Source: Rhizobium sp. Q54 (GTDB taxonomy: Bacteria > Pseudomonadota > Alphaproteobacteria > SMXQ01). From it: DNA of 48,755 nt. Every line of letters starts with the position of its first letter. Positions within the stretch are counted from its first letter, which is position 1. The notes below the pieces were generated by a model. That model had not been told where the DNA came from. It saw nothing but the letters and a program-made list of their open reading frames with translations, and searched no databases. A program made the position numbers and the translations under genes. The stretch lies in assembly GCA_945861615.1 (NCBI GenBank), contig CAMAVH010000006.1, positions 1 to 48,755 of the forward strand, written 5' to 3'. This document shows, piece after piece, positions 1 through 48,755 of the stretch.

Positions 1-120
1 CTCCAAGCCTTCAAGAACCTCGATGTCCTTGGCGGAATAGCTGTTCTTGTCGGCGCCACTCTTGGTGCTGGAGGCGCCAGCGGCGGATTTCGCGGATGAT
101 TTATTGAACAGATCGGCCAT
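1..120 (-). CDS. parE: DNA topoisomerase IV subunit B, N-terminal fragment
   Basis: Only the first 40 codons lie in the window; the gene runs off the left edge. The start ATG is the complement of the CAT at 118-120. After a low-complexity Ser/Ala/Lys leader (MADLFNKSS...) the translation reaches YSAKDIEVLEGLE, the segment just before the GHKL ATPase domain in ParE proteins of Alphaproteobacteria. ParE is the ATPase subunit of topoisomerase IV, which decatenates daughter chromosomes together with ParC. The related GyrB begins with a similar motif, so the assignment to ParE rests on the short variable leader ahead of YSAKDIEVLEGLE. It is a recognition from memory and not a full-length comparison. 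Confidence 0.72.
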   Translation of the reverse strand, partial: MADLFNKSSAKSAAGASSTKSGADKNSYSAKDIEVLEGLE

Positions 121-173
121 GCATACCTACGCTGAAAACGCGCCCGGGCGGGCCGACGGGCCCCGCGGGCGGG

Positions 174-206
174 CTTTATATAAAGGCCGGTGCTGCGGCT
201 GCGCAA
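174..206 (-). promoter_or_regulatory. Possible promoter for parE
   Basis: On the minus strand TTGCGC (206-201) is followed after 17-18 bases by a TTATATA stretch inside the perfect 12-bp palindrome CTTTATATAAAG (174-185). This is the only AT-rich element in the GC-rich gap between parE and the divergent gene at 330. The -35 match is only partial, so this is a weak call. Confidence 0.25.
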
Positions 207-329
207 GCAGGATGCTGTGGTGAAAGCTGGCCATTTTCCCAACATTTGGTGATTACCCCTCGCTTTGGGCGCAATCGCGGGCATGACAAAGCCATGCGCC
301 ATCTCCTAGACTGAGGGCATGAAACGGGG

Positions 330-1757
330 ATGACCGGGGGGATCATGCGGCGGCTCATGGCGTTTTGGGGGATGGTCGTCGCGCTGGCGGCGGCGAGCCC
401 CGTTCTGGCAGACGACGGCGTGCAACTGGGCGCGACCTACCGCGGTATGGTTCAGTTCAAGACCTATGGCTCACCGCAATTGCCTTTGCCGCCGGGCGAT
501 TGGAAGTTGGTCGGGCTTACGGAAAGCCGCAGCGACACGACGAACATCCGCGTGCTGCAGGGCGCGTTGCTCCAAGTCCGCACCGGCGTGATGGCGGGCC
601 GCGTGATTTTTACGGTGCCGGATTCTCCGTCGCGCGGCGGCTGGGCGCGACCAGCCAATTGTGAACGTAAAAACATCCTGGCTAATTTCTCCGCCTCGGC
701 CACGATGAGCGGTGGTTACGATTGTCTCACGCTTGAAGCCGTCACCATGATCCGCAGCGCCAATGCGGACAAGCTGGGCGCGCAATTTTACGACTATCTC
801 GACGCGAACAAGATCAAGAAACCAGGCACGGCTCTATCCGTCGGGTTCAACGTCTCTGATGGACGGACATTCGTCGCGGCGGCCTATTTGTTCAATCCCG
901 ACATGGAGAAAGTCCCGCCGGCGGTCGTAACCTCATGGCATCTCGACCGTTACAAAGATGAGCCGAAGCGCGCCGCCTATGTCGAAAAGATGAAGTCTTG
1001 GGCGCAGGAATGGCGCGCGAAAGTGATCAATGGCGCGAAGGGCAATCTGTCCTCATCTTCGGGAATGGCCGCTATGACGTCACCGTCTGCAGCCAAGACC
1101 GTCTCGTCCGTCGCAAGCCCGCAGATCGGCAAAGTTTATCGTGACGTCCTGCAACTCGACACCTATGGAACGCCGCAGATCGCTTTGCCGCCGGGCGACT
1201 GGAAACTCGTCGTCATCGGCGAAGGCCAAAGCGACAAAGAGCGGATACGTCTTGTCCGGGGCTATCTCATTCAGACCAAGGGCAAGGCTATCGCCGGACG
1301 CGTCTATTTCAACGTGCCGGATGCTCCCTCTAGTCTCGGTTGGGCGCGATCGGACAACTGCACCCGAAAAGAGCCGCTTGCCGACCTGACGCGCAATGCG
1401 GGATCGAGCAAGGGCTATGATTGCGCGTCGATCACCGCCTACGGAACCGGGCTCCCGAAGAATGCGATGCCGCAACTCAAGCAATTTCACGACTATCTAG
1501 AAAAGAACGGCATCGAAAAGCCGCCGACGATGATCAATATTGGCTATGGCTTGTCGAACGGTGCGGCTTACGTGACCGTCGAGTACCAATTCAATCAAAG
1601 CTTAGATGGGGTTCGCGCCGACAATTTGGCGGCATGGCGCGCCGAGCGGATCGGCGAGGACTCCCGCCGCAGGGCCTATATCGAGAAGATGAAGGCTTGG
1701 GCGCAGGAATGGCATCCGAAGGTTGAAGCCGGTTTCAAGTCGGCGTTGACTCGCTGA
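330..1757 (+). CDS. Secreted protein with two tandem copies of an unrecognised domain
   Basis: 475 residues; function not recognised. A Sec-type signal peptide is clear (hydrophobic core about residues 10-26, likely cleavage after VLA before DD). The mature protein is two homologous halves, about residues 32-237 and 264-470, joined by a Ser-rich linker. Matching landmarks include TYGSPQLPLPPGDWKL / TYGTPQIALPPGDWKL, AGRVIFTVPDSPS / AGRVYFNVPDAPS, and YVEKMKSWAQEW / YIEKMKAWAQEW. Each half has two cysteines (111 and 132; 344 and 365) at equivalent places, suggesting one disulfide per domain. An alternative start at 345 (MRRLMAFWGM) gives an equally good signal peptide and sits just after a G-run. 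The gene stands alone, divergent from parE and convergent with the membrane-protein gene. Periplasmic or outer-surface location is inferred. Confidence 0.85.
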   Translation: MTGGIMRRLMAFWGMVVALAAASPVLADDGVQLGATYRGMVQFKTYGSPQLPLPPGDWKLVGLTESRSDTTNIRVLQGALLQVRTGVMAGRVIFTVPDSPSRGGWARPANCERKNILANFSASATMSGGYDCLTLEAVTMIRSANADKLGAQFYDYLDANKIKKPGTALSVGFNVSDGRTFVAAAYLFNPDMEKVPPAVVTSWHLDRYKDEPKRAAYVEKMKSWAQEWRAKVINGAKGNLSSSSGMAAMTSPSAAKTVSSVASPQIGKVYRDVLQLDTYGTPQIALPPGDWKLVVIGEGQSDKERIRLVRGYLIQTKGKAIAGRVYFNVPDAPSSLGWARSDNCTRKEPLADLTRNAGSSKGYDCASITAYGTGLPKNAMPQLKQFHDYLEKNGIEKPPTMINIGYGLSNGAAYVTVEYQFNQSLDGVRADNLAAWRAERIGEDSRRRAYIEKMKAWAQEWHPKVEAGFKSALTR

Positions 1758-1791
1758 GGTAGTCGCGCCGCTCGTTCTGCCATCGCACGCA

Positions 1792-1824
1792 AAAAGGGCT
1801 GCCCGAATGATGGGCAGCCCTTTT
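1792..1824. terminator. Bidirectional intrinsic terminator
   Basis: A perfect 13-bp inverted repeat (1792-1804 and 1812-1824) with a 7-base loop. The stem starts with AAAA and ends with TTTT, so it has a T-tract on both strands. It lies between the convergent genes ending at 1757 and 1849 and can serve both. Confidence 0.85.
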
Positions 1825-1848
1825 CATTGCCGGCTATTCGTTCAGCTG

Positions 1849-2748
1849 TTAGCGGGCGACATAGGCCTCGCGGCGCGCTTCATATTCGTGATAGTGGCGC
1901 GTGCCGATGATGGCGCCGATCGCCGCCATGATGGCGCCGAGCAACAGGGCGGCGAAGGCCCAGAAGGCGGCGACAGCGGTGGCGCGGGCGGCGGCGTCGG
2001 CGACTTCGCGTGCCGTCTGTTCCGCTTCGGCCATCGCTTCGCGAATCTGCGCTTCGGCCTGATCGATGCGCTGGCTGGCTTCCGCTTCGGAGATGCCGGC
2101 CGACTTGGCGACGAGTGCGTTCAAGCGCTCGCGCGAGCCTTCCGGCCATTCGCCGCTCGTCAGGCGCGTGCGCACCAAGCTGGCGACTTCTTCGGCGACC
2201 TGCTCGCTCGAGAGGTTATCGACGTTGCTGCCGCCGAGGGTGCGGCGTACCGGATCGAGGAGCTGGGACGCGTCGAACTGCGTGGCCGCCGCGGCCGCGC
2301 CGCCGCCCGCCGCGCCGATGCCTGTGGCGACGCCTCCCACGGCCGCGCCCGCGCCGCGTACGGCGATGCTGGCGATGCTCGTCAAGCTGCTGGCGGCGAC
2401 GGCGGCGCCGAGGATGAGGGCAAGCGCCCAGACGGTGAGGCCGTGCAGGATGCCGTCTTGATTGCTATTGGTGCCCGATAGGCGCGCGGCGACATAGCCG
2501 CCGATGCCCATGGCGAGGAGGGAGGCGAAGGTCGCCCAAATGCCACTGGCGAGGCCGAAGGTTCCGGCATCGGGCGTCGTCCGTTCCAGCGTGTCGATCG
2601 TGGTGGCGCCAATGGCGACGCCGAGCACCGAGAGCAGCGTGCCGACCGCTATGGCGACGATGGCGCCAGCGATGACGGCGCCCCAAGAGACGCGGCGAAG
2701 CAGCGCCGGAGGCGCGACGTCCGTCGGAGTGGTTACGATGGTGGCCAT
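1849..2748 (-). CDS. Multi-pass inner-membrane protein of unknown function
   Basis: 299 residues from the ATG at 2748, chosen because AAGGGG sits about 9 bases upstream; a longer in-frame reading to 2904 has an implausible N-terminus that runs through the glnA terminator. Hydrophobic segments lie near the N-terminus (WGAVIAGAIVAIAVGTLL), in the middle (GIWATFASLLAMGIGGYVAA; LTVWALALILGAAVAASSL) and near the C-terminus (WAFAALLLGAIMAAIGAIIG). Between the third and fourth is a very Gly/Ala-rich stretch, then a charged, helix-prone region rich in Ala/Glu that could form a coiled coil. The VSWGAVIAGAIVA start and overall plan resemble alphaproteobacterial membrane proteins often labelled PhnA-like; that label carries no known function and there is no phosphonate gene nearby. 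Confidence 0.8.
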   Translation of the reverse strand: MATIVTTPTDVAPPALLRRVSWGAVIAGAIVAIAVGTLLSVLGVAIGATTIDTLERTTPDAGTFGLASGIWATFASLLAMGIGGYVAARLSGTNSNQDGILHGLTVWALALILGAAVAASSLTSIASIAVRGAGAAVGGVATGIGAAGGGAAAAATQFDASQLLDPVRRTLGGSNVDNLSSEQVAEEVASLVRTRLTSGEWPEGSRERLNALVAKSAGISEAEASQRIDQAEAQIREAMAEAEQTAREVADAAARATAVAAFWAFAALLLGAIMAAIGAIIGTRHYHEYEARREAYVAR

Positions 2749-2869
2749 GGTTTTTATCCCCTTGAGTGAAGCCGAAAATCTCAAGGAGAACGCAGCCCTA
2801 CCGGGTTTGTTCCTAAAACCGTCCAGATCTTGTGCGGAATAACCGGGAACTCGATCGGCGAACTCAACG

Positions 2870-2899
2870 AAAAAGGGCGGCCCGTAAGGCCGCCCTTTT
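2870..2899 (-). terminator. Intrinsic terminator of glnA
   Basis: GGGCGGCC (2875-2882), loop CGTAA, GGCCGCCC (2888-2895), flanked by A5 on the left and T4 on the right. Read on the minus strand it follows the glnA stop by about 40 bases and ends in five Ts. Confidence 0.85.
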
Positions 2900-2937
2900 C
2901 CCACTCACCCCACCAACGAAGGGTTCTACAGGCGGTG

Positions 2938-4347
2938 TTAGCCGCTGTAGTACATCTGGTACTCGATCGGATGCGGCGTGTGCTCGAAGTTGTACACGTC
3001 TTCCCACTTCAGCTCGATGTAGGCCTTGATCTGCTCTTCGGTGAAGACGTCGCCCTTGGTCAGGAACGCATGATCCTTCTCCAGGCTCTCGAGCGCTTCG
3101 CGCAGCGAGCCGCAGACGGTCGGGACGTTCTTGAGTTCCTCGGGCGGCAGGTCGTACAGGTTCTTGTCCATCGGGTCGCCCGGATGGATTTTGTTCTGGA
3201 TGCCGTCGAGGCCGGCCATCAGCATCGCCGAGAAAGCGAGATACGGATTGGCCAGCGGATCGGGGAAGCGAACTTCGACGCGCTTCGCCTTGGGGCTGGT
3301 CGCGAACGGAATGCGGCAAGAGGCCGAGCGGTTGCGCGCCGAGTAGGCGAGCAGCACGGGGGCCTCGAAGCCCGGGATCAGACGCTTGTAGCTGTTGGTC
3401 GTCGGGTTCGTGAAGGCGTTGATGGCCTTCGCGTGCTTGATGATGCCGCCGATGTAGTACAGCGCGGTCTCCGACAGGTCGGCATAGCCCGAACCGGCGA
3501 AGAGCGGCTTGCCGGACTTCCAGATCGACTGGTGGACATGCATGCCCGAACCGTTGTCGCCCTTGATCGGCTTCGGCATGAAGGTCGCCGTCTTGCCGTA
3601 GCTGTGGGCGACGTTCTTGACCACGTACTTGTAGATCATCATGTGGTCGGCGCCGGTGACGAGGGTGTTGAACTTGCAACCCAACTCGTTCTGGGCGGTG
3701 GCGACTTCATGGTGGTGCTTTTCGACGTCGAGGCCCATCTCGAGCATCGTCGAGAGCATCTCGGCACGGATATCGCTGTGCGAGTCGATCGGCGGAACCG
3801 GGAAGTAGCCACCCTTGACGCCCGGACGATGTCCCGGATTGCCTTCGGGGACGGCGCGGTTGCTGGCCCACGGGCCTTCCATCGAGTCGACCGAGTACGA
3901 AACGTCATTCATCGACACGTTGAAGCGCACGTCGTCGAAAATGAAGAATTCGGCTTCGGGGCCGACGAACACGGTGTCGCCGATGCCCGACGACTTCACG
4001 TAGGCTTCGGCCTTCTTGGCGATCGAACGCGGATCGCGCGAGTAAGGCTGGCCGGTCGACGGTTCGAGAATGTCGCAGATGATGATGAGCTGCGGCTGCG
4101 CCGCGAACGGATCGATCACGGCGGTGGACAGATCGAGCTTCAGGGTCATGTCCGACTCCTGAATGCCTTTCCAGCCGGCGATCGACGAACCGTCGAACAT
4201 GAAGCCTTCGCTGAGGGTGTCCTCATCGATGGTCTTCACATGCTGGGCAGTGTGGTGCCACTGGCCGCGCGGGTCGGTGAAACGGAGGTCGACATACTTA
4301 ATGTCGTGCTCCTTGATCATGGCCAAGACTGTTTTTGCGTCGGACAT
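2938..4347 (-). CDS. glnA: Glutamine synthetase, type I
   Basis: 469 residues, the normal length for the dodecameric GlnA enzyme that makes glutamine from glutamate, ammonia and ATP in the cytoplasm. Visible landmarks: [12 protein letters not shown] near residue 51, the metal ligands in GPEAEFF (129-135), the ATP-site region [18 protein letters not shown] (257-274), and [10 protein letters not shown]. Tyr398 in NLYDLPPEE matches the adenylylation site of the GlnE-regulated subclass, so activity is probably tuned by reversible adenylylation under PII control. glnB lies 124 bp upstream in the same orientation, the usual glnBA pair, so both are probably transcribed from the sigma-54 promoter ahead of glnB. 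No clear separate promoter was seen in the 124-bp gap. Confidence 0.98.
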
Positions 4348-4471
4348 CGTCGATGATCCTGTCGTTGATGGTTACGGGGTGGTGCTAAGGGTTAAACGCG
4401 GGGTGGTGAAGCGACGGTCTCGAGCCGCGCAAATCCCCACGAGACGCGAGGACCAGGCGCGGCGATTCACA

Positions 4472-5031
<560 letters not shown>

Positions 5032-5189
5032 GGCAGGGTTGACAGGGCCAATCCACGTGCTCGGCCAATGCGAAAAGGCGCACTCTGGCGCCTAAACACG
5101 CCGATATCACTGACTGATCTGTCCTGCCGGTCTAAGGCCGGCAAAGCCCGAAGGATTCCCGCTTATATGCCAGGATAACGGCGGATGGC

Positions 5190-5218
5190 TTGACGGGGTA
5201 GGGGGAGCCATCTAAACA
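5190..5218 (+). promoter_or_regulatory. Promoter of tRNA-His
   Basis: TTGACG (5190-5195), 17-base spacer, TAAACA (5213-5218), ending 17 bases before the tRNA. The same TTGAC-N17-TAAAC arrangement occurs before tRNA-Asp at 30926, which strengthens both calls. Confidence 0.6.
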
Positions 5219-5235
5219 AGCGCCCTTGCTCTGTG

Positions 5236-5312
5236 GCGGGTGTAGCTCAGTTGGTTAGAGCGCCAGATTGTGGATCTGGATGTCGCCGGTTCAATTCCGG
5301 TCACTCGCCCCA
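5236..5312 (+). tRNA. tRNA-His (GTG)
   Basis: Complete cloverleaf: acceptor GCGGGTG (5236-5242) with CACTCGC (5302-5308), D arm GCTC/GAGC, anticodon arm CCAGA-TTGTGGA-TCTGG (anticodon GTG), T arm CCGGTTCAATTCCGG, and an encoded CCA (5310-5312). Position 73 is C and the base before the acceptor (5235) is G, giving the extra G-1:C73 pair that identifies tRNA-His. Confidence 0.97.
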
Positions 5313-5512
5313 TTCCCCTTATTCTGATAAGTTCTGTATCGGCACCTCCTATAACGGGAATGGGTGGCTGCTAACGGTATTCTGAACTGTCGCGTTCTGG
5401 CGTTCTCGACTAGCCTCTCGCATCGCTTGAGGCTTGGGATGGACGTTGCGACGGCCCCTTCCGACTCGCCCGACCTATCGTCATGCCCATCGTTACGCCA
5501 AGGAGAGACCGC

Positions 5513-6127
5513 ATGAACCCGCCCGCTTCCAACCTGAAGACCGTGCCCCAAGACGTGGGCAGCGCCGCGCTCGAGGTGCTTCTGTCGCGCCGCAGCAATG
5601 CCAGCCTGTCGCTGCCGGTACCGTCGCAAGACGAACTGAACGTGATTTTCGACACGGCGATGCGCGCCGCCGACCATGACCGCATGCGCCCCTGGAGCTT
5701 CCACGTGCTGCGCGGCCCGGCGATCGAAAAGCTGTGGACCCTCTATGAAGCTGCCATGAAGCGCCGCGACCCGAACGTCGATCCGGCCAAGCTGCAAGGC
5801 GGCAAGATCAAGTTGATGAAGGCGCCGATGATCATCGCCGTCGGCTGCAAGATTCAGCCGGGCATGATCATGGAGATCGAGCAGCTCTTTTCGTCCGCGG
5901 CCGGCGCCATGAACATCATGAACGCCATCCATGCGCTCGGCTACGCCGGCAAGTGGGTGACCGGCGAGAACATGTACGATCCGGAAGTGAACAAGGCGTT
6001 CGGCTACACCGCGCCGGACCGTCTTGTCGGCATCATCTATGTCGGCACCGCGACAGCCGAGCCGCCGGCCATGCCGACGCCGAATTACCAGGACTTCGTC
6101 AAGGAATGGACCGGCCCCGTCGCCTAA
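5513..6127 (+). CDS. Nitroreductase-family flavoprotein
   Basis: 204 residues from the ATG at 5513, preceded by AAGGAGA; the in-frame ATG at 5483 lacks such a site. Nitroreductase-fold enzymes bind FMN and use NAD(P)H to reduce nitro groups, quinones or other acceptors in the cytoplasm. The family pattern is visible: an N-terminal RRSN (about 33-36, the FMN phosphate contact), AADHDRMRPWSFHVL (about 60-74), an SSAAGAMNIMNAIHALGYAGKW helix (about 138-159), and a late GIIYVGT strand. The size and the H-RMRPW variant resemble the short YdjA-like subgroup. The true substrate cannot be told. It stands alone between tRNA-His and a strong terminator. Confidence 0.88.
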   Translation: MNPPASNLKTVPQDVGSAALEVLLSRRSNASLSLPVPSQDELNVIFDTAMRAADHDRMRPWSFHVLRGPAIEKLWTLYEAAMKRRDPNVDPAKLQGGKIKLMKAPMIIAVGCKIQPGMIMEIEQLFSSAAGAMNIMNAIHALGYAGKWVTGENMYDPEVNKAFGYTAPDRLVGIIYVGTATAEPPAMPTPNYQDFVKEWTGPVA

Positions 6128-6149
6128 GCGATCTGGCCGCATCGATAGC

Positions 6150-6180
6150 AAAACGGGCAGCTTCGGCTGCCCGTTTTTTT
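6150..6180 (+). terminator. Intrinsic terminator after the nitroreductase gene
   Basis: AAAACGGGCAGC (6150-6161), TTCG tetraloop, GCTGCCCGTTTT and a run of seven Ts. The A-run at its left end makes it usable for the convergent gene ending at 6215 as well. Confidence 0.92.
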
Positions 6181-6214
6181 ATGTCCGGCCGATGCCACCA
6201 GTCGGTTGAGCCGT

Positions 6215-7156
6215 TTAATTTAACGGCGGCCGTTTGAGATGCCGAGCCCGGTCGGCCGAGGGGACCTTGATCTCGAGTTCGCGGTCCCGGCGCTTGATGC
6301 GGAAGGGCACTTCGACGCCGGCGGGACCTAACGCCCAGATACGGCGGTACATGTCGGCGAGGCTGCGCGGGCGGTCGCCGCCGATGCCGAGGATGGCATC
6401 GCCGACGCGCAGACCCGATTGCTTGGCCGGGCCATTGTCGCTCATGCCGGCGATCACCAGCTTATCTTCGGTTTCCGCCGTCCAAATGCCGAGCCAGGGA
6501 CGCGCCGGCCTATCGACGCGGCCGAGCCGCATCATGTCGGGCAGGATTTCCTTCAGCAGATCGATGGGAATGATGAGATTGGCGTCGATCGTCGTGCTGC
6601 CGAAGCTGAACTGCTGAAAGATCAAGGAAGCGATGCCGACGAGATTGCCGTCGCGGCCGATGGCGGCGGCCCCCGTCCATTGCGGATGGGCAGGGGCCGC
6701 GAAGATCGCCTGGTCGAGCAGATATTCCCAATAGCCGGCGAATTCCTGTTTGGTGATCACCCGCGAAATGACCGCCTGCTCGATGCCGCCGAAAGCGGCG
6801 ATGACGAGCGGATCGCCGGGCATGAGTTCGCTCGACTTGCCGAGCGACAGGGGTGGGCGGCCGAGAGGTTCGAGGGCCTGCACCAGGCCGAAGCCGCTTT
6901 CCTGATCCTGACCGACGATATGGGCGGGGATGGCCTTTCCGCTGCTGTCGATGATCCAGACGCTGTCGGCTTCGGTGAGCAGATAGCCGACCGTCGCGAC
7001 GAGGCCGTCGCTACCGATCACCACGCCGCTGCCGGCCCGTTCGGTGCCGAGGCGGGCCGCGCTCGACGCATCCGCCGGGACCGTGGTGCGCAGAGCGACG
7101 ATTGACGGCAATGTTTGGTCGAGATCGAAGGGCAGATCGGCAAAACGCGGGGGCAT
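6215..7156 (-). CDS. HtrA/Deg-like protein with PDZ domain, catalytic triad lost
   Basis: 313 residues from the ATG at 7156 (AGGAGAAG upstream); an in-frame start at 7210 has no such site. Residues about 40-205 follow the HtrA trypsin fold: GSGVVIGSDGLVATVGYLL aligns with the usual GSGVI..DGYILTNHHVV, and QWTGAAAIGRDGNLVGI (159-175) with GNSGGALVN..GEVIGI. A PDZ domain follows (about 218-300; SGLRVGDAILGIGG). All three catalytic positions are changed: the His of TNHHV is replaced in ATVGYL, the Asp of DLAVLK falls in SGFGLVQ, and the Ser of GNSGG is replaced in WTGAA. There is no signal peptide or membrane anchor, unlike periplasmic DegP/DegQ. A binding or scaffold role is inferred. The divergent neighbour is the histidine kinase. 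Confidence 0.82.
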   Translation of the reverse strand: MPPRFADLPFDLDQTLPSIVALRTTVPADASSAARLGTERAGSGVVIGSDGLVATVGYLLTEADSVWIIDSSGKAIPAHIVGQDQESGFGLVQALEPLGRPPLSLGKSSELMPGDPLVIAAFGGIEQAVISRVITKQEFAGYWEYLLDQAIFAAPAHPQWTGAAAIGRDGNLVGIASLIFQQFSFGSTTIDANLIIPIDLLKEILPDMMRLGRVDRPARPWLGIWTAETEDKLVIAGMSDNGPAKQSGLRVGDAILGIGGDRPRSLADMYRRIWALGPAGVEVPFRIKRRDRELEIKVPSADRARHLKRPPLN

Positions 7157-7443
7157 GAGGCTTCTCCTGGCGAAAGTCTGCCGCAGAGGGGAGCGGCGCG
7201 CCAGCCGCAAACGATTCGCAGGGGATAAAATCTCCCGCCTTCAAGTGCTCAGAGCCAAGACGCTGTATAGGACCCATTTTGCGGGGAGTAATGCGTAGAC
7301 TTTGCAAAACCTATCGGGCATAAGGCACAGACTTCACAAATATAGAAATATGCCAAGTCTTTGTTGCATAAAGAGTAACAATAGAGGCCGCAAGCTCATC
7401 ACTTGCGGCGCGCGTTCAGGGCATCGGGGGAATCTTGTCCAGC
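7157..7443. promoter_or_regulatory. Divergent regulatory region between the HtrA-like and kinase genes
   Basis: 287 bp without a gene. It contains related GACTT/AAGTC motifs (TAGACTTTGCAAAA near 7297, CAGACTTCACAAA near 7329, and an inverted copy AAGTCTTTG near 7354) in an AT-rich core, and a perfect 8-bp hairpin GCCGCAAG-CTCATCA-CTTGCGGC (7387-7409) shortly before the kinase start. No convincing -35/-10 pair could be fixed. The hairpin could act in the kinase leader or as an operator. Confidence 0.4.
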
Positions 7444-10020
7444 ATGTCTTTGCCGGACGTTTTAGGGCGATCGCGATCGTCGAGGGGTAGCGCATCTTCG
7501 CGTGGGCCCTCTGCCCCTGTCCCATCATCACCGGACCCGTCCTGGCGTGGCCTGATCATCAAGATCAGTCTGGTCGCCGCCGTCGTCGTCTCCACGGTGA
7601 TCGCCCAGGTTGCCTACGATCTGTGGCGGAGCCACGAGAGGCAGATTCTGGATGCAGAACGCAACGCCGCCAACCTCGTGCGCCTGCTCGACGAACAGAC
7701 GGCGCGCACCTTTCAAGCTGTCGATCTGAGCCTGCGCGCGGCGGCGGACGCCATCGCGCGCCTGCCGCAGGATCTGCCGGAGCGCGATCGGACGATCCAT
7801 GACCTGCTCGGCAGTTTCATGCCGCAATTGCCGTTCGTGCGCTCGCTCTTCATCGTCGATCGCGACGGCGTCATGCGGCACCTCTCCAATCAGTTTCCCG
7901 CTTCTCCGTTCGACAACACGATGCGCGACTATTTCCAGGAGCTGAGGGCGGCGCCGCGCGACAGTCTCTATATCGGCAAGCCGGTCTTGAGTCGCATCAG
8001 CCAGCAATGGTTCATCAGCGCCGCGCTGCGAATGGACGACGAGGCGGGTAATTTCGCCGGCGTCATTCTGGCAGCGGTCGAACCGGAATACTTTCAAACC
8101 TTCTACAAGTCGCTCGACGTTGGTCAAGAAGGGCAGCTCGCCATGTATCTGGCCGACGGCAGCCTGATGATCCGCAGCCCGCGCGATGAAACCATGACGG
8201 GCAAGTCCTTCGCCGACAGTCCGCTGTTTCGCACGCATTTGCCCGCCGCCATGCACGGCGTCTTCCACATGGCCGCGGCTGACGCAGATCCGGCGCGCAT
8301 CGTCGGCTATCGCTGTCTCGAACTTTTGCCGCTGGTGGTCACAGTGGCCCTCAGCGAACGTGAGGTGCTGCGCGACTGGCGCGCCAATGTCGTCGTCTAT
8401 ATTCCGATGCTCGTCGCGTTCGTCGCTTTCATCGGACTTCTGATGTGGTTCTTGCTGCGCGAATTGCGCGAGCGGGAGGCGTTGTCGCTGGCGCTACGCG
8501 ACAACAGCGACCGTTTGCGGCTAGCGCTCGAATCGTCGGAGACCGGTACATGGACCTGGGACAAGGCGAGCGACAGATCGGTCGGCGACGAGAACGTGAT
8601 GCGCATGTTCGGCGTCACGCGCGAAGACTATCCGGGCACCGGGGAAGCCTTCTTGAACTCCGTCCATCAGGACGACCGCGACAGCATTCGCCGCGCCATC
8701 GAGCGTTGCATGAGCGAGGATGTCTCCTACGACGTGGCGTATCGCATCTATCGCGGCGACGGCGCCATTCGCTGGATTCATAGCCGCGGCGAGCCGGTTC
8801 GCGCGGCGAACGGCGAGTTGACCGGCCTGATCGGCGTCTGCAACGACATCACCACCTATCGCCAGGCGCAAGAAGCGCTGGTTCAGGCGCAGCGGATGGA
8901 TATCGTCAGCCGCATGACCGGCGGCATCGCCCATGATTTCAACAATCTTCTTCAGGTCATGCTCGGCAATGCCGAAATTCTGATCGACGGCTTGGCGGAC
9001 AATCCGCAATTGCGGCGCTGGGCGGAGATGACAAAGATCGCAGCCGATCGCGGCGCGGAACTGACGCGCCGCCTCATGGCCTTTGCGCGGCGGCAAATGC
9101 TCGACCCGTCCGAGGTGGACGTCAACCGCCTGATCATGTCCATGAGCGATACGCTGCGCAGCAGCCTGGGCGATATCCAACTCACGGTGGATGCTGCCGA
9201 GGATCTTTCCTTGGCTTTGGTCGATCCGGTGCAATTGGAGAATGCCATCATCAACCTGGCGCTCAATTCGCGCGATGCCATGTCGAACGGCGGACGCTTG
9301 ATGATCGCCACGGCGAATCGCGAGTTGCGTCCGCAGGATTGCGAAGGCATCGAAGATCTGACGCCGGGCCGTTATGTCGTCGTGACCATTGTCGATAGCG
9401 GTATCGGCATGACGGCGGATGTGTTGAAGCGCTGTTGCGAGCCGTTTTTCACGACGAAGGATGTCGGCGCCGGTAGCGGTCTGGGCCTTTCCATGGTCTA
9501 TGGCTTCACCAAGCAGTCCAACGGGCATTTGACGATCAGCAGCAAGCCCGGCGGCGGCACGACGGTGATCCTTTATCTGCCCAGCGCTGGCGCGAATGCG
9601 CCGGATCAAGACGCACCGATCCTGTCCGTCTCGGGAGCCTTGCCGGGCGGCATCGAGACCGTCCTGGTCGTCGATGACGATCCCCTGGTGCGCCGTTACG
9701 TCTGCCAGCAGATTTCCAATCTCGGCTACGCCGTGATCGAATGTGCCGACAGCACGGCGGCGCTCATGGCGCTGCGCCGCGGCGAGGAGGTCGATCTTTT
9801 GTTCAGCGATCTCCTGATGCCGGACGGGATGGACGGTCTGACCCTGGTGGCGGAGGCGCGCCGCATTCGCCCTGGGCTCAAAGTCCTGCTCACTTCTGGC
9901 GATGCGCACGGTTCGGCAGGCGATAAGAGCCGCTTGGCCGGATATGCCCTTTTGGCCAAGCCCTACCGCAAGGACGAACTGGCGGCCATGCTGCGCAGCA
10001 TCATCGACGGTTCTTCTTGA
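7444..10020 (+). CDS. Membrane-bound hybrid sensor histidine kinase
   Basis: 858 residues from the ATG at 7444 (a TTG at 7435 is possible; GGGGGAA lies 11 bases before the ATG). Order: Ser/Pro-rich cytoplasmic tail (1-33), TM1 (about 37-58), periplasmic sensor region (about 60-310) of the double-Cache type, TM2 (about 316-338), PAS with PAC (about 355-475; WTWD, DDRDSIRRAIERCM, YRIYRGDGAIRWI), a dimerisation helix with phospho-accepting His497 in GGIAHDFNNLL, an HATPase domain (N-box NLALNSRDAM, G-boxes DSGIGM and GSGLGL), and a C-terminal receiver (about 739-855) with Asp789 and Lys839. The AHDFNN motif places it in the HWE-independent hybrid group common in Alphaproteobacteria. No response regulator is adjacent, so its output partner is unknown. 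Signals sensed by Cache domains are often small organic acids. Confidence 0.93.
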   Translation: MSLPDVLGRSRSSRGSASSRGPSAPVPSSPDPSWRGLIIKISLVAAVVVSTVIAQVAYDLWRSHERQILDAERNAANLVRLLDEQTARTFQAVDLSLRAAADAIARLPQDLPERDRTIHDLLGSFMPQLPFVRSLFIVDRDGVMRHLSNQFPASPFDNTMRDYFQELRAAPRDSLYIGKPVLSRISQQWFISAALRMDDEAGNFAGVILAAVEPEYFQTFYKSLDVGQEGQLAMYLADGSLMIRSPRDETMTGKSFADSPLFRTHLPAAMHGVFHMAAADADPARIVGYRCLELLPLVVTVALSEREVLRDWRANVVVYIPMLVAFVAFIGLLMWFLLRELREREALSLALRDNSDRLRLALESSETGTWTWDKASDRSVGDENVMRMFGVTREDYPGTGEAFLNSVHQDDRDSIRRAIERCMSEDVSYDVAYRIYRGDGAIRWIHSRGEPVRAANGELTGLIGVCNDITTYRQAQEALVQAQRMDIVSRMTGGIAHDFNNLLQVMLGNAEILIDGLADNPQLRRWAEMTKIAADRGAELTRRLMAFARRQMLDPSEVDVNRLIMSMSDTLRSSLGDIQLTVDAAEDLSLALVDPVQLENAIINLALNSRDAMSNGGRLMIATANRELRPQDCEGIEDLTPGRYVVVTIVDSGIGMTADVLKRCCEPFFTTKDVGAGSGLGLSMVYGFTKQSNGHLTISSKPGGGTTVILYLPSAGANAPDQDAPILSVSGALPGGIETVLVVDDDPLVRRYVCQQISNLGYAVIECADSTAALMALRRGEEVDLLFSDLLMPDGMDGLTLVAEARRIRPGLKVLLTSGDAHGSAGDKSRLAGYALLAKPYRKDELAAMLRSIIDGSS

Positions 10021-10128
10021 TCTCTTCGTTCCTTGCCGTCATGCCCCGGTGACGCCCGCGCGGAGCCCGTGCTATATCGGTTATCGGGTCGATCAATCAC
10101 CAATCAAAAACGAAGAGAGACAGGGAGC

Positions 10129-11061
10129 ATGACCGAGTATTTTCTGCTGAATTACGCCGATGAGCAGGGCGCCCCCCGCGCCGGCATCAAAGTCGGCGAC
10201 AAAATCGTCGATATCGAAAAGGGCCTCGCCGCCACGGGCAAGAGCGCGGCGCTCGGCGGCGCCGACGCGCGCTCGACGATGGCCATCCTCGGCGTGTGGG
10301 ACAAGGCTGAGCCGGCGCTCGAAGCGCTCGCCGCCGCGGCCCCTGCTGGCGCGAGTCAGCCGCTGTCCGGCGCCAAGTTGATGGCACCGCTGCTCTATCC
10401 CAGCGGCATTTTTTGTGCAGCGGCAAATTTTACCGACCACATGCGTGAAATGTCGGGGCGTGAGCCGCCGGACAAAACCAAGACGCGTCCCTATTTCTTC
10501 CCCAAGACGATCGCCCATTCGATCATCGGGCCGGAAGATTCGATTCGCCTGCCCAAGGTCTCCCAGCAGGTCGATTGGGAAGCCGAAGTCGGCGTCGTCA
10601 TCGGCAAGCCAGCGCGCAACGTCTCGCAAGCCGACGCGATGAACTATGTCGCCGGCTACACGATCATGAACGATCTCAGCCTGCGCGACCTCGGCCATCG
10701 CACGGACTGGAATTTCCGCGTCGACTGGTTCCAGCATAAATGCTTCGACGGTTCGGCGCCGCTCGGCCCGTGGATCGCGCCTGCCAAGTCGATCAAGGAT
10801 CCGTATAAGCTGGCGATGAAGCTGTGGGTCAACAAAGACCTGATGCAGGATTCTTCCACGAGTTTCATGCATTTCGACATCGCCGAGCAGATCTCCTATC
10901 TCAGCGAGCGGCTCACCCTGCGGCCCGGCGACATCATCTCGACCGGCACGCCGTCGGGCGTCGGCCGTCCGCGCGGCATATTCCTGAAGCCGGGCGACGA
11001 AGTGACCATCGAAGTGGAAGGCATTGGCCGGTTGCATAACCCAGTCATTCAGGGGGAGTGA
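10129..11061 (+). CDS. Fumarylacetoacetate hydrolase-family protein (first copy)
   Basis: 310 residues from the ATG at 10129 with AGGGAG just upstream. FAH-fold enzymes hydrolyse or decarboxylate 2-oxo acids, many from aromatic ring cleavage, using a divalent metal. The C-terminal catalytic domain is clear from about residue 90: the metal-ligand strand DWEAEVGVVIGKPA, VAGYTIMNDLSLRDLGH, and the late GDIISTGTPSGVGRPRG loop. Its TGA overlaps the ATG of the amidohydrolase (TGATG), so the two are translationally coupled. It is more distant from the copy at 16136 than a recent duplication would be, and the FAH names (fumarylpyruvate hydrolase, 5-oxopent-3-ene-1,2,5-tricarboxylate decarboxylase and others) cannot be distinguished by eye. 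Confidence 0.88.
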   Translation: MTEYFLLNYADEQGAPRAGIKVGDKIVDIEKGLAATGKSAALGGADARSTMAILGVWDKAEPALEALAAAAPAGASQPLSGAKLMAPLLYPSGIFCAAANFTDHMREMSGREPPDKTKTRPYFFPKTIAHSIIGPEDSIRLPKVSQQVDWEAEVGVVIGKPARNVSQADAMNYVAGYTIMNDLSLRDLGHRTDWNFRVDWFQHKCFDGSAPLGPWIAPAKSIKDPYKLAMKLWVNKDLMQDSSTSFMHFDIAEQISYLSERLTLRPGDIISTGTPSGVGRPRGIFLKPGDEVTIEVEGIGRLHNPVIQGE

Positions 11062-12047
11062 TGGCGGCACCCATTATCGATATCCACGGCCATATCAATC
11101 TGGCAAAGCCGAAAGCTCTGCTCGAAGAGCGTATTCCGCCGAAGCCGCCGAAGGCTCCCAAGCCCGGCGCGCCCGGCGGCGGCATCACCGACAAATCGCG
11201 AGGCAAGATTCTCGTCGATATCGACGCGCGCATCGCCGACATGGATGGTATGGGCGTCGATATGATGGCGCTAACGCCGTCGCCGCCGCGCGGGTTCTAC
11301 AAGTTCGACGAAGACTTGGCGGGCGAGCTTGCGCGGTCGGTCAACGACGAGGTGGCCAAGGTGGCCGCCGATCATCCGACACGATTTATCGCCCTCGGCA
11401 ACTTGCCGTTGCAGCATGTCGCCTTTTCTGTGAAGGAGATGGAGCGTAGCACCCGCGAGCTCGGCCATAAGGGTGTGCGCGTGACGACGAACATCGCCGG
11501 TTTGGAATTGGGCGACCGCCGCTTTGACCCTTTGTGGGCCAAGGCGCAGGAGCTGGGCTCGGTGATCTTCCTGCACCCGCAAGGGTTCACACAGCCCGAG
11601 CGATTGCAGGACTATTTCATGACCAACGTCGTCGGCCAGCCTCTCGAAACGACGTTGGCCTTGGCGCAGATGATCTTCGGCGGCGTCTTCGAGCGCTTCC
11701 CGGATTTGAAACTCTGCGCGGCGCACGGCGGCGGCTACTTGCCGTTCTATCTTGGCCGCTTCGAGCAGGCCTACCGCGAGCGCGCGGAGTGCCGCCTGCA
11801 TATCAGCAAGCCTCCCGATTATTACGTGAAGAAAATCTGGTTCGACACCGTGCTGTTCCGCGCCGATTCGATCGCCTTCTTAGCCAATCTGGTCGGCCAC
11901 GAGAAGGTCATGATGGGCACTGACAGCCCCTATGACATGGGCGAGAACCACCCCGTGAAACTGGTGCAGAACGTGCCAGGCCTGACTGCGGCGCAAAAGA
12001 CCGACATTCTGGGCGGCAATGCCGCACGGTTGCTCGGCCTGAATTGA
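11061..12047 (+). CDS. Amidohydrolase-2 family protein, ACMSD-like decarboxylase or hydrolase
   Basis: 328 residues starting at the ATG that overlaps the preceding stop. It is a TIM-barrel metal enzyme of the amidohydrolase superfamily: IDIHGHIN (7-14) gives the HxH metal site, FLHPQG the next His (about 172), the long AHGGGYLPFYLGRFEQAY motif and MGTDSPYDMGE (about 285-295) are hallmarks of the subgroup containing 2-amino-3-carboxymuconate-6-semialdehyde decarboxylase and related non-oxidative decarboxylases. A small carboxylated ring-fission product or aromatic acid is therefore a likely substrate, in keeping with the coupled FAH gene. There is a Lys/Pro-rich insertion (EERIPPKPPKAPKPGAPGG, about 23-41) after the first strand. 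Confidence 0.85.
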   Translation: MAAPIIDIHGHINLAKPKALLEERIPPKPPKAPKPGAPGGGITDKSRGKILVDIDARIADMDGMGVDMMALTPSPPRGFYKFDEDLAGELARSVNDEVAKVAADHPTRFIALGNLPLQHVAFSVKEMERSTRELGHKGVRVTTNIAGLELGDRRFDPLWAKAQELGSVIFLHPQGFTQPERLQDYFMTNVVGQPLETTLALAQMIFGGVFERFPDLKLCAAHGGGYLPFYLGRFEQAYRERAECRLHISKPPDYYVKKIWFDTVLFRADSIAFLANLVGHEKVMMGTDSPYDMGENHPVKLVQNVPGLTAAQKTDILGGNAARLLGLN

Positions 12048-12066
12048 TTCGACGCTGGCGCGAAAT

Positions 12067-12098
12067 GAAACCCCCGGCCTGAGCGAGCCGGGGGTTTC
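12067..12098. terminator. Terminator hairpin between convergent genes
   Basis: GAAACCCCCGGC (12067-12078), 8-base loop, GCCGGGGGTTTC (12087-12098): a perfect 12-bp stem. T-tracts are short (three) on both strands. It separates the amidohydrolase gene from the convergent binding-protein gene. Confidence 0.75.
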
Positions 12099-12117
12099 CT
12101 TCGCAAGTGTGAAACGA

Positions 12118-13176
12118 CTACTTCCGTGCCGAGTTGTCTTCGCCGTTACCCGGCTGACGATAGCTGTTGACGCGCGCATAGATGGCGTCGGGCACGTCGT
12201 ACAGTTTGTTCATCAGCGTCGCGATCTCCTTGCCGGAAATCGCGTCGATCTCGAGATTCTGCTTTGCCGCATCGTCGAGCAGAGCCTTATCCACCATCGA
12301 TGCGTCGAAGGCCTTCTGCAAGGCTTCGGCGCGGTCCGTGGGGACGCTGGGCGGCGCCAGGAAGGGACGGCCCATTTCCTGCGTTGCCAGCATGATCTGC
12401 ATGGCGATGCGATCTTCTTCCTTCGTCAACAGATCCATGATCAGCGGCACGTCGGGAAGCTCTTTGTGCTTCTTCAGTCCGAATTGCACGATCATGTTGA
12501 CCTTCTTGTCGCGGATCCAGTCGGACTGGGTCGCCTTCAAGCTGGCGTAGCCGAAGCCGCAACGAGAATCGACTTCGCCGCGTTCCATGGCGATGTCGGT
12601 GTCGGTGCCCTGATAGCCGGTGACCAACTTGAACTTGGTGCCGAGAAGGCTGTTCATCACGCGCGGGAACACGGCGCTCGAACCGGCGACGCCGCTGCCG
12701 CCGGCGACGACTTCGCGCTTTCTGGCGTCGTCCACCGTCTTGATGCCGGTGGTGTGCCAGGTCAAGCAGACGCTGGTCTGTTTGGCCATGCTGCCGAGCC
12801 AGGTGAACTGGCGTCCGTCGTATTGGGTGCCTTTCGGCGCGACTTTCGGCTCCAAGCCCATACGTTCATGGACGCCACCGAAGGTCAGGCCGTCTTTCGG
12901 CGCGACGTTGAAGATGTAGTTCGTCGCGATCAGCGTGCCGGCGCCCGTCATGTTGCGCACGACGAAGCTCGGATTGCCTGGGATATGCTTTCCCATGTGG
13001 CGGGTCAGCAGTCGGGCATAGGCGTCATAGGCTCCGCCGGCGTTGTTGCCGACGATCACATTGATGCTTTTGCCTTTATAGAAACTTTCGACGCTTTGCG
13101 CGGAAGCGCCATTGGCGAGGCTCAGGGCGAGCACGCCCGTGAGCCCGCACGCGAGTGCGGTCATTCGATTGGTCAT
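12118..13176 (-). CDS. TctC/Bug-type periplasmic solute-binding protein (copy 1)
   Basis: 352 residues with a signal peptide (MTNRMTALACGLTGVLALSL, likely cleaved after ASA). The start of the mature protein, FYKGKSINVIVGNNAGGAYDAYARLLTRHM, is typical of the tripartite tricarboxylate transporter binding proteins; further landmarks are HIPGNP, VRNMTGAGTLIATNYIFNVAPKDG, and MERGEVDSRC. These proteins bind carboxylates in the periplasm and pass them to a TctAB membrane complex. No tctA or tctB gene is in the window. It follows the homologous gene at 13248 in the same direction after 71 bp containing a hairpin. The ligand is unknown; the neighbouring genes suggest an aromatic or other carboxylic acid. 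Confidence 0.9.
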   Translation of the reverse strand: MTNRMTALACGLTGVLALSLANGASAQSVESFYKGKSINVIVGNNAGGAYDAYARLLTRHMGKHIPGNPSFVVRNMTGAGTLIATNYIFNVAPKDGLTFGGVHERMGLEPKVAPKGTQYDGRQFTWLGSMAKQTSVCLTWHTTGIKTVDDARKREVVAGGSGVAGSSAVFPRVMNSLLGTKFKLVTGYQGTDTDIAMERGEVDSRCGFGYASLKATQSDWIRDKKVNMIVQFGLKKHKELPDVPLIMDLLTKEEDRIAMQIMLATQEMGRPFLAPPSVPTDRAEALQKAFDASMVDKALLDDAAKQNLEIDAISGKEIATLMNKLYDVPDAIYARVNSYRQPGNGEDNSARK

Positions 13177-13206
13177 CTGGTACCCCGTAGTTACATTTTT
13201 TATGGA

Positions 13207-13228
13207 CCCGCCGGGTTTTCCCGGCGGG
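13207..13228. repeat. Intercistronic hairpin between the two binding-protein genes
   Basis: CCCGCCGGG (13207-13215), TTTT, CCCGGCGGG (13220-13228): perfect 9-bp stem. Read in the direction of transcription (minus) it is followed by TCCAT and then an A-run, not a T-run, so it is more likely an mRNA-stabilising or partially attenuating element than a strong terminator. Confidence 0.6.
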
Positions 13229-13247
13229 GGCAGGCACGGTCGTACAC

Positions 13248-14336
13248 TTACTTAGCCTTGGTGCCCTCGATAATCTTCAGGCCCGGCTGGTATTTGCTTA
13301 CCTCGGCAAGTCGGTCGAGAATCGGTTTGGGCGTGGCGTAGGCTTTCTTCAGCAGCTCCTCCATTTTCACGCCGCTGACGGCTTCGACCTCGAGCTTGGA
13401 CTTCTTGGCATCGGACAGGAAATCCTTGTCGAGCATGGTCGTATCGAATGCCTTGCGCAGCGCGGCAACGCGGTCGAGCGGCACCTCCGGCGGCACCATG
13501 TAGGGACGCCCGAATAGCAATGGCACCATCATCACTTCGAGCAACTGGCGGTCGGCGGCATTCTTGGCGAAGTCGATGGCCAAGGGCACGTTCGGCAGAT
13601 CGGGATGTTTCTCCATCGATTGCTGATAGAGGATGTTGACCTTATTTTCGGTCAACCAATGCATCTGACGCGCCTTGAAACTTGTCCAGGACATCGTGCC
13701 GCGCCCGCCGACTTCGCCGCGTTCCATGGCGAGATCGACTTCGCTGCCGCCCGGATAGCCGGCGATCACTTTGATCTTGAAGCCGAGCACGTTGGCCAGA
13801 ATGTAAGGCAGCACGACGCTTTCCGTGCCGGCGCCCGTGCCGCCCATGATGATCTCCTTGGTGAAGAGCTCTTCATAGGTCTTGATGCCAGTTGTGTGCC
13901 AGGCGACGGCGATGCTGGTCTCGGCGTTAGCGCTGCCGATCCAATGGAATTTCAGCGGGTCGAACTGCGCCTTCGAGTCGCCACCGCTGCTCAAGGGCTC
14001 GAAGGGCACGCCGCGTTGCGGCGCGCCGATGTAGGTGCCGTCTTTCGGCGCGACGTTATACATGTAATTGGCGGCAAGCAGACCGCCGGCGCCGGTCATG
14101 TTGCGCGGTACTTGGTCGGGCTTGCCGGGGATATACTTGACCATATGTTTGGCGACGAGGCGGGCGAAGATGTCATAGCCGCCGCCGGCGCTGAGGCCGA
14201 TGATCATGTTGATGGTCTTGCCCTTGTAGAAATCGGCGATGGCATCTTGCGCCCAGGCTTGACTGGTGGCGCCCGGTGCGACGAGCAAGGCGAGGCTGAA
14301 CGCGGACAGACTCCAGGATTTTTTGCAAAGTGACAT
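13248..14336 (-). CDS. TctC/Bug-type periplasmic solute-binding protein (copy 2)
   Basis: 362 residues, start ATG at 14336 behind GGGAG. A signal peptide ends near AWAQDA. The mature start FYKGKTINMIIGLSAGGGYDIFARLVAKHMVKYIPGKP, RNMTGAGGLLAANYMYNVAPKDG and MERGEVGGRG match copy 1 closely in layout, so the two are paralogues, but they differ at many positions and probably bind different ligands. It lies directly downstream (157 bp) of the monooxygenase gene in the same orientation, and may be part of the same transcription unit as the ring-cleavage genes. No membrane transporter subunit is encoded nearby. Confidence 0.9.
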   Translation of the reverse strand: MSLCKKSWSLSAFSLALLVAPGATSQAWAQDAIADFYKGKTINMIIGLSAGGGYDIFARLVAKHMVKYIPGKPDQVPRNMTGAGGLLAANYMYNVAPKDGTYIGAPQRGVPFEPLSSGGDSKAQFDPLKFHWIGSANAETSIAVAWHTTGIKTYEELFTKEIIMGGTGAGTESVVLPYILANVLGFKIKVIAGYPGGSEVDLAMERGEVGGRGTMSWTSFKARQMHWLTENKVNILYQQSMEKHPDLPNVPLAIDFAKNAADRQLLEVMMVPLLFGRPYMVPPEVPLDRVAALRKAFDTTMLDKDFLSDAKKSKLEVEAVSGVKMEELLKKAYATPKPILDRLAEVSKYQPGLKIIEGTKAK

Positions 14337-14493
14337 ATGGTTCGCTCCCTGTGTCCCGGCAGTTTATCTGCTCGGGGTGGCGCGCCTGTGCAGGCGTCGT
14401 TCTTGTCAGACGATTGTGAAGCGCCGGACCACCGCGTGCCAGAGGGAATCTGACCGGGGCTCGCTTGGCGAATTAACGATTTGGTGAAGAAAA

Positions 14494-16128
14494 CTAGCGC
14501 CCTTGCGGGCCGACCAGCTTGGAGAGCGCCGCGACCGTTTGATCGGCTTGTTCGGGCGCGAAAACGGCGGCGACATAGCGGTCCGGGCGCAGCAGAATCA
14601 GCTGCGTTTGGCCAGGCCCGAAGAGCTTGGCGAATCGCCCGGCACGGTCGAGCGCCAAGGCAATGCCGGAGGGAATCGGCGAGGGCTGTTTGGCGTCGGG
14701 GGGCAGCAGCGCGACGCGCCGCGCCTCGAGACGCCGCCACAGCGGATGCTCGGCGGCCATGAGGGCGTTGATGGCGTCGCTGCCGTAAGCGATGAGCGCG
14801 AAACCGGGCCCTGCGACCTCGTCGAACAGCACTTCGGCATCGCCGCTGCCGGCGGGGGAATTGGGGTCGATCGTCACCACGCGCGGTTGCGGGAGCATGC
14901 GTCCGACGAGACTTTTCTTCGGATCTTCGCCGTTGGGCACGACGAAGCCCTGGGCAAAGCGCGGCTTGGGCTTGAATTTCATTTGCATGAAGTAGTCGCG
15001 CACCGGCGGCACGAGATTGGCGACGCGGATGGCGTTGACCAGAAGGTTTTCGCGCAGGCGCGTCGCCGGGTTCATCACTTGGCCCATGCGCACGGCCATC
15101 ATGATGAGCGACCAGGCATGCGGACGGCGCTCCTGGGCATAGGTTTCGAGCAACGTCGGCGCGATGCGGCCTGACGTTGCGGCGGCAAGCTTCCACGACA
15201 GATTATGCGCGTCCCGCACGCCGGAGTTCATGCCCTGGCCGGCAAAGGGCGGCGTCAGGTGGGCGGCGTCGCCGGCGAGGAAGATGCGTCCCTCGCGCCA
15301 GCGTTCGGCCGTGCGGGCGTGGAAGGTATAGACGATTTGGCGCACGATCTCGGCTTCGGTATCGCCGCCGTAAAGCTGCAGCATGCCGCGGATCGATTCG
15401 GGCTTGAGCGCCTCGGCATCGGTTTCGTCGGGCCGCAGACGGAATTCCCAGCGCCGCGTGCCATGCGGGCCGGGCAGGGTGATGGCGGGCCGCTCGGCGC
15501 TGCAATAGACGTGGGTATGCTGGATATCGTCCTTGCGATTCACGATATCGAGAACGACCCAGCGTTCCTCGAAGCTGGAGCCGACGAGCGGGATGCCCAG
15601 CAATTTCCGGATCGGCGATGAACCGCCGTCGCAGGCGGCAAGATAGTCGGCGCGGATTTCCAGCTTGGTGCCGTCTTCGCGTTCGATGTCGGCGGTGACG
15701 CCTGTGCTGTCTTGCGTAAAGCCGAGGAGCTTATGGCCGAACAGGGCTTTGACATGGGAAAAGCGGCTGAGACCCTGGCGCAGCGTCGCCTCGAACAGCG
15801 GCTGCTGGAACGGGCAGCGGCGCGGATAGCCGTAATCGGCAGCGGTCGGCAGCACGGCGGCGAAGCGTCGGCCATGCCGCGTGAAATAGTGATAGCCGTA
15901 GCCGCCGAGAATGACGTCCTTGGCCACCTCGTCGATCAGGCCGGCCGCCTGCATGGTGCGCAGCGACTCGTCGTCGATCGAAACCGCACGCGGCTCCTGC
16001 ACGGTCGTCTGATGCTGCTCGACCAGGATCGTCTCGACGCCGTAGCGGCCGAGCAGATTGGCGAGCGTCAGGCCGGTCGGGCCGGCGCCGACGATCAGCA
16101 CCGGCGCCGTGAGCCGTTCGACGGACAT
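14494..16128 (-). CDS. FAD-dependent aromatic monooxygenase (MhpA-like)
   Basis: 544 residues. Class A flavoprotein hydroxylases use NAD(P)H and O2 to add a hydroxyl ortho to an existing one on an aromatic ring. The Rossmann motif VGAGPTGLTLANLLGRYGVETILVE is at 13-37, the DG motif CDGGSSPIRKLLGI near 175-190, and the second FAD motif GDAAHLTPPFAGQGMNSGVRDAHNLSWKL near 290-318. Length and motifs resemble 3-(3-hydroxyphenyl)propionate hydroxylase and resorcinol or phenol hydroxylases. It is the last of three genes: extradiol dioxygenase, FAH protein, then this one after only 7 bp. The order fits a meta-cleavage pathway in which this enzyme makes the catechol-type substrate. The precise phenol is not predictable. 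Confidence 0.9.
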   Translation of the reverse strand: MSVERLTAPVLIVGAGPTGLTLANLLGRYGVETILVEQHQTTVQEPRAVSIDDESLRTMQAAGLIDEVAKDVILGGYGYHYFTRHGRRFAAVLPTAADYGYPRRCPFQQPLFEATLRQGLSRFSHVKALFGHKLLGFTQDSTGVTADIEREDGTKLEIRADYLAACDGGSSPIRKLLGIPLVGSSFEERWVVLDIVNRKDDIQHTHVYCSAERPAITLPGPHGTRRWEFRLRPDETDAEALKPESIRGMLQLYGGDTEAEIVRQIVYTFHARTAERWREGRIFLAGDAAHLTPPFAGQGMNSGVRDAHNLSWKLAAATSGRIAPTLLETYAQERRPHAWSLIMMAVRMGQVMNPATRLRENLLVNAIRVANLVPPVRDYFMQMKFKPKPRFAQGFVVPNGEDPKKSLVGRMLPQPRVVTIDPNSPAGSGDAEVLFDEVAGPGFALIAYGSDAINALMAAEHPLWRRLEARRVALLPPDAKQPSPIPSGIALALDRAGRFAKLFGPGQTQLILLRPDRYVAAVFAPEQADQTVAALSKLVGPQGR

Positions 16129-16135
16129 GAGCGGC

Positions 16136-16975
16136 TTACGGCTCTATGACCTTGTTCTGCAGGATGCCGATGCTGCTGATCTCGACCTCGACGCTGTCGC
16201 CGGGCTTCATGAACAGCTGCGGGGTCCGCTTGACGCCGACGCCGCCCGGCGTGCCGGTGGAGATGACGTCGCCCGGGTTCAACTGCGTGAATGTGGTGAT
16301 GTAGGCGATCAGCACCGGGATCGGGAAGAGCATCAGGTCGATGCCGGTTTCCTGGACTTGCTGGCCGTTGAGGCGGGTCTTCAAGGTGAGCTTGTTGACG
16401 TCAGGAATTTCGTCCTTCGTCACCATCCAGGGACCGAAGCTGCCGGTCTTGGGATAGTTCTTGCCCGGCGTCCATTGCATCGTGTGGTACTGCCAGTCGC
16501 GCACGCTGCCGTCGTTATAGCAGCTATAGCCGGCGATGATGCTGAAGGCGTCCTTCTCGGCGATGTGGCGGCCGGATTTGCCGATGACGACGGCGAGCTC
16601 GCCTTCGTAGTCGAACTCGATGGAGTTCTTCGGCTTGACCATGACGTCGCCATGGGCAGTCTGGCTGTCGGGAAAGCGCACGAACAGCGCGGGATTGTCG
16701 GTCGGCTTGCGGCCGGTCTCTTCGCGGTGCGCTTTATAGTTCAAGCCGACGCAGATGATCTTGCCCGGGTTGGCGATCAGGGGCAGGAAGGTGACGTCGG
16801 TGACCTTCGCGTCGGGTTTTTCCTTGGCGAGATCACCAGCTTTGGACAGACCGTCCGCTTCGAGAAGCGCGCGCAGGTCGGCGTAGGGCAGGCGCTTGCC
16901 GAGATCGACGATGCCGTCGCCGACGACGACGCCGTAGCTGTCCTTGTTGTTCAGACGATAGCTGGCAAGCTTCAT
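16136..16975 (-). CDS. Fumarylacetoacetate hydrolase-family protein (second copy)
   Basis: 279 residues from MKLASYRLNNKDSYGVVVGDG. The FAH catalytic core is complete: FVRFPDSQTAHGD, the metal-binding strand IEFDYEGELAVVIGKSGRHI (about 155-174), IAGYSCYNDGSVRDWQ, and the GDVISTGTPGGVGVKRTPQ loop near the C-terminus. It sits between the dioxygenase (57 bp upstream) and the monooxygenase (7 bp downstream), so it most likely acts on the ring-fission product as a hydrolase or in a later hydratase, isomerase or decarboxylase step. These FAH subfamilies overlap in sequence and naming is uncertain. Confidence 0.9.
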   Translation of the reverse strand: MKLASYRLNNKDSYGVVVGDGIVDLGKRLPYADLRALLEADGLSKAGDLAKEKPDAKVTDVTFLPLIANPGKIICVGLNYKAHREETGRKPTDNPALFVRFPDSQTAHGDVMVKPKNSIEFDYEGELAVVIGKSGRHIAEKDAFSIIAGYSCYNDGSVRDWQYHTMQWTPGKNYPKTGSFGPWMVTKDEIPDVNKLTLKTRLNGQQVQETGIDLMLFPIPVLIAYITTFTQLNPGDVISTGTPGGVGVKRTPQLFMKPGDSVEVEISSIGILQNKVIEP

Positions 16976-17032
16976 GATGCTGGTCCCCAGATGATTGTGA
17001 TGTCGTTTAAAGACGGCGAGGCGTGCGGCGCG

Positions 17033-17917
17033 TCAGCTCCGCATCCAGGCCGAGCCCCAGGAGTTGAGCGTGCGCTGCTCGTGCGGCCACTCGCGGGTGT
17101 CCGTGTCGTGGTCGATATGCTCGATCTCGGCGGAAAGCTCGAAGGCGTTGCCGTCGGGATCGTTGAGCATGAAGAAGAGATTGTTGCCCGGACCGTGGCG
17201 GCCAGGGCCCCAGCCGATCGGCAGATGCAGCGTGGCGAGATGATCGGCCCAATCGCGGATATCGTTCCACTGCGTCGTCTCGAAGCAGAAATGGTCGAGT
17301 TTGCGCGCGCGCGAACGGAAGCAGGCGAAGCTGTGATGCTCGTCGTCGGAGCGGAAGAAGGCGGCCGTGGTGTCGCCTTCGCCGTCCTTCACGCGGTCGG
17401 ACAGGCGGAAGCCGAGGGCCTGGGTATAAAAGGCGATCATGCCCTCCATATCGTCGGTGGTGACGACGACATGCTGCAGGCGGCCGGGAAGCCTGTCCTT
17501 GTTCGGCGCGTCGGGCATGCGCGAGCCGACGCCGAAGGCGACAATATTGCCGTTGGGATCGGCGACCGCGAAAGCGCCGTCGCCGAGTAGCGGCGTCGGC
17601 GCGGGCAGGATGGCGATGCTCTGTTGTGCGAGATGGGCGCGCAGCTTGTCGAGGCGCGCGCGGTCGCCGAGCGCATAGGCGGCGTAGCCTAGCTTGCTGG
17701 CTTCGCCTTTGCCGACGACGATGCGCCGTTCGGCGCCGGCGAGCAGCTTGTCGCCGCCCGGAATATCTTTGACTGTGCCGCCGAGAACCTTGCCGTAATA
17801 GTCGAGCAGGATGTCCGGCTGCGGGCTGGTGACCTTCACATGGTCAAGGTGGGCGGGCCATAGGGGGGAACGGCTTGTCATGGCGTCATCTATCATGCTG
17901 GTTTCCGTCACAGACAT
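17033..17917 (-). CDS. Type I extradiol ring-cleavage dioxygenase (VOC superfamily)
   Basis: 294 residues made of two vicinal-oxygen-chelate modules (about 22-132 and 146-265), as in 2,3-dihydroxybiphenyl dioxygenase and catechol 2,3-dioxygenase. The three expected Fe(II)/Mn ligands are in place in the second module: His149 (LQHVVV), His209 (KLDHFCFE) and Glu260 (NAFELSAE), at nearly the same numbers as in BphC. The second-shell His195 (DEHHSF) and His241 (GRHGPGNN) are also there, so the enzyme should be active. It opens catechol-type rings next to the hydroxyl pair with O2. It is the first gene of the set with the FAH protein and the monooxygenase. Starts at M8 or M13 are possible; none has a strong ribosome site. 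Confidence 0.9.
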   Translation of the reverse strand: MSVTETSMIDDAMTSRSPLWPAHLDHVKVTSPQPDILLDYYGKVLGGTVKDIPGGDKLLAGAERRIVVGKGEASKLGYAAYALGDRARLDKLRAHLAQQSIAILPAPTPLLGDGAFAVADPNGNIVAFGVGSRMPDAPNKDRLPGRLQHVVVTTDDMEGMIAFYTQALGFRLSDRVKDGEGDTTAAFFRSDDEHHSFACFRSRARKLDHFCFETTQWNDIRDWADHLATLHLPIGWGPGRHGPGNNLFFMLNDPDGNAFELSAEIEHIDHDTDTREWPHEQRTLNSWGSAWMRS

Positions 17918-18067
17918 AGAAGAAAGCGGGCAGGGCGTCGATGCCTATTCGGCGTCGCTTCCGGCATCAATCCTGCTCGACCTTTGCTTTTTTGAGACAG
18001 TCGCTTGCAGGCCGGCGATGGTATAGTTCTGAGGCGGCAAAATCCCCTATGAAAAAGAGGAAGATGT

Positions 18068-18493
18068 ATGGCGGGTGAGGATTTGAAAACGCAAGTGCAG
18101 ACGCTGCAGAAGTCCCTGGCGCGCGAGCAATGCTATTTGTGCTGGATGCGGCCCAACGCGGCCGCGCCGCCCATGCCGGTTTCGCCTGAGGAGATGCGGC
18201 TGGTGCATCATGCCTATCTCGTCGATCTCGAGCGGCGCGGCTTGCTGTTCGGCGCGGGCCCTTTCGTGGATGAGACCGGCCAGCGCCATGGCGCCGGCCT
18301 GCTGATCATCCGCGCCAAGAGCCGGGCCGAAGCGGAGGCGATCGCTTTCGCTGAGCCCTATACCAAGGCCGGCCAGCGCCGGATGGAACTGACGCCATGG
18401 CAGCGCAACGAAGGCGTGGTGAACATGAGCCTGCGCTTTGCCGACGGCGCGCTCGAACTCGACGGCCGCAAGTACAAGCTTACGCCGGCTTAG
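18068..18493 (+). CDS. YCII-domain protein
   Basis: 141 residues with AGAGGAAG before the ATG. The central part (about 35-115) has the YCII dimeric alpha+beta-barrel pattern: RLVHHAYLVDLERRGLLFGAGPF, GAGLLIIRAKSRAEAEAIAFAEPYTKAGQRRMELTPW. The conserved His and the AEPY motif are present. YCII proteins are about 95 residues; this one has extra N- and C-terminal segments. Proposed roles in the family include muconolactone-type or dehalogenation chemistry, none of which is proved here. It is divergent from the dioxygenase operon (150 bp apart) and its stop overlaps the end of dadA by 4 bp in a convergent arrangement. Confidence 0.85.
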   Translation: MAGEDLKTQVQTLQKSLAREQCYLCWMRPNAAAPPMPVSPEEMRLVHHAYLVDLERRGLLFGAGPFVDETGQRHGAGLLIIRAKSRAEAEAIAFAEPYTKAGQRRMELTPWQRNEGVVNMSLRFADGALELDGRKYKLTPA

Positions 18494-19746
18494 TTGAAGC
18501 GCGCGGCGGTCAGGCCGCCGATCTCCACGCCCGGCGTTTGACCGCACACGAGATCGGCGGTGACGCGGCCAGAGCCGGCCGCCAGCGTCCAGCCGAGCGT
18601 GCCGTGGCCGGTGTTGAGCGTCAGGTTGCGGAACGGCGTTTTGCCGATGATCGGCGCGCCGTCCGGCGTCAGCGGGCGCAGGCCGGTCCAAAATTCCGCA
18701 CGCTCGAAATCGCCGGCATTGGGGAATAGCTCGCGCACGGTGGCGAGGATGCCTTCGGCGCGCCCCGGGGTGAGGGTATTGTTGTAGCCGGCGAATTCGG
18801 CGGTACCGGCGATGCGCAGGCGCTGACCGAGGCGGCTGTAGACCAGTTTCACGGCGTCGTCGGTGATGCTGATGCGCGGCGCGCGATGCTCGTTGCCGAC
18901 CGGCAAGGTCACCGAATAGCCCTTGGCGGGATAGACCGGAATTTTCATGCCGAGCGGCGCCAGCATTGTCGTCGAATGGCTGCCGAGCGCCAGCACATAG
19001 GCGTTGGCGGTGACCATGCCGCGGTTGGTCATCACGCCGGTGATGCGGTCGGCCATGGTCGAGAGGCGGATGATTTCGGTGTCGTAGAGGAAGCGAACGC
19101 CCATGCCGGCGCAAGCCTCGGCCAGCCGCGTGGTGAAGAGATGCGCATCGCCGCAGGAATCGTCGGGGCTGTAGAGACCGCCGGCGAAGCGCGCCTGGTC
19201 GCCGTCGAGGGCGTCGTCTATGGCGACGCATTCTTCGGTCGTCTTGGGCTCGAGGCGGCAGCCGAGCGCGCTCAACCATTCGCCGTCGCGCTTGGCGCGC
19301 TCCAGGCTCCTCTTGTCGCGGAAAATCTGCAGGATGCCGCCGCGGTTATGGTCGAATTGGATGCCGGTCTCGCCGACGATCTCGGCCATCATGTCCCGCG
19401 AATAGAGCGCCAAGCGCAGGATTTTTTCGGCATTTGCGCGCGTGCGGCCGGGCAGACAGTTGCGCAGGAAGCTGATGCCCCAGCGCCACAGGGCGGCGTC
19501 CGCCTTCAGCGGATGGAAGACGAGCGGCGCGTTGCTGCGACCGAGCCATTTACCGAGCAGGAAGGGCGCGTGGGGATTGGCCCATGGAATCGACTGGCCG
19601 GCGGACAATTGGCCGCCGTTGGCGAAACTGGTGTCCATCCCGGCGCCGGATTTGCGCTCGACGACGATCACGTCGTGACCGGCGCGCGCCAAGAAATAAG
19701 CGGTGCTCACGCCGAGCAGGCCGCCACCGAGAATAAGCGTTTTCAA
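18490..19746 (-). CDS. dadA: D-amino acid dehydrogenase small subunit-like FAD oxidoreductase
   Basis: 418 residues, the usual DadA length. The N-terminal dinucleotide fold ILGGGLLGVSTAYFLARAGHDVIVVER (5-31) is followed by TSFANGGQLSAGQSIPWANP, a hallmark of DadA. Later landmarks are GGLYSPDDSCGDAHLFTTRLAE, YPAKGYSVTLPV, GTAEFAGYNNTL and the closing TGHGTLGWTLAAGSGRVTADL. DadA oxidises D-alanine and other D-amino acids to 2-oxo acids and ammonia at the inner membrane, passing electrons to the quinone pool. No alanine racemase (dadX) or Lrp-type regulator is adjacent, so a different D-amino acid or imino acid as substrate is possible. Confidence 0.9.
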   Translation of the reverse strand: MKTLILGGGLLGVSTAYFLARAGHDVIVVERKSGAGMDTSFANGGQLSAGQSIPWANPHAPFLLGKWLGRSNAPLVFHPLKADAALWRWGISFLRNCLPGRTRANAEKILRLALYSRDMMAEIVGETGIQFDHNRGGILQIFRDKRSLERAKRDGEWLSALGCRLEPKTTEECVAIDDALDGDQARFAGGLYSPDDSCGDAHLFTTRLAEACAGMGVRFLYDTEIIRLSTMADRITGVMTNRGMVTANAYVLALGSHSTTMLAPLGMKIPVYPAKGYSVTLPVGNEHRAPRISITDDAVKLVYSRLGQRLRIAGTAEFAGYNNTLTPGRAEGILATVRELFPNAGDFERAEFWTGLRPLTPDGAPIIGKTPFRNLTLNTGHGTLGWTLAAGSGRVTADLVCGQTPGVEIGGLTAARFN

Positions 19747-19928
19747 ACTGTGGGTCCTTCGAGGCGGGGATCATCTCCGCCGACGAGCGAATTATAGCCG
19801 GTTGCGGCCTGTCACAAACCGAGAAAAACGACAAAGATCATTTCGCGTCATGAGCTTCATTGCGTTCCCGGCGCGACAGGCGCGGCCCGTCTCGCTATCC
19901 TGGCGGACGGTTTCACTCCGAGGATGCG

Positions 19929-21452
19929 ATGGTTCATACGGCGATCACCCCGACCCCCGTCATGGGATGCGAGCTGCTCAGCGTGTCGGAAATGATGCGC
20001 GCCGATGCCTTGGCTGTCGCAGGTGGAGTTCCCGGCTTGCAACTGATGGAGGCGGCCGGCAAGGCGGTCGCCGACGCCGTGCGGGCGCGCTGGCCACGCC
20101 GCAGGGTTCTCGTCCTGGCCGGCCCCGGCAACAATGGCGGTGATGGTTTTGTCGCCGCGCGCCATCTCGCAGGCGAGGGCTGGGACGTGCGCGTCGCATT
20201 ACTCGGCGAGCGCGTCAACCTCAAAGGCGATGCGGCCCATCACGCGGCGCGATGGGCCGGAAATCTCCTTCCGCTCTCACCCGACATTCTGAATGACGGC
20301 GATCTGGTCATCGACGCATTGTTCGGCGCCGGGCTGACCCGCCCTTTGAGCGGCGTGGCCGCCGCGGTCGTTAGCCAACTTGTGGCGCGCGGCATGCCTT
20401 GCCTGGCGGTCGATCTGCCGAGCGGATTGGCGGGCGACAGCGGCATTCCGCTCGGCGAGGTGGTCGTGCGCGCCACGGCGACCGTCACCTTTTTTCGCAA
20501 GAAGCCGGCCCATCTGCTGTGGCCAGGGCGCGGCCTTTGCGGCGATGTAACCTTGGCCGACATCGGGATCCCGGCCGCGGCCATCGCCGCCTTGGCGCCG
20601 CAGACCTTCGAGAATTTGCCGAGCTTGTGGCGGGCAAGATTTCCGACGCCGACCCCGACCGCTCACAAATATACGCGCGGCCATCTTGTTGTCGCCGGTG
20701 GCGCGGCGCGGCTGGCGGCGCGCGCCGGTCAGCGCGCCGGTGCGGGCATGGTGAGCGTCGCCTGTCCGCCCGAGGTTGCGGCGATCTATGCGGCGGATCT
20801 GCTTTCCGCCGTGGTCGCGCCGGTCGCCGATCTTGCCGCTTTTATCAGATTGATCGAGACGCGCCGCGTCGCGGCGGCCGTCGTCGGCCCGGGTAACGGC
20901 ATCGGCGAGGCGACGCGCGCGCAGGTCCTGGCGGTGCTGACCGCCGGAGTGCCATGCGTACTCGATGCCGACGCCTTGACGACGTTTGCCGACAACCGCC
21001 CGCAAGGACCGGGCGAATTGTTCGCGGCGATCGCAGCCTCGCCCAGTCAAGCGTTGGGGGGCGCCTGCATCCTGACGCCGCATGAGGGCGAGTTCGCCCG
21101 ACTGTTTCGCGACATCGATCCCGCGGCCGACAAGCTGACGCGGGCCCGGGCGGCGGCCAGACAGTCGGGCGCGGTGGTCGTGCTTAAGGGCTATGACAGT
21201 GTGATCGCTGCGCCGGACGGCCGAGCGGCGGTCAACGGCAACGCTCCGGCTTTCCTGGCGACGGCTGGGGCGGGCGACGTGCTGGCCGGGCTGGCGGGCG
21301 GCCTGCTCGCGCAAAGCATGCCGGCCTTCGAGGCCGCGGCGGCGGCGGTTTGGCTCCAGGGGGCGGCGGCCAGCGCCTTCGGGCCGGGCCTCATCGCCGA
21401 TGACCTGCCAGGCGAGATTCCCTTGGTTTTACGGGATTTTTTCGCGAACTGA
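19929..21452 (+). CDS. nnrD: Bifunctional NAD(P)H-hydrate epimerase / ADP-dependent dehydratase
   Basis: 507 residues from the ATG at 19929 with GAGGA before it; an in-frame start at 19860 adds an Arg-rich tail that looks non-coding. The enzyme repairs NAD(P)H damaged by hydration. The N-terminal epimerase domain (about 16-225) shows the GLQLMEAAG helix and AGPGNNGGDGFVAARHLAGEG (64-84). The C-terminal ribokinase-like dehydratase domain (about 240-500) has TRGHLVVAGG, LDADALT, ILTPHEGEFARLF, VLKGYDSVIAAPDG and the catalytic TAGAGDVLAGLAGG. Full-length fused form, also called nnr/yjeF. In many Alphaproteobacteria this gene sits just before glnB; here it does not. Confidence 0.95.
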   Translation: MVHTAITPTPVMGCELLSVSEMMRADALAVAGGVPGLQLMEAAGKAVADAVRARWPRRRVLVLAGPGNNGGDGFVAARHLAGEGWDVRVALLGERVNLKGDAAHHAARWAGNLLPLSPDILNDGDLVIDALFGAGLTRPLSGVAAAVVSQLVARGMPCLAVDLPSGLAGDSGIPLGEVVVRATATVTFFRKKPAHLLWPGRGLCGDVTLADIGIPAAAIAALAPQTFENLPSLWRARFPTPTPTAHKYTRGHLVVAGGAARLAARAGQRAGAGMVSVACPPEVAAIYAADLLSAVVAPVADLAAFIRLIETRRVAAAVVGPGNGIGEATRAQVLAVLTAGVPCVLDADALTTFADNRPQGPGELFAAIAASPSQALGGACILTPHEGEFARLFRDIDPAADKLTRARAAARQSGAVVVLKGYDSVIAAPDGRAAVNGNAPAFLATAGAGDVLAGLAGGLLAQSMPAFEAAAAAVWLQGAAASAFGPGLIADDLPGEIPLVLRDFFAN

Positions 21453-21475
21453 CCGACGTTCTATCCCATCCCGCC

Positions 21476-21484
21476 TGTGGATAA
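21476..21484 (-). promoter_or_regulatory. Perfect DnaA-box sequence
   Basis: TTATCCACA on the minus strand, identical to the E. coli R1 box and to the sequence at 4952-4960. It lies in the 199-bp gap between nnrD and the small gene at 21652, a region that turns AT-rich from about 21505. A single 9-mer proves no function, but two copies in intergenic DNA within 17 kb merit a note. Confidence 0.45.
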
Positions 21485-21651
21485 TTCAGGGATACGACTG
21501 TGGGAAAGATTGCATTTTAACTTAATTTGGAGGTAGAAGACGTTGTTATCTCAGCTACTTTTCCATTCTCCATTAACCCGTCGTTAAACCTTCTCCATTA
21601 CCGATGTAGTTCTAGGCAATTGCCTAAAACCCCAGGGGGCATCGTTCGAAG

Positions 21652-21912
21652 ATGTTGGCAAAACTTTTCAAACGAGACGAGCCGGCAATCGAAAAAGGTT
21701 GCGTCTATCGCCGTGTGCGCATGGACCGCACCGTCGAGACGGCGAAGGTGATCAGTCTCTACAAAGACTCTTTCGGCATTCCGCATGTGCGCTATCAGGT
21801 CGTGTTCGGCCGTGTCGATGGCGTGCCGCATCATGACGGCCAGCGCATGCTCTCGGTCGATGCCTTCATCCAGCAATATGGCGAGCGTATCGTTCACGCG
21901 ACGACCCACTAA
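21652..21912 (+). CDS. Small conserved-looking cytoplasmic protein, function unknown
   Basis: 86 residues, not recognised. The composition is that of a real folded protein: basic start MLAKLFKRDEPAIEKG, then alternating strand-like segments (VYRRVRMDRTVETAKVISLYKD, PHVRYQVVFGRV) and a short helix (LSVDAFIQQYGERIV). It has no signal peptide or membrane segment. The segment ETAKVISLYKDSFGIPHVRYQVVF resembles a small beta-barrel (SH3-like) fold, which is only an impression. A good terminator follows 22 bases after the stop, and the 199-bp upstream gap is AT-rich, so it is probably a monocistronic, independently regulated gene. Confidence 0.78.
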   Translation: MLAKLFKRDEPAIEKGCVYRRVRMDRTVETAKVISLYKDSFGIPHVRYQVVFGRVDGVPHHDGQRMLSVDAFIQQYGERIVHATTH

Positions 21913-21933
21913 CCCGCGCCTCATACGCCGCTC

Positions 21934-21964
21934 AAAGCCGCCGGCCTGCGCCGTGCGGCTTTTT
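21934..21964 (+). terminator. Intrinsic terminator of the 86-residue gene
   Basis: AAAGCCGC (21934-21941), a GC-rich loop, GCGGCTTT (21955-21962) and a T5 run, 22 bases after the stop codon. Confidence 0.85.
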
Positions 21965-22052
21965 CATTTTCGCATCACGATGGAAATGCTGTAAAGCCCT
22001 GAGACCGCTTTGAGTCGCGCCGTCGGGGGTGCTTCGGTTCGAGTAGGCTGCG

Positions 22053-22415
22053 ATGACGTTTAAATGTACTTGCGACGAGACGCGTACCGAGAGTGTTCGG
22101 CAGCGCCTGCTTCGCACGGCGCTGCCGTATTGTTTCTATCTCAAGCTCATGAACCGGCCGATCTTCGAGTTCGACAGCGAAGACGACATGATGCGCGCGG
22201 TGGCCGCAACCGATGGCCAATTGATCATGCTGAGCTCCCATGTGCCGCCCCGGGCCAAGGAAAAGCTGAGCCTGACAGCGGGACCAGGCGGGGCGTCGCG
22301 AATGCCAAAAGAGGCAATCTTTCGCCGGATCGGTCCGCTGTTCTCCGGCGCGTCGGCGGGGGCCAGTCTGCGGCCCGCCCGTCTTTCCAGGCAGGCGCCA
22401 GCCAAACGCGCTTGA
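22053..22415 (+). CDS. Hypothetical protein, doubtful
   Basis: 120 codons, not recognised. The middle (about 33-78, MNRPIFEFDSEDDMMRAVAATDGQLIMLSS...) has a protein-like composition, while the C-terminal 40 residues are Ala/Arg/Ser-rich and could be non-coding. The ribosome site is weak (AGTAGG); a shorter start at 22149 (MNRPIFEF) is plausible. It lies between a terminator and the tRNA-Leu promoter region, with no partner. Overlapping minus-strand ORFs of similar size exist in the same DNA but are less protein-like. It may be a decayed or recent gene. Confidence 0.42.
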   Translation: MTFKCTCDETRTESVRQRLLRTALPYCFYLKLMNRPIFEFDSEDDMMRAVAATDGQLIMLSSHVPPRAKEKLSLTAGPGGASRMPKEAIFRRIGPLFSGASAGASLRPARLSRQAPAKRA

Positions 22416-22514
22416 GCCCGTCGGCCGCCGGATAAAGCCTCAAGCCCTTGCAAAGCCTGCGCTGCGGCACGATCTATGCCCCTTCAGGCCCTGCCGGATG
22501 GCGGCTTTCTCCTG

Positions 22515-22543
22515 TTTCCCAAAGTGGACGCGGGTGCTATAGA
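22515..22543 (+). promoter_or_regulatory. Possible promoter of tRNA-Leu
   Basis: TTTCCC (22515-22520), 17-base spacer, TATAGA (22538-22543), about 85 bases before the tRNA. The -10 is good and the -35 weak. The rest of 22416-22628 shows nothing else distinct. Confidence 0.35.
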
Positions 22544-22628
22544 AACCGCCTTTCGGGTCAAGGCGATCTCGTGGTTACCCGCGGTTCCCGTCGGCTTGGC
22601 GGGTTTAGCCGCCGGACGCCGCGCGGGG

Positions 22629-22712
<84 letters not shown>

Positions 22713-22738
22713 AATGAACGCTAGCAGTCCACTTCAAG

Positions 22739-22756
22739 CGCGCCGGTTCCGGCGCG
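22739..22756 (+). repeat. Short GC hairpin between tRNA-Leu and tig
   Basis: CGCGCCGG and CCGGCGCG separated by TT: self-complementary over 18 bases. No T-run follows, so it is not a standard terminator; it may mark the 3' boundary of the tRNA transcript or sit in the tig leader. Confidence 0.4.
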
Positions 22757-22788
22757 GGTAAAAACCAGAGAACGACAGGACGATTTCC

Positions 22789-24264
22789 ATGCAGGTTACC
22801 GAAACGGCGAGCGAAGGGCTCAAGCGGGAATTTCTCATCCGCATCCCCGCCTCGGACATCGAGACGAAGCTCAACACTCGCCTCCAGGAAATGAGCACCA
22901 AGGTAAAGCAGCCCGGCTTCCGTCCGGGCAAGGTGCCGATGGCCCTGCTGAAGAAGCAGTACGGCCCGTCGCTCATGGGCGAAATTCTCGAGCAGGCCGT
23001 CAATGACGGCACGCGCGATGCCTTGAACGAAAAAGGCCTGCGCCCGGCGATGCAGCCGCGCATCGAGATTAAGTCGTTCGAAGAGGGCGGCGACCTCGAG
23101 TACGCCATCGCCGTCGAGCTGATCCCGGAGATCAAGCCGCTGGCCTTCAGCGACATCAAGGTCGAGAAGCCGACCGTGATGATCGACGACAAGGCGATCG
23201 ACGAGGCCGCCCAGCGCCTGCTGACGAGCAACCGCGTCTTCGAGAAAACGGAAGATGCCGGTCGCGCCGCGACGAAGGAAGACCAGTTGCTGGTCGATTT
23301 CATCGGCCGCGTCGGCGGCACGCCGTTCGACGGCGGCACCGCCAAGGACTTCGAAGTCGCCATGGACTCGGCCGGCTTCATCCCCGGCTTCATCGAGCAG
23401 ATGCATGGCTCGAAGGCCGGCGACAAGTTGACCGTGAAGGTGAAATTCCCCGACGAGTACGGCAATGCCGATCTGGCCGGCAAGGATGCCGAGTTCGAAG
23501 TCGATGTGAAGGAAGTGCGCCTGCCCAAGGCGGCGACCCTCGACGATGCCTTCGCCAAGACCATCGGCTTCGAGAGCCTCGCGGACCTGAAGAAGGGCCT
23601 CAAGGAGCGCATGGAGCAGGAATATGCTCAGGTCACGCGCATGCGCGTGAAACGCAACCTGCTCGACAAGCTCGCCGCCAAGTGCGACTTCGAGACGCCG
23701 ACGGGCCTGGTGGACAGCGAGTTCGCCGGTATTTGGCAGCAGATGACCGGTCAGGCGCCGGAGCACGATGCCGAGACCTGCAACGATCCGAGCCACGATC
23801 ACAGCCATGACCATGCCGGCCACGATCACGCCGGTCACGATCACGAGGGCCACGATCACGAGGGCCACGACCATCCGCCGGCCACCGACGTGCTCAAGGA
23901 CAAGACGCCGGAAGAGATCGAGAAGCTGAAGGCGGAATACCGCACCATTGCCGAGCGCCGCGTGAAGCTCGGCCTGCTGCTGTCGGAGACCGGCCGCGCC
24001 AACAAGATCGAGATTTCCAAGGACGATCTGAACCGCGCGCTGCTCAACGAAGCCCGTCGTTTCCCCGGCCAGGAGCGCATGGTGTTCGAGTTCTACCAGA
24101 AGAACCCGGAAGCCCTGGAGCAGCTCCGCGCCCCGGTGTTCGAGGACAAGGTCATCGACTACATCCTCGAACTGGCCAAGGTCGAGGAGAAGAAGGTGAC
24201 GGCCGAGGAGTTGATGCGCGACCCGGACGATGAGAAAGACGACGTCGCCGGCGCCAAGAAGTAA
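22789..24264 (+). CDS. tig: Trigger factor with a histidine-rich insertion
   Basis: 491 residues; most trigger factors are about 430-450. This ribosome-bound chaperone and peptidyl-prolyl isomerase meets nascent chains. The ribosome-binding domain has the signature FRPGKVPMALLKKQYG (44-59; usually GFRxGKxP). The FKBP-type isomerase domain is about 155-245 (DQLLVDFIGRVGG, GFIPGFIEQMHGSKAGD, FPDEYGNADLAGKDAEFEV). The C-terminal chaperone arms follow. Residues 326-362, between two arm helices (EFAGIWQQMTGQ and TPEEIEKLKAEYR), form an insertion with 13 histidines alternating mostly with Asp. It reads in frame and both flanks match the family, so it is not a frameshift. It begins the tig-clpP-clpX-lon-hupB cluster. 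Metal binding by the insertion is inferred from composition. Confidence 0.95.
   Translation: MQVTETASEGLKREFLIRIPASDIETKLNTRLQEMSTKVKQPGFRPGKVPMALLKKQYGPSLMGEILEQAVNDGTRDALNEKGLRPAMQPRIEIKSFEEGGDLEYAIAVELIPEIKPLAFSDIKVEKPTVMIDDKAIDEAAQRLLTSNRVFEKTEDAGRAATKEDQLLVDFIGRVGGTPFDGGTAKDFEVAMDSAGFIPGFIEQMHGSKAGDKLTVKVKFPDEYGNADLAGKDAEFEVDVKEVRLPKAATLDDAFAKTIGFESLADLKKGLKERMEQEYAQVTRMRVKRNLLDKLAAKCDFETPTGLVDSEFAGIWQQMTGQAPEHDAETCNDPSHDHSHDHAGHDHAGHDHEGHDHEGHDHPPATDVLKDKTPEEIEKLKAEYRTIAERRVKLGLLLSETGRANKIEISKDDLNRALLNEARRFPGQERMVFEFYQKNPEALEQLRAPVFEDKVIDYILELAKVEEKKVTAEELMRDPDDEKDDVAGAKK
23815..23874 (+). repeat. 15-bp tandem repeat encoding the His-rich loop of trigger factor
   Basis: Four consecutive 15-base units (23815-23829, -23844, -23859, -23874), each close to GAGGGCCACGATCAC and encoding AGHDH or EGHDH. 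A less regular (S)HDHSHDH segment precedes them from about 23791. Copy number could vary by replication slippage in steps of five residues without shifting the frame. Confidence 0.85.
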
Positions 24265-24295
24265 GGCCTGACGGGTTTCTTACGCACCGCGCGGT

Positions 24296-24314
24296 AACGC
24301 CTTTTGAGGCGTTT
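24296..24314 (+). terminator. Possible weak terminator or attenuator between tig and clpP
   Basis: AACGCCT (24296-24302), TTTG, AGGCGTT (24307-24313) followed by only TCCC. The 7-bp stem is good and the T-tract short, so partial read-through from tig into clpP is likely. Confidence 0.4.
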
Positions 24315-24338
24315 CCCGCGGCGCGCGAACCGGCTACT

Positions 24339-24368
24339 CTTTGTCTCACCTGTTTCCGTTTCCCCATT
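24339..24368 (+). promoter_or_regulatory. Possible heat-shock-type promoter of clpP
   Basis: CCCCATT (24362-24368) matches the sigma-32 -10 element CCCCATNT well. About 16 bases upstream is TCTTTGTC, a poor version of CTTGAA. clpP is a heat-shock gene in most Proteobacteria, which makes the match plausible but not secure. Confidence 0.32.
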
Positions 24369-24390
24369 CGTTTGTGAAGGGCGGCGCCCG

Positions 24391-25029
24391 ATGCGAGATC
24401 CGATCGATACCTACATGAACTATCTCGTTCCCATGGTGGTCGAGCAGACCAACCGCGGCGAGCGCTCCTACGACATCTATTCGCGCCTCCTCAAAGAGCG
24501 CATCATTTTCATGGTCGGCCCCGTCAACGACGCGGTGTCGAGCGTGATCTGCGCCCAGTTGCTGTTCCTGGAAGCCGAGAATCCGAACAAGGACATCTCG
24601 TACTACATCAACTCGCCCGGCGGCGTCGTCACCTCCGGCCTCGCGATCTACGACACCATGCAGTACATCCGCCCCGACGTGGCGACGATCTGCATCGGTC
24701 AGGCTGCCTCGATGGGCTCGCTGCTGCTCGCGGCCGGCGCCGAGGGCAAGCGCTTCGCTCTGCCCAACGCGCGCATCATGGTTCACCAGCCTTCGGGCGG
24801 TGCCCAAGGCCAAGCGACCGACATCGAAATCCAGGCGCGCGAAATCCTGTCGCTGCGTTCGCGCTTGAACGGCATTTACGTCAAGCACACCAAGCAGCCG
24901 CTCGACGTGATCGAGAAGGCGATGGAGCGCGATAAGTTCATGAATCCCGAAGAGGCCCAGGCTTTCGGCCTGATCGACGAGGTCTTCGTGAAGCGTCCGG
25001 CCAGCGAGAAGGTCGAAATGCCGCGCTAA
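24391..25029 (+). CDS. clpP: ATP-dependent Clp protease proteolytic subunit
   Basis: 212 residues from [19 protein letters not shown], with GAAGGGCGGC upstream; an in-frame start at 24304 would add an Arg-rich tail without a match to ClpP. ClpP forms the tetradecameric serine peptidase chamber fed by ClpX or ClpA. The triad is intact: Ser107 in GQAASMGS, His132 in [15 protein letters not shown], and Asp181 in [33 protein letters not shown] is the strand-helix that forms the substrate groove. It is 126 bp after tig and 423 bp before clpX, the common alphaproteobacterial order. Confidence 0.98.
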
Positions 25030-25067
25030 GGCGCGGTTTCGGGACGCGACACCTCGCCCTTTCGTGC

Positions 25068-25117
25068 GAAATGGCGACCGAGATGCAGGCGGGCAGGGCC
25101 ATTTCATGGCTCTGCCC
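25068..25117 (+). promoter_or_regulatory. Overlapping alternative hairpins after clpP
   Basis: A strong hairpin GGGCAGGGCCA (25091-25101), TTTCA, TGGCTCTGCCC (25107-25117, one G-T pair) overlaps a second possible pairing of GAAATGGC (25068-25075) with GCCATTTC (25098-25105). The two cannot form together. No T-run follows. It may end or attenuate clpP transcription; no ligand-binding RNA fold was recognised. Confidence 0.4.
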
Positions 25118-25181
25118 GTCGCCGTCTCCACCCGCAGGCCCTGCCATAAGCCGCTGAATCGGGCGACTTTTTCTCATGGCG

Positions 25182-25197
25182 ATCGGGTTAACCCGAT
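25182..25197. promoter_or_regulatory. 16-bp perfect palindrome upstream of clpX
   Basis: ATCGGGTTAACCCGAT is fully self-complementary and lies in the 423-bp clpP-clpX gap. It looks like a dimeric-repressor operator, or, with TTTTA directly after it, a small hairpin. Elsewhere in 25030-25452 only the hairpins at 25068 and the promoter-like sequence at 25385 stand out. Confidence 0.4.
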
Positions 25198-25384
25198 TTT
25201 AGGCCCGGATCTGGCAGTCTGTTGACTGGCTGCCCGGCTTTATTCGGCGGGGCTGCATCCCATATAGAGCGAAGGATCCACGCGATCGCTCACGCCGTTT
25301 ATGACGACAGGGACGAGAAATTCGATCGATGGTTGCCTGCCTATCGCCGCCGTCAGATCGCCTGACACCATATTTAGTATTTAG

Positions 25385-25413
25385 TTGTGCGTAGCGGACC
25401 CTGTGTCTAACAT
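25385..25413 (+). promoter_or_regulatory. Possible promoter of clpX
   Basis: TTGTGC (25385-25390), 17-base spacer, TAACAT (25408-25413), about 40 bases before the clpX start. Each hexamer matches the housekeeping consensus only in part. The long gap after clpP makes a separate clpX promoter likely somewhere here. Confidence 0.33.
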
Positions 25414-25452
25414 GCGTATAGAGGCCAAATATTTGGCCGAGATGGAGCGACC

Positions 25453-26727
25453 ATGAGCAAGTCCAGCGGCAGCGGCGAATCGCGTAACACCCTCTACTGT
25501 TCTTTCTGCGGAAAGAGCCAGCATGAGGTGCGCAAGCTCATCGCCGGACCGACCGTGTTCATCTGCGACGAATGCGTCGAGCTTTGCATGGATATCATCC
25601 GTGAAGAGCACAAGACGACGCTGGTCCGTTCGCAGGACGGCGTGCCGTCCCCGCGCGACATCTGCACCGTGCTCGATGACTATGTCATCGGCCAGGTGCA
25701 TGCCAAGCGCGTCCTCTCGGTCGCGGTGCACAACCATTACAAGCGTCTCGCCCACGGCCAGAAGGCCAACGACGTCGAACTCGCGAAGTCGAACATCCTA
25801 CTGATCGGCCCGACCGGCTGCGGCAAGACTCTGCTGGCCCAGACGCTGGCGCGCATCCTCGACGTGCCCTTCACGATGGCCGACGCGACGACCCTGACCG
25901 AAGCCGGCTATGTCGGCGAGGACGTCGAGAACATCATCCTCAAGCTGCTGCAGTCCGCCGACTACAATGTCGAGCGTGCGCAGCGCGGCATCGTCTACAT
26001 CGACGAAGTCGACAAGATTTCCCGCAAGTCCGATAACCCGTCGATCACCCGCGACGTGTCGGGCGAGGGCGTGCAGCAGGCTTTGCTCAAGATCATGGAA
26101 GGCACCGTTGCCTCCGTGCCGCCGCAGGGCGGGCGCAAACATCCGCAGCAGGAATTCCTGCAGGTCGACACGACGAACATTCTCTTCATCTGCGGCGGCG
26201 CCTTCGCCGGCCTGGAGAAGATCATCTCGGCGCGCGGTCGCGGCACCTCTATCGGCTTCGGCGCCGATGTGCGCGCCCCGGAAGACCGCCAGACCGGCGA
26301 GCTTCTGCGCGAGGTCGAGCCCGAAGATTTGTTGAAGTTCGGCCTGATCCCCGAGTTCGTCGGTCGCCTGCCGGTGGTCGCGACGCTCGACGATCTCGAC
26401 GAAGAAGCCTTGGTCGACATCCTCACCGTTCCGAAGAACGCCCTGGTGAAGCAGTACCAGCGTCTCTACGAGATGGAGAATGTCCGCCTCGAATTCTCCG
26501 AAGACGCCTTGAAGGGAGTCGCTCGCAAGGCAATCCAGCGCAAGACCGGCGCGCGCGGCCTACGTTCGATCATGGAGACCATTCTCCTCGAATCGATGTT
26601 CGAGTTGCCGGGCTTGGAAGGCGTCGAAGAGATCGTGATCAACAAAGAGGTGGTCGAAGGCCGTGCGAAGCCCCTCTACATCTATTCGGACCGTCGTGAT
26701 GAGACGGGCGCTGGCGCCAGCGCCTGA
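25453..26727 (+). CDS. clpX: ATP-dependent Clp protease ATP-binding subunit ClpX
   Basis: 424 residues, normal length. ClpX is the hexameric AAA+ unfoldase that delivers tagged substrates to ClpP. The N-terminal zinc finger has Cys16, Cys19, Cys38 and Cys41 ([16 protein letters not shown]). Walker A GPTGCGKT is at 119-126, the pore loop with GYVG follows at [13 protein letters not shown], and Walker B is [10 protein letters not shown]. The [18 protein letters not shown] segment near the C-terminus is the sensor-2 region, and the ClpP-contact IGF-type loop appears as TSIGFGADV. Every functional motif is intact. In Alphaproteobacteria ClpXP is central to cell-cycle proteolysis. Confidence 0.98.
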
Positions 26728-26757
26728 GTCACGTCCCGGTTCCCGCGTTTTGCGTTC

Positions 26758-26781
26758 CAGCCGGCTTTACGGAGCCGGCTG
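26758..26781 (+). terminator. Hairpin after clpX
   Basis: CAGCCGGCT (26758-26766), TTACGG, AGCCGGCTG (26773-26781): perfect 9-bp stem 30 bases after the clpX stop. No T-run, so termination may be factor-assisted or partial. An 18-bp perfect palindrome (26707-26724) also spans the last clpX codons. Confidence 0.45.
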
Positions 26782-26843
26782 CGGACGGCAATGATGAAGT
26801 TGTCCCCCACTTTTCATATCGGGAACGCCCGCATCTCCGGGCG

Positions 26844-26876
26844 ACCCTTGAATCCCACCGTCTTCAGCGCCATTTT
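26844..26876 (+). promoter_or_regulatory. Heat-shock (sigma-32) promoter of lon
   Basis: ACCCTTGAA (26844-26852) contains the full CCCTTGAA -35 of the RpoH consensus. After 15 bases CGCCATTTT (26868-26876) matches CCCCATTTA at 7 of 9 positions. Transcription would begin near 26883, about 80 bases before the lon ATG. Lon is a classical RpoH target. Confidence 0.7.
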
Positions 26877-26963
26877 GAATGAAATCCGGGATGTCGGCCT
26901 GTGCCATGTTGGGCAGGCCTGCCCCTTTCCCAAGCGCCGCCCCGTCGCGGTGAAAGGAAGAGC

Positions 26964-29369
<2,406 letters not shown>

Positions 29370-29392
29370 TAGGCGCTTCTACGAAACGATAA

Positions 29393-29427
29393 TGCGGCGG
29401 GTTTGCAAGAGCCCGCCGCAATCGTTT
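29393..29427 (+). terminator. Terminator of lon
   Basis: TGCGGCGGG (29393-29401), loop, CCCGCCGCA (29412-29420), then ATCGTTT. The stem is strong and perfectly paired; the T-tract is interrupted, so termination efficiency is uncertain. Confidence 0.65.
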
Positions 29428-29572
29428 AAAAAGCCTGAAAAAGCGCCAAAATCCTGGGGAAAACTGCGCTTCTGCGATTGACGCGTCTTGAAACGCCGAT
29501 CTAGAGTGGTCGCCTTCGATCCCGTCGGAGCGACGCTGGGATCGTCCAAAAATTCGCAGAGGGGATACTCAA

Positions 29573-29845
29573 GTGAATAAGAACGATCTCGTGGCAGCGG
29601 TTGCGACCGGTACGGGTTTGTCGAAGACCGATGCATCGAAGGCCGTCGATGAAGTGTTCGACCAGATCACCAAGGCGCTGAAGCATGGCGATGATGTTCG
29701 CCTCGTTGGCTTCGGCACTTTCAACGTCACCAAGCGTGCCGCCAGCCAGGGCCGCAATCCGCGCACCGGCGAAGCGATCAGCATTCCGGCGTCCAAGCGT
29801 CCCAAGTTCACGGCCGGCAAGGGCCTGAAGGACGCGGTGAATTAA
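29573..29845 (+). CDS. hupB: DNA-binding protein HU
   Basis: 90 residues with a GTG start preceded by GAGGGG. HU is a small dimeric nucleoid protein that bends DNA. The DNABII signature is complete: MNKNDLVAAVATGTGLSKTDASKAVDEVFDQIT helical body, VRLVGFGTFNVTKRAASQGRNPRTGE, and the KFTAGKGLKDAVN C-terminus, with the beta-arm proline in RNPRTGE (usually GRNPxTG). It follows lon as in most Alphaproteobacteria, and has its own strong terminator. IHF is excluded because the IHF-specific arm residues are absent. Confidence 0.96.
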   Translation: MNKNDLVAAVATGTGLSKTDASKAVDEVFDQITKALKHGDDVRLVGFGTFNVTKRAASQGRNPRTGEAISIPASKRPKFTAGKGLKDAVN

Positions 29846-29863
29846 CGCTTTTCCCCGCGGGGA

Positions 29864-29903
29864 ATGACAAAGCCGGCTTCCGCGCGGAAGCCGGCTTTGT
29901 CAT
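29864..29903. terminator. Very long perfect terminator hairpin after hupB
   Basis: An 18-bp perfect stem (29864-29881 and 29886-29903) around GCGC, 19 bases after the hupB stop. The arms include AAAGCCGGCTTCC and its complement. The T-rich part lies within the descending arm and not after it. The symmetry makes both strands encode the same start, MTKPASARKPALS, in false ORFs. Confidence 0.75.
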
Positions 29904-29980
29904 GTCCGTGCCGGCGTCTGTCGCCGCGCGTTTTCCGTGCCGCTTTCGCGGCGGTGCGTTATAACCGCAGCTGTCCATGG

Positions 29981-30056
29981 GGGCGGTTAGCTCAGCTGGT
30001 AGAGCACCACGTTTACACCGTGGCTGTCGGCGGTTCGAACCCGTCACCGCCTACCA
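29981..30056 (+). tRNA. tRNA-Val (TAC)
   Basis: Acceptor GGGCGGT (29981-29987) with ACCGCCT (30046-30052; first pair G-U), D arm GCTC-AGCTGGTA-GAGC, anticodon arm CCACG-TTTACAC-CGTGG (anticodon TAC), T arm CGGTTCGAACCCG, A73 and encoded CCA. TATAAC at 29960-29965 is a likely -10 element; a -35 is not obvious. The racemase-like gene begins 48 bases after it. Confidence 0.96.
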
Positions 30057-30104
30057 CTCGGACCGAACGCGGCATAAGACCGCAAGCAGGCAGGGAGATG
30101 CGAC

Positions 30105-30842
30105 ATGGCCTATAGCAGCTGGCGCGGCGTCGTCGGACTGATCAAGCCGACCATGCGGCCGGGCGGTCTCGAAGAGCTCATTCGGATGTTGCCGGACGGC
30201 GTTTGCACCTTGCCGCTGTTCCTCGACATCCGGCGGGGCACCAAGGACGAGTTCAAGGAGGTGATGGTCCATTACGAGACGGCCATCGCCAAACTCGCCG
30301 AGCAAAAGGTCGATCTGATCCATCCAGAGGGCGCACCACCGTTCATGGTGCGCGGCCTCAAGGGGGAGCGCAAACTGCTCGACAAGTGGGAGAAGCAATA
30401 CAAAACGCCGCTCTTCACGTCGGGCACCAACCATATCGCGGCGCTCAAGGCGCTGGGCATCAAGAAGTTCGTCGGCGCCACCTATTTCAGCGGCGACATC
30501 AACGAGAGCTTCGCCGCTTATTTCCGCGAAGCCGGCTTTACCGTGCTCGGCATGGAGGGCATCGATGTGCCGTTCGACCAGGTCGGCAGCCTGTCGGCTC
30601 ACGAGGTCTACGTCCATATTAAGAAGGCCTTCCTCAAGCAGCCCAAAGCCGAAGCGATCTACATGCTGGGTACCGGTTGGCGTGTGCTCGAGATGATCGA
30701 GACCCTGGAGCAGGACCTCGGCGTGCCGGTGATCCATCCGGTGCCGGCGCGCTGCTGGGAAATCCAGGCCCGGCTGCACATCCGCCAGCCCGTGCAGGGC
30801 TACGGTGCCCTGATCCGCGACCTGCCGCCGCTGCCCGGCTGA
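30105..30842 (+). CDS. Asp/Glu racemase / maleate isomerase superfamily protein lacking the catalytic cysteines
   Basis: 245 residues with AGGGAG upstream. The overall pattern fits the Asp/Glu/hydantoin racemase superfamily (arylmalonate decarboxylase, maleate cis-trans isomerase): VVGLIKPTMRPG at the start, TSGTNHIAALKALGIKKFVGATYFSGDINESFAAYFREAGFTV (the family's middle helix-strand unit), and GVPVIHPVPARCWEIQ near the end. The first active-site Cys should lie in LIHPEGAPPFMV (71-82) and the second in IYMLGTGWR (185-193), but neither segment has one; the only cysteines are 34 and 217. It is therefore either a non-racemase enzyme of the fold or inactive. It is flanked by tRNA-Val and tRNA-Asp and has no metabolic partner. 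Confidence 0.72.
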   Translation: MAYSSWRGVVGLIKPTMRPGGLEELIRMLPDGVCTLPLFLDIRRGTKDEFKEVMVHYETAIAKLAEQKVDLIHPEGAPPFMVRGLKGERKLLDKWEKQYKTPLFTSGTNHIAALKALGIKKFVGATYFSGDINESFAAYFREAGFTVLGMEGIDVPFDQVGSLSAHEVYVHIKKAFLKQPKAEAIYMLGTGWRVLEMIETLEQDLGVPVIHPVPARCWEIQARLHIRQPVQGYGALIRDLPPLPG

Positions 30843-30925
30843 GGGCCCGCCGGGCCAGCCGATAAGCGCTTGGAGTCGCAAAAAGATTCCCCGTGCGAAT
30901 CGGCGCTTTGCGGCCGGAAGCTTTC

Positions 30926-30954
30926 TTGACAGGGCAGGGGGTGTGAAGTAAACC
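30926..30954 (+). promoter_or_regulatory. Promoter upstream of tRNA-Asp
   Basis: A perfect TTGACA (30926-30931), 17-base spacer, TAAACC (30949-30954). It shares the TTGAC-N17-TAAAC form with the tRNA-His promoter at 5190. The tRNA starts about 85 bases beyond the expected transcription start, so a 5' leader would have to be removed. Confidence 0.55.
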
Positions 30955-31045
30955 AACGCACCCCACGCCGGGCGGCTTATGCTAATTTATTGAGCCATCG
31001 GCGGGGCCGCCACGCGGGCCTTGCAGGCCTTCGTTCCGGGACCAT

Positions 31046-31122
<77 letters not shown>

Positions 31123-31480
31123 CCCGGTTTTCATGTCATTTCGCGCTTGCGCCATCCGACGGTCACGGGTGGCTCTCGGCGCTTGAGAACGGCTCGCAAG
31201 CATCGCGTCCGTCCCCGATCTCGTCGCGGCTCATCGCGCCGGGCATTATGCCGTTTTCACTGTTCCTTGATCCCACCATGGCGGAAGGCCTCTTTGCTGC
31301 GCTTGCGCGGTGCAAAAAGAGTCAATCTTCACTTCCCTTTAGGCCTCGCTATTTCTATATTCGGGCCGCTTGAGAACGCCGGAGCGCACCCTGTTCCGGA
31401 CCTTCGCGTCGGGCTCGCCCAACCGCCCCGCGACGACCTCCCAGGCAATGGTTCGAACATTCCCGACGCGAAGGCCCGGC
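31123..31480 (+). promoter_or_regulatory. Leader and likely promoter region of the nuo operon
   Basis: 358 bp without a convincing gene. TATATT at 31356-31361 is a good -10; 17 bases before it is TTCCCT (31333-31338), a weak -35. A 12-base direct repeat CGCTTGAGAACG occurs at 31180-31191 and 31367-31378, the second copy just after the -10. An ORF open from 31370 is the upstream extension of the nuoA frame and has no NuoA-like residues before 31481. Confidence 0.4.
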
Positions 31481-31846
31481 ATGGAAGCCCTGTTGCGCGA
31501 ATATCTGCCGATTCTGATATTCCTCGGCCTCGCCCTAGCCCTGTCCGCCTTGATGATAGGGGCGTCCTATATCGCCGCCCGCCAGCGTCCCGACACCGAA
31601 AAAATCTCGCCGTACGAATGCGGCTTCGATCCGTTCGACGACGCGCGCGGCAAGTTCGACGTGCGGTTCTATCTGGTCGCCATCCTGTTCATCATCTTCG
31701 ACCTCGAAGTGGCCTTCCTGTTTCCCTGGGCGGTCACGCTCGGCGAGATCGGTCTGTTCGGTTTCTGGTCGATGGTGGTGTTTCTCGGCGTCTTGACCAT
31801 CGGTTTCATCTACGAGTGGAAGAAGGGGGCGCTGGAGTGGGAGTGA
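31481..31846 (+). CDS. nuoA: NADH-quinone oxidoreductase subunit A
   Basis: 121 residues from [19 protein letters not shown]; the ORF extends upstream but NuoA proteins begin here. It is a three-helix membrane subunit at the junction of the arms of Complex I. Helices: about 7-27, 65-85 ([21 protein letters not shown], the most conserved segment, with the buried Asp and Glu) and 92-113. The conserved loop [24 protein letters not shown] joins helices 1 and 2 and carries the Cys known from ND3. First gene of the complete nuo operon; nuoB follows after 45 bp. Confidence 0.97.
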
Positions 31847-31891
31847 TCGGCCGCTAAGCCGCATCGCACCGTTCGCCGCCCGGAGAGTCTC

Positions 31892-32449
31892 ATGAGCCTC
31901 ACGACCACCACGCCGACCTCGATTTTGACGCCGACCGTCGCGACCACGCCGGATCGCGGCGCGGTCATGCGCGCCATGGCTGACGAGGTGCAAAACAAGG
32001 GCTTCGTGCTCGCCAAGATGGATCAGGTGGTCAACTGGGCGCGCACCGGCTCGCTGTGGCCGATGACCTTCGGCCTGGCCTGTTGCGCCGTCGAGATGAT
32101 CCAGGCGGCGACCTCGCGCTACGACCTCGACCGCTTCGGCATGCTGTTCCGTCCGAGCCCGCGCCAGTCCGATGTGATGATCGTCGCCGGCACGCTGTGC
32201 AATAAGATGGCCCCGGCGCTGCGCCGCGTGTACGACCAGATGCCCGAGCCGCGTTGGGTCGTGTCGATGGGCAGCTGCGCCAACGGCGGCGGTTACTATC
32301 ACTATTCCTATTCCGTGGTGCGCGGATGCGACCGCATCGTCCCGGTCGATATCTACGTGCCCGGCTGCCCGCCCACGGCCGAAGCGCTGCTCTACGGTCT
32401 GCTGCAACTGCAGCGTAAAATCCGCCGCACCGGCACCATTGCCCGCTAA
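31892..32449 (+). CDS. nuoB: NADH-quinone oxidoreductase subunit B
   Basis: 185 residues. NuoB holds cluster N2, the last iron-sulfur centre before quinone, in the connecting fragment of Complex I. The ligands are Cys64, Cys65 ([10 protein letters not shown]), Cys129 ([15 protein letters not shown]) and Cys159 ([11 protein letters not shown]). The first 23 residues, rich in Thr/Pro, form a variable extension. GAGAGTC lies before the ATG. It is followed 38 bp later by nuoC. Confidence 0.98.
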
Positions 32450-32487
32450 CGGGCGCCCGCCAGTTCCCTCACCGAGTTCATCCGCCG

Positions 32488-33123
32488 ATGACTGAAGCCC
32501 TCCAGGATCTTGCCGACTACGTCACGACCGCTCTCGGCGGCGCGGTGCTGTCGCATGAGATTCGTCGCGGCGAATTGGCCGTGACGATCAAGCGCGACGA
32601 GTTGCCGCGCGTACTGACCTTCCTGCGTGACGACAGCAACTGCCAGTTCCGCCAGCTGCTCGACGTCTGCGGCGTGGATTATCCCGACCGCGAGGAGCGC
32701 TTCGACGTCGTCTATCATCTGTTGTCGCTGCGCCAGAATCAGCGCATCCGCGTCAAGCTGACGGCGGGCGAACTGACGCCGGTGCCGTCGGCCGTGTCGA
32801 TCTTCAATTCCGCCGGCTGGTGGGAGCGCGAGGCCTGGGACTTGTACGGCATCTATTTCGCCGGCCATCCGGACCTGCGCCGCATCCTCACCGATTACGG
32901 CTTCGAGGGCCACCCGCTGCGCAAGGACTTCCCGCTGACCGGCTTCGTCGAATTGCGCTACGACGACGAGCAGAAGCGCGTCGTCTACGAACCTGTGAAG
33001 CTGACCCAGGAATTCCGCAGCTTCGACTTCCTCAGCCCGTGGGAAGGCATGCTGCCGGGCGACGAAAAAGCGGATGTGCCGCAATCGCCGTTGCCGCCGC
33101 CCGCGCCGATCAAGCCGGCCTAA
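32488..33123 (+). CDS. nuoC: NADH-quinone oxidoreductase subunit C
   Basis: 211 residues, separate from NuoD as in Alphaproteobacteria and mitochondria (30-kDa subunit) and unlike the fused NuoCD of E. coli. Landmarks: [28 protein letters not shown], the [49 protein letters not shown] block (about 105-155) that is the family signature, and [23 protein letters not shown]. The C-terminus ends in a Pro-rich tail. It has no cofactor and supports the quinone-binding region. nuoD begins 11 bp after the stop. Confidence 0.98.
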
Positions 33124-33134
33124 GAGGACATCCC

Positions 33135-34313
33135 ATGGCCGAACATCAGATTCAGAACTTCACCTTAAACTTCGGGCCGCAGCATCCGGCGGCCCACGGC
33201 GTGCTGCGCCTCGTTCTCGAGATGGACGGCGAAGTTATCGAGCGCGCCGATCCGCATGTCGGGCTGCTGCATCGTGGCACCGAGAAACTCATCGAGTATA
33301 AGACCTACCTGCAGGCCGTGCCCTATTTCGACCGCCTCGATTATGTCGCGCCGATGTCGCAGGAGCATGCCTTCGCGCTGGCGGTCGAGCGCCTGCTCGG
33401 CATTCAGGCGCCGATCCGCGCGCAATACATCCGCGTGCTGTTCGCCGAGATCAGCCGTTTGCTCAACCATCTGTTGAACATCAACAGCTTCGCCATGGAC
33501 GTCGGCGCCATGACGCCGATGCTGTGGGGCTTCGAGGAGCGCGAAAAGCTGATGGAGTTCTACGAGCGCGCGTCGGGCGCGCGCCTCCATGCGGCTTACT
33601 TCCGTCCCGGCGGCGTGCATCTCGACCTGCCGGTCGGCCTGATCGACGACATCATGACCTTCGTGGAAAACTTCCCGAAGCATATGAACGACGTCGATAC
33701 GCTGCTGACTGGCAACCGTATTTTCCGCCAGCGCACCGTCGACATCGGCGTCTGCTCGGCCGAGGACTGCTACGACTGGGGTTTCACCGGCCCGATGCTG
33801 CGCGGCTCGGGCGTCGCCTGGGATCTGCGCAAGTCGCAGCCCTACGACGTCTACGACAAGATGGATTTCGACATCCCCGTCGGCAAGAACGGCGACTGCT
33901 TCGACCGCTACCTCGTCCGCATGGAAGAGATGCGCCAGAGCCTGCGCATCATCCGCCAGTGCTGCGAGCAGTTGCCCGAAGGCCCGGTCATGATCGAGAA
34001 CAACAAGATCGCGCCGCCCAAGCGCGCCGAGATGAAGCGCTCGATGGAAGCCCTGATTCATCACTTCAAACTCTATACCGAGGGCTATCACGTGCCCGCC
34101 GGCGAGATTTATGCCGCCGTCGAAGCGCCGAAGGGCGAGTTCGGCGTCTATGTCGTCTCCGACGGCAGCAACAAGCCCTATCGCTGCAAGATCCGCGCGC
34201 CGGGCTTCGCCCATCTGCAGGGCCTCGATTTCCTGTCCAAGGGACATATGCTGGCCGACGTCGTCGCCATCATCGGCTCCCTCGACATCGTTTTCGGCGA
34301 GATCGATCGATGA
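33135..34313 (+). CDS. nuoD: NADH-quinone oxidoreductase subunit D
   Basis: 392 residues from [33 protein letters not shown] (AGAGGACATCCC upstream). The ORF is open far to the left in this frame, but that part overlaps nuoC. NuoD (49-kDa subunit) forms most of the quinone pocket beside cluster N2; the GPQHPAAHG loop carries the quinone-site His. Other family blocks are [57 protein letters not shown] and [23 protein letters not shown]. The stop overlaps the start of nuoE (ATGA). Confidence 0.98.
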
Positions 34314-34933
34314 GCGTCTATCCTGAACACCGCCCGGCCGGGCAGGGCGAGCCCTTCGTCTTCACCGCGGAGATGAAGGCCAAGGCCGATGCGCATATCG
34401 CCAAATATCCGGCGGGCCGCCAGCAGAGCGCGGTGATGCCGTTGCTCGATCTGGCGCAGCGCCAGAACGGCGGCTGGCTCAGCAAGGAAGCGCTCGCCCA
34501 TGTGGCGGACATTCTCGGCATGCCGGTGATGCGCGTTTACGAGGTCGCCAGCTTCTACACGATGTACAACCTGCAACCGGTCGGCAAAAACCTGGTGCAG
34601 GTCTGCACGACGACACCTTGTTGGTTGCGCGGCTCCGGCGACGTGGTTGCCGCCTGCGAGAAGCATCTCGGTATCGCTGTCGGTGAGACGACGGCCGACG
34701 GCAAGTTCACGCTGCGCGAAGTCGAATGCCTCGGCGCCTGCGTCAATGCGCCTGTGGTGCAAGTCGCCGACGATTATTACGAGGACGTGGCGGTGAGCCA
34801 TGTGCCGGGCCTGCTCGATGCGCTGGGGCGCGGCGAGACGCCGAAGGCCGGCTCGCTGATCGGCCGTCAAACCTCAGCGCCCGAGGGCGGCGCGCTGACC
34901 CTTAAAGACATTCCCGCGAAGCAGGGCGCCTAA
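34310..34933 (+). CDS. nuoE: NADH-quinone oxidoreductase subunit E
   Basis: 207 residues starting at the ATG that overlaps the nuoD stop by 4 bases. It is the 24-kDa thioredoxin-like subunit with the [2Fe-2S] cluster N1a: ligands in [12 protein letters not shown] and [10 protein letters not shown] (about 95-152). The N-terminal helical part ([40 protein letters not shown]) is typical. The C-terminal tail past the cluster domain ([28 protein letters not shown]) is longer than in E. coli, as usual for Alphaproteobacteria. nuoF begins 2 bp after it. Confidence 0.97.
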
Positions 34934-34935
34934 TC

Positions 34936-36228
34936 ATGCTGAGCGATAAAGACCGCATTTTCACCAATCTCTACGGCCAGCAGGACTTCCGCCTGGCCGC
35001 CGCGCGCGCGCGCGGCGATTGGGACGGCACCAAAGAGATTCTCGCGCGCGGGCGCGACGCCATCATCGAAGAGATGAAGAAGTCCGGCCTGCGCGGTCGC
35101 GGCGGCGCCGGCTTCCCGACCGGCTTGAAATGGTCCTTCATGCCCAAGCAGTCGGATGGCCGGCCGAGCTACTTGGTCGTCAATGCCGACGAGGGCGAGC
35201 CGGGCACCTGCAAAGACCGCGACATGATGCGCCACGATCCGCACAAGCTGATCGAAGGCTGCCTGATCGCCGGCTTCGCCATCAACGCGGTGGCCGGTTA
35301 CATCTATATCCGCGGCGAGTTCTACCGCGAGGCCGAGAACCTGCAGATCGCCATCGACGAGGCCTATGCCGCCGGTCTGCTCGGCAAGAACGCCTGCGGC
35401 TCGGGCTACGATTACGATCTGTTCGTCCATCGCGGCGCCGGCGCTTACATTTGCGGCGAAGAGACCGCGCTGATCGAAAGCCTCGAAGGCAAGAAGGGCC
35501 AGCCGCGCCTCAAGCCGCCGTTCCCGGCGGGCGCCGGCCTCTATGGCTGCCCGACCACCGTGAACAACGTCGAGAGCATCGCCGTCGCCCCGACCATCCT
35601 GCGCCGCGGCGCCTCCTGGTTCGCCGGCCTCGGCCGTCCGAACAACGTCGGCACCAAGGTCTTCTGCATTTCCGGCCATGTGAACAAGCCGTGCAATGTC
35701 GAAGAAGAGATGGGCATTCCGCTGAAAGAGCTGATCGAGAAGCATGCCGGCGGCGTGCGCGGCGGTTGGGACAATCTGCTGGCCGTCGTTCCCGGCGGCT
35801 CGTCGGTGCCGATCCTGCCGAAATCGATCTGCGACACCGTGCTGATGGACTTCGACAGCCTGAAGGAGGTCAAGTCAGGCCTCGGCACGGCGGCGGTCAT
35901 CGTCATGGACAAGTCGACCGACGTGGTGAAGGCCATCGCGCGCTTCTCCAAATTCTACATGCACGAAAGCTGCGGCCAGTGCACGCCGTGCCGCGAAGGC
36001 ACCGGCTGGCTGTGGCGCGTCATGGAGCGCATGGTGAAGGGCAACGCGACATCGGGCGAAATCGACATGCTCGAGGAAGTCTCGCGCGAGATCGAAGGCC
36101 ATACCATTTGCGCGCTCGGCGACGCGGCCGCTTGGCCGGTGCAGGGCCTCATTCGTCATTTCCGCCCGGTCATGGAAGCGCGCATCGCCGCCTATCGCAG
36201 CGGCTTGCAGCGCAGCGCGGCGGAGTAG
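34936..36228 (+). CDS. nuoF: NADH-quinone oxidoreductase subunit F
   Basis: 430 residues. NuoF binds NADH and FMN and passes electrons to cluster N3. FMN/NADH-site motifs [20 protein letters not shown] (about 52-71) and [26 protein letters not shown] (about 90-115) are complete. [32 protein letters not shown] follows, and the [4Fe-4S] ligands lie in [15 protein letters not shown] (about 345-359) and [16 protein letters not shown]. Placed between nuoE and nuoG with very short gaps (2 and 9 bp). Confidence 0.99.
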
Positions 36229-36237
36229 GGGAGCGTC

Positions 36238-38313
36238 ATGCCCAAAGTCACAGTCGACGGCACCGAACTCGAGATCGCGGCAGGCAGCACCGTGCTGCAG
36301 GCCTGCGAAGTCGCCGGCGTCGAAATTCCGCGCTTCTGCTACCACGAGCGCCTGTCCATCGCCGGCAATTGCCGCATGTGCCTGGTCGAGGTCGAGAAAT
36401 CGCCCAAGCCGGTGGCGTCCTGCGCCATGCCGATCAACGAAGGCATGGTGATCAAGACCGACACGCCGATGGTGCATAAGGCGCGCAAGGGCGTGATGGA
36501 GATGCTGCTCATCAACCATCCGCTCGATTGCCCGATTTGCGACCAGGGCGGCGAATGCGATCTGCAGGATCAGGCGCTCGGCTACGGCTTCGACAAGTCG
36601 CGCTATTCCGAGAACAAGCGCGCCGTGAAGGACAAGAACTTCGGCCCGCTGATCGAGACGCATATGACGCGCTGCATCCATTGCACGCGCTGCGTCCGCT
36701 TCAGCACCGAAGTGGCCGGCGTGCCGGACATCGGCGCCATCGGCCGCGGCGAGCATATGGAGATCACCACCTATCTCGATGCCGCGGTCGGCTCTGAGAT
36801 GTCGGGCAACGTCATCGATCTATGCCCGGTCGGCGCGCTGGTCTCAAAGCCTTACGCATTCACCGCGCGCCCGTGGGAATTGAAGAAGACCGAATCGATC
36901 GACGTGATGGATGCAGTCGGCAGCAACATCCGCATCGACGCGCGCGGCCCCGAGGTCATGCGTGTCCTGCCGCGTCTCAACGAAGACGTGAACGAGGAGT
37001 GGATTTCCGACAAGACGCGCTTCGCCTATGACGGCCTGAAGCGCCAGCGCCTCGACCGTCCGTACCTGCGCGAGAACGGCAAGCTGCGCGAAGCGACCTG
37101 GGACGAAGTGTTCCTCGCCGTCTCGGCCAAGCTGAAAGCGACGGCTGGCGACAAGATCGCCGCCATCGCCGGCGACCTCGCCGACGCCGAATCGATGTAT
37201 GCGCTCAAGGAATTGTTCGTCTCGCTCGGCAGCAAGAATCTCGACTGCCGCCAGGACGGCGCCAAGCTCGACGCCACGTCGCGCGCCTCCTACATCTTCA
37301 ACAGCGGTATCGCCGGCATCGAACAGGCCGACGTCGTGCTGCTGATCGGCACCAACCCGCGTCTGGAAGCGCCGATCGTCAACGCCCGCTTGCGCAAGCG
37401 CTACCTGATGGGCGGCTTCAAGATCGCCTCGATCGGCCCGGCGCTCGATCTCAGCTTCCCGCTCGAGAGCCTCGGCGCCGGCCCGCAGACGCTGAGCGAC
37501 CTGGCTGCCGGCAAACATGGCTTCGCCGAAGCGCTCAAGGCCGCCAAGAACCCGATGATCATCGTCGGCCAGGGCGCGCTCGCCCGCGCCGACGGCAGCG
37601 CCGTGCTCGCCGCCGCGCGCAAGCTGGCGGAGGCCTCGGGCGTCGTGAAGGACGGCTGGAACGGCTTCAACGTCTTGCACACGGCAGCTTCTCGCGTCGG
37701 CGGCCTCGACCTCGGCTTTGTGCCCAGTTTAAATAAGGACGGGCAGGGCGGACGCGACGTCGCCGGCATTCTCGAGGGCGCGCAATCGGGCGCGGTCGAG
37801 GTCGTCTATCTGCTCGGCGCCGACGAGATCGACAACACGAAGCTCGGCAAGGCCTTCGTCATTTACCAGGGCCATCATGGCGATGCCGGCGCGCACCGCG
37901 CCGACGTCATCCTGCCGGGCGCCGCCTATACCGAGAAAGACGGCACTTACGTAAATACCGAGGGCCGGGTGCAGCGCGCCAAGCGCGCCGCCTTCCCGCT
38001 CGGCGAGGCGCGCGAGGATTGGAAGATCGTCCGCGCCCTGTCCCAGGTGATCGGCAAGACCTTGCCGTTCGACAGCATCCAGCAGTTGCGCGCCAAGATG
38101 GCTGCCGCCCATCCGACCTTCGCGACGCTCGACGCGTTGCTGCCGGCGACCTGGGGCAGCTTCGGTCAGGAAGGCAGCATGGACGGCGCGGCCTTCCGCA
38201 CACCGATCAGCAATTTCTACATGACGGACCCGATCTCGCGGGCCTCCGTCACGATGGCCAAGTGCGCCGAGGTTCAGTCCTCGCGCTCCAAGGATACCGG
38301 CACCCATGGCTGA
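36238..38313 (+). CDS. nuoG: NADH-quinone oxidoreductase subunit G
   Basis: 691 residues; the 75-kDa subunit that carries the rest of the peripheral-arm clusters. An N-terminal ferredoxin-like [2Fe-2S] domain has [19 protein letters not shown] (about 36-54) with a further Cys in VASCAMP. The His-ligated N5 and N4 regions follow ([20 protein letters not shown] about 98-117; [19 protein letters not shown] about 142-160; [11 protein letters not shown] about 190-200). The rest is a molybdopterin-oxidoreductase-like fold that has no molybdenum site in this family. Size fits the shorter mitochondrial-type NuoG. It overlaps nuoH by 8 bases. Confidence 0.98.
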
Positions 38314-39328
38314 GCTCTGGACTTCATACGGTTGGCCGACGCTGCTGATCCTGCTGCAGATCGCCGCGATTCTCGTGCCGTTGCTGGTGGCGGTCGCCTA
38401 CCTGACCTACGCCGAGCGCCGCGTCATCGGCGCCATGCAGATCCGCAAGGGGCCCAACGTCGTCGGCCCGTTTGGTCTGCTGCAGCCTTTCGCCGACGCG
38501 GTGAAGCTGATCTTCAAGGAAACCGTGCTGCCGGCCGGCGCCAACAAGGTGGTCTTCATCCTGGCGCCGCTGCTGACCTTCACGCTCAGCCTGGTCGCCT
38601 GGGCGGTCATCCCCTTTGGCGAGGGCTTGGTGCTGTCCGACATCAACGTCGGCGTGCTCTATCTCTTCGCCATCTCCTCGCTTGGCGTCTACGGCATCAT
38701 CATGGCCGGCTGGGCGTCCAACTCGAAATATGCCTTCCTCGGCGCGCTGCGCTCCGCCGCGCAGATGGTGTCCTACGAAGTCTCCATCGGCTTCGTCATG
38801 ATCACCGTGCTGCTCTGCGTCGGCTCGTTGAATCTGTCCGACATCGTGCGGGCCCAGCAAGACGGCGTCTGGTTCGCCCTGCCGCTGCTGCCGATGTTCG
38901 TCATTTTCTTCATTTCGGCTCTGGCCGAGACCAACCGCTCGCCCTTCGACCTGGTCGAGGCGGAAGCTGAGTTGGTTGCCGGCTACAACGTCGAATATTC
39001 CTCCATGGCCTTCGGCCTGTTCATGCTCGGCGAATACGCCAACATGATCCTGATGAGCGGCATCACGACGATTCTGTTCCTCGGCGGTTGGCTGCCGCCG
39101 CTGGACATCGCGCCTTTCAACTGGATTCCCGGCCCGATCTGGTTCGCCCTGAAAATCTCGCTGCTGCTGTTCGTCTTCCTCTGGGTGCGCGCCACCATGC
39201 CGCGCTACCGCTACGACCAGTTGATGCGCCTCGGCTGGAAAGTATTCTTGCCGTTCTCGCTGTTCTGGGTCGTGTTGACCGCCGGCGTGCTGCTCGCCTT
39301 CGGTTGGCTGCCGGGTAAGGGGATCTGA
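38306..39328 (+). CDS. nuoH: NADH-quinone oxidoreductase subunit H
   Basis: 340 residues, an eight-helix membrane subunit that closes the quinone chamber. The start overlaps nuoG by 8 bases. Family blocks: [41 protein letters not shown] (about 32-72), [25 protein letters not shown], and [29 protein letters not shown] (about 210-238), each with the conserved charged residues of the quinone funnel. The C-terminal [18 protein letters not shown] is also standard. nuoI starts 2 bases after it. Confidence 0.98.
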
Positions 39329-39330
39329 CC

Positions 39331-39819
39331 ATGGCTTTTCTCGATCGCTCCGCCCGCACGCTGTTCCTGTACGAGATTCTCGTCGGCCTGAGCATGACTT
39401 TCCGCTACATGTTCAAGCGCAAGGTCACCATCAACTACCCGTACGAAAAAGGTCCGCTCAGCACGCGCTTCCGCGGCGAGCATGCTTTGCGCCGCTATCC
39501 GAACGGCGAAGAACGCTGCATTGCCTGCAAGCTGTGCGAGGCGATCTGCCCGGCCCAGGCCATCACGATCGAGGCCGAGCCGCGCATCGACGGCAGCCGC
39601 CGCACGACGCGCTACGACATCGATATGACCAAATGCATCTACTGCGGCCTCTGCGAGGAAGCCTGTCCGGTGGACGCCATCGTCGAAGGGCCGAATTTCG
39701 AGTTCGCCACCGAGACGCGAGAAGAGCTGATGTACAACAAAGACAAATTGCTGGCGAATGGCGAGCGGTGGGAGGCGGAAATCGCCAACCGCCTGACCGC
39801 CGAAGCGCCCTACCGCTGA
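39331..39819 (+). CDS. nuoI: NADH-quinone oxidoreductase subunit I
   Basis: 162 residues, the ferredoxin-like subunit with clusters N6a and N6b. Two [4Fe-4S] motifs are intact: [18 protein letters not shown] (about 59-76) and [17 protein letters not shown] (about 99-115). The N-terminal amphipathic helix ([30 protein letters not shown]) docks it on NuoH, and [17 protein letters not shown] is the family signature. Length equals the mitochondrial TYKY-type subunit. Confidence 0.98.
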
Positions 39820-39849
39820 GCTGCGGGCCGAAATACGAAGGGGACGAGC

Positions 39850-39921
39850 GTGACGATCCATTTCCATTGCGCGGCTGCGCGTCATTTCCAGGGCGCCGCT
39901 GCGCGCCGCAGCAAGGGCTGA
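39850..39921 (+). CDS. Possible 23-residue micro-ORF between nuoI and nuoJ
   Basis: GTG start behind GAAGGGGACGAGC, stop TGA 4 bases before the nuoJ ATG. The product would be VTIHFHCAAARHFQGAAARR followed by SKG: short, basic, with three His and one Cys. The gap of 106 bp is the widest inside the operon after nuoA, and every other junction is under 50 bp. There is no homology I recognise; it could be a translational coupler for nuoJ or simply leader sequence. Confidence 0.25.
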   Translation: MTIHFHCAAARHFQGAAARRSKG

Positions 39922-39925
39922 CGCC

Positions 39926-40540
39926 ATGATCGTGCAGGCGCTCGCCTTCTATCTGTTCGCCGCGGTGGCCATCGCCTCGGGCGTGATGGTCATCGCCGCG
40001 CGCAACCCGGTGCATTCGGTGCTGTTTCTGATCCTCGCCTTCTTCAACGCGGCGGGCCTTTTCGTGCTGATGGGCGCCGAATTCATCGCCATGATCCTGG
40101 TGATCGTCTATGTCGGCGCCGTCGCTGTGCTGTTCCTCTTCGTCGTGATGATGCTCGACATCAACTTCGTCGAACTGCGCCAGGGCTTCCTGCAATATCT
40201 GCCGATCGGCGGCCTGATCGGCGTGATTCTCCTCGTCGAGCTGCTGTTCGTCTTCGCCAGCTGGGCCGTTCTGCCCGATGCCGGCATGCTGGCTGCGGCC
40301 CCCGTGCCGCCGGCGGAGGCGGTAAGCAACACCCGGGCCCTCGGCCGGCTGCTCTATACGAACTACGTCTACCTATTCCAGGCCTCGGGCATGGTGCTGT
40401 TGGTCGCCATGATCGGCGCCATCGTGCTGACGCTGCGCTCGCGCGAAGGCGTGCGGCGCCAGAGCATCTCCAAGCAGATCGGCCGCAAGGTCGAGGACAG
40501 CGTTGAAATCAAAAAGGTCGAGACGGGGACGGGCATCTGA
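39926..40540 (+). CDS. nuoJ: NADH-quinone oxidoreductase subunit J
   Basis: 204 residues, membrane subunit with five helices (about 3-21, 28-48, 53-76, 91-113, 144-166). The [53 protein letters not shown] block is the ND6 signature, including the pi-bulge helix that couples the quinone site to the proton channels. The C-terminal [12 protein letters not shown] and a basic tail face the cytoplasm. One base separates it from nuoK. Confidence 0.97.
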
Positions 40541-40541
40541 G

Positions 40542-40850
40542 ATGGAAATTACCCTCGCCCATTATCTCAGCGTCGCCGCTGTGCTCTTCACGCTTGGCGT
40601 TTTCGGCATTTTCCTCAACCGCAAGAACGTCATCATCATTCTGATGTCGGTCGAGCTGATGCTGCTCGCCGTCAACATCAACCTGGTGGCCTTCTCGACC
40701 CATCTCGGCGATCTGGTCGGCCAGATATTCGCCATGTTCGTCCTCACGGTGGCGGCGGCGGAGGCGGCTATCGGCCTTGCCATCCTCGTCGTCTATTTCC
40801 GCAACCGCGGTTCCATCGCGGTTGAGGACATCAATATGATGAAGGGCTAG
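40542..40850 (+). CDS. nuoK: NADH-quinone oxidoreductase subunit K
   Basis: 102 residues from [51 protein letters not shown]; an in-frame start at 40503 lies within nuoJ and is rejected. Three transmembrane helices. The two membrane glutamates needed for proton movement are visible (SVELML about 36 and [10 protein letters not shown] about 72). Nine bases separate it from nuoL. Confidence 0.97.
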
Positions 40851-40859
40851 GGCAGGGCC

Positions 40860-42788
40860 ATGTACTCCGCCGCTATTTTTCTGCCTCTGATCGGGGCGAT
40901 CATCGCCGGGTTCTTCGGCCGCATCATCGGCGACCGTGGCGCGCAGATCGTCACCTGCATCTGCCTGCTGACCTCGGCCGTATTGGCCGTGCCGATCTTC
41001 TATCAGGTCGCCATCCTCGGCCAAGCGCGCGACATCCAGGTGCTGCAGTGGATCTCGTCCGGCGCGCTCGAGGCCTCCTGGGCCCTGCGCTTCGATACGC
41101 TGAGCGCCGTGATGCTCTGCGTCGTCACCTGGGTCTCGTCGGCGGTGCATGTCTATTCGATCGGCTATATGTCGCACGACAAGTCGATCCCGCGTTTCAT
41201 GTCTTACTTGTCGCTCTTCACCTTCATGATGCTGATGTTAGTGACGGCCGACAATTTCGTGCAGATGTTCTTCGGCTGGGAAGGCGTCGGCGTCGCCTCC
41301 TACCTGCTGATCGGCTTCTGGTACGAGAAGCCCTCGGCCAATGCCGCGGCGATCAAGGCCTTCGTGGTCAACCGTGTCGGCGACTTCGGCTTCGCCCTCG
41401 GCATCATGGCGACGTTCTTCCTCTACAACAGCGTCAGCTTCGACGCCGTGTTCGAGGCGACGCCGGCCATGACGGCAACGGTGCTCGATTTCGCCGGCTT
41501 GCAAATTCCCGCCCTGACGTTGATCTGCCTGCTGCTGTTCATCGGCGCCATGGGCAAGTCGGCCCAACTCGGCCTGCATACTTGGTTGCCGGACGCCATG
41601 GAAGGCCCGACCCCGGTGTCCGCCCTCATCCATGCCGCGACGATGGTGACGGCCGGCGTCTTCATGGTTTGCCGTCTGTCGCCGATGTTCGAATTCTCCG
41701 AGACGGCGCTGACCACCGTGACCATCGTCGGCGCCAGCACGGCGATCTTCGCCGCCACCGTCGGCCTGGTGCAGACCGACATCAAGCGCGTCATCGCCTA
41801 TTCGACCTGCTCACAGCTCGGCTACATGTTCTTTGCCGCCGGCGTGTCGGCCTATCCCGCCGCTATGTTCCACCTGACGACTCACGCCTTCTTCAAAGCG
41901 CTCTTGTTCTTGGGCGCCGGCTCGGTGATTCACGCCATGTCCAACGAGCAGGACATGCGCAAGATGGGCGGCATCTTCAAGCTGATCCCGATCACCTATT
42001 TCCTGATGTGGATCGGCTCGCTGGCATTGGCCGGCATCCCGTTCTTCGCCGGCTACTGGTCGAAGGATATCGTGCTGGAGGCCGCCTGGGCTTCGGGCAG
42101 TTCGTCGGGCCATTACGCCTTCTGGCTCGGCGTCATCGCCGCGCTGCTGACGGCCTTCTATTCCTGGCGCCTGCTGCTGATGACCTTCCATGGCCGCGCC
42201 CGCGCCGACCATCACGTCATGAGCCATGTGCACGAGAGCCCTTACTCCATGCTGATCCCGATGATGGCGCTTGCCGTCGGCGCGATCTTCGCCGGCTGGG
42301 GCCTTTACGGCTATTTCGTCGGCGACGGCATGCATGAGTTCTGGGGTAAGGCGATCTTCATTGCGGAGAACCATACGGCGCTGCATGACGCGCATCATGT
42401 GCCGTTGTGGGTCAAGCTGGCGCCGCTTGTCGTCGCCGTTCTCGGAATCGCCGCCGCCTACTGGGCCTACCTCATCCGTCCGGGCATTCCCGCCGCCATG
42501 GCGCGCGAGATGCGCGGCCTCTACCTGTTCCTGTTGAACAAGTGGTACTTCGACGAGTTGTACGATTTCCTCTTCGTCCGCCCGGCCAAGCGCTTCGGCG
42601 CTTTCCTGTGGAAGCAGGGCGACGGCACGGTGATCGACGGCTTCGGCCCCAACGGCATCGCCGCCGGCACGGTCATGTTGGCGCGCCGCGCCGGCCGCCT
42701 GCAGACCGGCTATGTCTATCATTATGCTTTTGCCATGCTGATCGGCGTCGCCGCCTTCGTCAGCTGGTATCTCTTCGTGCGCGGGTAA
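40860..42788 (+). CDS. nuoL: NADH-quinone oxidoreductase subunit L
   Basis: 642 residues, the distal antiporter-like proton pump with the long lateral helix. Family blocks: SYMSHD-type [21 protein letters not shown] region, [25 protein letters not shown] (with the key Glu about 143), [37 protein letters not shown] (about 230-266), [22 protein letters not shown] and [16 protein letters not shown]. The C-terminal part (about 545-600) is the lateral helix and final anchor. Ten bases separate it from nuoM. Confidence 0.98.
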
Positions 42789-42798
42789 GAAGAACGTC

Positions 42799-44313
<1,515 letters not shown>

Positions 44314-44330
44314 GTGAGGGGCAAGCCGGC

Positions 44331-45782
44331 ATGACCAGCTTCGAGTTCAGCCAAATCCTTCCTGCCCTGCCGGAGGCCTTCCTCGCCGTCGCGGCGATGA
44401 TCGTGCTCATGTTCGGCGTGTTCAAGGGCGACTCCCACAGCCGAGCCGTCGGCTGGCTCGCCGTCTTGGTGCTCGCCGTTACCGCGGCCTTGGTGCTCGG
44501 CTCCCCGGTCAAGACGACGACGGTGACGCTCAACGGCTTGTTCGTGCTCGATAGCTTCGCGCGCTTCGCCAAGGTTCTCGTCATCCTCGGATCGGCCTTG
44601 GCGCTGATCATCTCGCTCGGCTATGTCGAGCGCGAGAAGTTTGCGCGGCCGGAATATTCCGTGCTGTTCCTGCTCGCCACGCTCGGCATGCTGATGATGC
44701 TGTCGGCCAACGACCTCATCTCGCTCTATGTCGGCCTGGAACTGCAAAGCCTGGCGCTCTATGTGACTGCGGCGATCCGCCGCGACTCATTGCGCGCCAC
44801 GGAAGCCGGCCTCAAGTATTTCGTCCTCGGCGCGCTGTCGTCCGGCATGCTGCTCTACGGCGCCTCGATGATCTACGGCTTCGCCGGCACCACCACCTTT
44901 GTCGGCCTGGCCAAGGCCTTCGCCGGCGGCGAAGCGCCGATCGGCGTCATCATCGGCCTGGCCTTCGTTGTCGCCGGCCTGGCGTTCAAGATTTCCGCCG
45001 TGCCGTTCCATATGTGGACGCCCGACGTCTATGAAGGTGCGCCGACCTCGGTGACCGCCTTCTTCGCCACCGCGCCCAAGGTCGCCGCCATGGGCCTGCT
45101 GGTCCGCGTCCTGATGGGGCCGTTCGCCGAACTGGCGGGGCAGTGGCAGCAGATCGTTGTCTTCCTCTCTGTCGCCTCCATGCTGCTCGGCGCCTTCGCC
45201 GCCATCAACCAGACCAATATCAAACGCCTGATGGCCTACAGTTCGATCGGCCATGTCGGCTATATGCTGGTCGGCCTCGCCTCGGCCAACGAATCGGGCA
45301 TCCGCGGCGTGGCCGTCTATCTGGCGATCTATCTGCTCGCCAACATCGGCACCTTCGCCTGCATCCTTTGCATGCGCGTGCGGGGCACCATGGTCGAGGA
45401 TATCTCCGACCTGCGCGGCCTGTCGAAGACCAGCCCGATGCTGGCTCTGGCGTTTGGCATTTTCATGTTCTCTATGGCCGGCATTCCGCCGCTTGCGGGG
45501 TTCTTCGCCAAGCTCTACGTGTTCATGGCCGCGATCGAGGCCAAGCTCTTCATCCTCGCCATCATCGGCGTGCTCTCCAGCGTCGTCTCGGCCTTCTACT
45601 ATCTGCGGATCGTCAAACTGATCTATTTCGACGAGGCGGCCGACCCGTTCGACAAGGCGATCGGCGGCGAGATGCGCTGGGTGCTCGCCGGCACCAGCGC
45701 CTTTACGCTGCTGTTCTTCGTTTGGCCGGCGCCCCTGGTCACCGGCGCAAGCTGGGCCGCCAAGGCCCTGTTCCCGGGATAA
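44331..45782 (+). CDS. nuoN: NADH-quinone oxidoreductase subunit N
   Basis: 483 residues, third antiporter-like subunit and last nuo gene. Landmarks: [32 protein letters not shown] (Glu about 137), [86 protein letters not shown] and [21 protein letters not shown]. The stop is followed after a single base by the birA GTG, so birA, coaX and rnj are probably expressed from the nuo transcript. No terminator was seen after nuoN. Confidence 0.98.
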
Positions 45783-45783
45783 C

Positions 45784-46572
45784 GTGACCGGTACCCCGGC
45801 GCTCGATCCGTTCTATCGGCTCGTTCGCCTCGACGAGACCGCCAGCACCAACGACGACGCGCGCCGTTTGGCGGGCGAGGGGGCGCCGCAAGGCACGGTG
45901 GTCTGGGCCCTGCGCCAGAGCGCCGGGCGCGGGCGCCGCGGTCGTCGCTGGGACAGCCCGCCCGGGAATCTCTACATGTCGCTGCTGCTGCGGCCCGAGA
46001 TGCCGTTGGCGCGCGCCGGACAGATCGGCTTCCTCGCCGCTCTGGCGATCAGCGAAACTCTCGCGACGCTGTTGCCGGGCCGCCGCGTCGCCTGCAAATG
46101 GCCGAACGACGTGCTGATTGATGGCAAGAAGGCCGCCGGCCTGCTGCTCGAAAGCGAGGCGCGGCTCGGTGACGGACAAGAGGGCGGCTCGACCGATTGG
46201 CTGGTGCTCGGCCTCGGCGTCAATGTGGCGAGCCATCCCGAGGGCGTCGAGTTTCCGGCGACTTCGCTGGCCGCGCACGGCAGCGGGGCGGATGTGGCGG
46301 ATGTGTTGAGCGGAATCGCGGAGCGCTTCGCCGGCTGGTATGGCCGCTGGCAAGCCGAGGGCTTCGCGCCGGTGCGCCAGGCCTGGCTGGCGCGGGCGGC
46401 GGGCATCGGCGGCCCGGTGCGCGTGCGCTTCGAGACCCGCACGGAAGAGGGCGTCTTCGCCGGCCTTGACGGCGAGGGGGCTCTGCTTCTCCATAAGCCA
46501 GGCGCGGCGGCGCCTTTGCGCGTCACCGCCGGAGACCTGTTCTTTCCCGCCGCGACGGAGAAGGCCCAATGA
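45784..46572 (+). CDS. birA: Biotin-[acetyl-CoA-carboxylase] ligase
   Basis: 262 residues with a GTG start one base after nuoN. It activates biotin with ATP and attaches it to the carrier protein of acetyl-CoA carboxylase. The biotinyl-AMP loop SAGRGRRGRRWDSPPGNLYMSLLL (about 45-68), CKWPNDVLIDGKKAAGLLLE (about 104-123) and the GLGVNV strand are present. There is no N-terminal winged-helix domain, so it is a monofunctional (group I) ligase, not a biotin-operon repressor. The C-terminal SH3-like cap is about 215-258. Position after nuoN is the rule in Alphaproteobacteria. Confidence 0.96.
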   Translation: MTGTPALDPFYRLVRLDETASTNDDARRLAGEGAPQGTVVWALRQSAGRGRRGRRWDSPPGNLYMSLLLRPEMPLARAGQIGFLAALAISETLATLLPGRRVACKWPNDVLIDGKKAAGLLLESEARLGDGQEGGSTDWLVLGLGVNVASHPEGVEFPATSLAAHGSGADVADVLSGIAERFAGWYGRWQAEGFAPVRQAWLARAAGIGGPVRVRFETRTEEGVFAGLDGEGALLLHKPGAAAPLRVTAGDLFFPAATEKAQ

Positions 46573-46585
46573 TCCTGGTGACGCC

Positions 46586-47359
46586 ATGCTGCTGACAATC
46601 GACTGCGGCAACACCAACACCGTCTTCGCCGTCTATGACGGCGACGTGCCGCGCGGCGAATGGCGCATCGCCAGCGACGCCCGCCGCACGGCGGACGAAT
46701 ATGCCGTCTGGCTCGTGCAGTTGATGAGCATGCAGGACCTGCGCCGCGAATATATCGACGGTGCGGTCATCGCTACCGTCGTGCCCGGCGCGCTGTTCGC
46801 GCTGAAGACATTGTGCCGCCGCTTTTTCGAGTCCGATCCCCTGGTGATCGGCGAGCCGGACGTGAAGCTCGGCATCAAGGTGCTGCTCGACAATCCGCAG
46901 GAGGTCGGCGCCGACCGCCTGGTCAATGCCGTGGCCGCCCATGCGCGCTATCCCGGCGACTTGATCCTGATTGATTTTGGTACGGCGACGACCTTCGATG
47001 TCGTCAACGCCAAGGGCGACTATGTCGGCGGCGCCATCGCGCCCGGCATCAATCTGTCGATCGAGGCGCTGCATATGGCGGCGGCGCAACTGCCGCGCAT
47101 CGGCGTCAAGCGCCCGGAGAAGGTCATCGGCAAATCGACCGTGCCAGCCATGCAGTCCGGCGTCTATTGGGGCTATGTCGGCCTCATCGAAGGTCTGGTC
47201 TCGCGCATGACGACCGAGATCGGCGCGAAGCCCACCGTCATCGCCACCGGCGGCCTCGCGCCCTTGTTCATGGACGCCACGCCCATCATCAATCACCTCG
47301 ACGCCGATCTGACCGTGCGCGGTTTGGTCGCCATTTGGCGAAAGAACAAAGCGAAATGA
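46586..47359 (+). CDS. coaX: Type III pantothenate kinase
   Basis: 257 residues from MLLTIDCGNTNTVFAVYDGD, starting 13 bp after birA. The ORF is open upstream in this frame, but that stretch overlaps birA. CoaX phosphorylates pantothenate, the first step of coenzyme A synthesis. ASKHA-fold motifs: the phosphate-binding DCGNTNTVF (6-14), GADRLVNAVAAHARYPG (about 109-125), the second phosphate motif LIDFGTATTFDVV (about 128-140) and GGAIAPGI. Its last bases overlap the start of rnj (ATGA). Confidence 0.97.
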   Translation: MLLTIDCGNTNTVFAVYDGDVPRGEWRIASDARRTADEYAVWLVQLMSMQDLRREYIDGAVIATVVPGALFALKTLCRRFFESDPLVIGEPDVKLGIKVLLDNPQEVGADRLVNAVAAHARYPGDLILIDFGTATTFDVVNAKGDYVGGAIAPGINLSIEALHMAAAQLPRIGVKRPEKVIGKSTVPAMQSGVYWGYVGLIEGLVSRMTTEIGAKPTVIATGGLAPLFMDATPIINHLDADLTVRGLVAIWRKNKAK

Positions 47360-48755
47360 AGTCCGTCAGCGTACCCGCGTCCGGAACTCCCGCCGACATC
47401 CTGCGCCAGCGCGAGGAGATCGCCGCCGTGCTGGCGGCAGCGAAGGAAGGTCTCGTCTATCTGCCGCTCGGCGGCGCCGGCGAGATCGGCATGAACATGT
47501 ATCTCTACGGCTGTAACGGCAAATGGCTGATGATCGAGTGCGGCATCGGCTTTGCCGACGAGAGCCTCCCGGGTCTCGATATCATCATGCCCAACCCGGC
47601 TTTCATCGCCGACAACGCCAAGGACCTGATCGCCATCGTGCTGACGCATGCGCACGAAGACCATCTCGGTTCGGTGGCGCATCTGTGGCGCAAGTTCCGC
47701 AAGCCGATCTACGCCACGCCCTTCGCCGCCGGTCTGTTGCGCGAGAAGCTCGGCGAGGCTGGGCTGCGCGACGAAGCCGAGGTGACGGAAGTCGCCACCG
47801 GCGACCGCATCAAGCTCGGTCCGTTCGACGTCGAGTTCGTCGCAGTGACCCATTCGATCCCCGAGCCGCAGGCGCTCGCCATCCGCACGCCGCACGGCAC
47901 GATTCTGCACACCGGCGATTGGAAAATCGATCCGCAGCCGTTGCTCGGCGACGTGACAGCGCAGGACCGCCTGCAGGCGATCGGCGACGAAGGTGTCGAT
48001 CTGCTGGTCTGCGATTCGACCAATGTCATGGTCCCGGGCGTCGCCGGCTCGGAAGCCGACGTGCGCGACAAGCTGGTCGAGGTGATCGGCCGCTACAAGC
48101 ACCGCGTCGCCGTCGCCTGTTTCGCGTCCAACGTGGCGCGCGTCGAATCGCTGGCCAAGGCTGGACTTGCCAACGGCCGCCGCGCGGCGCTGGTCGGCCG
48201 TTCGCTATGGCGCATGACGGAAGTGGCCTATGCTTGCGGTTACTTGCGCGATCTACCGCCCTTCCTGACCGAACATGACGTCGGCTATCTGCCGCGCAAC
48301 GAAGTTCTGCTGATCTGCACCGGCAGCCAGGGCGAGCAGGGCGCCGCCATGACGCGCATCGCCGCCAACGAGCACCCCCATATCGTGCTCGATACCGGCG
48401 ACGTGGTGCTGTTCTCCTCGCGCAAGATTCCCGGCAACGAAAAGCCGATTTACAAAACGCACAACCAACTGGCCCGGCGCGGCGTACAGATCGTCACTGA
48501 CCGCGACGAGTTCATCCATGTGTCGGGCCATCCGGCGCGCGACGAACTGAAGAAGATGTATGGCTGGATTCGTCCCAAGCTCGCCGTGCCGATGCATGGC
48601 GAGATGCGCCATCTCATCGAGCATGTCGCCTTTGCCGGCCTCATGGGCGTGCCGAACGCCAAGCTGGTGACGGACGGTCAAGCTCTGCGCGTCGCGCCCG
48701 GTCCGGCCGAGATCATCGGCGGCGTACCCTTCGGACGCCTCGGCCTCGACGGCAA
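47356..48755 (+). CDS. rnj: Ribonuclease J, 5' part (runs off the window)
   Basis: 466 codons are present; the family is about 550-560 residues, so the last ~90 are missing at the right edge. The start overlaps the coaX stop (ATGA). RNase J is a metallo-beta-lactamase/beta-CASP nuclease with 5'-3' exo- and endonuclease activity in rRNA maturation and mRNA decay. The metal motif THAHEDHLGS (97-106) is intact, as are HTGDWKIDP (about 195), CDSTNV, the beta-CASP segment (about 225-355; VACFASNVARVESLA, ICTGSQGEQGAAMTRIA) and HVSGHPARDELKKMYGWIRPKLAVPMHGEMRHL. This place after coaX is usual in Alphaproteobacteria. Confidence 0.96.
   Translation, partial: MKSVSVPASGTPADILRQREEIAAVLAAAKEGLVYLPLGGAGEIGMNMYLYGCNGKWLMIECGIGFADESLPGLDIIMPNPAFIADNAKDLIAIVLTHAHEDHLGSVAHLWRKFRKPIYATPFAAGLLREKLGEAGLRDEAEVTEVATGDRIKLGPFDVEFVAVTHSIPEPQALAIRTPHGTILHTGDWKIDPQPLLGDVTAQDRLQAIGDEGVDLLVCDSTNVMVPGVAGSEADVRDKLVEVIGRYKHRVAVACFASNVARVESLAKAGLANGRRAALVGRSLWRMTEVAYACGYLRDLPPFLTEHDVGYLPRNEVLLICTGSQGEQGAAMTRIAANEHPHIVLDTGDVVLFSSRKIPGNEKPIYKTHNQLARRGVQIVTDRDEFIHVSGHPARDELKKMYGWIRPKLAVPMHGEMRHLIEHVAFAGLMGVPNAKLVTDGQALRVAPGPAEIIGGVPFGRLGLDG

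Follow-up and report, generated by a model that had tools for sequence, protein, structure and literature searches.

The chaperone arm of trigger factor (TF) cradles nascent chains, and in E. coli the protein is abundant. E. coli Tig (1w26) combines three domains with a ribosome-binding GFRxGKxP motif, is encoded by a single gene in a clpP-clpX-lon order, and has about 18 residues at the hairpin of its arm. Among the proteins that carry histidine-rich metal tracts, SlyD is one of the closest known parallels. SlyD is an FKBP-type PPIase and a nickel chaperone with a His-rich C-terminal tail, and the PPIase domain of TF resembles the SlyD FKBP domain; however, SlyD is not a TF and has no ribosome-binding domain. 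Tracts of the HDH-rich type are also found on HypB and on the CobW/COG0523 GTPases, which are GTPase insertases, while TF has no nucleotide-binding domain.

The His stretch of HypB binds 18 Ni per dimer (PMC2770081). A housekeeping chaperone can acquire one as well: HspA, the GroES homologue of Helicobacter pylori, has a His/Cys-rich C-terminal extension that acts as a nickel sequestration domain (PMC7840056). More generally, His/Asp-rich low-complexity regions are enriched in Co/Ni-binding proteins (PMC6821194). No description of His-rich TFs was found in a search that covered mainly open papers. What is new here is the host protein, for which that search gave no such report, and not the His-rich metal tract, which is a known type of feature.

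Results

The trigger factor gene and its surroundings

The window, that is, the whole stretch of DNA analysed, comprises 48,755 nucleotides from Rhizobium sp. Q54 and carries a tig gene whose features are collected in Table 1. The three Pfam domains Trigger_N (132.5 bits), FKBP_C (54.2 bits) and Trigger_C (112.1 bits) were found in this order, all far above the cut-off, and the ribosome-binding motif is present as GFRPGKVP, with G43, F44, R45, P46 and G47 invariant in the alignment. Foldseek on the TF model returned 2vrh (E 5.7e-35) and 1w26 (E 5.1e-34) as the top solved matches; the TM score was only about 0.5 and the rmsd was high, probably due to differing domain placement. The gene was the sole match in a search of its own genome, indicating one copy, and clpP, clpX and lon come next, an order that is usual for these housekeeping genes. 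In domains, motif, fold, copy number and gene order, this TF agrees with E. coli Tig.

An Rfam scan over positions 21400-25400 around tig identified tRNA only, with no riboswitch and no other family, and no metal-linked regulatory element was seen within the same range. An antisense ORF of 438 aa (22558-23874, minus strand) begins within the His tract (MVVALVIVALVIV...); it overlaps tig and was rejected as a gene, since the repeat codons generate it mechanically. Position 23874 is thus both the noted end of the His tract and the start of this ORF, a coincidence that does not count as evidence of a gene.

Table 1. Features of the tig locus, in window coordinates; residue numbers refer to the TF protein.
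Feature	Position	Strand	Basis
tRNA-Leu(tag), directly upstream of tig	22629..22712	+	ARAGORN
tig, trigger factor, 491 aa	22789..24264	+	ORF, Pfam, single match in own genome
N-terminal ribosome-binding domain, residues 1-143	22789..23217	+	PF05697 1.8e-38
FKBP-type PPIase domain, residues 159-240	23263..23508	+	PF00254 1.9e-14
Helix before loop, residues 305-320	23701..23748	+	AlphaFold2 model, DSSP
His-rich tract, residues 326-362, 13 His, 1 Cys, predicted disordered	23764..23874	+	sequence; pLDDT <50 for 327-365
15-bp tandem array coding GHDH(A/E) units, 5.3 copies, 82% match	23804..23885	+	TRF
Helix after loop, residues 374-404	23908..24000	+	AlphaFold2 model, DSSP
clpP, downstream of tig	24391..25029	+	ORF translation, assigned by eye
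clpX, after clpP, then lon	25453-26727		ORF translation, assigned by eye

Composition and predicted position of the histidine-rich tract

The tract reads HDAETCNDPSHDHSHDHAGHDHAGHDHEGHDHEGHDH and holds 13 His in 37 residues, with only one further His in the rest of the protein (13 of 14 within the tract). The binomial chance of at least 13 His in 37 residues is about 5e-19 if His makes up 0.7%, its share in TFs once the loop is set aside, and about 2e-13 if it makes up 2%. In an AlphaFold2 model built with 29 related sequences (mean pLDDT 84), the tract is placed at a hairpin of the chaperone arm, with one helix on either side, and the pLDDT there falls below 50. This hairpin region comprises about 64 residues (query 319-382) vs about 18 in E. 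coli TF, and the alignment with 1w26 breaks at 317 and 336. A first-pass annotation, made from the sequence alone, had counted these 13 His, put the insert between helices of the arm and held that E. coli TF lacks such a loop; the ORF translation reproduced its count and coordinates exactly, and the model and the structural comparison bear out the other two points.

A flexible tract rich in His, along with Asp or Cys, is also what metallochaperones of the SlyD, HypB and UreE type carry. The protein itself does not belong with SlyD, which is defined by an FKBP plus IF domain, a C-terminal His tail and the lack of a ribosome-binding domain, whereas Trigger_N, Trigger_C and an internal arm loop were found here. 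From its predicted position, the tract may contact nascent chains.

The loop in close relatives

The order consists of one family, from which 11 genomes were compared. The His-rich loop was present in nine of them, with length differences that stay in frame, while both genomes of genus g3 are without it (G382 as aligned, G216 with 36 bp between the flanking matches). Absence from close relatives had been set out beforehand as the observation that would speak against the loop, and the nine carriers answer it. Since the loop was found in independent genomes of the order, an assembly artefact was rejected as well. In the sister species (94% identity), the loop contains 11 His and is shorter by 4 residues, without loss of the reading frame. 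When the codons of the two species were aligned, 89 synonymous and 23 non-synonymous differences were counted in the rest of the gene, compared with 5 and 4 in the loop. The loop changes faster than the rest of the gene, yet it retains its His.

Distribution among Alphaproteobacteria

TFs were collected mostly from 385 alphaproteobacterial genomes, and the 151 that could be aligned over the loop were the best-scoring ones. The same hairpin has at least 5 His in 27 of these 151 TFs and no His in 110. Because the aligned TFs are the best-scoring ones, the true share in the class must be lower than 27/151; counting known cases, it is about 24 of the 364 genomes with a TF match. A His-rich TF is a minority trait, and most alphaproteobacterial TFs have no tract. 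Nevertheless, as read from the alignment, the trait is not confined to this genome and recurs at the same hairpin across the class, in about a dozen families, a point that the first-pass annotation had missed. On a TF tree built without the loop, at least 11 changes of the His state were required, at least six of which are forced by well-supported branches. Such a difference was seen within genus g185, in which the TF loop holds 18 His in G380 (L004, 5.6 Mb) and 2 in the reduced genome G302 (L276, 1.5 Mb). G302 is additionally without nitrile hydratase and NicO.

His-richness and loop length go together. None of the loops shorter than 30 residues (n = 114, median 25) is His-rich, whereas 27 of the 37 loops with at least 30 residues are, their tracts consisting of 49% His and 33% Asp. 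The ten other long loops (among them L015, L018, L019 and L192) are not His-rich, and the alignment thus indicates that the hairpin site is tolerant of inserts. Long loops are nonetheless not random low-complexity sequence, because 27 of 37 are His-rich although His makes up 0.7% elsewhere in TF. A draw of 60 Pseudomonadota genomes, from which 30 TFs were read, yielded no arm loop and one weak His tail.

Tracts elsewhere on trigger factor and on other proteins

His-rich tracts were also identified at other places on TF. Among the loci found, those from Acidobacteriota have it as an N-terminal extension, those from Actinomycetota, Sphingomonas, Myxococcales and others as a C-terminal tail, and those from Patescibacteria, a Bacteroidetes and an Anaerolineae MAG within the PPIase region. 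The tract also forms a tail in two TFs of Alphaproteobacteria (L148, L160). The loci from other phyla were partly found through the peptide HDHEGHDH, and they demonstrate existence and position rather than frequency. The Patescibacteria TFs L078, L084 and L101 are about 375-400 aa long and have their His-rich stretch near model position 150, the expected start of the PPIase domain, which may be reduced in them.

When the 385 alphaproteobacterial genomes were searched for exact matches to HDHDHDHDH codons, 65 had at least one, and the first-listed locus of each of these was classified; as the search tool sets the order of listing within a genome, the counts are approximate. TF was the commonest first-listed carrier (17 of 65), followed by CobW/HypB-type GTPases (15) and nitrile hydratase (12), several loci of the latter two groups being assigned by eye from sequence and not by Pfam. 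NicO, UreE, ZnuA, ABC ATPases and TonB receptors accounted for two each, the metal role being putative for the ABC ATPases and TonB receptors, and a CDF, a P-type ATPase and DabA for one each. About 8 of the 65 were without a clear metal link, namely two FtsX-like permeases, two PPDK_N proteins, an RNase E, a DAP epimerase and two unassigned loci. Metal transporters, insertases and metalloenzymes make up most of the other proteins that share the motif, which travels with metal handling. This census upholds the earlier suggestion that the make-up of the tract matches that of metal-chaperone tracts. The PPDK_N/PEP-utilising proteins L184 (G208) and L185 (G298) have long HDH tracts between domains and no obvious role in metal insertion.

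In the genome studied here, HDH stretches are also borne by a CobW-type GTPase, a nitrile hydratase alpha subunit, a GBBH-like_N protein and a TSCPD protein. The nitrile hydratase alpha subunit (G000:C124, L173, 648-1370) has an N-terminal HDHDHDHDHDHGHDHGH tract, and the GBBH-like_N (PF06155) protein of 227 aa (G000:C39, L129, 1003-1683) has a very long His-rich N-terminal half. The TSCPD-domain protein (G000:C14, L126, 9-491), which on inspection by eye looks like the end of a class II ribonucleotide reductase, has HDDHGHDHKGHDH ahead of a Cys-rich zinc-finger-like end.

To point to the metal, carriage of the TF tract was compared with that of two metal-linked markers in 27 carriers and 53 non-carriers. 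Nitrile hydratase alpha was found in 20/27 carriers and 39/53 non-carriers (p = 1), and for NicO transporters p was 0.07, or 0.63 when only matches over the cut-off were counted. These null results neither show nor exclude metal delivery to a client.

Repeat array and codon mixing

The first-pass annotation had described four 15-bp tandem units at the 3' end of the tract and proposed that the repeat could change length by slippage. The units are indeed there, as the array consists of four GHDHx units and one SHDHA unit, but slippage as the current driver found no support. Across 27 tracts, adjacent HD units are DNA-identical in 47 of 180 cases, compared with an expectation of 49.6 when those codons are shuffled. 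Recent slippage is disfavoured as the general source because the codons are mixed, with no surplus of identical neighbours. What persists is the peptide and not the DNA repeat. The mild 15-bp array of this genome is a local exception to the codon mixing.

These data bear on the view that the hairpin is simply unconstrained and has collected slippage-made His/Asp repeats with no function. The non-His inserts at the same site, the array at this locus and the fact that the genus's two genomes differ in loop length are what such tolerated low-complexity DNA would produce. It would not readily account for the predominance of His among the long loops, for HD codons as mixed as shuffled ones, for the reappearance of tracts at unrelated TF sites in other phyla, or for the company of metal proteins in which the motif is mostly found, and we consider it unlikely.

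Discussion

The results are best accommodated, in our judgement, if the tract is a convergent, disordered His/Asp appendage of the arm hairpin that binds metal, through which the abundant, ribosome-associated TF doubles as a metal buffer or donor pool, and we regard this as probable. The tract probably grips metal ions, and we infer both metal binding and a role in buffering. Most likely, several transition-metal ions, of Zn, Ni or Co, would be held by the His/Asp tract in a weak and exchangeable manner, and the cytosol would thereby gain a metal buffer or donor in TF. Selection for metal handling would have filled the insert-tolerant hairpin with His and Asp, independently in several lineages. 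Weighing against this reading are the many alphaproteobacterial TFs and the one genus of the order that lack the tract, the failure to find a metal-linked regulatory element around tig, and carriage that followed neither nitrile hydratase nor NicO. HspA offers a likeness in that a housekeeping chaperone acquired a His-rich extension; it is a different chaperone and, to our knowledge, its extension is absent outside Helicobacter, whereas TF tracts recur in several phyla.

A wider version of this idea, in which TF is a recurrent platform of metal homeostasis in several phyla that couples metal supply to synthesis by offering metal at the tunnel exit, appears decidedly unlikely to us at present. 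We are still more doubtful of a metal-sensing switch, in which metal in the loop would not be stored and would instead alter how TF acts as a chaperone or PPIase, how long it stays on the ribosome or whether it dimerises: the location in the chaperone arm hairpin would suit it, but the sites of the tract differ between phyla, which is easier to square with a passive metal tether than with a switch tied to one position. Least probable of all is co-translational loading, the idea of the first-pass annotation, in which metalloproteins still being made would receive metal from the loop as they leave the exit tunnel, since the place of the tract on the arm of a ribosome-bound chaperone and its likeness to the tracts of insertase chaperones are set against the lack of association with nitrile hydratase or NicO and against the folding of known Ni/Co enzymes, which usually precedes metal insertion.

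If the buffer or donor reading is right and the tract does hold metal inside cells, an abundant chaperone at the ribosome exit would join the metal economy of many bacteria, a role that has not been ascribed to TF in the open literature searched. The same feature, reached independently at four places on one protein, makes a strong natural experiment. The recurrent tracts on TF hint that protein synthesis and metal handling are linked in a way so far overlooked, and how metals meet new proteins becomes testable by a simple deletion of the loop.
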